Shown: one piece after another, positions 1 to 64,000 of the stretch | Numbering within the stretch: the first letter of the stretch is position 1 | Layout: each line of letters starts with the position of its first letter | From: Steroidobacter denitrificans | GTDB taxonomy: Bacteria; Pseudomonadota; Gammaproteobacteria; Steroidobacterales; Steroidobacteraceae | NCBI RefSeq assembly: GCF_001579945.1 | Contig: NZ_CP011971.1 | Span: 3,098,030-3,162,029, forward strand | Length of the DNA: 64,000 nt | Direction: 5' to 3' | The notes under the pieces: generated by a model | What the model was told of the DNA's origin: nothing | Seen by the model: the letters and a program-made list of their open reading frames with translations, nothing else | Databases searched by the model: none | Position numbers and translations under genes: made by a program

Positions 1-1
1 C

Positions 2-823
2 GCCTTCCTGGCGCATCCCTACGGCATACCCACGATCGGCTGGCCCTCGGACATCGAATCCTGGACGCTTCGGGATCTGAAGACCTTCTTTGTCACGAAC
101 TATGCGCCCAACAATTGCACGATGGTGCTGGTCGGCGACGTCGATCCCGACGACGTAATCGCGCTGGCCAGAAAATATTTCGAGCCCCTGCCCGAACAGA
201 CGCCGCCGCCGCCGGTACGCACCATCGAACCCGTTCAGCGCGGGGAACGGCGCGTAAATGTCGAGGTCGATGCCCAGACCCCCTTGCTGCAATTCGCCTA
301 TCACGCCCTGGCAGGCAGCGATGAACGCTGGCCCGCTCTCGATCTACTGGCACGCATTCTCACGGACGGCGACGCGTCTCGGCTGTATCGCTCACTGATC
401 GAAGAACAGAAACTGGCCATTTCGGTCGCCAGCCACATCGAGGACGGATTCGATCCGGGTCTGGCCTGGTTCTTCCTGTCCCTGCCCGCCGGCGGCGACC
501 TGCAGAAAGCCGAGGCGGCTTTCACGAACGAAATCGAGCGGCTGATCAAGCAGGGCGTCGACACCCGGGAACTCGCCCGCGCCCGCAGCCAGGCCCTGGC
601 GGATTTCTGGCGCGGTCTGGCCACGATCGACGGCAAGGCTCAGGCGCTCGGCACCTATGCCGTGCTGCGCGGCGGTCATGAAAAACTGTTCGACACGCCT
701 CGCCTCTATGAACAGGTCACATCCGAGGATATACGGACACTGGCCGCCGAGTTCCTGCGCCCGACGAATCGCACGGTCGGCGTGCTGAAGGCCGGCGCTC
801 CGCAGGAGGGTCGAGCGCCGTGA
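2..823 (+). CDS. M16 family metallopeptidase, C-terminal part (5' end outside window)
   Basis: The frame is open from the first bases and has no start, so the N-terminal half, which would hold the HxxEH zinc motif, lies upstream. The visible 273 residues begin in a typical M16 stretch (AHPYGIPTIGWPSDI) and continue with YAPNNCTMVLVGDVDPDDV, the usual end of the first M16 domain. A second M16 domain with LARARSQALADFW near its end follows. Many proteobacteria encode such a zinc protease next to a partner lacking the metal site, and the next gene fits that partner. The stop overlaps the next start by four bases, so the two are translationally coupled. Export to the periplasm is expected but the signal peptide cannot be seen. 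Confidence 0.9.
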   Translation, partial: AFLAHPYGIPTIGWPSDIESWTLRDLKTFFVTNYAPNNCTMVLVGDVDPDDVIALARKYFEPLPEQTPPPPVRTIEPVQRGERRVNVEVDAQTPLLQFAYHALAGSDERWPALDLLARILTDGDASRLYRSLIEEQKLAISVASHIEDGFDPGLAWFFLSLPAGGDLQKAEAAFTNEIERLIKQGVDTRELARARSQALADFWRGLATIDGKAQALGTYAVLRGGHEKLFDTPRLYEQVTSEDIRTLAAEFLRPTNRTVGVLKAGAPQEGRAP

Positions 824-2319
824 GACAGGGGATCATGAAAAGGTTCGAAAGCGCCTCCATCCACATGATCCTGGGCATGGTCTTCGTCCTGGCGTGTCTG
901 CTTGCCGGCCGGGCGGCGCTCGCCGGCGGCGGCGTGAAGACACCCGATTTTACGCGCCTGCGGCTCGCCAACGGCGTCGTCATCCTGCTGATGGAGCAGC
1001 ATGACGTTCCATTGATCGCCTTCGAGGCGGTCCTGCGCGGCGGTGCACTGGGCGATCCTCCCGATACGCCCGGCGTTGCCGCTGTACTGGCCTCCCTGCT
1101 GGAGAAAGGCGCCGGCGCGCGCGACGCCGGCGCATTCGCTCGTGCGATCGCCGACGTCGGCGGCATCATCGAGACCTCGGCCAGCGCCGAAAGCATTTCG
1201 ATCGGCGGCTCCTTTCTGGCGCGCGATCAGGCGCTGATGGTGGAACTGCTGACAGACATGCTGCAGCGGCCGCACCTGGCGTCGGCGCAGTTCGAGGCAG
1301 TACGCGCCCGCCGGATCGAATTCATCCGCGCGGCCAAGGATTCCAGCCTATCGGCGCTGACCTCGATCTACGGCATGGCACGATTGTTCGGCGAACATCC
1401 CTACGGCCGGCCGGTGAGCGGCAGCGAAGCCAGCCTCGCGCGTATTTCTCGCGCCGATCTCAGCCGCTACTATCAGGATCAGCTTGGTGCCGATCGGCTC
1501 ATCATCGCCATCGCGGGAGACTTCCACGCCGCGCAAATGCAATCCCTGGTGTCGCGGGCCTTCGAACCATGGCGTCGGGCCGGTAAGGCATTGCCGGAGG
1601 TGCCGCCGCCTCCCGGACCGGTGCGCGGACGCAGCGTGCTGCTGATCGACGCGCCTGATTCGGCGCAGTCCTATTTCTGGGCCGGCAGCCTGGGAGTCGC
1701 ACGCAGCGATCCGCGCCGTGCCGCGCTGGACGTCGCCAATACCCTGTTCGGCGGCCGCTTTACCTCCATGCTCAACAGCGAGCTGCGCGTGCGTACGGGC
1801 CTGAGCTATGGCGCGGCTTCGCGATTCGAACGTCTGACGCACGCCGGCAGCTGGGCCCTGACTTCCTTCACGCGCACCGAGACCACGATCGCCGCCATCG
1901 ACCTGGCGCTGCAAACGCTCGATACGCTGCATGAGGATGCGCCGCATCACGGCGCCCTCGACACAGCCGCGATCGATTCCGGTAAGCGCTATATCCAAGG
2001 TCAGTTTCCGCTGGCCTTCGAGACCGCGGCACAATGGGCCTCCCAGCTCGCCAGCCTTGAATTCTATGGCTTCGATCGCAGCTACATCGACGGCTATTCG
2101 GATTCCATCGATGCGCTCACGCTCGAACAGACGCGCCGCGCCGTCGAGGAGATTTTTCCGCACAGCCGGGAACTGATGCTGGTCGTCATCGGCAATGCGA
2201 ACTTGATCGGCGAAAAGTTGCGTAAATACGGTCCCCTGGTGCGCATGAAGCTGTCGGATACGGAATTCCGTGTACCGGCGGACAGCTCGCGAGCCACGCC
2301 GACAACCGCGCCTAAATGA
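820..2319 (+). CDS. M16 family peptidase-like protein, apparently non-catalytic subunit
   Basis: A 499-residue protein starting at GTG 820, which overlaps the upstream TGA and has AGGAGG about 11 bases before it. ATG 835 is in frame but badly spaced from that site. A hydrophobic signal segment (about residues 15-35, ending RAALA) predicts export. The first M16 domain is recognisable (FTRLRLANGVVILLMEQHDVP). Where active M16 enzymes have HFLEHM, this one reads VAAVLASLLEKG, so both zinc histidines are missing. The C-terminal domain keeps the typical ELRVRTGLSYGAAS stretch. It probably forms a heterodimer with the upstream protease and helps substrate binding; that role is inferred from the family. 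Confidence 0.88.
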   Translation: MRQGIMKRFESASIHMILGMVFVLACLLAGRAALAGGGVKTPDFTRLRLANGVVILLMEQHDVPLIAFEAVLRGGALGDPPDTPGVAAVLASLLEKGAGARDAGAFARAIADVGGIIETSASAESISIGGSFLARDQALMVELLTDMLQRPHLASAQFEAVRARRIEFIRAAKDSSLSALTSIYGMARLFGEHPYGRPVSGSEASLARISRADLSRYYQDQLGADRLIIAIAGDFHAAQMQSLVSRAFEPWRRAGKALPEVPPPPGPVRGRSVLLIDAPDSAQSYFWAGSLGVARSDPRRAALDVANTLFGGRFTSMLNSELRVRTGLSYGAASRFERLTHAGSWALTSFTRTETTIAAIDLALQTLDTLHEDAPHHGALDTAAIDSGKRYIQGQFPLAFETAAQWASQLASLEFYGFDRSYIDGYSDSIDALTLEQTRRAVEEIFPHSRELMLVVIGNANLIGEKLRKYGPLVRMKLSDTEFRVPADSSRATPTTAPK

Positions 2320-2533
2320 CCACCGGGTCCGCGCCCAAACAAAGCTATCCGGCGCGGCAGACGGCCCGGGCCGGCGCGCGTCGCGAGATGCGCCGATGAC
2401 CGCGCCCCGGAAAGCATGCCGCCCGGAAATACGTATCAGCCCGAAGTGCACCGGTTATTCGATAAAGACAATATCCGAGGCGACACCTGAACTCGAACAC
2501 CTGCCCCGGCCGGGGGCACGAAGCGGAGTCACC

Positions 2534-2833
2534 GTGACCGACACCAGCGCAACGCAGGCAGTGGAATTCAACGATGGTGCCTTCACCGTCGACGCGGCGG
2601 TCATTGCCGAAGGCTTTGCTCTCGCCCCGATGCTCGTTCAACGCAGAATGCGCGAAGGAAAGCTTACCAGCCGGTGTGAACGCGGCATGGATGAGGACGC
2701 CGGGCGCTATCGCCTGACTTTTTTCTATAATCAACGACGCTTCCACCTCGTCGTCGACGAGAGAGGCGCGATCCTGGAGCGCTCCGCCACCGTCAGGGCG
2801 GCTGCCGGAAGCGGCACCGGCAATCACCCTTGA
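2534..2833 (+). CDS. DUF6522 family protein
   Basis: A 99-residue cytosolic protein. Its core runs from VEFNDGAFTVDAAVIAEGF to RRFHLVVDERGAILERSATV, a pattern I associate with DUF6522 proteins, small conserved proteobacterial proteins with no assigned function. The frame stays open well upstream, but that stretch is Arg/Pro rich and unlike protein. GTG 2534 has GGAG five bases before it and starts just ahead of the conserved core, so I chose it. ATG 2396 is the main alternative. It stands alone between the M16 pair and trpS. Confidence 0.6.
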   Translation: MTDTSATQAVEFNDGAFTVDAAVIAEGFALAPMLVQRRMREGKLTSRCERGMDEDAGRYRLTFFYNQRRFHLVVDERGAILERSATVRAAAGSGTGNHP

Positions 2834-2946
2834 ACATTGGTTTCCGCTATCGGCACGCGGATCGGCACGAGCTTTGCGCCCGATCCGGCGCCGGCCGGTC
2901 ACGGCCTTGAGGCGGCCGCGGGAACTCTAGCAGGCAGCGTTACCCC

Positions 2947-3954
2947 ATGCGTATTCTATCCGGCGTTCAACCCTCCGGCCTGCTTCATCTGGGCAACTAC
3001 TATGGGGCACTCCAGCAATACCTCGAACTGCAGCATGAGGAACAGGCGCTCTACTTCATCGCCGATTTGCACGCCCTCACCACCGTGCGCGATGCCGCGG
3101 CGTTGCGCACGGGCACCTTCGAAGCCGCGCTAGCCTTTCTTTCCCTGGGACTCGACCCGTCCAAGGCGATTCTTTTTCGGCAAAGCGACATTCCGGAAAT
3201 CACCGAACTGCTCTGGATACTGGGCTGTCTCGTGCCGCTTTCGCACCTGGAACGCGCTCATGGCTACAAGGACAAGACCGCCCGTGGAATCGCGGCAAAT
3301 TTCGGTCTCGTCGCTTATCCCGTGCTGATGGCCGCAGACATCCTTGCGTTCGGCGCGGATGTGGTGCCGGTCGGCAAGGACCAGATACAGCACCTCGAGT
3401 TCGCCCGGGACTGGGCCACTCGATTCAATCTCGCCTTCGTGGCGCGGTATGACCCGCAGGATCCCGAAGCGCACCGGCAGGGTAATGAGCGCGGCATCCT
3501 CAAATTGCCGCAGGCACGCTTGCAGGAAACCGCTGCCCTCGTTCCCGGCACCAATGGACAGAAAATGTCCAAATCGTCCGGTAATACCATCGATCTGTTT
3601 GCGGACGATGACTCGGTGCGCAAACAGATCATGGGTATCAAGACGGACTCGACATCGATCGAGTTGCCCAAACCCGACAACGCGTTGTATCGATTGCTCC
3701 AGCTGGTCGCCCCGCCCGCCGAGTTCGCACAGATCGACGCAAGCTGGCGCTCGGGCGGCAAAGGCTACGCCGAGTACAAGAAGACGCTCCTCGAGTGCTT
3801 CCATGCAAGGTTCGCAGCGCCCAGACGGCGACACGAGGAGTTGATCCGGGACCGTGGTGCGATAGAACGGATCCTGGCGGACGGTGCGCAACGAGCGCGC
3901 GCCCTTGCCGCCCCCGTCATCGATCAGGTTCGCCGTGCTGTCGGCATTCGCTAG
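2947..3954 (+). CDS. trpS: tryptophanyl-tRNA synthetase
   Basis: A 335-residue class I aminoacyl-tRNA synthetase that charges tRNA-Trp in the cytosol. It starts MRILSGVQPSGLLHLGNYYG, where HLGN is the HIGH-type ATP motif. It carries the signature KMSKS at residues 206-210. GCLVPLSHLERAHGYKDK and DQIQHLEFARD are typical of bacterial TrpRS. Length matches the usual 330-340 residues. No leader peptide or T-box type element is visible in the 113 bases upstream. Confidence 0.97.
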   Translation: MRILSGVQPSGLLHLGNYYGALQQYLELQHEEQALYFIADLHALTTVRDAAALRTGTFEAALAFLSLGLDPSKAILFRQSDIPEITELLWILGCLVPLSHLERAHGYKDKTARGIAANFGLVAYPVLMAADILAFGADVVPVGKDQIQHLEFARDWATRFNLAFVARYDPQDPEAHRQGNERGILKLPQARLQETAALVPGTNGQKMSKSSGNTIDLFADDDSVRKQIMGIKTDSTSIELPKPDNALYRLLQLVAPPAEFAQIDASWRSGGKGYAEYKKTLLECFHARFAAPRRRHEELIRDRGAIERILADGAQRARALAAPVIDQVRRAVGIR

Positions 3955-3973
3955 CCCGGCATCACGGGCCGGG
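3955..3973 (+). terminator. weak hairpin after trpS
   Basis: CCCGGC and GCCGGG form a 6-bp stem with a 7-base loop directly after the trpS stop. No T-run follows, so it may only protect the 3' end or assist Rho-dependent termination. Confidence 0.3.
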
Positions 3974-4043
3974 TTCATACGAAGCGGCTTTATCTTGCTA
4001 CAGCGCATCGATCTGCGGCCGACCCGTCGGCACGGTCGAATCG

Positions 4044-4059
4044 TGTGACGCCTGTCACA
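4044..4059. promoter_or_regulatory. perfect CRP-family binding site (TGTGA-N6-TCACA)
   Basis: TGTGACGCCTGTCACA is an exact TGTGA-N6-TCACA palindrome, the core recognised by CRP, Vfr and Xanthomonas Clp. It lies between trpS and the HD-domain gene, about 150 bases before the preferred start of the latter. That suggests regulation by a cAMP- or c-di-GMP-responsive CRP-family protein. No convincing -10 element could be fixed at a standard class I or II distance. Confidence 0.55.
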
Positions 4060-4212
4060 TCGCCACCGCGTCATACTCCTGGAAACGCCGTTATGGTTGC
4101 GTTTCGGGCCTGGGGTGCCTCAGGATTCCCCGTCTTATTGATTAAGTCCTGCGAGGAGGCGAGACTTCGAGGCTTGCGCACGGAATCTTCCGCGCCAGCC
4201 CTCCTATACGGT

Positions 4213-5205
4213 ATGCAGTATCGGCGCAGCGATTTCGATGTCACCAATGCGGTGCAGGTCAGTTCGGCGGAAGCCGTACGCCGCGCCGTCGGTGATCTGT
4301 TCCGGCAGGCCTGGCCGAATTATCCGCTCGATCGTTTGGACAGTGCCTTCCAGGATTTCGAGCGGCTGTTCAATGGTCAATTTCCCGGCTACTACGGCTG
4401 CGACACCGTCTATCATGATTTGCAGCATTCGCTCGACGGTACCTTGGCGGTTGCACGGCTGATCGTCGCCCATGATCGTACCTGTCCCATCGACGAACGC
4501 ATGGGGCCGGAGCGCGCCGTTCTGGGCGTCGTCACCGCCCTGTTCCACGATGCCGGCTACATTCGCCAGACTGACGATCAAACCCATCGCAATGGTGCGG
4601 AATTCACGCGCAGCCACGTCAGCCGCAGCGCTCATTTCATCGGTCGCTATCTGCCTACGATCGGTATGGCCGCATGGGTGCCCGTGGCGACCAAGATCGT
4701 TCACTTCACCGGCTACGAGGTCCAATTCGATCAGATTCGTCTGGACGATCACCGCGATCGCCGGCTCGGTCATCTGATCGGCACGGGCGATCTGATCGCA
4801 CAAATGGCCGATCGCTGTTATCTGGAAAAATGCCGGGACCGCCTGTATCCGGAATTCGTGCTAGGCGGCATCGCGATGCCCAGCGACGAGGCGGGCAAGC
4901 CGTCGGTGCGCTTCAGCTCCGGATTGGATGTATTGCGTCAGACGCCCGATTTTGCGCAAGAGGTGCGACACACCCGTCTGGACGGCGAATTCGGCGGCCT
5001 GTATCGAACACTGGAAGCCTTGTTCAACGGCCGCAATCCCTACATGGAGATGATCGACCGTAATTTGGACTATCTCGCCGAGATCCTGCGCACCGGGCGC
5101 TGGCCCATGCTCCGGCGCGAACCACCCTGTTTCACCTGGGAGCGCAACCCGGTGCAGAACATCCGCTCCCTGGTCATCGGCCATCTCAAGCAGGTCTGGA
5201 AATAG
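4213..5205 (+). CDS. HD-domain metal-dependent phosphohydrolase
   Basis: A 330-residue cytosolic protein with histidine/aspartate motifs of the HD superfamily: YHDLQHSLDG near residue 67 and ALFHDAGYIRQTDDQTHR near residue 110, with further conserved His/Asp (TKIVHFTGYE, GTGDLIAQMADRCY). The substrate is not predictable; relatives include nucleotide and cyclic-nucleotide hydrolases. The frame is open back to 4045, but the extra N-terminus overlaps the CRP-type palindrome and does not look conserved. ATG 4213, just ahead of the folded part, is therefore preferred, and ATG 4093 is possible. No clear ribosome site marks any of these starts. Confidence 0.72.
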   Translation: MQYRRSDFDVTNAVQVSSAEAVRRAVGDLFRQAWPNYPLDRLDSAFQDFERLFNGQFPGYYGCDTVYHDLQHSLDGTLAVARLIVAHDRTCPIDERMGPERAVLGVVTALFHDAGYIRQTDDQTHRNGAEFTRSHVSRSAHFIGRYLPTIGMAAWVPVATKIVHFTGYEVQFDQIRLDDHRDRRLGHLIGTGDLIAQMADRCYLEKCRDRLYPEFVLGGIAMPSDEAGKPSVRFSSGLDVLRQTPDFAQEVRHTRLDGEFGGLYRTLEALFNGRNPYMEMIDRNLDYLAEILRTGRWPMLRREPPCFTWERNPVQNIRSLVIGHLKQVWK

Positions 5206-5249
5206 CCATCGCTCTACCCCCGGCGTCCAGGCGGAGCTAGCCTGTACGT

Positions 5250-6503
5250 ATGTCACCACCTGATCAATCCATCATCGGCCTTGCAGCCGCCCTCGCCGTC
5301 GGCATGCTCATCGGCCTGGAACGCGAGCGTCACAAGGGACGTGGTACGGGACGCGCCGCCGCCGGTATCCGTACCTTCACCCTGATCGCACTGTCGGGAG
5401 CGATCAGCATGCTGCTGGGCGACACGCTCGTGCTGGCCGTATTCGGCATCATGCTCGGCACCCTGGCCGCAATCAGTCTCCTGCACTCACCCCGGCGCGA
5501 TCCTGGGCTCACGACCGAAATCACCATGCTGATCGCCTTTCTGTTGGGCGGCCTGTCCATGCGTCAACCGCAACTGTCGGCGGCACTGGCTGTCGTCGTC
5601 ACCATCATTCTCGCGGCACGCACCCGCCTGCATGACTGGATACACGATGTGCTCACCGATCAGGAAGTGCGCAGCGGATTGATGCTGGCGGCGGCGGCAC
5701 TGGTGATTCTGCCTCTGACGCCGACGGAACCCGTCGATCCTTGGGGCATCATCGCGCCGCGCCGGTTGTGGTTGCTCGCCGTACTGGTCATGGCCATCAA
5801 CTCCGTGGGCTATATCGCCTTGCGCGCCCTCGGGCCGAAAGTCGGATTGGTCGTGGCCGGCCTGCTCTCCGGATTCATTTCTAGCACCGCGACGATCGCC
5901 GCCTTGGGAGGCAAGGCCAGGAGCAGTCCGGAACTGCATCGCGGAGCAGTCGCCGGTGCAGCGGCCTCCTCCATTGCAACCATCATCCAACTGTCCCTGC
6001 TGACTTCGCTGACTCACCTGACGACGTCGTTGCGGCTGGCGCCCGCATTGATGGGCGCCGGAATCGCGGCCGTGGCCTATGCAGGTCTGTTCACGCTGCG
6101 CAGCGCACGCGAGGTCAGCGAGCGCGAATCGCCGCCTGGGCGTCCTTTCGACCCCAAGACGGCCATCGTGTTCGTATTGCTGGTCGGTACTACGCTGGTG
6201 GTATCGGCCTTGTTGACCCAATGGCTGGGAGACAGAGGCCTGTTGATCGCGAGTGCCGCCGCGGGCTTCGGCAACACTCATTCTCCGGCAATCTCGGCCG
6301 CGGCCCTCGCCGCAGCCGGCAGCACTTCCCCCGAATTCGCCGCGATCGCCGTTCTTGCGGCATTCAGCACCAATACGCTGTCGAAGTTTGTCGTTGCCTT
6401 CACTTTGGGCGGACGGCGCTACGCTTTGGAACTCCTGCCCGGTCTCGTATTGATGTTGCTGGCCGCGTGGGGCGGCTGGTTCCTGGGTACCTTGATTCCA
6501 TGA
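5250..6503 (+). CDS. MgtC/SapB-DUF4010 family membrane protein
   Basis: A 417-residue inner-membrane protein. The first ~135 residues match the MgtC/SapB domain (LAAALAVGMLIGLERERHKG, AGIRTFTLIALSGAISMLLG). The rest is the DUF4010 domain (NSVGYIALRALGPKVGLVVAGLLSGFISSTATIAALG), with roughly a dozen hydrophobic segments in all. MgtC-type proteins are linked to Mg2+ limitation and P-type ATPase control; the two-domain form has no firmly known function. The stop overlaps the start of the next gene (ATGA), so the two are co-translated. Confidence 0.88.
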   Translation: MSPPDQSIIGLAAALAVGMLIGLERERHKGRGTGRAAAGIRTFTLIALSGAISMLLGDTLVLAVFGIMLGTLAAISLLHSPRRDPGLTTEITMLIAFLLGGLSMRQPQLSAALAVVVTIILAARTRLHDWIHDVLTDQEVRSGLMLAAAALVILPLTPTEPVDPWGIIAPRRLWLLAVLVMAINSVGYIALRALGPKVGLVVAGLLSGFISSTATIAALGGKARSSPELHRGAVAGAAASSIATIIQLSLLTSLTHLTTSLRLAPALMGAGIAAVAYAGLFTLRSAREVSERESPPGRPFDPKTAIVFVLLVGTTLVVSALLTQWLGDRGLLIASAAAGFGNTHSPAISAAALAAAGSTSPEFAAIAVLAAFSTNTLSKFVVAFTLGGRRYALELLPGLVLMLLAAWGGWFLGTLIP

Positions 6504-7426
6504 AGCGTCCGCTCCTTCCGCGCAGCCGTACGACCAAGCTCAAACGCGGCACAAGACATCCGTTGACGAAGCTCGCCCGGCGCTTTCCGCATAAACGCGC
6601 CTTCATCACCGGCGCAGGCAGCGGTCTGGGGCTTGAACTGGCGCGCGCCCTGGCGCGGGACGGATGGGCGTTGGGCCTGTTCGATCGCAATGTCGAGCGT
6701 CTCGCTGCGGTCGAAGCCGATTTATCCGGCAGGGGACTTTCCCTGACGGCCTATCCGGGTGACGTCACGCATGCGAATGAATTGACGGTCGCCGTCAATT
6801 CATTCGCTGCCGGCAACAACGGACTGGATCTCATCATCAATAATGCCGGCGTCGTCGCCTGTGGAACGCTGATGGAAGTGTCCACCGAAGACTGGCGCTG
6901 GAGCATCGACGTCGATCTCATGGGCACCGTGCACGGCTGCAGAGCGGCCATTCCGCATCTGCAACGCAACGGTCGCGGGCTGATCATCAACGTCGCCAGT
7001 GCGGCAGCCTTCGCGGCGGTACCCGGAACGATTTCCCACAACGCCGCCAAGGCGGCGGTACTGGCGCTGAGCGAAACCTTGCGGCAGGAATTGCGCAGCA
7101 TCGGCATCCAGGTCAGCGTGGCGATGCCTGCGCTTTTTCCGACCAATCTGTTGGAGTCGGCGCGAGGTCCGGCCGGCCGGCGCGATCTGGCTGCCAGGCT
7201 AATGCGCTCCTCGCATTACCATGCCGCCGATGCAGCCCACGACATCCTCGCCCGGGCAGCCGCCGGAGGCGCCTATATCGTCCTGCCGCGATCCATGCAG
7301 CGCTGGTGGTGGATGAAACGCTGGATGCCTGAATTGTTTCTGCGCCGGGTGCACCGGCGCCGGGAGGCACTGCATCCTTACGTCGAACGGCCGGTCCGAT
7401 TCGACGCACGGGACGAACGGCCGTGA
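6500..7426 (+). CDS. short-chain dehydrogenase/reductase with catalytic Tyr replaced by His
   Basis: A 308-residue classical SDR: NAD(P)-binding TGAGSGLG at residues 37-44, INNAGVV, and NVASAAA with the catalytic serine. ATG 6500 overlaps the preceding stop. At the active site, where classical SDRs read YxxxK, this protein reads H180-N-A-A-K184 (codon CAC at 7037-7039), one transition away from Tyr. A ~30-residue basic N-terminal extension precedes the Rossmann fold. Substrate unknown; the C-terminal region resembles membrane-associated lipid-type SDRs. Activity is uncertain because of the Tyr-to-His change. A 35-bp perfect inverted repeat lies inside the gene. Confidence 0.85.
   Translation: MKRPLLPRSRTTKLKRGTRHPLTKLARRFPHKRAFITGAGSGLGLELARALARDGWALGLFDRNVERLAAVEADLSGRGLSLTAYPGDVTHANELTVAVNSFAAGNNGLDLIINNAGVVACGTLMEVSTEDWRWSIDVDLMGTVHGCRAAIPHLQRNGRGLIINVASAAAFAAVPGTISHNAAKAAVLALSETLRQELRSIGIQVSVAMPALFPTNLLESARGPAGRRDLAARLMRSSHYHAADAAHDILARAAAGGAYIVLPRSMQRWWWMKRWMPELFLRRVHRRREALHPYVERPVRFDARDERP
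6773..6807. repeat. 35-bp perfect inverted repeat inside the SDR gene
   Basis: Arms GCGAATGAATTGACGG (6773-6788) and CCGTCAATTCATTCGC (6792-6807) are exact reverse complements around the 3-base centre TCG. In frame it encodes ANELTVAVNSFA, on the surface loop side of the Rossmann fold. It could extrude as a cruciform or form a very stable mRNA hairpin. It has no transposon ends or target duplication around it. Confidence 0.9.
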
Positions 7427-7445
7427 GGATCGGCCCCTGATCCGT

Positions 7446-8135
7446 TCACGGTTTATCACCTTGGGGCGCATCCACCGACAGCAGGTAGCGAGTGTAGATT
7501 TCAGGCAGCCGTCCCAGCACTTGGGAGCGTCCCGCAATCTCACTGGTTTCGAGCACCTGCCGCAACATCGGCATGCTCAAGCACTCCAGCGCCGGCAGCG
7601 CCACCGGCGCATAGCTCAGATGCCAGGGTTCGGGACTGACGCCGCCATGATCGATACGATAGGGTCGATAATAGCCGAAGCGGCCCATGTTCACGTCCAG
7701 CCAAGCGGACAGACGCGCGAAAATCCCGCCGGATGCATATTCGGCGGGCACCAGTTGTACGGTATAGCCGGGGGGCACGCTGGCAGCGTCGATTACGTCC
7801 ACCTCGCTGCCCCAGTGATGTCTGCTTCCTCCCGGGATCGCCGACCAGCACAGAATCGCGTCCATTCTTTGTGCATCCGTCAGGTGCTCGCTTTCCAGCG
7901 GCTGCCCTTCCCGGTCCAGCAGCGGCCGCGCCCCCGTCCATTTGCGGTTCCAGATCAGCAGTTGGGTAGCGAAATCCCTGAAGCCCGATCGGACCACCAG
8001 ATCGATACCCTGTGCCGCCGCGGCGTCTCGCATCGCCAGGAACGAAGTGACCGTTTCATAATGCAGCATGCAACTCGGCTGCTCCAACTCGACGATATGG
8101 GTACATGCGCGCCCAGTGAGCTCCAGCTCATTCAT
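7446..8135 (-). CDS. M15 family D-alanyl-D-alanine carboxypeptidase (VanY-like)
   Basis: A 229-residue protein with the zinc-peptidase M15 signatures SRHHWGSEVD (residues 104-113) and EPWH (169-172), plus VRSGFRDFATQL. These supply the His/Asp/His ligands and the catalytic Glu. The family trims the terminal D-Ala from peptidoglycan stem peptides. No signal peptide is evident at MNELELTGRACTHIVELEQ, so export is unclear. It is convergent with the SDR gene, 19 bases away. No vancomycin-resistance genes are near, so a wall-maintenance or recycling role is more likely than resistance. Confidence 0.87.
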   Translation of the reverse strand: MNELELTGRACTHIVELEQPSCMLHYETVTSFLAMRDAAAAQGIDLVVRSGFRDFATQLLIWNRKWTGARPLLDREGQPLESEHLTDAQRMDAILCWSAIPGGSRHHWGSEVDVIDAASVPPGYTVQLVPAEYASGGIFARLSAWLDVNMGRFGYYRPYRIDHGGVSPEPWHLSYAPVALPALECLSMPMLRQVLETSEIAGRSQVLGRLPEIYTRYLLSVDAPQGDKP

Positions 8136-8433
8136 CCTGCGAAAAACCTCGTGACGACCTCCCGGAGATATCCCGGAGATATTCCGAACAAGTATGACAA
8201 ATTCATGTCAAAAAAACCGACATGCAACTCGCGCGATCTTGTGCAAGGAACGCGAGTATGATGACACAGACGGCAACCTCCAATTCGCGCTTGCTGCAGG
8301 ATGTGGACCCGACGAAGGCGTAAAGGGCGCCGATGGCAAGCGGCGATGGAACAAAATGACACCCTGACGACGTGGTGTCGACAATGAAAACGAAATGGAT
8401 GATTGGCTGGTGGTGCCGGAAAGGCAATGAACG
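8136..8433. other. intergenic region between divergent M15 peptidase and GGDEF-EAL genes
   Basis: 298 bases likely holding both promoters. An 11-bp tandem repeat (TCCCGGAGATA, 8160-8170 and 8171-8181) lies next to a TGACA-N6-TGTCA inverted repeat (8195-8210), and CATGTC/GACATG arms occur at 8204-8209 and 8219-8224. These are possible operators. A 21-codon reading frame (8258-8323) with AAGGAA seven bases upstream is present but unsupported otherwise. No c-di-GMP riboswitch was recognised. Confidence 0.4.
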
Positions 8434-10884
8434 ATGGAGCATGCATTGAGATCGCATGGCCTCAGAACCAAGTTGATTTTGATGGCGCTCGCCGCCGGCG
8501 CGTGCATCACCGCGACGCTCTTTCTACTGGAATATATCGAGTATCGGGTATCGAGCCGCGACATCGGCATCCACGGCGAACGCATACTGCTGGCCGCCGA
8601 AAGCCGGCGCCTCGATCAACTGGCCGACGATATCGCCACCGCCGGCGCACCCTTGTTCGAAAAAGCACTGCGCGAGGATGACCTGGAGACGGTTCGCCGC
8701 AACGCTGCCGATCTGCTGGAAAATCCCGCAACGATCGCCGTCCGCATTACCGGCGAGGATGGCGGCATCGTCTACGAAGCACAGCGTATCGAACCCTGGA
8801 CGCTCTCGCTTGCCGCGGACGAAAAGCGCAGCTTCCGGCGCGCGCTGGGCGAATCCACCGGTAGTCTCGAAATCATCGTGGGGCGTCCAGGTCTCGAGGC
8901 CTCGGCGCGGACGTTGCGCGAACAGTTGAAAGACGCCGAACGGTACACTTTCCAGCGCTGGAGCCGAATCATCATCGGCGCCGGCATGCTCATTACGCTG
9001 ATGCTCGCCATCCTCGGCTGGCTGCTGGCAAGACGGTTTGAACGGCCGATCAACGAACTGATCCGCTCCGCCGAACGCATCGGCGAGGGAGACTATACCC
9101 AGCCCCACAAAGTCACCAGCAACGACGAGATCGCGGCACTGGAAACCGCTCTGGATCGCATGAGACAGAATCTGCGCCAGACCATGATCACCAAGAATTA
9201 CCTCAATACCGTGCTCAACAGCATGAATGACGCGGTCCTCGTCACCTCGACGGACGGTACGGTGCGCAGGATCAACGACGCAGCGGTGCGATTGTTCGGT
9301 TACAGCGAACCGGAGATCTCCGGCCAGCCGTTCGTCAACCTGATTGCTGAGAACGAGCGTGCCGCTTTTTCCCTGGAAACGGCTGTCACGGAAACTCGCG
9401 AGTCGGTGATCGCGGCGCGCAATGGACAAACGATACCGGTCTCACTCTCGTGTGCGCCGCTGGCCGCCGAGGATCCTCAGTTCCAGGGCATGATTTTCGT
9501 CGTCCGCAATATCACTGACCGTAAGCGTGCCGAGCGGCGCATTCGCTATCTGGCGCGCTACGACGCCCTTACCAAGGTGCCGAATCGGATGCAGTTCCAG
9601 CATATGCTGCAGCAGGCGATCGCACGGGCACGACGCGACGAACGCGGCATCCTGCTGCTGTACTTGGACATGGACCGTTTCAAGGAAATCAACGATACCT
9701 TCGGGCATGCTGCCGGTGATCGGACTCTCGAGGTGCTCAGCGAACGTCTTACGCGAATCCTGCCGCGTGAGACCGTGATCGGGCGCCTGGCGGGTGATGA
9801 GTTCGGACTATTCGTCGAGGGCGTCTCCGCCACTGACGATGAGCGCATCCAGGCAGCGAACTTGTCGCGCATGGTACTTGCAGAAGTCTGCAAAGCCTAC
9901 TACGTCGATCATCAGGAAGTATTTCTCACGGCCAGTCTCGGTATCGCCTTCTGCCCGAAGGATGCCGAGAACGTGATCGATCTCATCCGTAACGCCGATG
10001 CGGCCATGTACCACTCCAAGCAGGCCGGCGGCAACAGCTTTGCCTTCTATTCACCGGACATGAACGCCGCGGCAGTCGAGCGGCTCATGTTGAAAAGCAA
10101 GCTTCGCCGCGCACTGGAACGCGATGAGCTGATGATGTTCTATCAGCCCAAGGTCGATCTGAGGGACGGCCGTATCGTCGGTGCAGAGGCACTCTTGCGC
10201 TGGCGTTTGCCGGGACATGGAGACATCCCCCCCTCACAATTCATTCCCCTGGCGGAGGAAACGAACCTGATCCTCGGCATCGGCGAGTGGGTGTTGAACC
10301 GGGTCTGCGCCGACTATCGGCGCTGGACCGAGCGCGTCCCCAATCCGGGGCGTGTTTCAATCAACCTGTCTTTGAAGCAACTGCGTCAGGCGAGTTTCAT
10401 CACTCGGTGCAGGTCCGTTTTTCGCCGTCACGAAGTCTCTCCCACCTGCTTCGAACTCGAGATCACCGAAACGACACTCATGGCCGATCCGAAACGAACG
10501 GTGAAATTACTCGATGAGCTGTATGCCATGGGCCTGCATCTTTCGATCGACGATTTCGGCACGGGCTATTCATCACTCAGTGCCTTGCAGCAGTTCCCGA
10601 TTGGAACCTTGAAGATAGACCAATCCTTCGTCCGCGATGCCGCCATCAATTCCGATGATGCAACGATCGTGCGGACGATCATCGATATGGGTAAGGCGCT
10701 GGAATTCGAGGTCATCGCGGAAGGTGTCGAAAACGAGGAACAGTTCAATTTCCTGCGCAGCCGCGGCTGTCATTACGGCCAGGGCCGGCTGTTCGGCGAC
10801 GCCATGAGTTCGGATGAATTCCTGGCGCTGCTGGCCATGCAGCACAGTGGGAACGCCAAGATCAGCGAATTGTTCGCTTCCTGA
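8434..10884 (+). CDS. membrane GGDEF-EAL protein with HAMP and PAS domains
   Basis: An 816-residue c-di-GMP enzyme. The order is TM1 (about 13-30), a periplasmic sensor of ~130 residues, TM2 (about 177-197), HAMP (RRFERPINELIRSAERIGEGDY), PAS (LNSMNDAVLVTSTDGTVRRI), GGDEF and EAL. The cyclase signature reads AGDEF (453-457), a variant found in some active cyclases. The EAL domain looks intact: EAL at 585-587, ELEITE, DDFGTGYSS and AEGVEN. It may therefore make or degrade c-di-GMP, with phosphodiesterase activity the safer prediction. GGAAAGG lies about ten bases before ATG 8434. Confidence 0.93.
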   Translation: MEHALRSHGLRTKLILMALAAGACITATLFLLEYIEYRVSSRDIGIHGERILLAAESRRLDQLADDIATAGAPLFEKALREDDLETVRRNAADLLENPATIAVRITGEDGGIVYEAQRIEPWTLSLAADEKRSFRRALGESTGSLEIIVGRPGLEASARTLREQLKDAERYTFQRWSRIIIGAGMLITLMLAILGWLLARRFERPINELIRSAERIGEGDYTQPHKVTSNDEIAALETALDRMRQNLRQTMITKNYLNTVLNSMNDAVLVTSTDGTVRRINDAAVRLFGYSEPEISGQPFVNLIAENERAAFSLETAVTETRESVIAARNGQTIPVSLSCAPLAAEDPQFQGMIFVVRNITDRKRAERRIRYLARYDALTKVPNRMQFQHMLQQAIARARRDERGILLLYLDMDRFKEINDTFGHAAGDRTLEVLSERLTRILPRETVIGRLAGDEFGLFVEGVSATDDERIQAANLSRMVLAEVCKAYYVDHQEVFLTASLGIAFCPKDAENVIDLIRNADAAMYHSKQAGGNSFAFYSPDMNAAAVERLMLKSKLRRALERDELMMFYQPKVDLRDGRIVGAEALLRWRLPGHGDIPPSQFIPLAEETNLILGIGEWVLNRVCADYRRWTERVPNPGRVSINLSLKQLRQASFITRCRSVFRRHEVSPTCFELEITETTLMADPKRTVKLLDELYAMGLHLSIDDFGTGYSSLSALQQFPIGTLKIDQSFVRDAAINSDDATIVRTIIDMGKALEFEVIAEGVENEEQFNFLRSRGCHYGQGRLFGDAMSSDEFLALLAMQHSGNAKISELFAS

Positions 10885-10965
10885 ATCTCTCCTCCACTCC
10901 TCATCCAGACGGTGCCCGCGGGGAATAGCTGTCCTCCGGCCGGCGGCCGGTGTCAGAATTCCATC

Positions 10966-12999
10966 ATGCTTACGTTTTCATCCTTGAGCCTGCGTCGGGG
11001 CACCCGGCTACTGATTGCCGATGTTTCGTTCACCATCCACCGCGCCGAGAAAGTCGGTATCGTCGGCGCCAACGGTTGCGGAAAATCCAGCCTGCTGGCG
11101 TTGATCCTCGGCGAACTGCAGCCTGACGCCGGCAGCTTCGAACTCCCCCCGCAACGGGTCATAGCCCATGTCGCCCAGGAACTCGCCGCCGATGAATGCG
11201 ATGCCATCGAATTCGTGATGGACGGCGATCGGGAGCTACGCGCCATCCAAAAGGCTATCGCCGATGCCGAGGCAAACGATGCGGGCGCCTTGCTGGGCGA
11301 GCTTCATGGACGTCTGGATGCGATCGGGGGCTACGAAGCACGCAGCCGGGCGGGCCGTCTCATGCACGGACTGGGATTTACCGCTGCGGACGAGACTCGG
11401 CCGGTGGATACGTTCTCCGGCGGCTGGCGCGTGCGGCTCAATCTGGCGCGGGCCTTGATGTGCCGGTCGGATCTGCTGCTGCTGGATGAACCCACGAATC
11501 ATCTGGATCTCGACGCGGTCATCTGGCTGGAAGAGTGGCTGCGCACCTATCCCGGCACGCTGCTCATGATCGCGCATGATCGGGAATTCCTGGACCGTAC
11601 CGTGGGCCGGATCGTCCACATCGAAGCCGGTACCGCGCGTCTCTACAGCGGCAATTATTCCGCATTCGAAGAACAGCGTGCCGCGCAGCTGGCGCAGCAG
11701 CGCTCGATGTACGAACGCCAGCAGCGCCAGATTAGACACATGATGAGCTTCGTGGAACGTTTTCGCGCCAAGGCCACCAAGGCCCGCCAGGCTCAAAGCC
11801 GCCTCAAGGCGCTGGAACGCATGGAGCGGATCGCGCCGGCACACGTCGATTCGCCCTTCGAGTTTTCCTTCCTGTCCCCGCAGAAGCTGCCCCGTCCTTT
11901 GCTGACACTGGAGAAGCAGTCGGCGGGCTATGGTGAACGGCGGATACTGGAGTCGATCAGCATGACGATCGCGCCGGGCAACCGCATCGCCTTGCTGGGA
12001 CGCAACGGCGCGGGGAAATCCACCCTGATGAAACTATTGGCCGGCGAGCTTCCAGACCAGACAGGCAGACGCACCGAGGCGCGCGACCTGCGCATCGGTT
12101 ATTTTGCCCAGCATCAGCTCGAACAGCTCACGCCGGACGACTCGCCGCTGATGCATCTGCGGCGCCTGGGCGCAGATACGGCGGCGCGCGCGGCCGAGCG
12201 GGAGTTGCGCGGCTTCCTGGGCGGATTCGGGTTCAGCGGCGATCGAGTCTTCGAACCGGTCGGGCTGTTCTCCGGTGGTGAAAAAGCCCGCCTCGTCTTG
12301 GCGCTGGTGAGCTACCAGCGGCCCAACCTGCTGCTGCTGGATGAACCCACGAATCATCTGGATCTGGAAATGCGCCAGGCACTGGCCATCGCCTTGCAGG
12401 ACTATGAAGCCGCCGTGGTATTGGTCTCTCATGACCGGCACCTGCTGCGCGCGGTCGCCGATGATCTGATCCTTGTCGACCAGGGACAGGCCCGGCCGTT
12501 CGAGGGCGATCTGGATGACTATGCCCGCTGGTCTGCCGCCCGCGAGCCGTCTACGGGCGAGGCGCCGACTCCATCCTGCGGCAAGGCGGCCAGACCCGGC
12601 ACCGGCCGTGGCGCCAACCTCAGCATCAATCCAAGCATGGAGCAGAAAAAACAACGCAAACGCGCCGCGGCACAGCGCCGTAGCCGCATCGGCCCGCTAC
12701 TGGCGGAAATCGCACGCATCGAAAACAGGATTCAGGCACTCGAAATGCGGCGCAAGGAACTCGAGGCTTCCCTGGCTTCATCTGACGTCTATGCCGCCGA
12801 GGCTAAAACACGGCTCCAGGAGCTGTTGCAATCACAGACGCAGCTGATCCGCGATATCGACGCTCAGGAAATTTCCTGGCTGGAAGCCAATGAACGATTG
12901 GAGGCTGAACTTGCCGCCGACCTTGATCCCGCCGACATCCAGCTGGCGTCGGATACCATGCTGATCGAAAATCCCCGGCCAGCCAACAGTCGCAGGTGA
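10966..12999 (+). CDS. yheS: ABC-F family ATPase YheS
   Basis: A 677-residue cytosolic ABC-F protein with two ATPase cassettes and no membrane segments. It has Walker A GANGCGKSS and GRNGAGKST, signatures FSGGWRVRLNLA and FSGGEKARLVLA, and Walker B LLLLDEPTNHLDL twice. The basic inter-domain linker (FVERFRAKATKARQAQSRLKALERM) and a C-terminal coiled coil are typical. The start MLTFSSLSLRRGTRLL and the stretch IAPAHVDSPFEFSF match E. coli YheS as I recall it. ABC-F proteins bind the ribosomal E site and relieve stalled translation. The frame is open upstream to 10912 but ATG 10966 matches the family start. Confidence 0.94.
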   Translation: MLTFSSLSLRRGTRLLIADVSFTIHRAEKVGIVGANGCGKSSLLALILGELQPDAGSFELPPQRVIAHVAQELAADECDAIEFVMDGDRELRAIQKAIADAEANDAGALLGELHGRLDAIGGYEARSRAGRLMHGLGFTAADETRPVDTFSGGWRVRLNLARALMCRSDLLLLDEPTNHLDLDAVIWLEEWLRTYPGTLLMIAHDREFLDRTVGRIVHIEAGTARLYSGNYSAFEEQRAAQLAQQRSMYERQQRQIRHMMSFVERFRAKATKARQAQSRLKALERMERIAPAHVDSPFEFSFLSPQKLPRPLLTLEKQSAGYGERRILESISMTIAPGNRIALLGRNGAGKSTLMKLLAGELPDQTGRRTEARDLRIGYFAQHQLEQLTPDDSPLMHLRRLGADTAARAAERELRGFLGGFGFSGDRVFEPVGLFSGGEKARLVLALVSYQRPNLLLLDEPTNHLDLEMRQALAIALQDYEAAVVLVSHDRHLLRAVADDLILVDQGQARPFEGDLDDYARWSAAREPSTGEAPTPSCGKAARPGTGRGANLSINPSMEQKKQRKRAAAQRRSRIGPLLAEIARIENRIQALEMRRKELEASLASSDVYAAEAKTRLQELLQSQTQLIRDIDAQEISWLEANERLEAELAADLDPADIQLASDTMLIENPRPANSRR

Positions 13000-13005
13000 C
13001 ACGGG

Positions 13006-13881
13006 ATGAATGTATCGATAGGCGAGTCCGGGGATCAAGGCGCCGCGGCCGGATCCGGCAGCATGTCTGAGACTGGATCAGGCGCGCCGCGTTGTCGCGT
13101 GCTGCCCTTCCAGGGCGCCTGCAATTTTCGCGATATCGGCGGCTATGTGGCGCAGGATGGACGTACGGTGCGCTGGGGCAGGGTTTATCGCACAGGTGTG
13201 CTGAGTTATCTCGGCGAGGACGACCGGGATGCATTGCGGTCGCTGCGGATCCGAGCCATCTGTGATTTACGGCGCGGAGGAGAACGCCGGCGCGAACCGA
13301 CCCGTTGGCCCGAGGAGGGCGATCTGCCCCGCAAGCTGCATTGGCAGGATGGTGCCGAGGCTCCCGCGATCCGCGATTTCGCGGTGGGACGGCCGCCCAC
13401 GGCTGCAGGCATGTTTGATGCAATGATCGATATGTATCGCGCCCTGCCGGCCTGGATGGGCAGCAGGATCGGCGGTCTGTTCGAATGCATCGCGAATGAT
13501 CATGTACCGCTGATCGTCCATTGTGCGGCAGGCAAGGATCGCACGGGGATTGCCGTGGCTGTATTGCTGCACACGCTGGGGATCCCTTGGGAAACGATTA
13601 TCGAGGACTACCTCCTGACGAACCTCGCGGGCAATTTCGAAACATTCATGCGCACCCGCCGCGATATTCAGCTCGGGCTGACCGACAGCGAACATCCGCT
13701 ACTGGCCATGCCGGTAGCGATGCGCCGGGTTCTGTTCAGTGCCGAGGCGGCATTTCTGCAAGCGGCCAAGGACGAAATCGATCTTCGCTATGGCGGCCTG
13801 GATGCCTATCTGGAGCGCGCTGCAGGCATTACGCCGACGCTTCGGGAACGCATGCGCCAGACGCTGCTGGAGCCGCTCTGA
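13006..13881 (+). CDS. tyrosine-protein phosphatase (DSP/PTP-like)
   Basis: A 291-residue protein with the cysteine phosphatase loop H172-C173-A-A-G-K-D-R-T180 and the family start NFRDIGGYVAQDGRTVRWGRVYRTG. Family members hydrolyse phosphotyrosine and sometimes phospholipid substrates. It follows yheS by six bases, with AGGTGA eight bases before ATG 13006, so an operon is likely. The first ~25 residues are Gly/Ser rich; ATG 13063 would remove them and is an alternative start. No signal peptide is seen. Confidence 0.88.
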   Translation: MNVSIGESGDQGAAAGSGSMSETGSGAPRCRVLPFQGACNFRDIGGYVAQDGRTVRWGRVYRTGVLSYLGEDDRDALRSLRIRAICDLRRGGERRREPTRWPEEGDLPRKLHWQDGAEAPAIRDFAVGRPPTAAGMFDAMIDMYRALPAWMGSRIGGLFECIANDHVPLIVHCAAGKDRTGIAVAVLLHTLGIPWETIIEDYLLTNLAGNFETFMRTRRDIQLGLTDSEHPLLAMPVAMRRVLFSAEAAFLQAAKDEIDLRYGGLDAYLERAAGITPTLRERMRQTLLEPL

Positions 13882-13897
13882 GACGCGCTGTTTAGGT

Positions 13898-15661
13898 CTA
13901 GGCAGCGCTGGCCAGCGGCAAGGTGAAATGGAAGGCAGCCCCCTCACCGACGACGCCGGCCGCCCAAATCTTGCCGCCGTAGCGATTCACGATACGCGCC
14001 ACCAGCGCCAAGCCCACGCCGGTACCCGGAAAGTCCGTAGCCGAGTGCAACCGCCGAAACGGTTGAAACAGATTCCCGGCATGCGCCATATCGAAACCCA
14101 CACCATGATCACGTAGGCAATAAATCCTCTCGTGTCCTTCTTCGCAGCTGAACTCGATACGGACCCGCGGCTTGCCGACGCTGTATTTCCAGGCATTGGA
14201 CACCAGGTTGAACACCAGGGATTTCATCAGGCGAGGGTCGGCCATCACGATCAGGCCAGGCTGGACATGACTGTCGATATCGATGCGCCCGTGCTGTTCG
14301 GCAATGTCATCGATGCATTGACGCACGAGGCCGCTTAAGGAAACCTCCTCGCAAGCCAGCTCATGACGTGAAACGCGTGCGAGCGAAAGCATGCCGTCGA
14401 TCACCTCGACCGCACCGCGCACCCCGGCATGGATGCGATCGAGCCGCTTGCGCACTTCCGGGTCCGCAGATTCGTTCAACCTCAACTCCAGCAACCCTGC
14501 CTGGCCGGAAATCGTCGTAAGCGGAGAGCGCAGATCGTGAGATGCCGCGGCACTGAATGCTTCCAGTTCGTCATTCGCCGCCGCCAGGCGCTCGTTCGCC
14601 AGCGCCAGTTGGGAAGTACGCTCGGCGACTCGCTGCTCCAGCGTCTCGTTGGCTCCCTGCAGCGCCTTCCGGGCGCGATCCAGTTCCTTGGCATAGTGCT
14701 GTAAGGCCAAAGTCAACAGCAGCAGCATGATGCTCGATATACTCGCCACGATCACCATTTTCAGCATTCGCTCCCGCCACGACGCCATGATCGATCGATG
14801 GGTGCGCCCCACGACTGTGAGCAAGGCGGCGGCCGGCTGCGGCCGGGAGACAGCGTACATCATGCCGGCACTGCCAGCCTGGGCACGAAATTCGAGGATC
14901 GTCGGCTGCTGCTGTACCGCCCGCAGGATATGTTGCCGCTCCGTGCTGCTGATTCGCGTCGACATCGGCAGGTCGGCGGCTGCGCCGGATACGACGCGCG
15001 CCAGAATATCGCCGTTTTCGGTCATCAACCCTATGACCGCATCCGCAGGCAACGTGCGCTCGTAGCGCCGGTGCAGCGCCTCGATGTCGAACCAGGCACC
15101 TGCATATCGGATCTCTCCTGCCGGCGCAGCGATCCGCACGGCAATCGGAATGACGCGTTGCGCGGGATTGACCGGCACCGGGATCGGCGTACCGACGAAC
15201 ATGGAAGGCGCCTCGCGGAAGGCACCCAACAGCCACTCAGGCGGCCGGGATGCCGCCTCGCGATAGTCTCCCCGTGCCGCTGCCATGAAGCGATCCGGCG
15301 CCGCCACGAACAGAGCGTCTACATAGGCGCCGCCGACCAGATCGCTGCGCAACATTCTCAATGCTTCGCGCTCCTCGGCATGTCGTATTCCGCCGATCGC
15401 CTCGAGATGACTGGCTGCCGCCTGCGCTGAACCCAGCCCATCGGCCAGGACGGCCTCGGTATGCAAATTCAATCCCGTGGCAAAATTCAACAATGCCGTA
15501 CGGGCCGCCGCACGCGTCTGCTGTCGGTCGACGAATACGCTTGCCATGGCGTAGACCCACGCGATGGCGGCGATGATGCCTGCGTATGCGAACACCGATC
15601 TTCTCAGGCGTGTCAGCCGGGGATCCGACAGGGATGCGGTCTGGACCGGAGCGTGGTTCAT
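13898..15661 (-). CDS. membrane sensor histidine kinase
   Basis: A 587-residue kinase. TM1 (about 25-45) and TM2 (302-322) enclose a ~255-residue periplasmic sensor region. A coiled coil (LEQRVAERTSQLALANERL) leads straight into HisKA with phospho-acceptor H375 in SHDLRSP. The ATPase domain follows: N box NLVSNAWKYS, GVGFDMA, and GTGVGLALVARIV. There is no HAMP or receiver domain, and no response regulator gene is adjacent, so the partner is unknown. It converges with the phosphatase gene (16-base gap). The ligand cannot be predicted. Confidence 0.92.
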   Translation of the reverse strand: MNHAPVQTASLSDPRLTRLRRSVFAYAGIIAAIAWVYAMASVFVDRQQTRAAARTALLNFATGLNLHTEAVLADGLGSAQAAASHLEAIGGIRHAEEREALRMLRSDLVGGAYVDALFVAAPDRFMAAARGDYREAASRPPEWLLGAFREAPSMFVGTPIPVPVNPAQRVIPIAVRIAAPAGEIRYAGAWFDIEALHRRYERTLPADAVIGLMTENGDILARVVSGAAADLPMSTRISSTERQHILRAVQQQPTILEFRAQAGSAGMMYAVSRPQPAAALLTVVGRTHRSIMASWRERMLKMVIVASISSIMLLLLTLALQHYAKELDRARKALQGANETLEQRVAERTSQLALANERLAAANDELEAFSAAASHDLRSPLTTISGQAGLLELRLNESADPEVRKRLDRIHAGVRGAVEVIDGMLSLARVSRHELACEEVSLSGLVRQCIDDIAEQHGRIDIDSHVQPGLIVMADPRLMKSLVFNLVSNAWKYSVGKPRVRIEFSCEEGHERIYCLRDHGVGFDMAHAGNLFQPFRRLHSATDFPGTGVGLALVARIVNRYGGKIWAAGVVGEGAAFHFTLPLASAA

Positions 15662-15967
15662 ACCTGGGATCGGAGGCCGGGTTGAGTTGAAAGGCTGGAC
15701 GGACTCGCTGTTTTGTCGGGCTGGCTTTCATCCGGCTGGCGGAGAGTGCCTGCTAGGGCAAGGAATCACAGTATTCTGTAATCGGACCGTCGACAGAATA
15801 GCATTTGCCGTACACCGGGCGACGGTCCGCATCTACCGGGATCGGCCAGGCCGCTGCAAAGACCATGGAAACGCCTTGTCAACCAAACCGCACCTGGCGC
15901 GCTTTATGTTCTGTCAAGCGCCGAATCGCCGTAGCGATACGGCCCATACCTTACGACAGGAGCGACC
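15662..15967. promoter_or_regulatory. divergent promoter region with an 8-bp inverted repeat
   Basis: 306 bases between the histidine kinase (leftward) and the EF-hand gene (rightward). TATTCTGT (15772-15779) and ACAGAATA (15793-15800) are exact reverse complements 13 bases apart, with half-site centres 21 bp (two helical turns) apart. This is the geometry of a dimeric regulator site. No gene or terminator was seen in the rest. Confidence 0.4.
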
Positions 15968-16522
15968 ATGTTGAAATCAATCATCCTCGGAACTCTGCTG
16001 GTAACCTCGGCCGGCGTCGTCGCGGCGCATGCGCGCGACGGCGGACCGGATCCCATGCTCAGCCAGGCCGACAAGGACGGGGACGGCGCCATCAGCCGCG
16101 ATGAATTCCGGAATGCGAGAGTCGAACTCTTCGCGCGAATGGACAAAAATTCAGACGGCTACCTGGATGAAGCGGACCGGCGTACCGATACGAAAGCGCC
16201 TGGAGCCGCCGCAAAGACGAATACGGATCAGCCGCCTCGCAAGGGCGCCAGGCACGAACACAGACGCATGCACAAGGACATGAACCACAAGACCATGTTC
16301 GAACGTCTGGATGCCGACGGCGACGGCAGACTCAGCAAGGATGAATTCGTCGACGGCGCCATGTCCAGGTTCGACCAGGCGGATACCGACGGCAACGGCA
16401 TGCTCGACACCCAGGAACTGGAAGCGATGCGGAAGGCTGGAAAGCAGCGCCTTCGGGAGCCGCGTCAAAAGCGCAGCAAGGCGCAAGCGTCCGGAAACTG
16501 GCAGCAGAAATCCGGGAACTGA
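15968..16522 (+). CDS. secreted EF-hand calcium-binding protein
   Basis: A 184-residue protein with a signal peptide (MLKSIILGTLLVTSAGVVAAHA) and four EF-hand loops in two pairs: DKDGDGAISRDEF, DKNSDGYLDEADR, DADGDGRLSKDEF and DTDGNGMLDTQEL. All have acidic residues at the calcium positions. A Lys/Arg/His-rich linker separates the pairs and a basic tail follows. The likely role is periplasmic calcium binding or signalling. It starts with CAGGAGCG about eight bases upstream. Its position next to the divergent kinase could reflect a link, but that is speculative. Confidence 0.88.
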   Translation: MLKSIILGTLLVTSAGVVAAHARDGGPDPMLSQADKDGDGAISRDEFRNARVELFARMDKNSDGYLDEADRRTDTKAPGAAAKTNTDQPPRKGARHEHRRMHKDMNHKTMFERLDADGDGRLSKDEFVDGAMSRFDQADTDGNGMLDTQELEAMRKAGKQRLREPRQKRSKAQASGNWQQKSGN

Positions 16523-16631
16523 GCAGCGGGAATCCTGCAACTGGCGGGAGAAAACCGGAAACCGACCGCGGAAACGGCGGGCATCGACAACGATGCCCGC
16601 TTACTGTCCGGCGGTTGCCGACGCCTTCGCA

Positions 16632-18527
16632 TCAACGCCGCGGCGGCCGCGTGGATTCGCGCTTCGCAGGCCCGCCTCTTGCTGATTTACCCCTTGCTGA
16701 TTCACTTGGACGCTCCCGGCGCATCTTCTGCACCTGCGTCTTCAAAGCACGGCTGATCTGCAGCTTCTGTCCGGCGATGCGCGTCTTCTGTAACTCGCGA
16801 AACACCTCCTTGGGCATGCCCGGCGGCAAATCGACAAAACTATGATCCTCGCAGATCACCACGCGGCCGATGTGGCGTCCGTCGAGGCCCGCCTCGTTGG
16901 CGATGGCACCGACGATATTGGCGGGTTTGACGCCATGCACCTGACCGACCTCGATGCGGTACGTCTCCACCTCGGTCGGTGAAACTCGGCCCGCGCCTTT
17001 CCCGGAAGGCCGCTCCGGCCGCCTTGTCGGTCCATCCGATACCGACTCAAGCCTGGATCGCGATACGGCGGCCCGAGCCTCGCCCCGCAATGCGGGCCGA
17101 TGTTCGAACTCGCCTGCCGGAGGCGTGTGGACTTCCCGGGAACCGGCCTCGACCGGACCGGCCTCGACCGAGTCCGAACTCTCCATCAGCGATTTCGTCC
17201 CCTGCACGATACTTGCCAGGGCCGCGGCGATCTCGACCATCGGTACATCATGCTCCTGCTGGTAGCGTTCGACGACATTGCGCATTGCATTGCCGGCACC
17301 GCTGGCCAATATCTGGGTGAGGCGTTCGTTGAATCGTTCGACGCGCCGCCGATTGACGTCTTCGATGCTGGGCAGTTGCATCGGGGCGATGCTCTGGCGA
17401 GTGGCCCGCTCGATCACGCGCAGCATGTTTCGTTCACGCGGCGCAATGAACAGGATGGCCTCGCCGCTGCGCCCGGCGCGGCCCGTGCGGCCGATGCGGT
17501 GCACATAGGATTCCGGATCGTAGGGAACATCATAGTTCACCACATGACTGATGCGTTCGACATCGAGTCCCCGCGCCGCGACGTCGGTCGCCACGACGAT
17601 GTCGATCTGGCCCGCCTTGAGCCTCGTGATCGTGCGTTCACGCTGTGCCTGAGCGATGTCGCCGTTCAATGCCTCGACCGCGAAGCCACGCGCCGCGAGC
17701 CGCTGCGTCAAGTCTTCCGTCGCGAGTTTGGTGCGAGCAAACACCAGCATGCCGTCGAAAGGTTCGGCTTCCAGGATGCGCGTCAGGGCATCGAGCTTGT
17801 GCACTCCGCTGACGATCCAATAGCGCTGGCGGATCTTGGCTGCCGTCGTAGTCTTGCTCTTGATGGTCACTTCCACCGGTTCGCGCAGATACTTCTGCGC
17901 GATACGGCGTACCGCCGCAGGCATCGTCGCGGAAAACAGTGCAGTCTGACACCGCGGCGCCCGCTCCAGTATCCACTCGACGTCATCGATGAAGCCCATG
18001 CGCAGCATCTCGTCCGCTTCGTCGAGCACAAAATATTTCAGCGTTTCCAGAGCGAGCGTGCCGCGCTCGATATGATCCATGATGCGTCCCGGCGTACCGA
18101 CGACGGTATGGACGCCGCGCCGCAGGGTCTGCAACTGGGGCGTATAGCTTTGTCCGCCGTAGATCGGCGCAACATGAAAAGCACTCATTCCTGCTGCGTA
18201 GCGCTGAAAGGCCTCGGCGACCTGGATCGCCAGCTCACGCGTCGGCACCAGCACTAGCGCCTGGGGAGCGCGCCGCGCCAGCTCGATCCTCGACAAGATC
18301 GGCAGTGCAAACGCGGCGGTCTTGCCTGTCCCGGTCTGCGCCTGGCCCAGCACATCGGCGCCCGCCAGCAGAGGGGGTATCGTCGCCGCCTGGATAGGCG
18401 AAGGCGATTCGTAGCCGACCGCATCCAACGCCGTGAGCAGGGCCTCATTCGCCAGTAGATCGCGAAACCTTGTACCTTCGGGCGGGATGGAGTCTTCGGG
18501 TGCGGCCTGTGGCCTGTCGACGGGCAA
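16632..18527 (-). CDS. DEAD-box ATP-dependent RNA helicase with DbpA-type RNA-binding domain
   Basis: A 631-residue helicase. Q motif (GYESPSPIQAATIP), motif I AQTGTGKT, Ia PTRELAIQ, DEAD box LDEADEML, SATMP, and HRIGRTGRAG (motif VI) are all intact. The C-terminal part holds a DbpA-like RNA-binding domain (TYRIEVGQVHGVKPANIVGAIANEAG ... HSFVDLPPGMP), then a short basic tail. This architecture is that of CsdA/DeaD, which acts in cold-shock mRNA unwinding and 50S assembly. The linker of ~75 residues between core and RNA-binding domain is low in complexity. A deaD/csdA name is likely but not certain. Confidence 0.93.
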   Translation of the reverse strand: MPVDRPQAAPEDSIPPEGTRFRDLLANEALLTALDAVGYESPSPIQAATIPPLLAGADVLGQAQTGTGKTAAFALPILSRIELARRAPQALVLVPTRELAIQVAEAFQRYAAGMSAFHVAPIYGGQSYTPQLQTLRRGVHTVVGTPGRIMDHIERGTLALETLKYFVLDEADEMLRMGFIDDVEWILERAPRCQTALFSATMPAAVRRIAQKYLREPVEVTIKSKTTTAAKIRQRYWIVSGVHKLDALTRILEAEPFDGMLVFARTKLATEDLTQRLAARGFAVEALNGDIAQAQRERTITRLKAGQIDIVVATDVAARGLDVERISHVVNYDVPYDPESYVHRIGRTGRAGRSGEAILFIAPRERNMLRVIERATRQSIAPMQLPSIEDVNRRRVERFNERLTQILASGAGNAMRNVVERYQQEHDVPMVEIAAALASIVQGTKSLMESSDSVEAGPVEAGSREVHTPPAGEFEHRPALRGEARAAVSRSRLESVSDGPTRRPERPSGKGAGRVSPTEVETYRIEVGQVHGVKPANIVGAIANEAGLDGRHIGRVVICEDHSFVDLPPGMPKEVFRELQKTRIAGQKLQISRALKTQVQKMRRERPSESARGKSARGGPAKRESTRPPRR

Positions 18528-18758
18528 GGGAACCTCTGCAAATGCGGCATGGGCCGCGGCGGGAAAATGGGCGCGCGATTCTAGCCTCCCGCGTAACCTT
18601 GCGATACCCGGATCGTTAAACAGGGGCGACTATCCCTGGCATCGCCACGGCGACTTCCGGAAGGGCGATACGCCGAACGACTGGCCTGAGCGTGGCGGAT
18701 GTTGCAAATATATCGCACACTTGCGCCCCTGCGATGCGAAGCACGAGGCAATGGCGCG

Positions 18759-19841
18759 ATGTCACCACGATCGGCAGGGCAGCTACTGACGCGGCGGCTT
18801 GCGAGATATTTCCGGGCGCTTTCGGCCTGTCTGGCGGCGCTGTTGCTGATCGGTGCTCCTGCGCTCATGCTGAGTGCCTGCGGTAGCAAGAATACCGCCG
18901 AGAGCCGGGCCGGCCGCAAGCCGATCGTCAGGATCGATGGGTCGAGCACGGTGTTTCCCATCGCAGAAGCGGTGGCGGAGGAGTTCCAGCTTGCCCGGCG
19001 CGGGGCTGTCCGGGTCACGGTGGGATTATCGGGTACTGGCGGAGGTTTCAAGAAACTCTGCCGCGGAGATGCCGATATAACCAATGCGTCGCGGCCCATA
19101 CTGAAAGGTGAAATGGAAGCCTGCCGCGCGAGCGGTGAGCGTTACCTGGAATTACCGATCGCGTTCGATGCCATCACCGTGGCGGTCAACCCTGAAAACG
19201 ACTGGGTCGAATCGTTGACCATCGCCGATCTGAGGAAAATGTGGGAACCCGCCGCACAAGGCAAGATCACGCGCTGGAACCAGGTGCGCCCCGAATGGCC
19301 CGACATGCCGCTGATGCTATTCGGTCCCGGAGCAGACTCGGGAACGTTCGACTATTTCACCGAGGCAGTCATGGGAGAGGCCAAATCAAGCCGCGGCGAT
19401 TATACGGCGAGTGAAGACGACAATGTGCTCGTGCAAGGCGTCGAGCACAACAAGAATGCGCTAGGCTATTTCGGGTACGCCTACTACATCGCGCACAAGG
19501 AAAATATGCGGGCAGTGGGCATCCAGGCCGACAGCGGCGCAACCGTCCTCCCCGATCTGACGACGGTTCTCGACGGCAGCTATCGGCCGCTGTCACGGCC
19601 CTTGTTCGTGTATATCGCTGAAAATGCGGCACAACGGCCTGAAATACGCGACTTCATCCGCTTCTATCTGCTCGACGGCCCTGATCTCGCCGCGCAGGTC
19701 GGATTCGTGCCGCTGCCTGAACATGCCTCGCAGGCCGCGCTCCTGCATTTCGAGAACAATCGTGTCGGCACTATTTTTGGCGGTCTACCCGTAGTAGGCA
19801 TCACGATCGATGAGTTGCTGCAGCGTGAAGCTGTGCATTAG
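18759..19841 (+). CDS. PstS-family phosphate-binding lipoprotein
   Basis: A 360-residue protein with a lipoprotein signal (LIGAPALMLSAC, Cys at about 47). A PstS-like core follows: IRIDGSSTVFPIAEAVAEEF-type start, SGTGGGFKKLCRGDADITNASRPI, and PGADSGTFDYFTEAV. These bind phosphate in PstS relatives. The frame is open from 18699, but ATG 18759, with GAGG about 11 bases upstream, gives a normal signal peptide. No pstCAB or phoU genes are near, so it is an orphan binding protein. It could work with a transporter elsewhere or act in phosphate sensing. Confidence 0.85.
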   Translation: MSPRSAGQLLTRRLARYFRALSACLAALLLIGAPALMLSACGSKNTAESRAGRKPIVRIDGSSTVFPIAEAVAEEFQLARRGAVRVTVGLSGTGGGFKKLCRGDADITNASRPILKGEMEACRASGERYLELPIAFDAITVAVNPENDWVESLTIADLRKMWEPAAQGKITRWNQVRPEWPDMPLMLFGPGADSGTFDYFTEAVMGEAKSSRGDYTASEDDNVLVQGVEHNKNALGYFGYAYYIAHKENMRAVGIQADSGATVLPDLTTVLDGSYRPLSRPLFVYIAENAAQRPEIRDFIRFYLLDGPDLAAQVGFVPLPEHASQAALLHFENNRVGTIFGGLPVVGITIDELLQREAVH

Positions 19842-19925
19842 CACCAAACGGCCCTCGATATCCTTTCTGATCGGGATGAATATCGGGAATGCATGATGAT
19901 GCAGAAGCATTGACCGCCCCTTGCG

Positions 19926-19963
19926 CCGCGGTATCTTCAAGGAACCGCGGTATCTTCAGGGAA
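19926..19963. repeat. 19-bp tandem repeat across the DUF4136 stop codon
   Basis: CCGCGGTATCTTCAaGGAA is followed at once by CCGCGGTATCTTCAgGGAA, two 19-bp units with one mismatch. The second copy contains the stop codon of the minus-strand DUF4136 gene, so the duplication looks recent. The original 3' end may have been altered by it. Confidence 0.85.
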
Positions 19964-20552
19964 ATGCGGCCAGGATCCGTTCGACCACCGTATCCGCCTC
20001 TTCCTGAGTCAATTCCCGGCTCGCAAAGCTGGTATCCAGCGAGCCGCTCCAGACCTGTGCATTGCTCGCGACATCGATCACGTCCAGCATGAACGTAGCG
20101 GACTGCCGCTCCTTGCGGCTGATCGGAACGCTGACCCCGATCCCCCCGACCATGCCCCGCGAACCGCCGCCGGCGCCGACAGCGACGCGCGGCTTGGCGG
20201 CCGCCGACTCGCGAAACAACAGCACATAGGTGATACGGCAGTCCGGGCGGTCCGGCGACAGCTCGTAGCCCTTGTCCTGCAATCGGCGCATCGCTGCCGC
20301 GCGGATCCGCTGCTCATTGAGCGATGCGGCAACATCACGCACCGCCAGCCAGTCGAACGTGCGGCATGCGGTAAGATCCGTGTCGGCCTGCTGGACTCTC
20401 ACCTTCGAGGTACTGGCGGCACAAGCCGCAAGCGCCAAGGCCGGTATCGCCGCCGCCAATGCCTGTAGCATGCGCCCTGCCACCGGAAACCTGCGCAAAG
20501 CATCGCGCCGGGTGCGGCAATATCCAGACGAACCGTCATCCGATATGTTCAT
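19956..20552 (-). CDS. DUF4136 domain lipoprotein
   Basis: A 198-residue protein with a lipobox (LALAACAA, Cys near 44) and a DUF4136-type domain: TFDWLAVRDV, then RIRAAAMRRLQDKGYELS, SATFMLDVIDVASNAQVWSGSLDTSF and a C-terminal helix. These are outer-membrane or periplasmic lipoproteins without a known role. A strong GGGAGG lies just before ATG 20552. The N-terminus before the hydrophobic segment is long and basic; a start inside it cannot be excluded. The 3' end overlaps a tandem duplication. Confidence 0.8.
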   Translation of the reverse strand: MNISDDGSSGYCRTRRDALRRFPVAGRMLQALAAAIPALALAACAASTSKVRVQQADTDLTACRTFDWLAVRDVAASLNEQRIRAAAMRRLQDKGYELSPDRPDCRITYVLLFRESAAAKPRVAVGAGGGSRGMVGGIGVSVPISRKERQSATFMLDVIDVASNAQVWSGSLDTSFASRELTQEEADTVVERILAAFP

Positions 20553-20694
20553 TGGGATCCTCCCGGCTGTAATCCACGATGGGCTCGGACACCGCTACGC
20601 TGCCGGAATACTGCGGCGGCCCGTACGGCAAGAGTGCATTCGGCTCCCTTTCGATCACAATCGCCCCCTTCGGCGCCGACGCCGCGATCGGCAC
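20536..20694 (-). CDS. possible 52-residue protein upstream of the DUF4136 gene
   Basis: A GTG-started frame that ends 17 bases inside the DUF4136 gene. The predicted protein reads VPIAASAPKGAIVIEREPNA and later VAVSEPIVDYSREDPNEHIG. About 77 percent of its codons end in G or C, in line with coding DNA here. The overlap would couple it to the lipoprotein gene. Against it: there is no clear ribosome site before the GTG, and no homologue is known to me. A stop lies 11 codons upstream, so it cannot be much longer. Confidence 0.35.
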   Translation of the reverse strand: MPIAASAPKGAIVIEREPNALLPYGPPQYSGSVAVSEPIVDYSREDPNEHIG

Positions 20695-20893
20695 GATTGC
20701 GGCAAGTTGAGATGCAAGACGCCCAGCCTATCAGGTACCGGGACCGGTGGAATATGCCCGCTACGTGGAGCAGATCGTTTTTTGTAGACTGCCGGTCATG
20801 ACAGCCGCTGCTTCCAATCGGTTCCCGGTCTATCCGCCCGGTCTGCGCCGGCCCTTGCGCGCCGGGCGCACCGCTGCCCCGTCCCGCCGATCC

Positions 20894-21862
20894 ATGGAGT
20901 TCTCGACTCGACGGATCCGCCTGCTGGGGAGCCTCATCCTGGGAACATCCCTGCTGACAGCCTGCACGGGACCGCTCGTGCGGCAGCACACCGGCTCCGT
21001 CAGCAGCACCGCTCAGGCCATGCCCGGCGAGGCGGATACGCTGGCAAGCGCCGCGCTGCAAGCCTGGGCGGAACGGCGGAATACCGCTCAGGCGCTGGCG
21101 CTGATCCGCCGCGCCGTGCAGCATGACGAGAATCGCCCAGACCTGGTCTGGCTGCAGATCCGTCTATGTGCCGAGGCAGACGGCTGTGATCCGACCCCCT
21201 TCGAGACTCGGCTGCGCCGATTGGATCCCGCCAACGGCGTTGTCTGGCTCGGCGCTCTCGGGCGTGCCGAAGACCGGCTGGACAATCAGGCGGCGGCATC
21301 CCTCCTGGACGCCATGAGTCGTGTTACAGGATTCGACCTCTATTGGACGACGCTGGTGCGCCGCCTGACGCTGGCGCTGAACGCCGCGCACGGGCCGATG
21401 TCCGGCGCCGATGGCCACGCTGTCCGCCGGCCGGACGATGCAGTCCTGACGGGAGCCTTGAATGACATCACCGGTTGGTTGTCCCGGCTCGACACACCGG
21501 CGTTTGGGCCGCTCACGACGGCATGCAGCCCGCCCCGGGCGCATGCGACAGGTACGGTAGCCCGATGTATATCGATTGCGACAATCATGCAAGGCAGCGA
21601 CACGGCGCTCGCGGAAGCGCTGGGACTGGGCATCGCACAACGTCTCGCGGCGCCCGGATCTCCCCAGGCCGCGGCGCTGGACCGGCGCATCGATGTCCTG
21701 CGCTATCGCACGCAGGGCGCCGTGGCTATCATGGAAGGCCAGAATGAGCGCGAAAAGTTCTCGGCCGAAATACTGGATCTCATGAAAAACCTGCGTCGCG
21801 AACAGGATGTCACCGGTACGATTCTGCGCTGGGCGGGACATCCCCTGGATCCGCAGCAGTGA
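20894..21862 (+). CDS. putative lipoprotein of unknown function
   Basis: A 322-residue protein. ATG 20894 gives a clean lipoprotein signal (RIRLLGSLILGTSLLTACTG, Cys at 22). The frame is open upstream to 20747 but that part is not protein-like. The mature part is mostly alpha-helical in composition, with Ala-rich repeats like tetratricopeptide segments (SAALQAWAERRNTAQALALIRRAVQHDENRPDLVWLQIRLC) and several cysteines. No enzyme motif is seen. It may be a periplasmic scaffold. It is convergent with rdgC, 108 bases away. Confidence 0.7.
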   Translation: MEFSTRRIRLLGSLILGTSLLTACTGPLVRQHTGSVSSTAQAMPGEADTLASAALQAWAERRNTAQALALIRRAVQHDENRPDLVWLQIRLCAEADGCDPTPFETRLRRLDPANGVVWLGALGRAEDRLDNQAAASLLDAMSRVTGFDLYWTTLVRRLTLALNAAHGPMSGADGHAVRRPDDAVLTGALNDITGWLSRLDTPAFGPLTTACSPPRAHATGTVARCISIATIMQGSDTALAEALGLGIAQRLAAPGSPQAAALDRRIDVLRYRTQGAVAIMEGQNEREKFSAEILDLMKNLRREQDVTGTILRWAGHPLDPQQ

Positions 21863-21970
21863 CACCGGCCGACCTGCGGATGGCGCTGCGGTGTCGGGCA
21901 ATGCTCGCCGCGGCGGCGACGGCCGGCATCCCGGACCGCTCGAAACGGATACGAACTGTACTGCCGGGAA

Positions 21971-22894
21971 CTACGCGGCGGCCGATTGTGCTTGCGCAGA
22001 ACGCACGCCGAGCACCTCTGCCAGATCGGCCAGCAGCTGCGCCAGTTCGCCGGTCATGAGCGTGAAATCGATATCGAATTGTTCCTCCGCGGCGGGTTGG
22101 GCCGCCTCGTCCCCGGGGCCGTCCTTCTCGATCGCCAGGAACTCCACGCGCTTGACCTGTAATTTCTCCGTCAGCACGAAGGCGATGCGATCGTTCCAGG
22201 TCAGACCCAGCCGCGTGGCGAACATCCCGGCGCCGATGTGCGCACGGATATCTTTTCCATCCAAGGGATGACGCACATAACGGATCGTGGGCTTGCTCGG
22301 ATCCGCCGACTGCAGCTCCAGATCCTGCTCGATCGTGAAGCGTAGCGGAGCATCGCCGGCCATCACCCAGGCCCCCAGGATCTGTGGTACGGAGCGCTCG
22401 GTCTCCAGGAATTCCACCGCCAGCGTCCCCAGCGTATCGCGCAAGGTTTCGATCAACTCCTCCGCCCGCGAGGCGCCGGCGGCATCGATCACCAGCCGGC
22501 GATTGGCCGGATCGATCCAGGCGCATGTGGATCGCTTGCGGGTCAAGGCGCGCCCACGCAGTTCTTCCCCGACCCGTTCCTTCAGCTCACGCATCTGCCG
22601 GCGGCCGACAGGATATCCTTGCTGCTCCTCCAGTTCCTTGGCGCGCTCGCCCGCCACCTGGCGGATAACCGAGGCAGGCAGCAGCTTCTCTTCCACGCCC
22701 AGAGCAATCAAATGCTGGCCGTTGGTCGTGTGGACGAATCGCCGGCCGGGCCCGACCGGCACCCATCCGCGGCTGTGCCTATCGAAGCTGCCGCAGGGCG
22801 GCAGCGAACGATTCGACAATTGAGTTTCCAGTTCGGCGGCGGGAACCGACCAATCTTCCGGCAACCGATAAACGATGAGATTCTTGAACCACAT
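21971..22894 (-). CDS. rdgC: recombination-associated protein RdgC
   Basis: A 307-residue protein with the RdgC start MWFKNLIVYRLPEDWSVPAAELE and the family stretches GWVPVGPG and GQHLIALGVEEKLLPASVI. RdgC forms a ring dimer on double-stranded DNA, restrains RecA and helps replication-fork restart. Length matches the family (about 300). The last 30 residues are Ala rich. It is a monocistronic gene whose presence supports a beta- or gammaproteobacterial host. Confidence 0.95.
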   Translation of the reverse strand: MWFKNLIVYRLPEDWSVPAAELETQLSNRSLPPCGSFDRHSRGWVPVGPGRRFVHTTNGQHLIALGVEEKLLPASVIRQVAGERAKELEEQQGYPVGRRQMRELKERVGEELRGRALTRKRSTCAWIDPANRRLVIDAAGASRAEELIETLRDTLGTLAVEFLETERSVPQILGAWVMAGDAPLRFTIEQDLELQSADPSKPTIRYVRHPLDGKDIRAHIGAGMFATRLGLTWNDRIAFVLTEKLQVKRVEFLAIEKDGPGDEAAQPAAEEQFDIDFTLMTGELAQLLADLAEVLGVRSAQAQSAAA

Positions 22895-23041
22895 GAGGCG
22901 TTGGGGACGAAATGAGGGACGACCGCCGGACGGGCGGGGCCAAAGGCGCCTAAGTATACGTACCCCGGTGCGTCTGGCCAGGATGGTTCACCGAAGGCGG
23001 TGACTTGACCCTCAAGGCTCGACGTATGCCGGCGCGGCCGG

Positions 23042-23785
23042 CTAGAAATCCGGTTCACCGCCAGACCTCTGCAGATCGCTTGCTATCGAAGCCGATACCT
23101 GCCGGGCGAGCGACAGCGCCGCCTGCTGCCCGGCCGACTCGAACGCGCCTACCACCGCACCCATACGATTCCGGGCTGCCTGCCGGCGGGCATGGATGCT
23201 GAATGTCCGCACCAGTTTGCGATCCGCGACGCGAATCAATCGAGCGGTGAAATATATCTGTGCCGTAGGCGCTGCCGTTTCGCCGGTATACTCCGCCTGA
23301 AAATCGCGTACGTCGATATCCAGCAGGTAGGCGCCGCCGATCCTTGCCCGCTCGGAACTCACGCTGTTGAACAGTTGCTGATCGCGCAGCGAATCGATCA
23401 ACAAGGACTGCAGGACTTCGGCGGCAGGCGCTCCCCAGCGTACGGCCCGGTAATAGTCCAGCCGCCGGCCCGTAAGGACGCCGATTCGATCGGTATCCAA
23501 GCCGGGAGCAAGATGCGGCCTGGCGATCGACAGGTCGATGCCTGCGGCGCCCGACAGGCTTTCGTCGCGGAGGGCCGGATCCGGTGCCGCGGGTGCCAGC
23601 ACATATATCGTATTCACCGGCAGATCGCTTTCCAGCAGCGATCCGCTACAGGCGGACAGCAGCATCGCCGGGATCATGAGCCAGGCCAGCGGTTTCCGGC
23701 GCCCGATACGCAGCCACGACCCGCTGGCCGCTGAACGTCCCGCGCGCGACAACGCTTCCCCGGCATCCGGCATCGTTGTTGTCAT
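23042..23785 (-). CDS. MCE-associated ABC transport auxiliary lipoprotein
   Basis: A 247-residue protein of the ABC-type transport auxiliary (PqiC/DUF330-like) family. A lipobox MLLSACSG (Cys near 46) is followed by the typical VNTIYVLAPAAPDPALRD start, then AVRWGAPAAEVLQSLLIDSL. The start overlaps the mlaD-like stop by four bases. In this operon type the lipoprotein replaces the soluble MlaC carrier and probably anchors the MCE channel at the outer membrane. It is the last gene of the operon. Confidence 0.83.
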   Translation of the reverse strand: MTTTMPDAGEALSRAGRSAASGSWLRIGRRKPLAWLMIPAMLLSACSGSLLESDLPVNTIYVLAPAAPDPALRDESLSGAAGIDLSIARPHLAPGLDTDRIGVLTGRRLDYYRAVRWGAPAAEVLQSLLIDSLRDQQLFNSVSSERARIGGAYLLDIDVRDFQAEYTGETAAPTAQIYFTARLIRVADRKLVRTFSIHARRQAARNRMGAVVGAFESAGQQAALSLARQVSASIASDLQRSGGEPDF

Positions 23786-24717
23786 GGATCGATCTCGACG
23801 CCGCTCTGCGGCGGTTCATACAGAATCTGCGACGGATTTTCCCGGAGGCTGCGCGACAGATCGCGAAACTCCCGCGCCGCCGAGCGGGTCTCGCGCAGCA
23901 GCTGTTCGATTTGAAATAATCCTTGTTCGCTGAAATGTCCAAGCTGCCGTTCGCTCTGGTGCGTGAATGCATCCATACGCCCGGCAGCCTGCGCCAGATG
24001 CCCCGCGGTTTCACTCAAGCGAGCCAGCGTCGCGCGTATCTCGGGGCGTGCATCGACCGTAATTCCGCGCATCGCCCGTGCGCCTTCACGAACCTCATCG
24101 ACCGCTCCCTGCAACTGGACGATCAGCTGCGTCACCTGCGCCGTGGTCTGCGGCAGGCCGACCGTTGCCGTGCGCACATGCTCGATCGTCGCCGCCAGCC
24201 CCTCGATGTTGTCGTCGGACAGTATGCGACTGAAGCGGTCGAGCAGCACATTGGCGCTGCCCACCAGTTCCGGCAAACTGGCCAGGAACACGTCGATGTC
24301 GGAAGCCACCGACTCGATCACCGGATAACGCTCCCCCTGCGGCAACGGAGCGCTTTTATCGAGTTCGGGCGCCTCGCGCAAATTGACGTACAGCAGTCCC
24401 GTCACGCCCTGCAAGCCGAGGCTGGCGCGCGTCGCTGAGGAAATGGGCGCGCTGCGGTCGATCTCCGCGATCGCCGCAACCCGACCGGGATTCGCGGGAT
24501 CGATGGACAGCCGGCGTATACGACCGACATCCACGCCTAGATAACGCACCGGGCTGCCGCGATCCAGGCCGCTGACGCTGCCGCTGAAGTAGATTTCGTA
24601 AAGCGTATATTCACGCCCGTCATTGGCGTTCGTATACCACAGCACGAACCCTACGGCCGCTGCAACGGCCAGCAGGATGAACGCGCCGACGGCAACGTAA
24701 TTGGCTTCTCGTTCCAT
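23782..24717 (-). CDS. MlaD-family MCE protein
   Basis: A 311-residue inner-membrane anchored protein. One N-terminal membrane helix (YVAVGAFILLAVAAAVGFVLWY) is followed by one MCE domain (EIYFSGSVSGLDRGSPVRYLGVDVGRIRRLSID) and a long helical C-terminus. MCE proteins form hexameric rings that shuttle phospholipids between the two membranes. The helical tail could extend the channel towards the outer membrane. It is encoded 36 bases after the ATPase gene. Confidence 0.9.
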   Translation of the reverse strand: MEREANYVAVGAFILLAVAAAVGFVLWYTNANDGREYTLYEIYFSGSVSGLDRGSPVRYLGVDVGRIRRLSIDPANPGRVAAIAEIDRSAPISSATRASLGLQGVTGLLYVNLREAPELDKSAPLPQGERYPVIESVASDIDVFLASLPELVGSANVLLDRFSRILSDDNIEGLAATIEHVRTATVGLPQTTAQVTQLIVQLQGAVDEVREGARAMRGITVDARPEIRATLARLSETAGHLAQAAGRMDAFTHQSERQLGHFSEQGLFQIEQLLRETRSAAREFRDLSRSLRENPSQILYEPPQSGVEIDP

Positions 24718-24753
24718 GCGCGAATGTCGTCAGTGTCCGAGTTTCCACCACCC

Positions 24754-25581
24754 TCAGCGGTGACGGCGCGGGTTCCGCAGATCGCCGCCCCGGCACGGCT
24801 GCGCCTCATCAGCTGCCCGCGCTGCCATATGCGCCGCACGGGCGCGCGGCCCGTGAAAGTATTCCCGTATCCACGGATGAGGATTGTCCACGAGTCCCTC
24901 GAGCGTATCGACCACGATTTTTCTGTCAACCAGCACGGCCACCCGGCTACAGGTTGCGATCAGTGTATCCAGGTCGTGGGTAATCATCACGATCGTCAGT
25001 TTCAATCCACGATGCAGATAACGCACCAGTTCATCGAACGCCGAGGCCGAGATCGGATCGAGCCCTGCCGTCGGCTCATCCAGAAACAACAGCGTCGGAT
25101 CGAGCGCCAGTGAACGGGCCAAGGCCGCCCGCTTGACCATGCCGCCCGAGAGCTGGGAGGGAAGCTTGGCACCGGCCTCCAGCGGCAGGCCCACCATGCG
25201 CAGACGCATTTCGGTCAGCGACGCCAGAGCCTGCGCTGACACATCGAAATACTCCCGTATCGGCAGCTGGATGTTCTCCGCCACCGTCAGCGAGGAGAAC
25301 AAGGCTCCCTGTTGAAACGTGACACCGTAGCTGCGCTTGACCGCCAGCATCTCCGACTCGCTCATTAGCGTAATGTCCTTGCCGGCAATCAGCACCTGGC
25401 CGGCGGTCGGGCGATGCAATCCGAGCATCGTGCGCAACAGCACCGATTTTCCGCTGCCGGAACCACCGACGATGCCGAGCACCTCGCCGGGATGGACATC
25501 GAGGTCGATCTGGTCGTGTACCAGCTGCGCACCGAAGCGATTGACCAGCGAGCGCACGGAAACGAGGGGGGGGTGATCCAT
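24754..25581 (-). CDS. MlaF-type ABC transporter ATP-binding protein
   Basis: A 275-residue ATPase with Walker A GGSGSGKSV, the Q loop VTFQQGALFSSLTV, signature LSGGMVKRAALARSL, Walker B LLFLDEPTAGLDP and the switch THDLDT. It powers the MlaE-type permease of this operon for intermembrane phospholipid transport. The C-terminal ~30 residues (AHMAARAADEAQPCRGG...) are a basic, probably disordered tail. It follows the permease gene by 11 bases. Confidence 0.93.
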   Translation of the reverse strand: MDHPPLVSVRSLVNRFGAQLVHDQIDLDVHPGEVLGIVGGSGSGKSVLLRTMLGLHRPTAGQVLIAGKDITLMSESEMLAVKRSYGVTFQQGALFSSLTVAENIQLPIREYFDVSAQALASLTEMRLRMVGLPLEAGAKLPSQLSGGMVKRAALARSLALDPTLLFLDEPTAGLDPISASAFDELVRYLHRGLKLTIVMITHDLDTLIATCSRVAVLVDRKIVVDTLEGLVDNPHPWIREYFHGPRARAAHMAARAADEAQPCRGGDLRNPRRHR

Positions 25582-25592
25582 CGAGAAAACCG

Positions 25593-26711
25593 TCAGAAGT
25601 CGAGTTCCACGAATATGATCGCAAAGATCGCATCCGCGAGGATCACCAGAAAGATGGACTGCACGACGGCCACGGTCGTCAGCCGCCCCAGTTCCCGTGA
25701 CGAGCTGCGCACTTGCATACCGCGATAGGTACCGACCATCGCGATCAGGAGCGCAAACACAGGCGCCTTGATCAAGCCTGCCCAGAATGTCGTGGGTGCC
25801 AGCGCATCCTGTACTCGGGCAATGTACTGGGGCAGCGGGATATCCAACAGCAGGGACGACAGCAGCGCCCCCCCCATCAGACCCATCGCGTCGGCAACGA
25901 TCGTCAACAGCGGCAGCGCGATGAGCAAGCCGATGACGCGCGGCAGCACCAGTACTTCGAAATAGTCGATGCCCATCGAGCGCAGCGCATCCACTTCCTC
26001 ATTGAGACGCATCACGCCGATCTCCGCCGCGAAGGCGCTGCCCGAGCGCCCGGCGACGATGATTGCGGTCAACAATACCCCCATCTCGCGCAGCACGGCG
26101 ATCGCCACCAGGTCGACCGTGAAAATTTCGGCGCCGAACTGGCGCAATTGTTGCGCCCCCAGGTAGGCGACGATGACGCTGATCAGGAATGCGATCAGCG
26201 CAACGATCGGGACCGCCTGGATACCGGTCTCATAGACATGGCGCGTGATCGACGGAATCCGCAAATGATGCGCGCTGCGCAGTGCGCTCCGCAACGTCAG
26301 GGCAAGCCGGCCCAAATAGCCGGTCGCATCATGCACCCGGCCTAGTTGCTCGAGAGACGTACGGCCGACCCAGGCGAGCGCATCGCGCAGGGACGCCGGG
26401 GCATCCGCTGGAGCGGCGGGCGGCATGTGCGCATCGGCGAGCATGTCCTGAAGGAAAACCAGCTGCGCCGGCGCCTGTCCGGCGAACTCGATGCTGGCGC
26501 CCGACTCCTTCAGGCCGGCGAGCCGCTCGCGCAGCAGCCATGCACCCGACAGATCCAGCGCCTCCAGTGCGCCGCTGTCGATGCGCACGCGCGCATGACC
26601 GGCAGGCAGACTCGCCAGCGCATGTTCTATTTCCGCAATATTCTCGATGCGCCACGCCCCGCGCAGACCCAGCGTCAGCGTGTCGCCGCCTTGACTTGAT
26701 TCCAGTAGCAC
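25593..26711 (-). CDS. MlaE-type permease with N-terminal STAS domain
   Basis: A 372-residue inner-membrane permease. The first ~100 residues form a STAS domain (ARVRIDSGALEALDLSGAWLLRERL), equal to a fused MlaB. The MlaE permease follows with about five membrane helices and the conserved GSAFAAEIGVMRLNEEVDALRSMGID and FFALLIAMVGTYRGMQV-like stretches. It is the first gene of the operon mlaE-mlaF-mlaD-lipoprotein. The fusion explains the missing mlaB, and the lipoprotein takes the place of mlaC. Confidence 0.92.
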   Translation of the reverse strand: MLLESSQGGDTLTLGLRGAWRIENIAEIEHALASLPAGHARVRIDSGALEALDLSGAWLLRERLAGLKESGASIEFAGQAPAQLVFLQDMLADAHMPPAAPADAPASLRDALAWVGRTSLEQLGRVHDATGYLGRLALTLRSALRSAHHLRIPSITRHVYETGIQAVPIVALIAFLISVIVAYLGAQQLRQFGAEIFTVDLVAIAVLREMGVLLTAIIVAGRSGSAFAAEIGVMRLNEEVDALRSMGIDYFEVLVLPRVIGLLIALPLLTIVADAMGLMGGALLSSLLLDIPLPQYIARVQDALAPTTFWAGLIKAPVFALLIAMVGTYRGMQVRSSSRELGRLTTVAVVQSIFLVILADAIFAIIFVELDF

Positions 26712-27095
26712 CGTAGCTGCTCGCCCCGGAGTGGCTGTGAAAACCGTCCGAGAGTATCAGCACCACGGCGCCGGAACCAAAATCCCATTTCCGAAAACCG
26801 GCCGGGGGCGACCCGGCAAATTCACTCGCGCCACTTCGCCCCGTCGCCCCGTCGCTTCCCAGACGGCCGTTTTCGTCCGGCCGGCCAACCCCAGGCGGCG
26901 GATCGTGGCGAGCCTCGCGCATGATCACGTCCCTTCACCCGAAAGATCGCATCCTTTCACCCGGAGGAGATGCGATTTATTCTGCCGCCCGCCCATCCGT
27001 CGCCATCCCCAATCCATCAGGTGCTGGCAAGCGCCTCGATCGAGCGTGTTCGGCAGCGGCTTTGCACCCTGACTCAACGCCCTGAGGAAAGATCA
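26712..27095. other. intergenic region between divergent mla operon and mscS
   Basis: 384 bases with no convincing gene. It should hold the promoters of both flanking units. An inverted repeat ATCGCATC (26946-26953) / GATGCGAT (26969-26976) sits about 120 bases before mscS, and CCTTTCACCCG-like repeats occur at 26932-26962. A GGAGGAG run directly abuts ATG 26970, too close to act as its ribosome site. Confidence 0.4.
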
Positions 27096-28232
27096 ATGAA
27101 CGAGTTCAGCCGGCCACTCACGATCCATTACTTCGGCAACTCGCTACTGCAATGGGGCGCCTTCGTCATCATCGCGACAATGGCGCTGCTGACACTGTTG
27201 CTGATACGCCGCCTGGTTCGTAACCGGCATGCCGTGCTGGCGGCGACCGCGGAAATCGAATTCGCCGAGCGGTTCTTCCAGATCGCCAGCCGCACCAGCA
27301 GCGCATTCCTGGCGATCGTCTCGGTCTACGCCGGCCTGCTGGCTTTGAAGCTCCCGGAAAACGCCTACCAGGCGATTCATACCGCGTTCACAATTGCCGT
27401 CTTCTGGCAGACTGGCTTGTGGGCAAGCACGGCGGTACTCGCCGCGGTGCAACGCCGGCGCCGCGGTGCCCTGAAGAGCGACCAGGCCGCGGCCAGCTCA
27501 TTGGGCATTATCGGTTTCGTCGCCCGCCTGACGATCTGGTCGCTGGTCCTGCTGCTGACCCTCGATAATCTCGGCATCCAGATCAAGTCGCTGCTGGCCG
27601 GACTCGGTATCGGCGGCATTGCGGTGGCGCTCGCAGCTCAGAATATTCTGGGCGATCTGTTCGCATCCCTGTCCATTACGCTCGACCGTCCTTTCGTGGT
27701 GGGCGACGCGCTGCAGGTCGATGAATTCAGCGGCACGGTGGAATACATCGGCGTGAAAAGTACCCGCCTGCGCAGTGTCAGCGGTGAACAGATCATCATT
27801 CCGAACGCCAACCTGCTCAGCAGCCGGATTCGCAACAATGCCCGCCTGCGAGAGCGACGGGTGATCTATACCCTCAGCGTCGATCAGCTGACGTCCCACG
27901 AACAGCTGCGGCGGCTTCCGGGCATTTTGCGCGAACTGATCGAATCACATCGCGATGTACGCTTCGATCGTGCGCATTTCGCCAGGATCGGCTCATCCTC
28001 GTTCGACATCGAAGCCGTATATATCGTCACGACGCCGAACTACGGCAGACACATGGACATCCTCCAGGACATTCACCTGCGGCTGCTCGACATCATGGGT
28101 CGTGAGGGCATCTCGCTCGCCCAGCCGTCCCAGAAGCTGTATATGCAAGATCCGGCGCCGCACGTATCCACGGAATTGCAGCTCGTCGCGGCCGAGGAAA
28201 GCCGATCCGCGGCAACCGATCCGGCTGGCTGA
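27096..28232 (+). CDS. small-conductance mechanosensitive channel (MscS family)
   Basis: A 378-residue membrane protein with about four predicted helices, ending in the pore helix and MscS beta domain: LLAGLGIGGIAVALAAQNILGDLFASLSITLDRPF, VGDALQVDEFSGTVEYIGVKSTRLRS, and IPNANLLSSRIRN. It releases solutes on osmotic downshock. GAGGAAAG before ATG 27096 fixes the start. The open frame upstream to 26970 looks non-coding. It belongs to the longer MscS relatives (YbdG/YnaI-like) rather than E. coli MscS itself. Confidence 0.92.
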   Translation: MNEFSRPLTIHYFGNSLLQWGAFVIIATMALLTLLLIRRLVRNRHAVLAATAEIEFAERFFQIASRTSSAFLAIVSVYAGLLALKLPENAYQAIHTAFTIAVFWQTGLWASTAVLAAVQRRRRGALKSDQAAASSLGIIGFVARLTIWSLVLLLTLDNLGIQIKSLLAGLGIGGIAVALAAQNILGDLFASLSITLDRPFVVGDALQVDEFSGTVEYIGVKSTRLRSVSGEQIIIPNANLLSSRIRNNARLRERRVIYTLSVDQLTSHEQLRRLPGILRELIESHRDVRFDRAHFARIGSSSFDIEAVYIVTTPNYGRHMDILQDIHLRLLDIMGREGISLAQPSQKLYMQDPAPHVSTELQLVAAEESRSAATDPAG

Positions 28233-28293
28233 TCAAATCGGGGCGAGCCATGAGCCGGCGCCGCAGCATCACCTCCATCTTTGTAATTTTTTA

Positions 28294-28322
28294 TTGAAAT
28301 CATAAAGTTATATGTTTACATA
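28294..28322 (+). promoter_or_regulatory. sigma-70-like promoter for mdh
   Basis: TTGAAA (28294-28299), a 17-base spacer and TACATA (28317-28322) match the -35 and -10 consensus in 4 and 4 of 6 positions. They lie in the most AT-rich stretch of this part of the window, about 95 bases before mdh. Transcription would start near 28329. Confidence 0.5.
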
Positions 28323-28416
28323 AATCGCTTTACGATCCCGAGACCCCACCCTGGGCACGGCCTGCTAGAATTCGCGCCCCTTTGTGATGGTCTTTCGAGA
28401 TGGAGAGCCGCGGTTT

Positions 28417-29394
28417 ATGAAGAGTCCCGTGAATGTCGCGATCACCGGCGCCGCCGGACAGATCGGCTATGCCCTAGCCTTCCGCATCGCCTCGGGCCAG
28501 ATGCTCGGCGCCGACCAACCGGTCAACCTGCATCTGCTGGAAATCACCCCGGCGCTCGGCGCCCTGCAGGGCGTGCTGATGGAACTGAACGACTGCGCCT
28601 TTCCGACACTGAACAAGATCGTCGCCACCGACGATGCAAAGATCGCGTTCAAGGACTGTCACGCCGCGCTGCTGGTCGGCGCGCGGCCCCGCGGGCCGGG
28701 CATGGAGCGCAAGGATCTGCTGTTGGCAAATGCGCAGATCTTTTCCGTGCAGGGCAAGGCGCTCGATGAAGTCGCGGATCGCAATGTGCGCGTGCTGGTC
28801 GTCGGCAATCCCGCCAACACCAATTCGCTGATCGCCCAGCGCAATGCGCCGAACCTGAATCCGCGCAATTTCACGGCCATGGTCCGCCTGGATCACAATC
28901 GTGCGCTGGCGCAATTGGCGGAGAAAACCGCGGTCCACAGCACCCGGATCCGCAAGACGACGATCTGGGGCAATCACTCCTCCACTCAATATCCCGATCT
29001 GCATCACACGCTGGTGGACGGCAAACCGGCCTTGTCACTGGTCGAGCAATCCTGGTACGCGGACACCTTCATCCCCGTCGTGCAGCAACGCGGCGCGGCG
29101 ATCATCAAGGCGCGCGGACAGTCCTCGGCGGCCTCGGCGGCCTCGGCGGCCATCGATCATGTACGCGACTGGGTCAACGGTACGCCGGAAGGCGACTGGG
29201 TCAGCATGGGCGTGCCGTCCGACGGCAGCTACGGTATTCCGGAAGGCGTCATCTACGGTTATCCGGTGACCTGCAAGAACGGCGACTACCAGATCGTACA
29301 GGGACTGGACCTCAACGAATTCAGCCGTCAGCGCCTGGACGCCACCCACAAGGAGCTGCTGGAAGAACGCGACGGGGTGAAAGACCTGATTTGA
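28417..29394 (+). CDS. mdh: malate dehydrogenase
   Basis: A 325-residue NAD-dependent enzyme of the TCA cycle (malate to oxaloacetate). It has the dinucleotide motif [26 protein letters not shown], the catalytic stretch [13 protein letters not shown] (active-site His), and MVRLDHNRA. It belongs to the long cytosolic/LDH-like MDH type shared with Xanthomonas, not the E. coli short type. ATG 28417, with GGAGAG nine bases upstream, matches the family start. An in-frame 9-bp triplication encodes ASAASAASA. Confidence 0.96.
29123..29149. repeat. three perfect 9-bp tandem units in mdh
   Basis: CCTCGGCGG occurs three times in a row, in frame, encoding Ser-Ala-Ala repeats near residue 240. Homologues have a similar SSAASAANAAID stretch, so the repeat lies in a naturally Ala-rich helix and is a site of possible slippage. 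Confidence 0.85.
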
Positions 29395-29400
29395 TTGGGG

Positions 29401-29434
29401 CCGTCTGGCCGGCGCGGCCGTGCCGGCCAGACGG
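29401..29434 (+). terminator. strong hairpin after mdh
   Basis: CCGTCTGGCCGGC and GCCGGCCAGACGG form a perfect 13-bp stem with an 8-base loop, six bases after the mdh stop. No T-run follows, so it may act as a 3'-end stabiliser or a non-canonical terminator separating mdh from fadE. Confidence 0.5.
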
Positions 29435-29496
29435 AACTCCTCCAGCTTGTGAGCCCTTGCTGAGCCAAGGACAGCAAGCTACTGTCGGGGTCACCT

Positions 29497-32031
29497 GTGT
29501 CCGAGGCATTCGCAGTGAGCAGCGTGATCTGGTTCGTATCGTTCCTGTTCGGTGCGTTGATCCTGACTTATCAGCGCGTATCCCTTCTTGCGGCAAGCCT
29601 GATCTTCGGCGCGGTACTGCTGCTCTATACGCTATCGGGCACCGGCTCGCCGGCCTGGACGATCGCACTGTGGGCAATGCTGGTCTCGATGATGCTGCTG
29701 AATATCGATTCAGTGCGCATACGCTTCATCAGCCGGCCATTCCTGCGCACCTACCGCCGCATGCTGCCGTCGATGTCGCAGACCGAGAAGGATGCGCTGG
29801 AAGCCGGCACGGTGTGGTGGGATGGGGAGTTGTTCACGGGTGGTCCGGACTGGGAGAAGCTGCTATCGGCCGCCGCGCCGCGGCTGTCCGCGGAAGAACA
29901 GGCATTTCTGCATGGTCCTTGCGAGGACCTGTGCCGGATGATCGACGACTGGGACATCACCCATAATCGGGCCGACCTGCCGCCGTCGGTGTGGGACTAC
30001 ATCAAGCGCAAAGGTTTTTTTGCGATGATCATCCCGAAAAAATACGGCGGACTGGAATTCTCGGCCTATGCACATTCCTGCGTGCTGACAAAGCTCGCCA
30101 GCCGCTCCGGCGTGGTGGCCTCCACCATCGCGGTGCCCAATTCACTGGGACCTGCGGAACTGCTGCTGCATTACGGCACCCAGGCGCAGCGCGATCATTA
30201 TCTGCCCCGCCTGGCGCGGGGCGACGAAGTTCCCTGTTTCGCTCTCACCGGACCGCGCGCCGGGTCGGACGCCGGCGCCATCCCGGACACGGGCATCGTG
30301 TGCAAGGGCTCGTACCAGGGCCGGGAAACCATCGGCATCCGCCTGAATTTCACCAAACGCTATATCACGCTGGCGCCGATCGCCAGCGTGATCGGCCTGG
30401 CATTCCGGCTATCGGATCCGGACCGCCTGCTGGGCGAGCGTATCGACTACGGCATCACCTGCGCGCTGGTTCCGCGGGATACGCCCGGCATCACGATCGG
30501 ACGGCGCCACTTCCCCCTGAACTCGCCTTTCCAGAACGGCCCCCTCCAGGGCAAGGACGTATTCGTTCCACTGGACTTCATCATCGGCGGGATGGAAATG
30601 GCCGGTCAGGGTTGGCGCATGCTGGTGGAACAACTGTCCGTGGGCCGCTGCATTTCCCTGCCCTCCAGCGCGACCGGCGCCGCCAAGGCGGCGGTGTTCG
30701 CCTCCGGAGCCTATGCGCGACTGCGCCGGCAATTCAATATGCCGGTGGGAAAATTCGAGGGAGTAGCCGAAGTACTGGCGCGCATGTGCGGGCACACCTA
30801 CATCATGGATGCAGCACGCTCGGTGACGACGGGAGCGATCGACGGCGGTGAAAAACCGTCCGTGCCTGCGGCGATGTTGAAGTATCACCTCACGGAATAC
30901 GGCCGCAGGGTCGCCAACGACGCCATGGACATCCATGGCGGCAAGGGCATCTGCCTGGGTCCGCGCAACTATCTCGGGCGCAGCTACCAGTTGGTGCCCG
31001 TGGCCATCACGGTGGAAGGCGCAAACATCCTGACACGCAGCTTGATCATTTTCGGACAAGGCGCAATACGCTGCCATCCGTTCGTGTTGCGGGAAATGAA
31101 CGCCGCACGCGACAAGGACAAACGTCGTGGCGTCAAGGAATTCGATGCCGCGCTGTTCGGCCATATCGGCTTCACGATCAGCAATGCGGTGCGCTCGCTG
31201 ATCATGGCGCTCACCCTGGCGCGCTTCTCGCGCGTGCCGCCAATCGGTCCGACTCAGCGGTTTTATCAGCACATCAACCGCTTCAGCGCCTCGTTCGCCT
31301 TCGCGACCGACGTGGCGATGCTTACCCTGGGGGGCTATCTCAAGAAAAAAGAAAGCCTGTCTGCACGACTCGGCGACGTGCTGTCCCGCATGTATCTGGC
31401 CTCGATGGTGCTGAAGCATTACGAGAACGAAGGCCGACACGAGGAGGATCTGCCGCTGGTGGAATGGAGCTGCCGCACGCTGCTGTACGAGGCCCAGGAG
31501 CAGCTGCACATGTTCCTGCGTAATTTTCCGAACCGGCCCCTCGCCGCGCTGATGCGATTCTTCATTTTTCCTCGTGGCCAGACCTACCATGCGCCTGCGG
31601 ACCGGCTCGCCCATGTCCTGGCGGAACAGGTTCTGCGCCCCACCGCGACGCGCGACCGGCTGACTGCGGGAATCTATCGCACGATCGAGCCCGGTAACCC
31701 ACTGGGCATGTTGCAAGATGCGCTGGAACGGGCAGACGGCGCCGAGCCGCTGGAGAAGCGCGTACGAGTCGAAGGCGTGAAAACAGGCCGCGTCACCGCC
31801 TTGGAGCTGCCGGACCAGATTCGCCAGGCGCTTGCTGCCGGCATCCTGTCGGAAATCGAAGCCGCAACCTTGCAGGACCACGACCGGCGGGTCATGGAGA
31901 TCGTCAGGGTCGACGATTTCGCCACCATGGAAATCGCCGTGCAGCCGCGTGCGGAGGATACCGCCATGAATTCGGCTTCGCCGGCCGGCAACACGCCGAC
32001 GCATCAGAACGAGGCAGCCTCACAGGCGTGA
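29497..32031 (+). CDS. fadE: acyl-CoA dehydrogenase (FadE type)
   Basis: An 844-residue FAD enzyme for the first step of fatty-acid beta-oxidation. Two to three N-terminal hydrophobic helices (residues about 7-65) suggest membrane association, as in E. coli FadE. The dehydrogenase core has CFALTGPRAGSDAGAIPD and DIHGGKGICLGPRNYLGRSYQ. The C-terminal part is the extra domain typical of FadE (DUF1974 type). GTG 29497 follows GGGG at 29487-29490; GTG 29515 is possible. E. coli FadE has about 814 residues. No other fad genes are adjacent. Confidence 0.93.
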   Translation: MSEAFAVSSVIWFVSFLFGALILTYQRVSLLAASLIFGAVLLLYTLSGTGSPAWTIALWAMLVSMMLLNIDSVRIRFISRPFLRTYRRMLPSMSQTEKDALEAGTVWWDGELFTGGPDWEKLLSAAAPRLSAEEQAFLHGPCEDLCRMIDDWDITHNRADLPPSVWDYIKRKGFFAMIIPKKYGGLEFSAYAHSCVLTKLASRSGVVASTIAVPNSLGPAELLLHYGTQAQRDHYLPRLARGDEVPCFALTGPRAGSDAGAIPDTGIVCKGSYQGRETIGIRLNFTKRYITLAPIASVIGLAFRLSDPDRLLGERIDYGITCALVPRDTPGITIGRRHFPLNSPFQNGPLQGKDVFVPLDFIIGGMEMAGQGWRMLVEQLSVGRCISLPSSATGAAKAAVFASGAYARLRRQFNMPVGKFEGVAEVLARMCGHTYIMDAARSVTTGAIDGGEKPSVPAAMLKYHLTEYGRRVANDAMDIHGGKGICLGPRNYLGRSYQLVPVAITVEGANILTRSLIIFGQGAIRCHPFVLREMNAARDKDKRRGVKEFDAALFGHIGFTISNAVRSLIMALTLARFSRVPPIGPTQRFYQHINRFSASFAFATDVAMLTLGGYLKKKESLSARLGDVLSRMYLASMVLKHYENEGRHEEDLPLVEWSCRTLLYEAQEQLHMFLRNFPNRPLAALMRFFIFPRGQTYHAPADRLAHVLAEQVLRPTATRDRLTAGIYRTIEPGNPLGMLQDALERADGAEPLEKRVRVEGVKTGRVTALELPDQIRQALAAGILSEIEAATLQDHDRRVMEIVRVDDFATMEIAVQPRAEDTAMNSASPAGNTPTHQNEAASQA

Positions 32032-32057
32032 GGCGGCTTCACAGAGGTGGTGCTGCA

Positions 32058-33311
32058 ATGAACTTTCACGGCACCGGGACGGAGTTCAGTGGAGACCGGC
32101 TGAGCATGCGTGCCGTGCTGCACGTCGATATGGACGCCTTCTATGCCGCCGTGGAAGCACTCGATCATCCCCCGTTGCGCGGCAAGCCGCTGATCGTCGG
32201 CGGATTGGGCGGGCGCGGCGTAGTCGCGGCGGCGAGCTACGAAGTACGCCGGTTCGGCGTGCACTCGGCGATGCCGGTGAGCCAGGCCCTGCGTCGTTGC
32301 CCCGAGGCGATCTGCATCGAGCCGCGTTTCGAGCGCTACAAGGCTGTATCTCGCGCCGTCTTCGGCATATTCCACGAGTTCACACCGCTGGTGGAAAGTT
32401 TGTCGCTGGACGAGGCATTTCTGGACGTGACCCATAGCCGCAATGCCTTGGGCTCGGCGGAATCGATCGCACGATCGATAAAACAGAAAATTCTCGAGCG
32501 CACCGGTCTCACCGCCTCGGTGGGCATCGCATCCAACAAATTGGTTGCCAAGATCGCCTCGGAGCTGCGCAAGCCCGACGGACTGGTGTCGGTGCCGCAG
32601 GAACGGGTCGTCGCGTTGCTGGATCCGCTGCCGGTGCGCACATTGTTCGGCATCGGCGCCAAGACGGCATCGCAGTTGGAAAATCTCGGCATCCACACCC
32701 TGCGTGAGCTACGGCTCCCCCCGGACGTGGCGTTGCAGCCGGTGTTCGGCCGCCACGCCGCGCACATCAAGGCGCGGGCCGCGGGCATCGACGATCGGCC
32801 GGTGATCGCGGATTGGGACGAGAAAAGGATTTCGACGGAAGAAACGTTCGCGACCGACATCCTCGAACGGCGGCATCTGCATGCCGCGCTGGCGCAGATT
32901 GCAGACCGTACGGCAGCGCGCCTGCGGACCCAGGGATGGCTTGCCGCCACGCTGATCGTGAAGATCCGGCGCCGGGACTTTCGGACCTACACCCGCCAAT
33001 GCCCGATCCGCCCGGCCACGCAGGCATCCCGCCTCTTGGCGCAGACAGCAGCCCGATTGCTCGATGAATGGCTGGAAGAGCAACCGGGTGCGGCCGTTCG
33101 ACTGCTCGGTGTCGGCGCCGGCGATCTGACCCAGGCGGCTCAACTTGACCTGTTCGACATTCCGGAAGCACAGCGCAATCGGCAGCTGGATGCCGCGATC
33201 GACAACATCCGTGCACGATTCGGCAGCGCAGCCCTGGCACGCGGCAGCGCTCTGCCGAACCGCAGCGATCCCGGCGTGGACGGCGGCATGCCGCGCCGTG
33301 GCTCACGCTGA
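32058..33311 (+). CDS. dinB: DNA polymerase IV
   Basis: A 417-residue Y-family translesion polymerase. Catalytic carboxylates are in LHVDMDAFYAAVE and SLDEAFLDVT. Further marks are the helix-hairpin-helix stretch LFGIGAKTASQLENLGI and the little-finger domain (SVGIASNKLVAKIASELRKPDG lies in the palm). ATG 32058 has AGAGGTGG about eight bases before it; ATG 32106 is an alternative nearer the conserved start. The C-terminus after LDLFDIPEAQRNRQLDAAIDNI carries only a short tail, so the beta-clamp motif is not certain. No LexA box was recognised upstream. Confidence 0.95.
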   Translation: MNFHGTGTEFSGDRLSMRAVLHVDMDAFYAAVEALDHPPLRGKPLIVGGLGGRGVVAAASYEVRRFGVHSAMPVSQALRRCPEAICIEPRFERYKAVSRAVFGIFHEFTPLVESLSLDEAFLDVTHSRNALGSAESIARSIKQKILERTGLTASVGIASNKLVAKIASELRKPDGLVSVPQERVVALLDPLPVRTLFGIGAKTASQLENLGIHTLRELRLPPDVALQPVFGRHAAHIKARAAGIDDRPVIADWDEKRISTEETFATDILERRHLHAALAQIADRTAARLRTQGWLAATLIVKIRRRDFRTYTRQCPIRPATQASRLLAQTAARLLDEWLEEQPGAAVRLLGVGAGDLTQAAQLDLFDIPEAQRNRQLDAAIDNIRARFGSAALARGSALPNRSDPGVDGGMPRRGSR

Positions 33312-33349
33312 GTCGCCCGCCGGCGTCCGCCGATCGGCAGATGACACCC

Positions 33350-34057
33350 TCAACCATGCCGGGCAGGGCGCTGTGCCCGCCTGTCCCGCATGCCGGGCAA
33401 TCCGAATGTTGCGGCGACGAGCTGGGTACCCAGCAATTTCGCAGCCGACAGTCGCATCTGGTCGCCAAGATGCGCAAAGCGCAGCAGATCCCGCCAGAAT
33501 GCGGGGTGTGCCGGCCAACCCGGCGCCAACAGATCGGGATGCGCTGCCGCCAGGTGCTTCACCTGCCATATCGTCAATTGTGCCAGCCTCATCGCGGTGG
33601 CTTCCGGCATGGCATACACGATGCGCGTACTCAAACGATTGACCGCGGCGACATGCCAGGCATGCAGCAGGGCCACCTCGCAGAATGCATGTGCCGCGGA
33701 TCCGGGGACACTGGCATAGCGCTGCGTCACGGGCATGCTGACGGCAGTCCGCTTGGCGTCCCGACAGACCTGCTCCCAGAACGGCTCATCATCGAAACGC
33801 AGCGAGTAAAGCGCGAACGGCGAGGTCGCCAGCCCATCGCATGCCGCGCGGGACAATGTCCGGATCCAGGGATGCAACCGTACCGGCAGCCGCTGCGCCT
33901 GGCCGGTACAAGGCGTGCGCCGACAGTCCGCAACCAACAATTCCAGGTAATCCAGATTGAGCGCGTGCACGCGCGCGAGCAAGGCCGTGGTCAAGACAGG
34001 CGCAAGATTTTCCGACGAGTCGTCCGTGAATACATGGGGCATGAATACCTGGGACAT
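33350..34057 (-). CDS. conserved-looking protein of unknown function
   Basis: A 235-residue cytosolic protein with normal amino acid composition and no signal or membrane segment. It includes LDYLELLVADCRRTP, FALYSLRFDDEPFWEQVCRDA and a helical C-terminal half (HAFCEVALLHAWHVAAVNRLSTRIVYAM). I recognise no domain. It faces an FlhC-like regulator gene across a 180-base gap, so the two may share a control region. The start MSQVFMPHV is supported only by position. Confidence 0.7.
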   Translation of the reverse strand: MSQVFMPHVFTDDSSENLAPVLTTALLARVHALNLDYLELLVADCRRTPCTGQAQRLPVRLHPWIRTLSRAACDGLATSPFALYSLRFDDEPFWEQVCRDAKRTAVSMPVTQRYASVPGSAAHAFCEVALLHAWHVAAVNRLSTRIVYAMPEATAMRLAQLTIWQVKHLAAAHPDLLAPGWPAHPAFWRDLLRFAHLGDQMRLSAAKLLGTQLVAATFGLPGMRDRRAQRPARHG

Positions 34058-34237
34058 GGGTGCTTCCTTGCACGGTCGCTGATCGACGTACCATTAGAAC
34101 GTGCTGCGGCACTCGGGTCAATCGTGGCGAACGCGCGCAGCCCGATCCCGCGGACTTGCGTTAGGATCCGAGTGACGACACGGCCGCCGGAAGCGGTTCA
34201 GAGCAGCAATCATTCGCGGGAATGGACGGCCCATCCG

Positions 34238-34864
34238 ATGCAAATCAGCAACGAACGGTATTTCCTGGAACGCCGCCGTCATGATCTGGCGCTGCGCATG
34301 CTTCGCCACGAGGCACGCACCCGCACGATCAACGACTGTACCGGGCTGTCGGAGTCGCAGATTCGCCGCCTCTACCAAAGCTACGCGTTGCGCCATACAA
34401 GCGCGCCGCTGCGCCGACATCGCGGCAAATCGCCGCGTCAGGTGGCATACTTCACTCGCAATGTCCGCATCCAGCTGGCGGCATCGGTACTGGTCAACCT
34501 GTTCAACACCTTCGGCCTGCTGGAACGCCGCCCAAGGCCCGGTGCGGCAGGAATGGAGTTTGCCTGGCGATTCTGCGATGCCTTTGAAACCCACCGCCAA
34601 CTGCTGGCGGCAACGCATCCTCAGCTGCTGGATTCGCAGGATTTATCGATCGAACATGCCTGGTTCCTGTTGCAGCATCTGCATGGCGGGGGCGAACTAC
34701 GTATTTCCCAATGTCACGTTTGCACCGGGCAATATCTGTACTCCCTGGCGCGGCCACACGGCCATCCCTGTCCGGCATGCAAATTAAAGAAAAAACCAGC
34801 TCGGCCACGTCCACGGCAGGCAACCCTGCGGATGACAGGTATTCGCGGGAAGCCGGCCTGCTAG
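34238..34864 (+). CDS. FlhC-like transcriptional regulator
   Basis: A 208-residue protein resembling FlhC, the DNA-binding subunit of the flagellar master regulator FlhD4C2. The N-terminal region (LALRMLRHEARTRTINDCTGLSESQIRRLYQSY) matches the FlhC helical domain. The C-terminal region has the four-cysteine zinc site C-H-V-C-x16-C-P-A-C. A basic tail follows. No flhD or flagellar gene lies in the window, so it is an orphan member that may control something else. ATG 34238 precedes the conserved start; the frame is open further upstream without protein character. Confidence 0.72.
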   Translation: MQISNERYFLERRRHDLALRMLRHEARTRTINDCTGLSESQIRRLYQSYALRHTSAPLRRHRGKSPRQVAYFTRNVRIQLAASVLVNLFNTFGLLERRPRPGAAGMEFAWRFCDAFETHRQLLAATHPQLLDSQDLSIEHAWFLLQHLHGGGELRISQCHVCTGQYLYSLARPHGHPCPACKLKKKPARPRPRQATLRMTGIRGKPAC

Positions 34865-34873
34865 ACTGAGCGC

Positions 34874-35836
34874 ATGGCACCGCCGCGCCCGCATCCGCAC
34901 ATCCTGGCCGGTCCTTATCTTGATCGCGCTACGTCGTGGCGCAAGGACGACTCGCGCCTGCGCGCAGCACTCGAAGACCCGGCATCCTGGTTCGTGCCGG
35001 TCTGGCGCTCACGCAGCCTGATCGTCCCGTCCGAACAAGGCATCAGCGCGCATCTGCTGAGCGGCTGCGGATCGCTGGCGGCATCGCTCGACGTCAGCCA
35101 GTTCATCCTGCTGGGCGAGTTCCGCAGCCATGCCTGTTTTGCGGTGGAGATACCGTCCGAACAGATGCCTGCGCTGGACGCATACGGCAAGTTCGAGGAT
35201 CTGCGCCTGATCGCCGGCGATCTGCCCCAGGAGGAAGCCGGCCTGCTCGCCTATGCGCGAGCCATGATTCACTGGCGCAACCAGCATCGCTACTGCGGAC
35301 GCTGCGGCTCGCCGACACTGTCCTCGCAAGGCGGCCAGATACTCCGCTGCACCAACCCGAGTTGTTCGGCTCAACAGTTCCCGCGCATCGATCCGGCGGT
35401 CATCGTGCTGGTCACCGATGGTGAATGCGCGCTGCTGGGACGCCAGGCCAGCTGGCCCACAGGCCGTTTCTCGACGATCGCCGGCTTCGTCGAGCCAGGC
35501 GAGAGCCTGGAGGACGCCGTGATTCGCGAGGTGCGCGAGGAGACCGGGGTGGAAGCCGGCTTGGCCGAATATCATTCCTCGCAGCCCTGGCCCTTTCCAT
35601 CCTCTTTGATGCTCGGTTTCATGGCACGCGCCCATCGCAGCCGGATCCAACTTCGGGATCAGGAGTTGGAAGAAGCCAGGTGGGTCAGCCGCGCAGACAT
35701 CGCCGCTGGACGGGTGGCGCTTCCCGCGGCGCATTCCATCTCCTTCTCTTTGATCGAGGACTGGTACGACACAGCCGCGCCTCGTCCGCTGCGCCAGGAA
35801 CCCGGCGCCCGGATATGGCATCCACGCCCGCGCTGA
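34874..35836 (+). CDS. nudC: NAD(+) diphosphatase / RNA decapping enzyme NudC
   Basis: A 320-residue Nudix enzyme that splits NAD(H) into NMN and AMP and removes NAD caps from RNA. It has the zinc-ribbon cysteines (YCGRCG ... CTNPSC). The Nudix box GFVEPGESLEDAVIREVREE has all key residues. The family motif SQPWPFPSS gives specificity for NAD. It starts nine bases after the FlhC-like gene. The N-terminal domain is divergent, as is usual for NudC. Confidence 0.95.
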   Translation: MAPPRPHPHILAGPYLDRATSWRKDDSRLRAALEDPASWFVPVWRSRSLIVPSEQGISAHLLSGCGSLAASLDVSQFILLGEFRSHACFAVEIPSEQMPALDAYGKFEDLRLIAGDLPQEEAGLLAYARAMIHWRNQHRYCGRCGSPTLSSQGGQILRCTNPSCSAQQFPRIDPAVIVLVTDGECALLGRQASWPTGRFSTIAGFVEPGESLEDAVIREVREETGVEAGLAEYHSSQPWPFPSSLMLGFMARAHRSRIQLRDQELEEARWVSRADIAAGRVALPAAHSISFSLIEDWYDTAAPRPLRQEPGARIWHPRPR

Positions 35837-36093
35837 TCCTCGGGAGCGGATCCGAAGCCGTTCGGATGCCGGTCCGTTCAGGTTCCGCTCACCTGCGCAG
35901 GACGATACTGCAACGATCGGCTCCGGCGACAATCAGCCCGGCAATGCGGCAGGCCGATTTCACTGGACCGCTCGATGCACGATCCTTGAACGATCGATGA
36001 TAACCATCGATGAACATGCCGAGTTCGCCGGTGCAGGGGCGAATGCCTGGACCGGCGGGCACAATATGCAACTCCTGCTCTACAATCCCTACC

Positions 36094-36942
36094 ATGTGTC
36101 TGCTCGTACTGGCCTGGAAATCCCACCCTCGATATCGTCTGATACTCGCCGGCAACCGTGACGAGTTTCATGATCGTCCGAGCGCCCCGCTCAACTGGTG
36201 GCAGGATGATCCCCGCGTGCTGGCGGGGCGGGATCTCAAGGCCGGCGGCACCTGGCTGGGCGTAGCACGCTCCGGGCGCTTCGGTGTAGTCACAAACTTT
36301 CGCGATCTGCAGGCGCCGATCGAAAAAGCGCCGTCGCGCGGGCAACTCGTACCGAGATTTCTGACGGGTGCGACCTCGCCCAAAGAGTTCCTGGACGATC
36401 TGCGCGGCGCGGCGCCCCGCTATTCGGGTTTCAATTTGCTGGTCGGCGGTACGCGGGCCCTGTACTACTTCTCCAATCGTGGATCGGCCGCACCCGCGCC
36501 CCTGGCTCCGGGCGTTTATGGCTTGAGCAACGGATTGCTCGATACCCCGTGGCCGAAGCTGACCCGTACCCGCCGGCGCTTCGAACAGTTGCTGATGCAC
36601 CCGGAGATTGCGCTGGAATCGCTGTTCGCCGCGCTCGCCGATCGCGAAATGGCGCCTCCCGATCAGTTGCCTTCGACCGGCCTGCCCACGGACTGGGAAC
36701 GCAATGTATCATCACCTTTCGTCCTCAATGAACGCTACGGCACGCGTTGCTCGAGTGTGTTGCTGGTCGAGCGCAATAGCCGCACCACACTGCTGGAGCG
36801 CCGTTTCGATTCGGCGGGCATTCAGACCGGCTCCTCGAGATTCGATTTCACCAGCACGGAAATGCCGGAGATATGGTTCGAAGCGGAGGATCGCAATGCG
36901 CCCGCCGTGACGGACACTTCGTTCGATTCTTCGCCGGAGTAG
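36094..36942 (+). CDS. NRDE/TANGO2 family protein
   Basis: A 282-residue protein beginning MCLLVLAWKSHPRYRLILAGNRDEFHDRP, with Cys2 and the NRDE motif that names the family, plus TWLGVARSGRFGVVTNFRD and YGLSNGLLDTPWPKL. The human relative TANGO2 has been linked to haem or lipid handling; the bacterial role is not established. ATG 36094 places the conserved Cys at position 2, which supports the start. It precedes tamA by 28 bases and may be co-transcribed. Confidence 0.88.
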   Translation: MCLLVLAWKSHPRYRLILAGNRDEFHDRPSAPLNWWQDDPRVLAGRDLKAGGTWLGVARSGRFGVVTNFRDLQAPIEKAPSRGQLVPRFLTGATSPKEFLDDLRGAAPRYSGFNLLVGGTRALYYFSNRGSAAPAPLAPGVYGLSNGLLDTPWPKLTRTRRRFEQLLMHPEIALESLFAALADREMAPPDQLPSTGLPTDWERNVSSPFVLNERYGTRCSSVLLVERNSRTTLLERRFDSAGIQTGSSRFDFTSTEMPEIWFEAEDRNAPAVTDTSFDSSPE

Positions 36943-36970
36943 TGCCGCGGCACGCGCGGCACGAACATCG

Positions 36971-38722
36971 ATGGCCGCCATGTCCGGAACCGCAGCCGCT
37001 CCTGTCCGCCATCTGCTGGCGCTACTGGCGCTGCTGGCGCATAACGCCTACGCCGGCATCGAGATCCGGATACCGGATGTCGGTACGGCCATCGAAAATA
37101 ATATCCGCGCCTACTTGAGCCTGACCCGGTACGAGGAGCGCAGCGACATCACGGCGCAAACCATGTCGCGCCTGCAGCGCCGTATCGTTTCCGAGACCCG
37201 CCTGGCGCTGGAACCTCTGGGCTACTACGAACCGGAGATCTCCTACGATATTCGGCAGGATGGCGATACCTGGCACGTGCGCATCGATGTGAAACCCGGC
37301 CTACCGGTACGCCTGTCCAAGGTCGAAGTACGAGCCGTCGGCGCGGGCGCGCAGGAGCGCTCGATCCGGGAATACCTGGCTGGCGAGGCGCTCGTGCCCG
37401 GGCTGCGACTCAATCACGGCAACTACGAGCGGGTGAAGACCAACTTGCTGCGCACGGCCAGGAACGAGGGTTATCTGGATGCCCGGCTGAGCCGGCACGA
37501 ATTACTTATCGACCGCGCAACGCGCCAGGCGAACATCGAACTGGAACTCGATACCGGGCCGCGTTACCGCTTCGGCGATATTTCAGTGATACAGGACGTG
37601 ATCAGCGAGAAATCCATGCGGCGGCTGCTGCGCATGCAGGAGGGCGACCCCTATACCTTGGACTCGCTGCTGCGCACCCAGTATGTGCTCGATGACAGCC
37701 AGTATTTTTCCATGGTGGACATCGAGAGCGGCGAACCCGATCGCACCGCTCTCATCGTACCGGTCACGGTAACGGCGGAACCCAACCGCAAGCATCGCTA
37801 CGCCACCAGCCTGGGCTATGGCACCGACACCGATGTTCGCGGCAAATTTACCTGGGACAACCGGCGCGTAAATCACAGCGGGCATCGCTTCAAGCTGCAG
37901 TTGCTGGGTTCCTCGATCGTCAAGGAGCTCAGCGGGCGCTACGTCGTGCCCGTCATGGACATCGCGCTGGAAAAGCTGGAGTTCACCGGTACGATCGTGG
38001 AGGAAGAGCTCGGCGATACTCTCAGTCAGCGCGCCGAGGCAGGCGCCGGTCTGACCCAGGTGCTCGGCCGATGGCAGCGGGTCTTGTTCGTGCGTCTGTC
38101 GAACGAAACGACCACCGAGGTCACCGGTATGCGCCGTACGGATTTTTATGTCTTCCCCGGCATCAGCTACTCCACATTGCCTAACTACATCATCGGAGGC
38201 CGATTGCGGCCCTATCGCCTGTACGGCGAACTGCGCGGCTCGCCCACCACCCTGGGCTCCGATGCATCCTTCCTACAGATACGTCTGCAAGCCGAGAGAG
38301 TGTTCGATCTTGCGCCTCTATGGCACGTGAACCTGCGCGCCGAGATCGGCGCCACGCGCATCGACAACCCGCGGGAGCTGCCGGCATCGCAGCGATTCTT
38401 CGCCGGCGGCGAGCGCAGCGTGCGTGGCTTTGCGCTGAATGAACTGTCTCCGCAACAGAACGGCAAAAGCATCGGCGGGCGGCATCTGGCGACCGGCACG
38501 ATCGAAGTGGTACGCGATCTGCCACGCAATTTCGGCCTGGCTTCCTTTTACGATATCGGCAACGCCTTCGATGACTTCAGCGACCCTCGGCTGGAATACT
38601 CGGCCGGCGTGGGCCTGCGCTACAACGTCGCAGTCGCCAGTTTCGGTGTGGATCTGGCACAGCCCTTGTCCGTCTCGGGCCGTGGTCCACGGCTGCATTT
38701 GTACATCTCCACGCAGTTCTGA
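36971..38722 (+). CDS. tamA: translocation and assembly module subunit TamA
   Basis: A 583-residue outer-membrane protein of the Omp85 family. A signal peptide (ending HNAYA) is followed by three POTRA domains (about 30-270) and a C-terminal 16-strand beta-barrel ending in STQF, with the usual terminal Phe. The barrel carries the Omp85 motif region RFFAGGERSVRGFALNELSP. TamA works with TamB in inserting outer-membrane proteins and in phospholipid transport. tamB follows after 21 bases. Confidence 0.94.
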   Translation: MAAMSGTAAAPVRHLLALLALLAHNAYAGIEIRIPDVGTAIENNIRAYLSLTRYEERSDITAQTMSRLQRRIVSETRLALEPLGYYEPEISYDIRQDGDTWHVRIDVKPGLPVRLSKVEVRAVGAGAQERSIREYLAGEALVPGLRLNHGNYERVKTNLLRTARNEGYLDARLSRHELLIDRATRQANIELELDTGPRYRFGDISVIQDVISEKSMRRLLRMQEGDPYTLDSLLRTQYVLDDSQYFSMVDIESGEPDRTALIVPVTVTAEPNRKHRYATSLGYGTDTDVRGKFTWDNRRVNHSGHRFKLQLLGSSIVKELSGRYVVPVMDIALEKLEFTGTIVEEELGDTLSQRAEAGAGLTQVLGRWQRVLFVRLSNETTTEVTGMRRTDFYVFPGISYSTLPNYIIGGRLRPYRLYGELRGSPTTLGSDASFLQIRLQAERVFDLAPLWHVNLRAEIGATRIDNPRELPASQRFFAGGERSVRGFALNELSPQQNGKSIGGRHLATGTIEVVRDLPRNFGLASFYDIGNAFDDFSDPRLEYSAGVGLRYNVAVASFGVDLAQPLSVSGRGPRLHLYISTQF

Positions 38723-38743
38723 TGGCTGGCATGGTCGATTCCA

Positions 38744-41700
38744 ATGCGTAAAAGCCTGCTCATCGTGTCGATCCTGCTGATCATGCTTCCCGGTACGCTG
38801 ATCGCGGGCCTGTTCTATACCGAAACAGGCCTGGCGCTGATCGCGGGACAGCTGGGACGGCTGGAACGTTTCGGCATTCACGTGCAGGGCGTTTCCGGAA
38901 CGCTCGCCGGTCCCCTGCGGATAGAGCGCTTCGAACTCGACCATCCGCTCGTGCAGGTCATCTCTCACGATATCGTGGTGGACCTGCAGTTGCGCGCCCT
39001 GATACTGCAGACCTTGCGAAGCCGCAGCCTGACGGCGCGCGATACGCAGGTCGTGCTGCACGAACGGCAGGCGCCGTCGCGCGGCGACAGACCGCTGCGC
39101 TTTCTTCCCTCCTATCTGCGCATCGATGCCCGGGGAGTGGACCTGCACGAAGTCCGCTACGTGCACATGAACGGCATGGCGGTGGATGCGCACCGCGTCC
39201 GCGGACAGGCTGCGATCGGCGCGCGGCAGATCGATATCGAAAATACCCGCATCGACGCCGGGCAGTTCGACGCCGCCGGACGACTGCGGCTGCGCGCCGG
39301 GCGAACGCTGTCCTTGCACGGCCATGCGGAGGGACATGTGCGTATGCCACGGGGCGTCGAATATGCACTGACCGGCCGGCTGGACGGTCCGGTGGACCGG
39401 CTCGCGATCCAGGGAGCGTTGCATACCGCCGTCCAGGCTTCCGCCCTGCTCGAAACCGCGACAGGGGCCGCGACCGGGAAGGCCGAGGACCAAACGCCGG
39501 ATGGAACTCGGCCTGAAACACGGGTAGGAACGCAGGCGCGCGCCGAACTCCTGGTCACCCAACCCGAAGGGCGCTGGCACCTCGCGGGACGAATCGAAGC
39601 GGCGGATTTTTCATTGGCTCCGTGGCTGGACGATCCGCCGTTCTCCCTGCGTGATGCCGACCTGAAAATTGCTGCGGATCCGCAGCGCATCGAGGTCGTC
39701 GGCACCTTGGCGATCCCCGAATACGACAGCGGCACGATTTTCATCGATACCGTCGGCGCCTATGCGCAGCATCGGCTACGTATCACCGGCGCCGATCTGG
39801 CGCTCGTAGATTCTCCGGTGAAAGTGCATGCGGCCGGCAGCATCGCCTTCCAGGAAGGGGGACCGACTCTGAGCCTGCAAGCGCGCTGGCAAGCGCTGCA
39901 ATGGCCCCTGCGCACGCTGCCTCCTGGCACCCGGCCAGCGGCACGTACGCTCTATGCACCGCTGCTGGTCAGTCCCGAAGGCACCGCCAGTCTGCAAGGC
40001 AGACTGCCTTACGACTTCACGCTGACGGCACGGATCGAAGGACCGCAGATTCCGGCTGCACTGGGTTCGGCACACGGCCGGCTGTCCGCCCGGACGCTGG
40101 AGGTCGAGCATTATGAGTTGGCGGTGCTCGAAGGCCGCCTCAACGGCTCGGGGCAGCTGCAGTTCGCCCAGCCGCACCGCTGGTGGATCTCGACCCAGGC
40201 CGAGGGTATCAACCCCCGCCAATTGCATGCCGAACTGCCCGGCCGCCTCGACGGGCGGATGCACGCGGGCGGCGCCGGCTTGGACCCGCAGGCAAACTTC
40301 ACGCTCGTGGTCGACGAATTGACCGGAAAACTGCGTTCACAGGATCTGCGTGCCCATGGCGAATTCAGGCGCAATCGCACCGGTTGGGCCGTGCGCGGCG
40401 CGCGGCTCGACTACGCTGATGCTGCATTCAGGCTCGATGCCAGCCTGGACGATCGGATCGACGCACGCTGGGCACTGCATGCGCCTCGTCTGGAAAAGCT
40501 CTGGCCGGGGTTGCAAGGTGCGATCGACTTCTCCGGCGCCGCCGGCGGTGATTCCACGGCACCACGGATCGCGGCAACCGCCCGAGGTACGGCGCTGGGG
40601 TATCAGGAGTGGGCGTTACGGTCCTTGGATCTCGATCTCGGTATCGGTATCGACGGCGACGGCGACGGCGCTGATGAGGCTGTTGATGCCCGCCGCGGCC
40701 TGGCGGGCAATACCGCCGCTGATGCGGACTCGGACGACCTGGCTTCGGGCGGCGATACCCCGAGCGGCACGCCTTCCTCGCGTCTGCGGTTGCACGCCCG
40801 CGGGCTGGCATACGGCGAGGTACGGATCGATGCGTTGGATGTCGACGGCGATGGAACGCCCGGTGCGCATCGCATCGACGTCGAACTCGCCGGTGTCGCC
40901 ACGCGCGCGCGCGCGCCGGCGCCGTATGCCCGGATGAGAATCGATGGACGCTATATCCGCCGGCGCTGGGATGCGCTGCTCACGATGACGCAGCTCTCGA
41001 CGGGTTTGCCGAAGGATGAGATCAGCACACCCGGGCCGGCGCGCATCCTGGTATCCAGAGATCGCGTGACGGTGAACGATTTGTGCCTGGTTGCCGGCGC
41101 GGGCCGCCTCTGCGCCGATGGCCGCTGGGAGCGCCGCGGTTCCTGGGAAGGGATCGTGGCGGGCTACGAAATACCCCTGGCGCTGATACTGCCTTCCCGC
41201 ATGGCGGACGCAGAGTACGCCGGCCGTATCGAGGGCCGTGCGAGAGTTTTCGGATCGGCCGGCGAAACTTGGCAGGCGGATGCCGGCATGCGCATCGTCG
41301 ACGCCGCGATTCTCTACCGGCCACAAACCGGCGAGACGGAAACGCTGCACCTGGGCACCGGCGGCCTGGCTGCGACCGCAACGCCGCAGCGCGTGGATTT
41401 CTCTTTTGGTCTGCAGGCATTCACCGATACGTACGTCTACGCGAATGCACATCTGCGGCGTGACGGTGCCGGCCTGATGCATCTGCCGCTGAGCGCCGAG
41501 GTGCGTGCCCGTGCAGCCGATGCGAACATCCTGCCGCTGTTTTTTCCCGAAGTCGATCATGCTGCCGGCCTGTTCACCGCGAACATCGGCATCACGGGCA
41601 CGCTGGCGCGGCCCGAATTGCGCGGCCGGCTGGCCCTGGCCGACGGCGAGTTCGACTCCTACCGGATCAACCTGGCGTTGCGCGGGCTGAGCTTGACCGC

Positions 41701-42748
41701 GGACCTGGATGAGAATTGGATCGACCTGCAAGGCAGCGCGCACGCCGGCAACGGGCGTCTCGATATCGACGGCAGACTGGCTTGGCAGGAAGGTGAATCC
41801 CGCGGCAATCTGCACCTGCATGGCGTGGATCTGCTGGTGGCGGACCTCCCCGACTATCGCGTGATCGCCGCGCCGGACCTGCAATTCCGCATCGACGGCA
41901 GGCAGATCGGCATCACCGGTGAGGTGATCATTCCCAGCGCACGCATACAGCCGGCGCAGATCGGTGGTGCGGTACGGCTTTCGGAAGATGCCCGCTACGT
42001 AGGCGAGCACGCGGCCGAAACGGCCGGGCGTTACGACGTACACAGCGATGTGCGCATCGTGATGGGCGACGACGTACGCATCGACGCCTTCGGGCTGCAG
42101 GGCCGCATCCAGGGCGCAGTCGGTACGATTCTACACACCGGCGATACGCCCAGGGGACGCGGCGAACTGTCGGTTGCGGAGGGCCGCTACGAAGCCTATG
42201 GCCAAAAGCTCGACATCAATCGCGGCCGCCTGCTGTTCGATACCTCGTCACTGGACGATCCCGGTCTCGACATGGAAGCGCGGCGCGACCTCGACACGGT
42301 GACCGTCGGGTTGAACGTGCGCGGCACCTTGCGTGAACCGCGCCTGACCTTTTTTTCCGATCCCTCCATGCCGCAGACGCAGATCGTATCCTACCTGCTG
42401 ACCGGCCGATCCATGGACACGATGCGCAGCGGGGATCGCATGACCATGGACTCGGCGCGCGGCTCGCTGGCTTACCAGGGCGGCGGCCTGCTCGCCTCCC
42501 AGATCGGGCGCCGGCTGGGATTCGAGGAGGTGGGCGTCGAAAGCACCGTGGACAGCACCGGCGAAGACAATACCTCGCTGGTGATCGGCAAGTTCCTTTC
42601 GCCGCGGCTGTTCATCAGCTACGGCATCTCGCTCACCGAATCGATCAACACCTTGAAACTGCGCTACACGATCAGCGACCGATGGATCTTCCGCACCGAA
42701 GCGGGCGAAAACCAGAGCGCCGATCTGGAGTACACGATCGAACGCTGA
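38744..42748 (+). CDS. tamB: translocation and assembly module subunit TamB
   Basis: A 1334-residue protein with one N-terminal membrane helix (LLIVSILLIMLPGTLIAGLFY), a very long beta-rich region and the C-terminal TamB (DUF490) domain (GRGELSVAEGRYEAYGQKLDINRGRLLFD ... QTQIVSYLLTGRS). The repeated beta units form a hydrophobic groove bridging inner and outer membrane and moving lipids. Length is near the E. coli protein (about 1260). Around residues 630-690 there is an acidic, low-complexity insertion (IDGDGDGADEAVDA...). It forms an operon with tamA. Confidence 0.94.
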   Translation: MRKSLLIVSILLIMLPGTLIAGLFYTETGLALIAGQLGRLERFGIHVQGVSGTLAGPLRIERFELDHPLVQVISHDIVVDLQLRALILQTLRSRSLTARDTQVVLHERQAPSRGDRPLRFLPSYLRIDARGVDLHEVRYVHMNGMAVDAHRVRGQAAIGARQIDIENTRIDAGQFDAAGRLRLRAGRTLSLHGHAEGHVRMPRGVEYALTGRLDGPVDRLAIQGALHTAVQASALLETATGAATGKAEDQTPDGTRPETRVGTQARAELLVTQPEGRWHLAGRIEAADFSLAPWLDDPPFSLRDADLKIAADPQRIEVVGTLAIPEYDSGTIFIDTVGAYAQHRLRITGADLALVDSPVKVHAAGSIAFQEGGPTLSLQARWQALQWPLRTLPPGTRPAARTLYAPLLVSPEGTASLQGRLPYDFTLTARIEGPQIPAALGSAHGRLSARTLEVEHYELAVLEGRLNGSGQLQFAQPHRWWISTQAEGINPRQLHAELPGRLDGRMHAGGAGLDPQANFTLVVDELTGKLRSQDLRAHGEFRRNRTGWAVRGARLDYADAAFRLDASLDDRIDARWALHAPRLEKLWPGLQGAIDFSGAAGGDSTAPRIAATARGTALGYQEWALRSLDLDLGIGIDGDGDGADEAVDARRGLAGNTAADADSDDLASGGDTPSGTPSSRLRLHARGLAYGEVRIDALDVDGDGTPGAHRIDVELAGVATRARAPAPYARMRIDGRYIRRRWDALLTMTQLSTGLPKDEISTPGPARILVSRDRVTVNDLCLVAGAGRLCADGRWERRGSWEGIVAGYEIPLALILPSRMADAEYAGRIEGRARVFGSAGETWQADAGMRIVDAAILYRPQTGETETLHLGTGGLAATATPQRVDFSFGLQAFTDTYVYANAHLRRDGAGLMHLPLSAEVRARAADANILPLFFPEVDHAAGLFTANIGITGTLARPELRGRLALADGEFDSYRINLALRGLSLTADLDENWIDLQGSAHAGNGRLDIDGRLAWQEGESRGNLHLHGVDLLVADLPDYRVIAAPDLQFRIDGRQIGITGEVIIPSARIQPAQIGGAVRLSEDARYVGEHAAETAGRYDVHSDVRIVMGDDVRIDAFGLQGRIQGAVGTILHTGDTPRGRGELSVAEGRYEAYGQKLDINRGRLLFDTSSLDDPGLDMEARRDLDTVTVGLNVRGTLREPRLTFFSDPSMPQTQIVSYLLTGRSMDTMRSGDRMTMDSARGSLAYQGGGLLASQIGRRLGFEEVGVESTVDSTGEDNTSLVIGKFLSPRLFISYGISLTESINTLKLRYTISDRWIFRTEAGENQSADLEYTIER

Positions 42749-42845
42749 GATTCCGGTATCGTCGGCGCCAAAGCACACGATCGGGCGCCGCGCACCGGCC
42801 TCGCCCTGGATCGCGCGACATCTCCGGAAATCCGGTGCGCGACCC

Positions 42846-43475
42846 TCAATCGAACTCGGTCGGCAGTTCACGATGCAGATGATGCTGGTACATGCGCCGA
42901 AGCTGCGCCGCGGTCACCCGCCCGGTGGACAGTTCGGGCAGGGCATCCAGCGCAAAAAACTCCACGCCGGTGGTTTCATAACTGGTGCGCGCCTCGCCGC
43001 CGGTCAGTTCGCAAATGAAAAAGAGCTTCCAGGAATGGAATAGGAACGGAGGGTGGTCGTGCTTGTCGCGATCGTATACCGCAGCCAGCTTGACCGCGCG
43101 AGCCGTGAAGCCCGACTCCTGTTCTATTTCCTTCTCGACCGCATGCGCCGGGGCATCGTTGACGTCGGCCCAGCCGCCCGGCACCGTCCACTTGCCGTCG
43201 GCACGCTCACGCACCATCAACAGGCGATCGCCCTGGAAAATCATCCCGCGTACATCGATCTTGGGCGTCGCATAGCCGTCTTCCACGAACCAGCGGCAGT
43301 GTACATCCTCCGTCCCCAAGGTCGATTCGCTGGCCAGCAGCCGTTCGGCGATATCCGCTACTTCACGATAACGTTCGCGATCGTATTCCTGCTCGCTGAA
43401 ATGCAGGCCCGTCTGGGACAGTGCCAGCAGGCGTCGTGAAAGTTCGAGTATCGAGCGGATCTGATCTTTTGCCAT
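42846..43475 (-). CDS. Nudix hydrolase with N-terminal domain
   Basis: A 209-residue protein. Residues about 5-60 match the helical N-terminal domain found before some Nudix domains (RSILELSRRLLALSQTGLHFSEQEYDRERYREV). The Nudix core (PKIDVRGMIFQGDRLLMVRERADGKWTVPGGW) follows. The box itself is degenerate: the first Glu is Asp and the Arg is Lys in GGWADVNDAPAHAVEKEIEQ, while the metal-binding Glu pair is kept. Relatives act on ADP-ribose or CDP-choline. The frame is open to 43874, but ATG 43475 fits the family start. Confidence 0.85.
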   Translation of the reverse strand: MAKDQIRSILELSRRLLALSQTGLHFSEQEYDRERYREVADIAERLLASESTLGTEDVHCRWFVEDGYATPKIDVRGMIFQGDRLLMVRERADGKWTVPGGWADVNDAPAHAVEKEIEQESGFTARAVKLAAVYDRDKHDHPPFLFHSWKLFFICELTGGEARTSYETTGVEFFALDALPELSTGRVTAAQLRRMYQHHLHRELPTEFD

Positions 43476-43584
43476 GACTATCTTCCGAAGCCGTCGTCCA
43501 CACCACGCTGCAGCGCGCACTGTACAGGCGCGGCGATGCAGTATCATGTGATCGCACCGCCAAATCCCACTGTCGTCTCTGCCG

Positions 43585-44522
43585 ATGAATTCATCCGACG
43601 AGGGCGCTTTGCGTCCACCCGCCGCAGGCCTGGATGGCCGTGGCCTGTCCGCGACTGCGGCAGCCTTTTTTATCTGGGGACTGCTGCCCTTGTACATCAA
43701 GGCGCTGAGCGACGTGCCGGCATGGCAGTTCGCGACACACCGCCTGGTATGGGGTTGCCTGTTTGCAATCGGTCTGCTGGCGATCGGCGGCGCCCTGGGC
43801 GGGGTGCGTACCGCGCTGGCGGTCCCTCGGATCCGCTGGCGCCTGGCGGTCAGCGCCACGCTGGTGACGCTCAACTGGACCCTCTACATCTGGGGGATCG
43901 GCACCGGGCGCGTGGTGGAGACCAGTCTCGGCTATTCATCAACCCGCTGCTGAACGTCCTGATCGGGGTGCTGTTCCTGTCGGAACGGCTCAATCACGCC
44001 CAATGGCTCGCCGTGACGATCGCCGCCGCCGGAGTGCTCTACCTGACCTGGACGGCCGGGCAGCCGCCGTGGATCGCCCTGGCCCTGGCCCTAAGCTTCA
44101 GCCTGTACGGCCTGGTGCGAAAAGTCGTTGCGGTCGAAGCACTGCCCGGATTCGCCGCCGAAACCTTGCTGATCATGCCCGTCGGCGTGGCTTTCCTGTT
44201 GTGGTGCGAGTTCACGGGAGCCGGCGCTTTCGGTCATGGTGGTCTCGGCCATGGTCTTTTGTTGATGTTCGGCGGACCGCTGACCGCGATTCCGCTGGTG
44301 TTGTTTGCGTTCGGCGCCCGGCGCATTCCGTACTCGACGGTCGGGCTGCTGCAATACATCGGCCCCACGATCCAGCTCAGCCTCGGCGTGCTGGTCTTCC
44401 ATGAACCCTTCCACGGCCCCCGCGCGATCGGTTTCGGCATCATCTGGCTGGCACTGGCGATCTATGTCCTCGATGGCCTGTGGCGGTCGCGAAAGATGCG
44501 CCTGAATACCGCTCCCTGGTGA
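43585..44522 (+). pseudogene. rarD: rarD-like EamA transporter broken by a one-base frameshift
   Basis: Reading from ATG 43585 gives a normal RarD N-terminus (FFIWGLLPLYIKALSDVPAW ... LNWTLYIWGIGTGRVVETSLGY) and then a stop at 43953. The other frame continues exactly where RarD should, FINPLLNVLIGVLFLSERL, to 44522. Adding one T to the pair at 43935-43936 would restore an intact ~312-residue protein with ten membrane helices (chloramphenicol-sensitivity protein RarD, EamA family). This is either a true loss-of-function deletion or a sequencing error in a short T-run. The rest is undamaged, which suggests that any inactivation is recent. Confidence 0.88.
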
Positions 44523-44535
44523 AACGGGCGGTGCC

Positions 44536-44564
44536 TTGATTATTGCATAATTATGCATTAGACT
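44536..44564 (+). promoter_or_regulatory. sigma-70-like promoter of argR overlapping ARG boxes
   Basis: TTGATT (44536-44541) and TAGACT (44559-44564) lie 17 bases apart, each matching four of six consensus positions. Both ArgR boxes cover this promoter, so bound ArgR would block RNA polymerase. Confidence 0.5.
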
Positions 44565-44579
44565 TGCATTTTTATTCAA
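44542..44579. promoter_or_regulatory. two tandem ARG boxes (ArgR operator)
   Basis: Box 1 has the perfect palindrome TGCATAATTATGCA (44544-44557). Box 2 is TGCATTTTTATTCA (44565-44578). Both fit the TGAAT/ATTCA-type ArgR consensus. Their centres are 21 bp apart, the spacing of paired boxes bound by one ArgR hexamer in E. coli. They predict autoregulation of argR and arginine control of the genes behind it. Confidence 0.85.
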
Positions 44580-44608
44580 AGCGCTATTTTCGAAAGCAAC
44601 GCTCCAGC

Positions 44609-45061
44609 ATGATGGCGGAACTTCATCAATCCGTTTCGCGGCGCGCCGCCATCCTGCGAATCCTGCGGGAGTCGGTGGTGCGCAACCAGGATGAGTTGGT
44701 GAAGGCACTGCACCGGCAGGGTTTCGATGCGACTCAGTCCAGCGTCAGCCGTGATCTGCGTGAACTGGGCGTCGTGAAAGGCGGCGATCGCTATATGGCG
44801 CCTCCGGACGAGCGGGCAGCCGCCAATCCGTTCGCGGCGGTGGCGAATTTCGTCACGGCAGTGCGTACCGCCGGGAGTTCGCTGACCGTGGTGAAGACTA
44901 CGACCGGCACGGCACAGAGCGTCGCCGTGGCGATCGATGCCGCGCAATGGCCGGAAATCGTCGGAACGATTTCCGGCGACGACACGATTTTCATCGCCAC
45001 GAATGAACGGCGCGAGCAGCGGGTGCTGCGTGACCGCCTGCGGGCGATTTTCGGAGTATGA
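44609..45061 (+). CDS. argR: arginine repressor
   Basis: A 150-residue ArgR. The winged-helix DNA-binding half has RRAAILRILRESVVRNQDELVKAL and the hallmark TQSSVSRDLRELGVVK. The C-terminal arginine-binding, hexamer-forming half has TTTGTAQSVAVAIDAAQWPEIVGTISGDDTIFIAT, with the GTISGDDT arginine site. ATG 44609 lies about 30 bases after two ARG boxes; the open frame before it would start inside the boxes. It heads the arginine cluster, with argG 133 bases downstream. Confidence 0.95.
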   Translation: MMAELHQSVSRRAAILRILRESVVRNQDELVKALHRQGFDATQSSVSRDLRELGVVKGGDRYMAPPDERAAANPFAAVANFVTAVRTAGSSLTVVKTTTGTAQSVAVAIDAAQWPEIVGTISGDDTIFIATNERREQRVLRDRLRAIFGV

Positions 45062-45149
45062 ATGCCCGTCGGCCGCGCGGCCCGACCTGAAAGACCTGGC
45101 CCATGAACAATCTGCTGCTCCCTGCAATCCCACGAGACGATCTTCAAAA

Positions 45150-45178
45150 CCATTCACCTTCAGCCATTCACCTTCAGC
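45150..45178. repeat. 14-bp direct repeat between argR and argG
   Basis: CATTCACCTTCAGC occurs twice without gap (45151-45164, 45165-45178), 17 bases before argG. Each copy contains an ATTCA half-site, but no full ARG box is formed. It lies where the argG ribosome site would be expected. Confidence 0.8.
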
Positions 45179-45194
45179 GAACCGATTTCCAACC

Positions 45195-46442
45195 ATGAGC
45201 GAAGCAGCACCACTACCCGCAGGCGACGAGCCTGTCCTTCTGGCCTTCTCCGGCGGACTGGATACATCCTTCCTGGTGCCCTGGCTGCGCGAAACCCATG
45301 GCCGGCCGATCATCACCATGACCGTGGATACCGGCGGCATCGACGCGCAGGCCGCCAAGGTCCTGGATGAGCGCGCTCGCGCACTGGGCGCACAGGACCA
45401 CATCCTGGTATCCGCCAAGCAGGACTACTTCGAGCAAGTGATCAAGTACCTGATCATGGGCAACGTCAAGCGGGGCCAGATGTATCCGCTGTGCGTGGGT
45501 GCCGAACGCGTCATGCAGGCGCAAACCATCGCGGAGCACGCCCGCCGGCTCGGCACGCACATCGTCGCTCATGGGTGCACCGCCGCGGGCAACGATCAAG
45601 TGCGCTTCGAAGTCGCACTGCGTACCCTGGCGCCGGAGTTGACCATTCTCGCTCCCGTGCGCGATCAGGCCTTCAAGCGCCCCGCACAACTGCAGTATCT
45701 CGAGGAGCGTCAGCTGCCGATCCCGCCCCATGGCGCGGCGTACTCCATCAACCGCGGTCTGTGGGGCGTGACGATCGGCGGCACCGAAACGCTGACCTCC
45801 GAGGGCAGCCTTCCCGAGAGCGCCTGGGTGCTCTCGAAGGATGCCCACATGAATCCCGCCGCCGCCGAATCTCATACGATTGGCTTCGAACGCGGTCTGC
45901 CCTGCAGCCTGGACGGCACGTCTCTCGGCGCGGTCGAAATCATCGAACGGCTGGAAACGATCGGCGCGAAGTTCGGCGTGGGCCGGGGGATCCATCTCGG
46001 CGATACGATCATCGGTACCAAAGGCCGCGTTGCATTCGAGGCGCCGGCCGCAGAAGTGCTGATCAACGCCCATCGCGAACTGGAAAAGCTGGTCATGACC
46101 GGCCGCCAGCAGCGCATCAAGGAAATGCTGTCCGGACCCTACGGCGACCTCGTGCACGAAGGCCAGCACCTGGATCCGGTGTGCCGGGACATCGAGGCGC
46201 TGTTCAGCGCCTCCCAGGCACGTGTCAGCGGCACCGTAAGCGTGTCGTATCGTCCAGGCAGCGCCTTCATCGCCGGCGTCAGCTCGCCCTACTCCCTGAT
46301 GGCGGCGTCCAAGGGCGTCTATGGTGAAGCCGCCGGTGAATGGAGCGCGGCCGACGCGCTGGGTTTCTCCAAGATGCTGGGACTGCCGGGCATGTTCTGG
46401 ATGCGCGCCGGCCGGAACGCCTCCGGGGACTCTTCGACGTGA
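45195..46442 (+). CDS. argG: argininosuccinate synthase
   Basis: A 415-residue cytosolic enzyme joining citrulline and aspartate at the cost of ATP. It has the N-type pyrophosphatase motif AFSGGLDTS near the start and family stretches HGCTAAGNDQVRFEVALR and WGVTIGGTETLTSEG. The start at ATG 45195 (MSEAAPLPAGDEPVLL) is near the conserved domain; the frame is open upstream without protein character. It follows argR and precedes the unknown P-loop gene by 49 bases. Confidence 0.94.
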   Translation: MSEAAPLPAGDEPVLLAFSGGLDTSFLVPWLRETHGRPIITMTVDTGGIDAQAAKVLDERARALGAQDHILVSAKQDYFEQVIKYLIMGNVKRGQMYPLCVGAERVMQAQTIAEHARRLGTHIVAHGCTAAGNDQVRFEVALRTLAPELTILAPVRDQAFKRPAQLQYLEERQLPIPPHGAAYSINRGLWGVTIGGTETLTSEGSLPESAWVLSKDAHMNPAAAESHTIGFERGLPCSLDGTSLGAVEIIERLETIGAKFGVGRGIHLGDTIIGTKGRVAFEAPAAEVLINAHRELEKLVMTGRQQRIKEMLSGPYGDLVHEGQHLDPVCRDIEALFSASQARVSGTVSVSYRPGSAFIAGVSSPYSLMAASKGVYGEAAGEWSAADALGFSKMLGLPGMFWMRAGRNASGDSST

Positions 46443-46491
46443 GCCTGCGCTCACCATACCTGTACTCATTGCGCCTGCGAGCGGACACTCC

Positions 46492-47565
46492 ATGAAAACG
46501 GTCGTCGTCGACAAGATCGGCTCCATCACTCAAGCCCTGAACCTGGGGCATGAGTTACGGGTCGCCACCCGGGATATTCCCTGCGAGGAAGGTGTGGTCC
46601 TGGTCGTGGAGATCCTGACCAGCAAATCGACCTACAACATGCTGGAGCTGAACAGCGGCCGCATGGCCAAGGTCTCCAAGGGCGACATCATCGTCGGTGC
46701 CCTGGGCCATCGCCGCGCACTGTTCGGCTACTCCGGACACATTCCCGCTTCGGTGCAGGCAGGCGACATCATCCAGGTGCTGAACATCGGCGGCGTGCTC
46801 GGTGTGGTCGAGTCGGTGAACCCCGAGAAAGGCCGGCCTTTCGATGCACGGGTCATCGGCATGGTCCTGCAATTTCCCTATCTCGGCGAACGCATCGGCG
46901 TACCGGCACGGGTCGGCTATCAGCGCCTGAATTACGACGCTCCCTTGAACACCCGCGGCGTGCCCATCGTCGCGATGGCTGGAACCTGCATGGAAGCCGG
47001 CAAGACCGCCGCCGCCTGTTCCATCGTTGCCCGCATGCGGCACCGGGGATTGAATGTGCATGCATTCAAGGCCACCGGCGTATCCCTGCGCCGCGACATA
47101 CTGGCGATGGAAGACGCCGGTGCCCGCCGCAGCATGATCTTCACCGATCTAGGCGTCGTGACGACGACCGCGAAAAACGGTCCGGCCATCACTCGCTCGC
47201 TGCTGACCGCCATGTCGGAGGGCAACCCCGACCTGATCATTTTCGAACTCGGGGATGGCCTGCTCGGCGCCTACGGCGTGGAGGCAATTCTGGCCTCGCC
47301 CGACATCAAGGCAGTACTGACGTCCGTCGTACTATGCGCGAACGATCCCGTCGCAGCCTGGGGCGGCGTGAAACTGCTGCGCGAAAAGTTCGGCATCGAG
47401 CCCGCTGTCGTCACTGGCCCGGCCACCGACAATGCTGTCGGCGTGGACATCATTCGCGACCAATTCGGCGTACCCGCGTTCAACGCCATCACGGACGGCG
47501 CTGCGCTGGGCGATCGGGTGATCGAATCGCTGGGCCTGAGTCCTCGGCAGGCAGCCGAACACTGA
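46492..47565 (+). CDS. uncharacterised P-loop protein (dethiobiotin synthase/DUF1611-like) in the arginine operon
   Basis: A 357-residue soluble protein. Residues about 1-160 form a beta-rich domain (KGDIIVGALGHRRALFGYSGHIP, GDIIQVLNIGGVLGVVES). Residues about 163-340 form a P-loop domain with AGTCMEAGKTAAACSIV as Walker A, an FKATGVSLRRDI stretch and an ELGDGLLGAYG motif. The layout resembles dethiobiotin synthase and the DUF1611 family. One DUF1611 member (DgcN) is, as I recall, a D-glutamate N-acetyltransferase. Being between argG and argC, it may supply the missing glutamate acylation step or another arginine-linked step; this is inference. Confidence 0.8.
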   Translation: MKTVVVDKIGSITQALNLGHELRVATRDIPCEEGVVLVVEILTSKSTYNMLELNSGRMAKVSKGDIIVGALGHRRALFGYSGHIPASVQAGDIIQVLNIGGVLGVVESVNPEKGRPFDARVIGMVLQFPYLGERIGVPARVGYQRLNYDAPLNTRGVPIVAMAGTCMEAGKTAAACSIVARMRHRGLNVHAFKATGVSLRRDILAMEDAGARRSMIFTDLGVVTTTAKNGPAITRSLLTAMSEGNPDLIIFELGDGLLGAYGVEAILASPDIKAVLTSVVLCANDPVAAWGGVKLLREKFGIEPAVVTGPATDNAVGVDIIRDQFGVPAFNAITDGAALGDRVIESLGLSPRQAAEH

Positions 47566-47699
47566 GCGAAGAGGGCTGCGGAGAAACCGGGCGACATGGG
47601 CCGGGGCGACAGCGCGAGAGCCGGATCGAAGCCGGCCGGCCCGAAATCAGACCAGCGTCTTCGTTGCCGTAGTGAAGATGATGTATCCAATGACGAACG

Positions 47700-48767
47700 A
47701 TGATCATGACTGAAAAGATTCCTGCGATCGTCCTGGGCGGTACCGGTTACGTTGCCGGAGAATTGCTGCGTCTGATTGCGGCACACCCCGGCGTCGAACT
47801 GAAGGGCATCTTGTCCGACAGCCAACCCGGTGAACCGCTCGGCAAATGGTTCCCACACCTCGCGCCGGTCTATCCCAATCTGAAATTCTCGGACCTGGAG
47901 ACGATCTCGCGTCTGGCCGCCTCGCTGCCGGCGGCGGCGATCCTGTCCGCAGCGCCGCACGGCGTCGCAGCCGGGCTCATCGATCAGTTGTTGTGCGCGG
48001 CCGAGGCCGGCGGCACGAATCCACGCGTGATCGACATATCGGCGGATTATCGTTACGCCAGTGCCCAGGCCTACGAAGCCGTCTATCCGCATGCGCACGG
48101 CGCGCCTCATCGCGTTGCCCAGTTCACCTGCGCCCTACCGGAACACTTGGAGACGGTGAACACGCCGCATGTCGCCCATCCGGGCTGCTTCTCCACTGCG
48201 GTGCTGCTGCCCAGCGTGCCCTTGCTGAAGCTCGGTCTGATCGAGCCTCGCCTGTTCGTGACAGGCGTGACCGGCAGCACCGGCTCAGGCCGTACACCCA
48301 CGGCCGGCACGCATCATCCGCAGCGCCACAGTGATTTCTATGCTTACAATCCGCTTGCGCACCGGCATGCCCCCGAGATCGCGGCCATTGCGCAGACGGC
48401 CTCCGGCGTGGCTGCCGAGTTCAGCTTCGTTCCTCACTCGGGTCCTTTCGCTCGCGGCATTCACGTCACCGTACAGGCGGTGGCGCGCCGGTCCTTGAAG
48501 ACGCCGGAACTGCTCGACGCCCTGCGCGAGTTTTATCGCGGCAAGCCCTTCGTACGCGTCAGCGGGGCCATGCCGCACGTGAAGGATGTCACGAGCAGCA
48601 ACTATGCCGTCATCGGCGGCGCAGCCAACGGCGGCACGGTGGTATTGACCTGTGTCGAGGATAATTTGACCAAGGGCGCAGCCGGCGGCGCCATACAATG
48701 GCTGAACCGTCTGTTCGGCATCGAGGAAACAGCGGGGCTTACCGCGCCAGCCCCGGGGTGGACCTAA
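47700..48767 (+). CDS. argC: N-acyl-gamma-glutamyl-phosphate reductase
   Basis: A 355-residue NADPH enzyme reducing acylglutamyl phosphate to the semialdehyde. It has the nucleotide motif GGTGYVAGELLRL, the catalytic cysteine in HPGCFSTAVLLP, and VTGSTGSGRTPTAGTHH. ATG 47700 or ATG 47706 are both possible starts. Whether its acyl group is acetyl or succinyl depends on the pathway type (see argF'). It lies 134 bases after the P-loop gene, in a gap with no ARG box. Confidence 0.94.
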   Translation: MIMTEKIPAIVLGGTGYVAGELLRLIAAHPGVELKGILSDSQPGEPLGKWFPHLAPVYPNLKFSDLETISRLAASLPAAAILSAAPHGVAAGLIDQLLCAAEAGGTNPRVIDISADYRYASAQAYEAVYPHAHGAPHRVAQFTCALPEHLETVNTPHVAHPGCFSTAVLLPSVPLLKLGLIEPRLFVTGVTGSTGSGRTPTAGTHHPQRHSDFYAYNPLAHRHAPEIAAIAQTASGVAAEFSFVPHSGPFARGIHVTVQAVARRSLKTPELLDALREFYRGKPFVRVSGAMPHVKDVTSSNYAVIGGAANGGTVVLTCVEDNLTKGAAGGAIQWLNRLFGIEETAGLTAPAPGWT

Positions 48768-48828
48768 ACAAGGCCGGATCTATATGACACTGGGCATGTC
48801 CCCGGCTGGCTATGACCTATGACTGGCC

Positions 48829-50070
48829 ATGGAACAGGCGATGCAGGTTGACGTAAAGGCGAATATGACAACGACACAAGACAGATCCGGCAGCCTGCCG
48901 GCTGGGGATGACGTGATCCCCATCGGCAAAGTCTCGCCCGATCATCTCGCGCCGGTCTATGCCCAGGTGCCGCTGGAGGTGCAGGATGCCGAAGGTGTCT
49001 ATCTGCACACGCCCGACGGGCGCAAGGTGCTCGACCTTTACGGCGGCCACGCCGTCGCCGCCTTGGGCTACGGACATCCGCGCTGGCTGCAAGCGCTGAA
49101 TTCACAGGCACGCAGTCTGTGTTTCCAAAGCAATGCCGTACCGTTGGACGTGCGCCGCCGCGCCGCTGCGAAGCTCGCGAATTTCTGCGGTCTCGGACTG
49201 GATACCGTGTTCTTCGTCAACTCCGGCGCGGAAGCGAACGAGAACGCGCTCAAGCTCGCCTGCAGAATGACCGGCGGCACACGCATCGTCGCCGTCGAGG
49301 GCAGCTTTCATGGCCGAAGCGCAGCAGCCGGCGCCGTCACCTGGGGCGCGCGGCAGAAATGGTATGGATTTCCGCAGTTGCCCTTCGACGTTACGTTCAT
49401 CAAACCTTCGGACATGGATCGCCTGGGCACCCTGATCGACGAGCACACCGCAGCGGTCATCGTCGAGCCGGTGCAGGGTGTCGCCGGTGCCGTCGATCTG
49501 CCGAAGGAGTTCCTGCAAGCGCTGCGCCTGCGTTGCAGCGAGAACGGCACGATCCTCATCTTCGATGAAGTGCAATGCGGCGTGGGGCGCACCGGCTATC
49601 CCTTCGCTGCGAACATGTATGAAATAACGCCCGACATCATTACCACCGCCAAGGCGCTCGGCGCGGGCTTTCCCGTTTCGGCCATGCTGCTTGCCGATCA
49701 TGTCGCCGCCTACTGCAAACTCGACGCCATGGGCACCACTTTCGGCGGCGGTCCGCTGGCCTGTGCCGTCGTCGAGGCGGTCATCGATATCATCGACTCC
49801 GAGCAATTGCTGGAAAATGTGCGGCTGCGTTCTGTGCAGATCCGCGAATCCTGTGTGGTCGGACCCATCCTCGGCACGCAAGGCGCCGGACTGCTGCTGG
49901 GCCTGCGCACTTCCAGGCCGGCAAAGGAAGTGCAGTCCGAACTGCTGAAGATGGATATTCTCACCGGCACCAGCGGCGATCCGCACGTGCTGCGCATACT
50001 CGCCCCGTACGTCTTGCAGTCCGAGCACGTAGAGCAGCTGCGGGCAGCACTGCAACGCATCGAGAAGTGA
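48829..50070 (+). CDS. argD: acyl-ornithine aminotransferase
   Basis: A 413-residue class III PLP aminotransferase forming N-acylornithine. It has FFVNSGAEANENALKLA, the HGR stretch GSFHGRSAAAGAVT, the cofactor-binding IFDEVQCGVGRTG and the Schiff-base lysine in TTAKALGAGFP. Starts at 48829, 48841 and 48865 are all in frame; the first is given. Relatives act on acetyl- or succinylornithine and often on succinyldiaminopimelate. It is 61 bases after argC. Confidence 0.93.
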   Translation: MEQAMQVDVKANMTTTQDRSGSLPAGDDVIPIGKVSPDHLAPVYAQVPLEVQDAEGVYLHTPDGRKVLDLYGGHAVAALGYGHPRWLQALNSQARSLCFQSNAVPLDVRRRAAAKLANFCGLGLDTVFFVNSGAEANENALKLACRMTGGTRIVAVEGSFHGRSAAAGAVTWGARQKWYGFPQLPFDVTFIKPSDMDRLGTLIDEHTAAVIVEPVQGVAGAVDLPKEFLQALRLRCSENGTILIFDEVQCGVGRTGYPFAANMYEITPDIITTAKALGAGFPVSAMLLADHVAAYCKLDAMGTTFGGGPLACAVVEAVIDIIDSEQLLENVRLRSVQIRESCVVGPILGTQGAGLLLGLRTSRPAKEVQSELLKMDILTGTSGDPHVLRILAPYVLQSEHVEQLRAALQRIEK

Positions 50071-50112
50071 CCGGGACCGGCGGCGCTGCAACTCATCAAA
50101 AGTGATCGAAAA

Positions 50113-51111
50113 ATGAAAAGATTTCTGGATCTGGCCGACTTTCCACGCGAAGAAGTCAAGGACATGCTCAGCCTCGCCGCGCGTCTGCAACGTCATCCGC
50201 AGCCCAGCGCGCTGGCCGGCAAGGTGCTTGGACTACTGTTCCTGAATCCCTCGCTGCGCACCTTGGCGTCGTTTCAGAGCGCAATGATGCGTCTGGGCGG
50301 CACCACCGTGGTCATCACTCCGGGCCAGGGCACCTGGCAACTGGAAACGCGGCCGGGCGCAGTCATGAACGAGGCGGCCGCCGAACACGTGCGCGAGGCG
50401 GTACCGGTGCTGGCATCCTACTGCGACGCGATCGGCATCCGCATGTTCGCCGAAGGCCGCGATCTGCAGCACGATCTGGCAGAAACCGGCTTCAAGATGA
50501 TGGCAGACCTGTGCGACAAGCCGCTGGTCAACATGGAATCGGCCGCCAACCATCCCTGCCAGGCGCTGGCGGACTGGCGCACGATGGATGACCTGCATGT
50601 GCCCGAGCGCGGCAAATTCGTATTGAGCTGGGTGAATCACCCGCGTGCCCTGCCGCTGGCCGTGCCTGCCGCGACAGTACATATGGCCGCCATGCGCGGC
50701 ATGGAGGTGGTCGTAGCGCGCCCCGAAGGCTATGCCTTGCCGGAGCCGATCATGGAGAAGGCTCGCCAGGCGGCGCAACGCTGCGGCGGATCGGTACGCG
50801 AGACCAGCGATCGTGCCGAAGCACTCAAGGGCGCGCACGTCCTGTACGCAAAGGAATGGGGATCCGCGCAGCACTATGGCGATAGTGAGACGGAAGCCCG
50901 CCTGCGCAAACCGCTCGGCGATTGGTGCGTCGACGAAAGCTGGTTTACGAATGCCGATCCGCACTGCCATTTCATGCACTGCCTGCCCGCACGGCGCAAT
51001 GTCGCCGTCGCCGATGCAGTGCTCGACGGACCACGCAGCGTTGTGATACGCGAAGCGTTCAATCGCATGGTGGTGCAGATGGCGGTGCTGTATCGTCTGC
51101 TGCGCGGCTGA
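50113..51111 (+). CDS. argF': N-acylornithine carbamoyltransferase (succinylornithine type likely)
   Basis: A 332-residue transcarbamylase that makes acylcitrulline from acylornithine and carbamoyl phosphate. It has the phosphate motif NPSLRTLAS (residues 45-53), where the usual second Arg is Leu, and the HCLP motif. It resembles Bacteroides succinylornithine carbamoyltransferase in GQGTWQLETRPGAVM and NHPRALPLAVP. The residue separating acetyl (Glu) from succinyl (Pro) enzymes is Ala90 here, and the Xanthomonas carboxylated lysine is Ala298. Published swaps of that Glu to Ala gave succinylornithine activity, so that substrate is favoured. True ornithine carbamoyltransferase is excluded by the missing SMG loop. 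Confidence 0.88.
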   Translation: MKRFLDLADFPREEVKDMLSLAARLQRHPQPSALAGKVLGLLFLNPSLRTLASFQSAMMRLGGTTVVITPGQGTWQLETRPGAVMNEAAAEHVREAVPVLASYCDAIGIRMFAEGRDLQHDLAETGFKMMADLCDKPLVNMESAANHPCQALADWRTMDDLHVPERGKFVLSWVNHPRALPLAVPAATVHMAAMRGMEVVVARPEGYALPEPIMEKARQAAQRCGGSVRETSDRAEALKGAHVLYAKEWGSAQHYGDSETEARLRKPLGDWCVDESWFTNADPHCHFMHCLPARRNVAVADAVLDGPRSVVIREAFNRMVVQMAVLYRLLRG

Positions 51112-51219
51112 GCTTCGCCCGACCGATCCACGCTGCCGCCGTCCTTCGAACCATCCCCTTATTCAATACGAGCTACCCGCCATCGTTCTCGCTTAGCCGA
51201 TACCAGAGGAATTCCCGCC

Positions 51220-52140
51220 GTGATTCGTATCGACCCTTCTGTTGCCATTCGCGCCCTGCGCAGTGCCGCACCGTACATTCGCATGTACAAGGGCAAGGTC
51301 TTCGTGATCAAGGTCAGCGGCGGCGTCTTCGGAGACGCCGCGTCGACGCACAACTTGATGGAACAAGTGGCGATCCTGCATCAGGTCGGCATCCGCGTGG
51401 TGCTGGTGCACGGAGGCGGCCCACAGCTGACGCAGGTCCAGAAGTCGCTCGGCATCGAGCCGCAAATCGTCGCCGGCCGCCGGATCACCGACCAGAAATC
51501 CATCGAAGTGACCAGCATGGTTCTCAACGGCCTGGTGAACACCCGGATACTTGGAATTTGCCGCGAGCTGGATATTGCCGCAGTCGGGGTCAGCGGCGTC
51601 GACGCCGGACTGGTGCGCGCCCACAAGCGACCGCCGGTCAAAGTTGAAGGACGGCTCGTCGATTATGGCTATGTCGGCGATATCGATCTGATCGATGCCA
51701 AGGTTTTGCAACAGCTGCTCGATGAAAGGCTGATGCCGGTGGTCAGCCCGGTGTCCGCCGACGACCAAGGCACGCTGCTCAACATCAACGCCGATACGGT
51801 GGCGGCCGGGATCGGCGCGGCCTTGAAGGCCGAAAAACTGATGCTATGCACCGGCGCACCGGGCATCCTTGAATCCGTGGACGATCCTTGCTCGATCATT
51901 TCCTACACCGATCTGACCGGCCTGCAGCGCCTGAAGGAGCAGGGCAGCCTCAAGGACGGCATGCTGCCCAAGGCCAAGGCAATCGAGGACGCCATACGCG
52001 GTGGAGTACGGCGTGTGCACGTGACTTCCTATAAATCTCCCGACAGCCTGCTCGCGGAAGTTTTCACGAACGAAGGCACCGGCACCCTGGTCGTCGAGAA
52101 CATCAGCGCCCTTTCACCTGCAGAGCAGCAAGCCGGATGA
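51220..52140 (+). CDS. argB: N-acylglutamate kinase
   Basis: A 306-residue amino acid kinase phosphorylating acylglutamate. It has FVIKVSGGVFGD at the phosphate site, VLVHGGGPQLTQ, and NINADTVAAGIGAALKAEKLMLCTG. GTG 51220 is marked by AGAGGA nine bases upstream. An N-terminal helix (IDPSVAIRALRSAAPYIRMYKG), as in arginine-inhibited kinases, suggests feedback control. There is no fused acetyltransferase domain, unlike the Xanthomonas bifunctional enzyme. It overlaps argH by four bases. Confidence 0.94.
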   Translation: MIRIDPSVAIRALRSAAPYIRMYKGKVFVIKVSGGVFGDAASTHNLMEQVAILHQVGIRVVLVHGGGPQLTQVQKSLGIEPQIVAGRRITDQKSIEVTSMVLNGLVNTRILGICRELDIAAVGVSGVDAGLVRAHKRPPVKVEGRLVDYGYVGDIDLIDAKVLQQLLDERLMPVVSPVSADDQGTLLNINADTVAAGIGAALKAEKLMLCTGAPGILESVDDPCSIISYTDLTGLQRLKEQGSLKDGMLPKAKAIEDAIRGGVRRVHVTSYKSPDSLLAEVFTNEGTGTLVVENISALSPAEQQAG

Positions 52141-53342
52141 GCCGCCTGTGGGACAAAGGCGCGCCGCTGGATGAGCGTGTCCTGCGCTATACGGCAGGCG
52201 AAGATCATGCGCTGGACAACCGCCTGGTCGCCTACGACGTGCGCGCCTCGATCGCGCATGCGCAGATGCTGCATGCGCAAGGGCTGCTGCCGGCCGCCGA
52301 CCTGGAAGCGATTCGTAGCGGCTTGACTGCCATCGCCGTGGAACATGCCCGCGGCGAATGGCAGGTACGGCTGGAACACGAGGATGGTCAGACGGCATTG
52401 GAGAACCTGCTCACTCAGCGTATCGGCGAGGCAGGCAAGCGCGTACATCTAGGCCGGTCCCGCAATGATCAGGTACTGACCGCCTTGCGGTTGTATTTGC
52501 GCGACGCCGCCGACGCACTGGCAGCAGGCGTCGATGCCGTCGCCGAGGCGCTGGAGAACCTGGCCCGGCGTGACGCCTCGATCGAGCTGCCCGGATATAC
52601 CCACATGCAGCAGGCCATGCCCAGCTCCGTGCCGCTATGGGCGAATGGCTTCGCCGCCGAACTGCGCGACGATGCCCAGGGACTGCGCCAGACGCATCGG
52701 CGTCTGCGGGCGAACCCCCTGGGCTCCGCGGCGGGTTACGGCTCGCCTAATCTGCCGATCGATCGAGAGGACACCCGTGAGCAGCTGGGCTTCGAGACGG
52801 TGCAGATGCCGGTCACGGCCGTGCAGCTATCGCGCGGCAAGGCCGAAGCGCAGCTGCTGTTCGAAATCGCCCTGGTCATGCAGGACGTTGCCCGGCTGTC
52901 CGCCGATTTGCTGTTGTTCTACACCCAGGAGTTCTCGTTCGTGGCGCTGCCGGACGCCTTTACGACCGGCTCCTCGATCATGCCGCAAAAACGCAATCCC
53001 GACGTATTCGAGCTGATTCGCGGCCGCAGCGCGACGGCCATGGCCTGTCTCGCGGAGGTCATGGGTATCGTCGCCAAGCTGCCTTCCGGTTATCAGCGCG
53101 ATCTGCAGCTCATCAAGGCGCCGTTGTTTCGCAGCATCGATCTGTGCATGGAAACGTTGGATATACTTCCCGCGGCGCTGGCCGGCGTACGGTTCCGTCC
53201 GGAAAAGATTCGCCTGGATCCCTCCATCCACGCCGCCGCCGAGGCGAATGCGCTGGTCGTGAACGAGGGCATCTCCTTCCGGGAAGCATACCGTCGTATC
53301 GGCGAGCGATTGAAACAAGACGCCGGCAAGACGCCGAAATGA
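52137..53342 (+). CDS. argH: argininosuccinate lyase
   Basis: A 401-residue enzyme splitting argininosuccinate into arginine and fumarate. It has HLGRSRNDQVLTALRLYLRD, the catalytic-loop signature GSSIMPQKRNPD of the fumarase/aspartase superfamily, and YTHMQQAMPSSVPLWA. At 401 residues it is shorter than E. coli ArgH (457), mainly at the C-terminus. ATG 52137 overlaps the argB stop, so translation is coupled. It is the last gene of the arginine cluster. Confidence 0.94.
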   Translation: MSRLWDKGAPLDERVLRYTAGEDHALDNRLVAYDVRASIAHAQMLHAQGLLPAADLEAIRSGLTAIAVEHARGEWQVRLEHEDGQTALENLLTQRIGEAGKRVHLGRSRNDQVLTALRLYLRDAADALAAGVDAVAEALENLARRDASIELPGYTHMQQAMPSSVPLWANGFAAELRDDAQGLRQTHRRLRANPLGSAAGYGSPNLPIDREDTREQLGFETVQMPVTAVQLSRGKAEAQLLFEIALVMQDVARLSADLLLFYTQEFSFVALPDAFTTGSSIMPQKRNPDVFELIRGRSATAMACLAEVMGIVAKLPSGYQRDLQLIKAPLFRSIDLCMETLDILPAALAGVRFRPEKIRLDPSIHAAAEANALVVNEGISFREAYRRIGERLKQDAGKTPK

Positions 53343-53470
53343 ATCCGGCGGCTTGCCGCGGCCGCCAGGCCGGTATAGGACCCGCAGTACGAGGCCCTGG
53401 CATCGCCCTGGCATCGACTCCAGCATCATAGACGCCGTGCGTGGACTCATCGATCAGGAGACCCTCCGCC

Positions 53471-53956
53471 ATGTCCCTCTGGTTCAAGCCCTACACCCTC
53501 GAGGAAATTCCGGCCGCCAGCGGCTTGCAGCGGCATCTCGGGATCGAGCTCACCGAAATCGGCGCGGATTACGTGCGTGCCCGCATGCCGGTCGACGAGC
53601 GCGTCCATCAACCCCTCGGCATGCTGCACGGCGGCGCCTCGGTCGTGCTGGCCGAGACGCTGGGCAGCATCGGCTCCATGCTGGTCGTCGATCCGACGAA
53701 ATACCGCTGCCTCGGCCAGGAGATCAACGCCAATCACGTACGCAGCGTGTCCAGCGGCTACGTAACGGGCACCGCCCGGCCCCTCCACCTCGGTCGCAGC
53801 AGCCAGGTCTGGGAAATTCGTATTGTCGATGAAGGCGACCGCCTGATATGCATCTCCCGCATCACCCTGTTCGTACAGTCTCTCGCACCCACAGGTCGGG
53901 ACGCCGACGATAGACGAAATTCACTTTCGGGAAGGACACAAGAACATGTCCCATAG
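53471..53956 (+). CDS. hotdog-fold acyl-CoA thioesterase (MenI/YdiI-like)
   Basis: A 161-residue thioesterase. The core resembles E. coli YdiI/MenI: HLGIELTEIGADYVRARMPVDERVHQPLGMLHGGASVVLAETLGS, with the catalytic Glu in LAETLGS, and RPLHLGRSSQVWEI. YdiI acts on dihydroxynaphthoyl-CoA; without men genes here it may act on another aryl- or acyl-CoA. ATG 53471 begins MSLWFKPYTLEEIP as in the family. A ~25-residue polar tail overlaps the next gene by 11 bases. Confidence 0.88.
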   Translation: MSLWFKPYTLEEIPAASGLQRHLGIELTEIGADYVRARMPVDERVHQPLGMLHGGASVVLAETLGSIGSMLVVDPTKYRCLGQEINANHVRSVSSGYVTGTARPLHLGRSSQVWEIRIVDEGDRLICISRITLFVQSLAPTGRDADDRRNSLSGRTQEHVP

Positions 53957-54200
53957 ACACGCTCGTCGGCTGCGGCACGGGCAAAGCCGATCACTGTGTG
54001 CACTCGTTGCCGCAGCGTTCCCTGGCGTCCTGGCGCTGCTGCTCGCCGGCTGCGGACTCAAGGGTCCGCTCTACCTGCCCGAGGGCCGAGATCAAACCAT
54101 GGTGCCGATGCCCGCGGAGGAACCTGCATTGATACCACCGATGCCCCGGTCCGAACAGGACGGCGAGCGGATACCGGGATCGGCGCGGCCCGACGTTTGA
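53946..54200 (+). CDS. lptM: LPS translocon maturation chaperone LptM (YifL-like lipoprotein)
   Basis: An 84-residue lipoprotein. The lipobox LLAGC is followed by GLKGPLYLP, the conserved LptM segment. LptM mimics lipopolysaccharide and helps LptD form correct disulphides in the outer membrane. The tail is Pro rich and disordered. It starts inside the end of the thioesterase gene and lies seven bases before polA. Confidence 0.82.
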   Translation: MSHRHARRLRHGQSRSLCALVAAAFPGVLALLLAGCGLKGPLYLPEGRDQTMVPMPAEEPALIPPMPRSEQDGERIPGSARPDV

Positions 54201-54207
54201 ACCAACA

Positions 54208-56994
54208 ATGCTCGTGAACTCTCCCCGCAAGCTCGTCCTCGTCGACGGCTCCGGATATCTGTACCGGGCCTTTCATGCATTGCCGCCCCTGGCGAATTCC
54301 CGCGGCGAACCCACGGGCGCCGTGCTCGGCGTGCTCAACATGTTGCAGAAGCTATGCAAGGAGGAGACACCGGACTTCATCGCGATCGTGTTCGATGCCC
54401 CCGGCCGTACATTCCGCGACAATCTGTTCGATGCCTACAAGGCACAGCGTCCGCCGATGCCCGATGAGTTGCGGACCCAACTGCAGCCGCTGCTTGATTG
54501 CGTGCGGGCCATGGGCCTGCCGCTGCTGCGCGTCGATGGCGTGGAAGCCGACGACGTGATCGGTACGCTGGCACGCCAGGCTGCGGAAGGCGGCATCGAT
54601 GTGCTGATCTCCACCGGTGACAAGGATATCGCACAACTTGTAAACGAACGCATCACCCTGGTGAATACGATGACCGGCTCGCGCCTGGATCGCGCCGGCG
54701 TCAAAGCCAAATTCGACGTGTTTCCCGAGCAGATCGTCGATTACCTGGCCCTGGTAGGGGACACGTCCGACAATATTCCCGGTGTGCCGAAAGTCGGTCC
54801 GAAAACGGCCGCCAAGTGGCTGAACGAATTCGGCACTCTGGACAAAATCATCGAAAACGCCGCGCACATCCCCGGCAAGGTCGGCGAAAGTCTGCGCGCC
54901 AGCCTGCCCATCCTCGATCTATCACGCCGGCTAGCCACCCTCGATTGTGATGTTGCCTTGAGCAACGCTCCCGACACGCTGGTGCGCGGCCCTGCCGACA
55001 ATGAGCAGTTGCACAAACTCTATACGCGGCTGGAACTGCGCACTTTCCTGCGGCAGCTTGCCACGGAGACGGCCGGCACCCAGGCGCTGGATTCGGCGCG
55101 TCGCCAGTCGGCACCGGCAAGCGCAGCACCGGGATCCACGGCAGCGGTTCGGGCAGCCGCAGCCGCGCCGCCGCAGTCTGCTCGGACCCGCGATTATGAG
55201 ACGGTCACTTCGCTGGTCTCGCTGCAGCGCTGGGCTGCCAAATTTGCCGATGCGGAGCTCATGGCATTCGACACCGAAACGACTTCCATCAACTACATGC
55301 AGGCGCGGATCGTCGGCCTGTCCTTCAGCATCGAGCCGGGAATCGCGGCATACGTGCCCATCGCACACGATTATGCCGGTGCGCCGGAGCAGCTGTCGCT
55401 CGCCCAGGTACTGGATGTCCTGCGGCCCATCCTGGAAAGCGAGCGCCCAGCAAAACTCGGCCATCATCTCAAGTACGACGCCCACGTACTGCTGCATGCC
55501 GGCGTGGAATTGCGCGGCATGCGCTACGACTCCATGCTGGAATCCTATGTCTGGAACAGCACCGCGACCCGGCACGACATGGACTCCGTCGCCCGCAAGT
55601 ATCTGGACATGGACACGATACGCTACGAGGAGGTGGCCGGAAAAGGCGCGAAGCAGATTCCCTTCAATCAGGTCGCGGTCGACGTGGCATCCACCTATGC
55701 GGCCGAGGATGCCGACGTCACGCTGCAGCTGCACCAGACTTTATGGCCGAAGATCCAGAGCGTGCCGGCGCTGCAATCGCTCTACGAACAGATCGAGCAG
55801 CCGCTGGTGCCGGTGCTGTTGCGCATGGAACGGACGGGAGTATTGATCGATGGCGAACTGCTGCGCCGCCAGGGCGTGGAAATCACGCAACGCCTGCGCG
55901 AGCTGGAATCGCAGGCACACGCAGCTGCCGGCGGCCCGTTCACGCTGGAATCGCCGAAACAGCTGCAGGAGATACTGTTCGGCAAACTCGGACTGCCGGT
56001 CATGCGCAAGACGCCGACCGGCCAGCCGTCCACTGCCGAGGACGTCCTGGAAGAACTCGCCGCCGACTACGCCTTGCCGCGCCTGATCCTGGAGTTTCGC
56101 GGCTTTGCAAAGCTCAAGTCCACTTATATCGATAAGCTGCCCCAGCAAATCGATCCAGTCACCGGGCGTGTGCATACCAGCTATCACCAGGCCGTCGCCG
56201 CCACCGGGCGACTCTCCTCGAGCGATCCGAACCTGCAAAACATCCCGATTCGCACCCCGGAGGGACGACGCATCCGGCAGGCATTCGTCGCACGTCCAGG
56301 CTGGTGTATCGTAGCGGCCGATTATTCACAGATCGAATTGCGCATCATGGCGCATCTATCCGCCGATGCCGGCCTGCTGGATGCCTTCGCGCAGGATCGC
56401 GACATTCATCAAGCGACTGCTGCGGAAATCTTCGGCACGCCGCTCGAGGATGTGACCGGCGCGCAGCGCCGCTCGGCGAAAGCCATCAACTTCGGCCTGA
56501 TCTACGGCATGTCGGCCTTTGGCCTCGCCAGCCGCCTGGGCATCGATCGCGGCCAGGCGCAGCGCTATGTGGAGCTGTATTTTCAACGCTATCCTGGCGT
56601 GCGCCGCTACATGGACGAAACCCGCCAGATCGCCCGTGAACGCGGCTATGTCGAAACCGTGTGGGGCCGCCGCCTGTATCTCAACGAAATCCGCTCCAGG
56701 AACAGCGCCGTTCGCCAGGGCGCCGAGCGAGCCGCCATCAATGCACCCATGCAAGGCACGGCCGCCGATATCATCAAGCGAGCCATGATCGATGTGGATC
56801 GCTGGTTGAACGATTCACGCCTGGAGGCTCGCTTGCTCATGCAGGTACATGACGAACTGGTCTTCGAAGTGCGCCTCGATCTCGCCGAGGAACTGATTGC
56901 ACACGCGCGCGAGCTCATGTCGGGTGCGGCGCAGCTGAAAGTACCGCTGAAGGTCGACGTCGGCCAGGGAGCAAACTGGGACCAGGCGCACTGA
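54208..56994 (+). CDS. polA: DNA polymerase I
   Basis: A 928-residue three-domain polymerase: 5'-3' flap exonuclease (about 1-290; LVDGSGYLYRAFHAL, GVEADDVIGTLA), 3'-5' exonuclease (about 325-515, with the catalytic pair in FDTETTS, so proofreading should be active), and the polymerase domain (IVAADYSQIELRIMAHLS, KAINFGLIYGMSAFGLA, VHDELVFEV). The roles are Okazaki fragment processing and repair. The Ala-rich linker before the exonuclease is longer than in E. coli. Confidence 0.97.
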   Translation: MLVNSPRKLVLVDGSGYLYRAFHALPPLANSRGEPTGAVLGVLNMLQKLCKEETPDFIAIVFDAPGRTFRDNLFDAYKAQRPPMPDELRTQLQPLLDCVRAMGLPLLRVDGVEADDVIGTLARQAAEGGIDVLISTGDKDIAQLVNERITLVNTMTGSRLDRAGVKAKFDVFPEQIVDYLALVGDTSDNIPGVPKVGPKTAAKWLNEFGTLDKIIENAAHIPGKVGESLRASLPILDLSRRLATLDCDVALSNAPDTLVRGPADNEQLHKLYTRLELRTFLRQLATETAGTQALDSARRQSAPASAAPGSTAAVRAAAAAPPQSARTRDYETVTSLVSLQRWAAKFADAELMAFDTETTSINYMQARIVGLSFSIEPGIAAYVPIAHDYAGAPEQLSLAQVLDVLRPILESERPAKLGHHLKYDAHVLLHAGVELRGMRYDSMLESYVWNSTATRHDMDSVARKYLDMDTIRYEEVAGKGAKQIPFNQVAVDVASTYAAEDADVTLQLHQTLWPKIQSVPALQSLYEQIEQPLVPVLLRMERTGVLIDGELLRRQGVEITQRLRELESQAHAAAGGPFTLESPKQLQEILFGKLGLPVMRKTPTGQPSTAEDVLEELAADYALPRLILEFRGFAKLKSTYIDKLPQQIDPVTGRVHTSYHQAVAATGRLSSSDPNLQNIPIRTPEGRRIRQAFVARPGWCIVAADYSQIELRIMAHLSADAGLLDAFAQDRDIHQATAAEIFGTPLEDVTGAQRRSAKAINFGLIYGMSAFGLASRLGIDRGQAQRYVELYFQRYPGVRRYMDETRQIARERGYVETVWGRRLYLNEIRSRNSAVRQGAERAAINAPMQGTAADIIKRAMIDVDRWLNDSRLEARLLMQVHDELVFEVRLDLAEELIAHARELMSGAAQLKVPLKVDVGQGANWDQAH

Positions 56995-57020
56995 GTCTTC
57001 CGGCGGCAATGTCAAATACC

Positions 57021-57338
57021 CTATGACAGATCGTCCTCGCCGACCGTGCCGCCCTCCCCCTCCCAGCGATTGATCGCCTGAACTTCCCGACGATTGAACT
57101 TCAGTCTGACTCCGGCTCCGCCGCCGTTTTCGGCAATGAACACCACCCCGGCTTCTTCCAGTGCGGTTCGTATCCGGCTTCTGGTGTCACTGTCCGGCCC
57201 GTGAAACCGGGCTTCGAAGTCGACGATCGTCCGCAAGCCGATGCCGGACGCCTGCGACAACTGTTCGGCCGACCATTCGATCAACGCTCGACCCGCACGG
57301 CACTGAGCTGCGGTCAGCACGGACCAGGGATTCGACAT
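57021..57338 (-). CDS. small XRE-family HTH regulator
   Basis: A 105-residue DNA-binding protein. LTAAQCRAGRALIEWSAEQLSQASGIGLRTIVDFEARFHGPDSDTRSRIRTALEEAGVVFI is a one-domain XRE helix-turn-helix type common in proteobacteria. The frame is open to 57458, but ATG 57338 has GGGAG about eight bases before it and starts at the conserved region. A nested palindrome lies 29 bases upstream and may be its own operator. It sits between polA and the small-RNA locus, convergent with polA. Confidence 0.78.
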   Translation of the reverse strand: MSNPWSVLTAAQCRAGRALIEWSAEQLSQASGIGLRTIVDFEARFHGPDSDTRSRIRTALEEAGVVFIAENGGGAGVRLKFNRREVQAINRWEGEGGTVGEDDLS

Positions 57339-57360
57339 GCAAATCTCCCTCGAATCGACT

Positions 57361-57403
57361 ACGGCAAATATCTCAAGATATTCACTCGATATCCACTTGC
57401 CGT
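57361..57403. promoter_or_regulatory. nested inverted repeat upstream of the XRE gene
   Basis: Inner arms AATATCT (57367-57373) and AGATATT (57376-57382) are perfect around CA. Outer arms ACGGCAA (57361-57367) and TTGCCGT (57397-57403) are also exact. The inner element begins 29 bases before the XRE start codon, a usual place for an autoregulatory operator. Confidence 0.5.
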
Positions 57404-57579
57404 CACCGCGCGGGTCTGTAGGGGATTTACCACGGCCTGAAATGTTGCTTTCAAACAACTATTATATCCCTAAAGCCTGTACGAAGGTGTTTTCGACAGC
57501 TTGATGCGTCGCATATAAACATCTGAGATAAGCGACTGAAAACATGAAATTTTCTTCATGTCTTCAGCTTCTATTCGCG

Positions 57580-57606
57580 GAACTTTGGCGCACCAGGAAC
57601 GTCTGA
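57580..57606 (+). promoter_or_regulatory. sigma-E/AlgU-type promoter of the small RNA
   Basis: GAACTT (57580-57585), a 16-base spacer and TCTGA (57602-57606) match the extracytoplasmic-stress sigma consensus GAACTT-N16/17-TCTGA. The start would fall near 57612, right before the first hairpin of the RNA. Confidence 0.7.
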
Positions 57607-57611
57607 ACTAT

Positions 57612-57726
57612 TGAGCGTCGGCCAGGACGCTTTCGCCTGCTGACCTCCCTGAGCAGGCGACTAGCCCGGTCCATCCCCATGCCGGGTGATACTGTCCCGG
57701 TGGCCGCATGGCCACCGGGTTTTTTT
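57612..57726 (+). ncRNA. candidate envelope-stress small RNA (ErsA/Spot 42-like position)
   Basis: About 115 bases with four successive hairpins: AGCGTC/GACGCT (57614-57631), TCGCCTGCT/AGCAGGCGA (57633-57660), CCCGG/CCGGG (57665-57686) and the terminator (57696-57726). The loop of hairpin 2 contains CCTCCC, complementary to a Shine-Dalgarno sequence, and hairpin 3 exposes CCCC. The locus polA-RNA-engB is where E. coli Spot 42 and Pseudomonas ErsA lie, and ErsA is transcribed by AlgU. No open frame fits. The exact 5' end is inferred. Confidence 0.75.
57696..57726 (+). terminator. Rho-independent terminator of the small RNA
   Basis: CCCGGTGGCC and GGCCACCGGG form a perfect 10-bp GC-rich stem with a GCAT loop, followed by seven T. 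On the plus strand this is a textbook terminator. On the minus strand no T-run follows, so it does not serve engB. Confidence 0.93.
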
Positions 57727-57753
57727 CATGTTCAAGATTCTGTTTCACCGGGC

Positions 57754-58374
57754 TCATTCACTGGGCTCAGCCGAGCCTCCGCCCCGTTTTCCGGCCAGCA
57801 TGGCCAGCACGGCGTGGCGCGCCTCGTCCACACCTATCCTGTTCACTGCCGAAAACAGCTGCGCGGAAGCCGTTTCACCTACCTGCGCCCTGACATCTTT
57901 CAGGACGCTCAGACCCGCCCCTCGGCTGAGCTTGTCCGCCTTGGTAATCAGCAGATGGACAGACAGGGAATGCGCCCGTGCCCATTCGATCATCCGACAA
58001 TCGAAGTCCGTCATCGGCCGGCGCACATCCATGACGATGACCAGGCCGACCAGCGAACTGCGGGCTTCGACGTAGCGCGTCAGCAGTTCCTGCCAATGCC
58101 GACGCATTTGTTCCGGAACCTTGGCGTAGCCGTAGCCGGGAAGGTCGGCCAGGCGTCTTCGGCCGTCCTCCAGTCCGAAAAAATTGATCAACTGGGTGCG
58201 CCCCGGTGTCTTGCTGGTGCGGGCCAGGTCCCGGCGTCCGGCGATCACATTCAAGGCGCTGGATTTGCCCGCGTTGGAACGGCCCGCGAATGCGACCTCC
58301 GTTCCTTCATCGGGCGGAAATTGCCGCGGCTGCCAGGCGCTGGTCAGGAATGTGGGAGCGGGGAATCGGGCCAT
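57754..58374 (-). CDS. engB: ribosome biogenesis GTPase EngB (YsxC/YihA)
   Basis: A 206-residue TRAFAC GTPase needed for 50S assembly. It has G1 GRSNAGKSS, a G2 Thr in [12 protein letters not shown]3 [11 protein letters not shown]4 TKADKL and the start [23 protein letters not shown]. Length fits the family. It converges on the small-RNA gene; its stop is 27 bases past the RNA terminator. Confidence 0.95.
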
Positions 58375-58572
58375 GGGATCCGAGCGTAGCAGAGCTCAAG
58401 CCGAAACGGCGCACCGGGTTTCGTCAGAGGCCGGCTTCGCGTGTACAATTCCGCGCCTTTGCGCTTGCTGCAAGCCACGCCGGCACCCGGACGGGGCTGT
58501 CGGCACGCAAACCGGATGATCCGGCTGGGCGGGGAGCAGGCCCCGAATACGTGGACCTTGGAGAATGAATCA

Positions 58573-59193
58573 ATGAAGCTTGCGTCGATCGTTGCGATTT
58601 TTGGCCTGGCTCTGCCGCTGGGTTTAGGCACCGCCGCCGCACTGGCCGAGGGGAATGCCGAAAACGGCCAGGCTCTGTCCATCACCTGTTCTGCTTGCCA
58701 TGGGATGGATGGCAACAGCATCGCCAATCCCGACTGGCCATCTCTTGCCGGGCAGCACCCCGAATACATCCTGCGCCAACTGCAGCACTTCAAGTCCGGC
58801 GAGCGCCAGGATCCTTTGATGAGTCCCATGGTCATACCCCTGAGTGACCAGGACATGGCCGATCTGGCAGCCTATTTTGCCGCACAGAAACGGGTAGGAC
58901 TGGAAGCCGATCCCGACCAGGTCGATCTCGGGCAGCGCCTGTACCGCGGCGGAGACGCGGACGCCGGCATCGCCGCCTGCGCCGCCTGTCACGGTCCCGG
59001 CGGCAAAGGCAATCCGATGGCGCTGTACCCCGCTCTGCAAGGACAGCATGCGGCCTACATCGAGATCCAGCTCAAGGCTTATCGCTCCGGTGCCCGCCAG
59101 ACGGATCCGAACCGGATGATGCGCGACATCGCAAGTTCACTGTCGGACGAGCAGATTGCCGCCGTGGCCTCCTACGTCCAGGGCCTGCGCTGA
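58573..59193 (+). CDS. dihaem cytochrome c4
   Basis: A 206-residue periplasmic protein with a signal peptide (ending ALAEG) and two haem sites, CSACH and CAACH, in two similar domains (GMDGNSIANPDWPSLAGQHPEYILRQLQHFKSGER and GPGGKGNPMALYPALQGQHAAYIEIQLKAYRSGAR). Methionines in each half can serve as axial ligands. It carries electrons to terminal oxidases. GGAGA before ATG 58573 fixes the start. A possible -10 TACAAT lies at 58444-58449. cc4 next to engB and dsbA repeats the Pseudomonas gene order. Confidence 0.93.
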   Translation: MKLASIVAIFGLALPLGLGTAAALAEGNAENGQALSITCSACHGMDGNSIANPDWPSLAGQHPEYILRQLQHFKSGERQDPLMSPMVIPLSDQDMADLAAYFAAQKRVGLEADPDQVDLGQRLYRGGDADAGIAACAACHGPGGKGNPMALYPALQGQHAAYIEIQLKAYRSGARQTDPNRMMRDIASSLSDEQIAAVASYVQGLR

Positions 59194-59286
59194 TGCTGCA
59201 TGCCGGCGCCGTCTCTGGATGGTCCGGGGAGCTCCTGGAAGCGGCCGTCCACAGGTAATGTGCCCTATTCCGAAAGGTACTCCTGC

Positions 59287-60189
59287 ATGAACAAGTTCCA
59301 CCTCAAGGCGCCGTTCCTCCTGGCTGCACTCTTTGCGCTGGCCGCCTTTTCCGCCTGCGGCAAACAGGCGGCACCCGCACCGGGCGAACCGGCCGTCGAG
59401 GCCGTCGCCACCGAGCCTGTCGCCACCGTGCAGAACGAGACGGCTGCAGCGGCCACCCGGGAGGCAGGCGAGATTTCCGCCGAAACAACTGCGGCCCCTG
59501 ACGAAGCCATCGATACCCAGGCCGCCGGCGTGACGGAAGCTGCGCCGCCTACGGAACTAAAGCCCGCCTCGGTACAGCCGTCGGTGCGGCTTACCGCCCG
59601 GGCACCCGCTCCCCCCGTCTCAGCGCGCTTCAAGGAAGGAAGAAATTATCAGAAACTGGTGCCGGCACAGCCGACAAGCGTGAATCCAGGCCAGATCGAA
59701 GTCATCGAAGTGTTCTGGTACGGCTGCGGACACTGCTTCGCGCTCGATCCGGGCATCGAATCATGGCGCGGTAATGACAAGGCGCCCTATGTCCAGTTCT
59801 TGCGCCTGCCGGCCATGTGGAACGACATGACGCGCCTGCATGCTCGGTTGTTCTATACCGCCGAGGCGCTTGGCAAACTCGAGGAAATGCATACCCAGAT
59901 CTTCCGCGAAATACATGTCCGTGCAAATCCACTGAATTCAACCGAGCAGATCAGCGAGTTGTTCCAGCGTCACGGCATCAGCGCCGAAGAATTCAACAAA
60001 ACATTTTCATCCTTCGCGGTGGAATCCAAGCTGCAGCGCGCCGACCTGCTGAATCGGCGTTATCGAGTGCAATCCGTGCCCATGTTCGTCGTGAATGGCA
60101 AGTACACCACCGACGTTTCCGGCGCCGGTAATGAACAGCAGCTGTTTCAACTGCTCGACGAACTGGCGGCGCACGAACACGGCGGCTGA
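59287..60189 (+). CDS. dsbA: DsbA-family thiol:disulphide protein, probably lipidated, CGHC active site
   Basis: A 300-residue protein. A signal segment (LLAALFALAAFSAC) ends in a likely lipobox. A ~95-residue Ala/Pro/Glu-rich linker then leads to a DsbA domain (EVIEVFWYGCGHCFALDPGIESW). The active site is CGHC rather than the CPHC of E. coli DsbA, and the Val-cis-Pro loop (SVPMFVVNG) is normal. It oxidises cysteines of exported proteins. The family and gene order support DsbA; membrane tethering is inferred. Confidence 0.9.
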   Translation: MNKFHLKAPFLLAALFALAAFSACGKQAAPAPGEPAVEAVATEPVATVQNETAAAATREAGEISAETTAAPDEAIDTQAAGVTEAAPPTELKPASVQPSVRLTARAPAPPVSARFKEGRNYQKLVPAQPTSVNPGQIEVIEVFWYGCGHCFALDPGIESWRGNDKAPYVQFLRLPAMWNDMTRLHARLFYTAEALGKLEEMHTQIFREIHVRANPLNSTEQISELFQRHGISAEEFNKTFSSFAVESKLQRADLLNRRYRVQSVPMFVVNGKYTTDVSGAGNEQQLFQLLDELAAHEHGG

Positions 60190-60257
60190 ACCCGGACAAT
60201 CTCCCGGTACGCCCTGGATCCGGCCCTCACCGGCTCGCCGATGCTGAAGGTAAGGCC

Positions 60258-61235
60258 ATGCTGAGTGTCTTCGTCGCACAGGCGCACGGGCTTGCGCGCG
60301 TGGAGCCGGAAAAGCTCGCATCGATTCAGCCCAACGCCATCTGGGTCGATCTGCTCGAAGGAACACCGGAGGAAGAGCGCCTGGTCGAGTCCGCCTTCGG
60401 CATCAAGGTGCCCACACGTGAGGAAATGAAGGAGATCGAGGCTTCCAACCGGCTGTACGAAGATAATGGGGCGCTCTACATGACCGCCACTATCGCTGCG
60501 CGACTCGATACCGATCGTCCAGTCAGTGTCGCCGTGACCTTCATCCTGGTGGGACAGCATCTGGTCACCAGCCGATATCTCGACACCAAGTCCTTTCAGC
60601 AATTCATCGCCTACGCGCAGAGGCATCCTGCCGCCTGCCAAAGTCCGCTGGCAATCCTGGCCGGAATCATGGAGGCGTTCACGGAGCGCATTGCCGACCT
60701 GCTGGAACGTGTCGGTCTGGATCTGGACACTCTGTCCGGCAGCATCTTCGCGCGCAACGGCAACCGCACGCCCAACAGCCGCAACCTGCGCGCCATGATC
60801 GAAAATATCGGGTTCAGTGGCGAACTCAATTCGAAGGCCAGGGAAAGCCTGGTCAGCCTGGGACGGCTGCTCATGTTCGTGCAACAATCCGGAAATTCCG
60901 GTATCAGAGGCGAATTGCGCGATCGTTTTCGTTCCATCAGTCGTGACGTGATTTCTCTGTCGGATCACGCGACGTTTCTGGGCGGCAAGGTATCCTTTCT
61001 GCTCGAGGCGACGCTGGGGCTCATCAGTGTGGAGCAGAACAACATCATCAAGATATTCTCGGTTGCCGCAGTTCTTTTCTTGCCGCCGACATTGATTGCC
61101 AGTATCTACGGCATGAACTTCAATCTGTTGCCCGATCTGCCCGGAGAGTACGGCAACTTTGCTTTTTCCATCGGCTTGATGGTTGCGTCGATGGGCATTA
61201 CATACGCGCTCTTCAAGCGCAAAGGATGGCTTTGA
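60258..61235 (+). CDS. corA: CorA-family magnesium/cobalt transporter
   Basis: A 325-residue channel: large cytosolic N-terminal domain, long stalk helix, and two C-terminal membrane helices with the YGMNF selectivity motif (IASIYGMNFNLLPDLPGEYG), ending in a basic KRKGWL tail. It forms pentamers for Mg2+ uptake. The stop overlaps the next start (TGATG), so the NYN gene is co-translated. Confidence 0.94.
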   Translation: MLSVFVAQAHGLARVEPEKLASIQPNAIWVDLLEGTPEEERLVESAFGIKVPTREEMKEIEASNRLYEDNGALYMTATIAARLDTDRPVSVAVTFILVGQHLVTSRYLDTKSFQQFIAYAQRHPAACQSPLAILAGIMEAFTERIADLLERVGLDLDTLSGSIFARNGNRTPNSRNLRAMIENIGFSGELNSKARESLVSLGRLLMFVQQSGNSGIRGELRDRFRSISRDVISLSDHATFLGGKVSFLLEATLGLISVEQNNIIKIFSVAAVLFLPPTLIASIYGMNFNLLPDLPGEYGNFAFSIGLMVASMGITYALFKRKGWL

Positions 61236-62065
61236 TGGCTCACGCTATAGTCAGCATGGCCTTGTTCTGCGATTTCGAAAATATCGCCCTGGGCGTACGC
61301 GATGCAAAGTATGCGAAATTCGATATTGCCCGGGTACTTGAACGTCTGCTGCTCAAGGGCAGCATTGTCGTGAAAAAAGCGTATTGCGACTGGGATCGCT
61401 ACAAGGAATTCAAAGGGCCGATGCATGAGGCCGCTTTCGAATTGATCGAAATTCCCCATGTACGCATGTCGGGCAAGAATTCTGCTGATATCCGCCTGGT
61501 CGTGGATGCGCTGGATCTGTGCTATACCAAGTCGCACGTGGATACATTCGTGATCATCAGCGGCGATTCGGATTTCTCGCCGCTGGTCAGCAAACTACGG
61601 GAGAATAACAAGACGGTCATCGGCGTGGGCGTGAAAAGTTCGACCTCGGATCTGTTGATGGCCAATTGCGACGAGTTCATTTATTACGACGACCTGGTGC
61701 GCCAGGAGGAGAAAAAGAAGCAGCGCGCCAGGCGCAAGCCGGCGGCGGCCAAGACGGCGCCCGATGCCGCCAAAGAGAGACCGAAGGTCGAGCAGCACGA
61801 GGAAGATCGCAAACAGCAGGCGTTCGACCTGGTGGTGGACACGATCGAAGCGCTCGCCGAGGAGCGTGATCAGGACGAGAAAATCTGGGGATCGATGGTG
61901 AAACAGACGCTCAAGCGCAGAAATCCCGGCTTCAACGAAAGTTATTACGGCTTCCGCAGTTTCGGTGACCTGCTCGAAGAAGCCGAGCACCGCAAGCTCC
62001 TGTCGCTGGAATCCGATCAAAAATCAGGCGGCTACATCATCAGGCGCCTGGCCCACGCGGATTGA
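61235..62065 (+). CDS. NYN-domain putative ribonuclease with C-terminal LOTUS (OST-HTH) domain
   Basis: A 276-residue protein. The N-terminal NYN/PIN-like domain has the acidic residues FCDFENIALG, SADIRLVVDAL and SGDSDFSPLVSKLRE, which form a Mg2+ nuclease site. A basic, charged linker leads to a C-terminal OST-HTH domain (KRRNPGFNESYYGFRSFGDLLEEAE), an RNA-binding fold. It is probably an RNase acting on folded RNA; the target is unknown. ATG 61235 overlaps the corA stop, with AAAGGA upstream. ATG 61226 and ATG 61256 are also in frame. Confidence 0.87.
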   Translation: MAHAIVSMALFCDFENIALGVRDAKYAKFDIARVLERLLLKGSIVVKKAYCDWDRYKEFKGPMHEAAFELIEIPHVRMSGKNSADIRLVVDALDLCYTKSHVDTFVIISGDSDFSPLVSKLRENNKTVIGVGVKSSTSDLLMANCDEFIYYDDLVRQEEKKKQRARRKPAAAKTAPDAAKERPKVEQHEEDRKQQAFDLVVDTIEALAEERDQDEKIWGSMVKQTLKRRNPGFNESYYGFRSFGDLLEEAEHRKLLSLESDQKSGGYIIRRLAHAD

Positions 62066-62096
62066 TACCGCTGTTTGCGAAATCCACTGCTGAAGA

Positions 62097-62567
62097 TCAG
62101 ATGGCTGCCTTCGCGGAAAATCGCCAACGTTCTGCAGCCGCACGCCCCGTCGCATAATAGAGTTCCAAGCGCCGTACACCCTTGATTCGGCGGGTCGAGC
62201 GGCGCACTTCCCGCATCAGTCGCAGCAACAGCTGTTCACCGGCCCGTGAGCCGCCGCTGGCGAATTCCGCGGCGATACTAAGATGCATGACGATGACATG
62301 TCCGATGTCCTGCCATGCGTAGACCGCCACACCGATCGGCCGACCCGTATGATCAACCGCAAAGAGCGATTGCACATCGCGCATATTGTGCATGCCGATA
62401 CGCAACCGGTTACGATCGGCGACGATCTCCGGCGCACCGAATCTTTCGATAGCATCCGCGATACAGGTGCTCACACGCTGCTGGCACCGGTTGAAGAACA
62501 TCAAGGATTCGAGCGCGCCGCGCTGCGTGTCGGACACATGAGATTCGAATGTTATTGTCTGGCTCAT
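62097..62567 (-). CDS. GNAT-like acyltransferase of unknown substrate
   Basis: A 156-residue protein. The pattern SLFAVDHTGRPIGVAVYAWQDIGHVIVMHLSIAAEF ... GEQLLLRLMREVRRSTRRIKGVRRLELYYATGR looks like GNAT strands 2-4 and the acetyl-CoA helix, though the usual Q/RxxGxG/A loop is altered (SGGSRAGEQ). The frame is open to 62708; ATG 62567 starts the protein-like part, and ATG 62648 is possible. It converges with the NYN gene (31 bases). Confidence 0.6.
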   Translation of the reverse strand: MSQTITFESHVSDTQRGALESLMFFNRCQQRVSTCIADAIERFGAPEIVADRNRLRIGMHNMRDVQSLFAVDHTGRPIGVAVYAWQDIGHVIVMHLSIAAEFASGGSRAGEQLLLRLMREVRRSTRRIKGVRRLELYYATGRAAAERWRFSAKAAI

Positions 62568-63067
62568 GAACTCGTACCGCCGACGAAGTCCGTTCCGCTC
62601 CTCATCATGAGCGGCGCCGGACAGCTTGTCGAGGCTGTCGAAAACCATCGGGCAAGCCACCACAAATGACCCGGACGCCCCAAAAGACAGTATGTAAAAA
62701 CACCACAAAATACCGCCGTCGAGTGACCGGAAATTTCAATTTCCAGCAAGGCCCTGGAGCAAAACATGATCCGGATGTCGCAGCCAGGTCACAGTCTGAC
62801 GCTATGAATCGCTTACGGATGCCGTTGCGGAACTAAAACGCTCCATTCTGCTTTTCGAGGGGTTTTGTGCCCGCAATGCGTAAAAGTATGAACCGGCGCA
62901 CGGTCCGCCGGCTTCAAAAGCGCGAATAGGTTCAAGCTTATACGGAGATCTTATTGTCATATATGCAAAATGGCGCGGCGACCCATTTGAAAGGCCGCTG
63001 AATGGCGAACACCGGTCTTGGGCATGGGAGCGGCTTGGCCGCGGCCTGCGAAACGAGGGGAAGATTC
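62568..63067. other. long intergenic region with inverted repeats
   Basis: 500 bases without a supported gene. GGAAAT-TTCA-ATTTCC (62729-62744) is a perfect 6-4-6 inverted repeat and a possible operator between the divergent flanking genes. CCGGCG/CGCCGG (62893-62911) forms a hairpin without a T-run. The final part before 63068 holds a good GAGGGG ribosome site. Confidence 0.45.
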
Positions 63068-64000
63068 ATGGGCATTCTGGACCTGGGACGTTACAAGGGA
63101 ATCGTGTTCGCGATCACCGGCTTCCTTGTTTTCATCGCCGTCATTCTGGCGATCAACCACGGCAGGCTGGGCCAATTGCCGGACAATGTCGTAGCGGCCG
63201 GATTCCTGGCCGAACATCAGACACAGCCGCGCATCGTCTTCGATGCGGGCGTGCTGCTGACGGCCACTTTGAACATGGGCGAACCCATCGACGAGGCACT
63301 GGAGTCGCTGCGCACAGCTGCGAAATCTTATAATGATGCACTCACCGGCCTGGCCGACGGAGGCCGCATCAACCTGGCCGGAGGCCGCACGATCGCCCTG
63401 CCGGTGCTGGCCGACGAGCAAGCCGCCAGTCTGCTGGCGGACGGCATGAAAATCTGGACCGCTTATACAGCCAAGCTCGAACCCATTCTGCGTTTCTCCG
63501 GCTCACCCTATCCAGCCCAACAGGAAGCGGTCTCGAACGACCACGGGCGCAGCGTCGTTCTCAGCCCACGCGGGCGGCGCCTGCAAGAAGCACTGACCGA
63601 CTTGAATCAGTATGGCGAAAGTTCGCACGCGCAACTGGCGAGAATTTTTGCCGAACTTGCCGGACAGGTGACGGCACAGGATGCCCGCCAAACGGCAGTC
63701 TTGCGCCTGATCCAGGCGGGCGGTATGGCGGCCGCCCTGTTCATGCTCGGTGCAATCTTTTTCTATTTCGCCCGCAACATGCATAAGGAGGAAACCGTTG
63801 CGGAGCGTGCGCGCAAGGAGACCGCCGATATCATGCGCACCGTGAATGAAGGGTTGTTCCTGCTGGACAAGGACCTCAAACTCGGCAGCGAACGCTCGAT
63901 GGCGCTGAACACCATTTTTCGGCGTGAGGAATTTCAGGGTATCTCCTTTGAAGAACTGCTCAAGGAAATCGTTCCGGAAAAGACACTCAGGACCGCGGTG
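63068..64000 (+). CDS. membrane signal-transduction protein, N-terminal part (cut by window end)
   Basis: 311 codons are open to the window edge. Two membrane helices (about 12-32 and 218-238) enclose a ~185-residue periplasmic region. After TM2 a short linker leads to a PAS-like stretch (MRTVNEGLFLLDKDLKLGSERSMALNTIF). In sensor proteins I know, such a stretch precedes CheA-like or other histidine-kinase domains. The kinase part, if any, lies beyond 64000. GAGGGG about seven bases before ATG 63068 supports the start. Confidence 0.75.
   Translation, partial: MGILDLGRYKGIVFAITGFLVFIAVILAINHGRLGQLPDNVVAAGFLAEHQTQPRIVFDAGVLLTATLNMGEPIDEALESLRTAAKSYNDALTGLADGGRINLAGGRTIALPVLADEQAASLLADGMKIWTAYTAKLEPILRFSGSPYPAQQEAVSNDHGRSVVLSPRGRRLQEALTDLNQYGESSHAQLARIFAELAGQVTAQDARQTAVLRLIQAGGMAAALFMLGAIFFYFARNMHKEETVAERARKETADIMRTVNEGLFLLDKDLKLGSERSMALNTIFRREEFQGISFEELLKEIVPEKTLRTAV

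Follow-up and report, generated by a model that had tools for sequence, protein, structure and literature searches.

Bacteria are known to take the first step of arginine synthesis in several ways: with ArgA-type or NAT-type acetyltransferases, with ArgJ, or by the LysW route. A further enzyme of glutamate metabolism, the DUF1611 protein DgcN, is presumably a CoA-dependent D-glutamate N-acetyltransferase, and we take it to be the nearest characterised relative of the protein described here. Passages in two papers, one of them PMC12363236, describe a DgcN-DgcA route from D- to L-glutamate. For the carbamoyltransferases that act on acylated ornithine, sections of one review (PMC4581275) give Glu92, Asn185, and Lys302 as the marks of acetylornithine carbamoyltransferase (the Xanthomonas enzyme), and A, S, P, V, or Q at 92, P at 185, and V, I, or E at 302 as those of the succinylornithine enzyme. 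Parts of the GapMind report (PMC7311316) state that in the Bacteroides enzyme position 90 alone can switch specificity, S, P, A, or V denoting the succinyl type, and likewise name a DapE-related protein for desuccinylation.

The locus considered here lies in a stretch of 64,000 nucleotides, called the window, from a single-contig genome of 3,467,246 bases (the source genome). Its arginine genes stand in the order argR-argG-X-argC-argD-argF'-argB-argH, all on the + strand, where X is the gene of interest and argF' encodes the carbamoyltransferase:

44542..44580, + strand: two ARG-box-like sites (44542-44559 and 44563-44580) upstream of argR, found by pattern search
44609..45061, + strand: argR, arginine repressor (PF02863 and PF01316 over cut-off)
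45195..46442, + strand: argG, argininosuccinate synthase (TIGR00032 over cut-off)
46492..47565, + strand: X, P-loop protein of 357 amino acids, proposed N-succinyl-L-glutamate synthase (translation of the open reading frame, operon place, exclusion pattern)
46981..47007, + strand: P-loop codons of X, residues 164-172, GTCMEAGKT (alignment of 38 rows, X and paralogues)
47700..48767, + strand: argC, N-acylglutamyl-phosphate reductase (TIGR01850 over cut-off)
48829..50070, + strand: argD, acylornithine transaminase family (TIGR00707 the best match, under its cut-off)
50113..51111, + strand: argF', carbamoyltransferase with succinylornithine-type residues (NF003384, residue alignment)
50380, 50653, and 51004, + strand: diagnostic codons of argF', Ala90, Pro181, and, at the third site, Ala298
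51220..52140, + strand: argB, N-acylglutamate kinase without an acetyltransferase domain (domain scan)
52137..53342, + strand: argH, argininosuccinate lyase (TIGR00838 over cut-off)

The gene that an earlier note on this DNA placed between argG and argC is real: its frame is intact, translates without a stop for 357 amino acids, follows the argG stop (46442) at a distance of 49 bases, and shares its strand with six further arg enzyme genes, with argR upstream. The ArgR boxes that the note placed ahead of the operon are borne out by the two ARG-box-like sites, each with two mismatches; with up to three mismatches allowed, the pattern occurs 5 times in the window, where 0.63 occurrences would be expected. 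The operon's carbamoyltransferase is of the acylornithine type (NF003384, 342 bits against a cut-off of 288), so that the acyl group should come off at the level of acylcitrulline. The remark that the cluster holds no argA, argJ, or fused acetyltransferase extends to the source genome, in which ArgJ (PF01960) has no match, ArgB has a kinase domain only, the ArgA model (TIGR01890) picks up nothing but ArgB, and no ArgE exceeds its cut-off.

All 14 genomes of the genus carry X; among named genomes, the closest X proteins are those of Steroidobacter and Peristeroidobacter (85-86%). Within the order some X match occurs in 115 of 147 genomes, six of which hold only a remote paralogue, leaving 109 with X; among 398 genomes across the phylum, X orthologues occur in two, the source genome and one here called G426, with remote paralogues in three more. 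The gene neighbourhood was compared across genomes, as the earlier note had proposed. In 40 loci fetched from the 109 genomes with X, chosen to spread over genera and read for the searched genes only, X lies directly upstream of argC every time (40/40) and directly downstream of argG in 39, the exception (L053) having X-argC-argB divergent from argR-argG-argF'-argH. A scan of named genomes found 528 relatives, of which the best 80 were read (7 of these share an identical X with the set of 40); it gave X followed by argC in 79, the other locus (L160) stopping at a contig edge, and argG before X in 79, the other (L120) having argR directly before X. L120 (8391-12129) reads argR-X-argC with argG missing, then a 49-codon match to the end of argF', then argB to the contig end; its operon seems to be decaying or rearranged while X-argC-argB stays together.

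X and an acetyltransferase domain on ArgB exclude each other within the order. We told the ArgB types apart in the 147 genomes by the scores of the ArgA model, which detects ArgB and whose own cut-off no genome of the 147 passed; ArgJ was likewise found in 0/147, with a positive control that matched in 10 of 14 known genomes. Kinase-only ArgB reaches 129-172 bits, matched along its kinase part, and, beside X, is 305-320 amino acids long (100 untruncated of 103). The fused type scores 69-96 bits in longer frames, measuring 415-449 amino acids in the 16 loci fetched (one truncated), and the three long ArgBs that were scanned have a NAT acetyltransferase domain at 144-156 bits. This fused protein is presumably the Xanthomonas-type N-acetylglutamate synthase/kinase. 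X accompanies kinase-only ArgB in 108 genomes, an ArgB in two low-scoring pieces in one (G120), and the fused type in none; fused ArgB without X occurs in 19, neither an ArgB match nor X in 14, and kinase-only ArgB without X in two, with two fragments lacking X and one genome giving weak matches only (G137) set aside in the tally. Neither of the two kinase-only genomes is a clear exception, since the sequence of each breaks off at or short of the place for X: one contig starts 62 bases before argC, and the other, of 4.5 kb, ends at argD. The exclusion pattern follows families, with one split inside a family (f7), so that only a small number of independent events underlies the 147 genomes.

The operons without X have a different composition. 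Their typical order is argF'-argG-argE-argB-argC-argH, and an M20 (ArgE-type) gene stands directly before the fused argB in 15 of 16 such loci (12 found with a DapE query and three more with the ArgE model; L202 has none); this ArgE-type gene is absent from the X operons. The genomes with neither ArgB nor X are G022, G026, G036, G039, G048, G051, G054, G059, G063, G069, G073, G088, G105, and G110; those of family f13, with assemblies of 1.1-1.5 Mb, may be arginine auxotrophs.

The residues of ArgF' bear on the nature of the acyl group. We aligned 105 ArgF' rows (98 distinct) from 120 X loci, of which 15 were truncated or lacked the full gene, and compared them with 15 rows from 16 loci without X. 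Beside X, the residue at Xc92 is Ala in 105/105 and that at Xc185 is Pro in 105/105; the third site (Xc302) is Ala in 79 and Val in 26, never Lys, the window having Ala here where the published succinyl list has V, I, or E. In the operons without X the first two sites are Glu (15/15) and Asn (15/15), and the third is Lys in 13 and Gln in two. The window's ArgF' thus has succinylornithine-type residues at both Xc92 (Ala) and Xc185 (Pro), and its best PDB match, 3l02, has Ala where 3m4n has Glu. Ala and Pro also occur in a further X genome (G127) and in both of the contig-edge genomes. Judged by these residues, the X operon looks built for succinylornithine, and since they are of the succinyl type, succinylglutamate would be the expected product of step 1.

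One genome without X, G054, has two such enzymes: one shows Glu, Asn, and Lys at these sites, the other, which is more remote, Gln, Pro, and Ser. The latter is a carbamoyltransferase-like protein (L216, G054:C244, 524-1603), 46% identical to that of the window and adjoining a gene that resembles lysA; it lies on a contig of 3.4 kb and is uninformative on the question of X.

A case from another class of the phylum narrows down the step. In G426, argR-X-argC-argB form one block, with an X that is 73% identical, and argG-argF-argH are located elsewhere; the carbamoyltransferase is of the ordinary type (151 bits against the ArgF' cut-off of 288). ArgJ is missing from G426, but all 23 further family members that were sampled (23/23) have it; none of these holds an X orthologue, one having a remote paralogue. 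Since X here accompanies argC and argB but not ArgF', G426 places the work of X at the N-acylglutamate stage. Four of 16 sampled relatives outside the family have neither ArgJ nor an X orthologue, so that a genome without ArgJ need not have X. Misbinning of the X contig is not favoured: its tetranucleotide profile correlates at 0.82 with G426's own argG-argF-argH locus (0.85 for the arg part), and at no more than 0.51 with nine loci of the window's order (arg part at most 0.50, the rest of the stretch at most 0.57), so that its composition agrees with G426's own DNA.

The family of X is harder to name. The P-loop, AGTCMEAGKTA, occupies residues 163-173, but no Pfam or NCBIfam model scores over its cut-off; DUF1611 (PF07755) is the best Pfam match at 17.3 against 25 bits, and MobB (PF03205) reaches 16.2 against 26.6. 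The models of the ArgA, ArgJ, and NAT types (TIGR01890, PF01960, and PF04768) are not matched by X, the NCBIfam model for dethiobiotin synthetase is absent among its matches up to E 1, and neither the sequence, nor profile A1, nor a paralogue retrieved a significant relative among PDB chains. Because 32 of 39 X orthologues match MobB at E ≤0.1 (best 7.5e-6) and 17 of 39 match DUF1611 at the same limit (best 0.00032), X by itself does not single out one named family as the nearest. A paralogue provides the support for homology to DUF1611: the order has X paralogues at 27-33% identity, the one member of class P1 that was scanned (L085) passes the DUF1611 cut-off with 27.8 bits, and the P1 class profile matches X at E 1e-38 over 300 columns. 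The DUF1611 P-loop pattern GxxxxGKT in the C-terminal domain is also present in X (GTCMEAGKT, 164-172). The earlier description of a DUF1611-like P-loop domain thus holds for the motif and for homology through the passing paralogue, although X itself stays under the cut-off.

Alignment of X with both paralogue classes (38 rows) shows Gly164, Gly170, Lys171, and Thr172 of the P-loop to be invariant, together with Lys193, Asp202, Asp219, and Glu252. In the A2 tree the 22 X rows group together, with a weakly supported midpoint root (0.562), and the P1 and P2 clades each have a support of 1.0. An AlphaFold model of X, built on 43 sequences (mean pLDDT 72.2, pTM 0.65), is reliable for the P-loop domain only, all ten-residue blocks from 151 to 350 lying at 71-96; from residue 1 to 140, 12 of 14 blocks fall under pLDDT 70. 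The N-terminal domain, described earlier as beta-rich, is predicted to be so, but at a confidence too low for a fold to be claimed. Foldseek matches of the model (FtsY, Ffh, dethiobiotin synthetase, HypB, and CTP synthetase) belong to one broad P-loop fold class; the DUF1611 protein 2obn comes at rank 50, with the lowest rmsd (4.8) among the 50 best rows. The best PDB match of the A2 profile is dethiobiotin synthetase, a weak one (E 0.011) in which the P-loop, Lys193, and Asp202 align.

The relatives of X occur in varied surroundings. Among the paralogue loci L083-L102 and L204, P1 members adjoin a gene resembling M20 peptidases in 10 of the 14 included in alignment A4, an arrangement that fits acylation followed by deacylation and proves nothing; with the same query no M20 gene was found in the seven loci fetched for class P2, whose members match MobB weakly. 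Two Rhodobacterales plasmids carry DUF1611 genes followed by one for an ABC transporter ATP-binding protein. On a Priestia megaterium plasmid (L230, NZ_CP085446.1, 1730-10418), a remote X relative (26.5%) is found in a cluster with an ornithine carbamoyltransferase, two ATP-grasp proteins, thiamine-diphosphate enzyme genes, an M20 peptidase, and a PEP-mutase-family gene; this looks like a cluster for phosphonate-peptide biosynthesis, perhaps with a protective carbamoyltransferase.

We propose, with a probability of about 0.68, that X is an N-succinyl-L-glutamate synthase, which in steroid degraders and related bacteria would open an arginine pathway with succinylated intermediates, taking the place of the acetyltransferase. 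X would succinylate L-glutamate at its amino group; ArgB, ArgC, and ArgD would convert N-succinylglutamate to N-succinylornithine, which ArgF' would carbamoylate; a deacylase, probably DapE doing double duty, would free citrulline; and ArgG and ArgH would complete arginine synthesis. The most likely donor is succinyl-CoA, a transfer we favour by analogy because DgcN presumably acetylates D-glutamate in a CoA-dependent manner. The earlier suggestion of an arginine step at which X acylates glutamate is strengthened by the operon place, the exclusion with fused ArgB, and G426, while the reaction itself, like the donor and the part given to DapE, is what we infer. Between the acetyl- and succinyl-CoA that the note had offered, the ArgF' residues point to succinyl, and acetyl is not favoured.

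A pathway that remains acetylated, with X as an N-acetylglutamate synthase, would accord with the exclusion and with the presumed activity of DgcN, both of which agree with any N-acylglutamate synthase; we nevertheless consider it improbable, given that 105 of 105 ArgF' proteins beside X are of the succinylornithine type at two diagnostic positions and that the ArgE-type gene found before fused argB in 15 of 16 loci without X is absent from X operons. Equally doubtful to us is that X is an accessory protein, a regulator, chaperone, or channel for ArgB and ArgC, with an unrecognised GNAT elsewhere acylating glutamate: its fold class does include metallochaperones (HypB), but such a role sits poorly with the mutual exclusion of X and the fused acetyltransferase type and with the presence of X without ArgJ in G426. 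The reading of X as a flux regulator, also raised in the earlier note, is not favoured.

The donor might also be free succinate. X would then be an ATP-dependent succinate:L-glutamate ligase working in the manner of dethiobiotin synthetase, with succinate phosphorylated at the P-loop and attacked by the glutamate amine, and no CoA involved. We regard this as unlikely. In its favour, the fold matches include dethiobiotin synthetase, HypB, and CTP synthetase, the A2 profile finds dethiobiotin synthetase best with P-loop, Lys193, and Asp202 aligned, and the P-loop Lys and Thr are invariant along with Lys193, Asp202, Asp219, and Glu252. These fold and sequence matches are weak, however; the P-loop could hold the phosphates of CoA instead, and DgcN, the nearest characterised relative, is presumably a CoA-dependent N-acetyltransferase. 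Were the ligase real, arginine synthesis would start by carboxylate phosphorylation, not thioester acyl transfer, and one DapE would be common to the lysine and arginine pathways.

Whichever donor X uses, the succinyl group would have to be removed. Three loci in the source genome match the M20 family: a DapE equivalog (559 bits against a cut-off of 284), a dipeptidase-like protein under its cut-offs, and a protein of 607 amino acids with a short match that by eye resembles an M28-type peptidase. DapE is therefore the only ArgE/DapE-type deacylase recognised there; across the order 25 of 147 genomes have an ArgE over the cut-off, and 16 of these belong to the 109 with X. DapE removes succinyl groups in lysine synthesis, and for that reason we suggest, as an economical guess, that it probably removes the succinyl group from N-succinylcitrulline as well. 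The gap in deacylation seen earlier is not explained by X, and DapE is the candidate.

Among the papers listed in a literature search that covered few subscription journals, none described an enzyme of this kind or a succinylated pathway in this order, and the parts consulted of a 2018 gap-filling paper (PMC5764234) hold nothing on step 1 of arginine synthesis. Sections of PMC12363236 report Woeseiales as dgcN carriers in Mariana Trench samples; if proteins of the X or P1 type exist there and were counted as dgcN, arginine genes could be misassigned to D-glutamate use. Should our proposal for X be correct, a P-loop enzyme would be another solution to arginine step 1, the succinylated pathway described for Bacteroidetes would extend to a gammaproteobacterial order, and an annotation gap would be filled in the genomes with X (109 of the 147 sampled in the order). 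It would also assign a physiological role to a branch of the DUF1611-like proteins, about which little is known, and suggest that DapE is common to two pathways.

Among known systems, the Xanthomonas-type fused ArgB fills step 1 in the operons without X of the same order, but does so with an acetyltransferase domain (PF04768) fused to the kinase, a domain that X does not match, and comes with an acetyl-type ArgF'. Dethiobiotin synthetase (BioD) shares the broad P-loop fold class and the aligned P-loop, Lys, and Asp positions; X differs in its extra N-terminal region and in having no biotin context, and the sequence match is weak. With DUF1611 and DgcN, X shares the P-loop domain, paralogues that align over 300 columns (the one scanned passes the DUF1611 cut-off), and 2obn among its fold matches, although X stays under the family cut-off, has no DUF1611 N-terminal family among its listed matches, and lies in an arginine operon. 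The first enzyme proposed for Bacteroides, BT3761, and the N-acetylglutamate synthase Cabys_1732 we take to be of the GNAT type. As described in parts of PMC7311316, the succinylated pathway of Bacteroides (BT3761, BT3717) resembles the one proposed here in the succinyl-type residue of ArgF' at position 90/92, in a proposed DapE-related desuccinylase, and in that no ArgA or ArgJ was identified; its BT3761, however, is more than 50% identical to Cabys_1732, whereas the first enzyme here would be a P-loop protein, in a gammaproteobacterial order.
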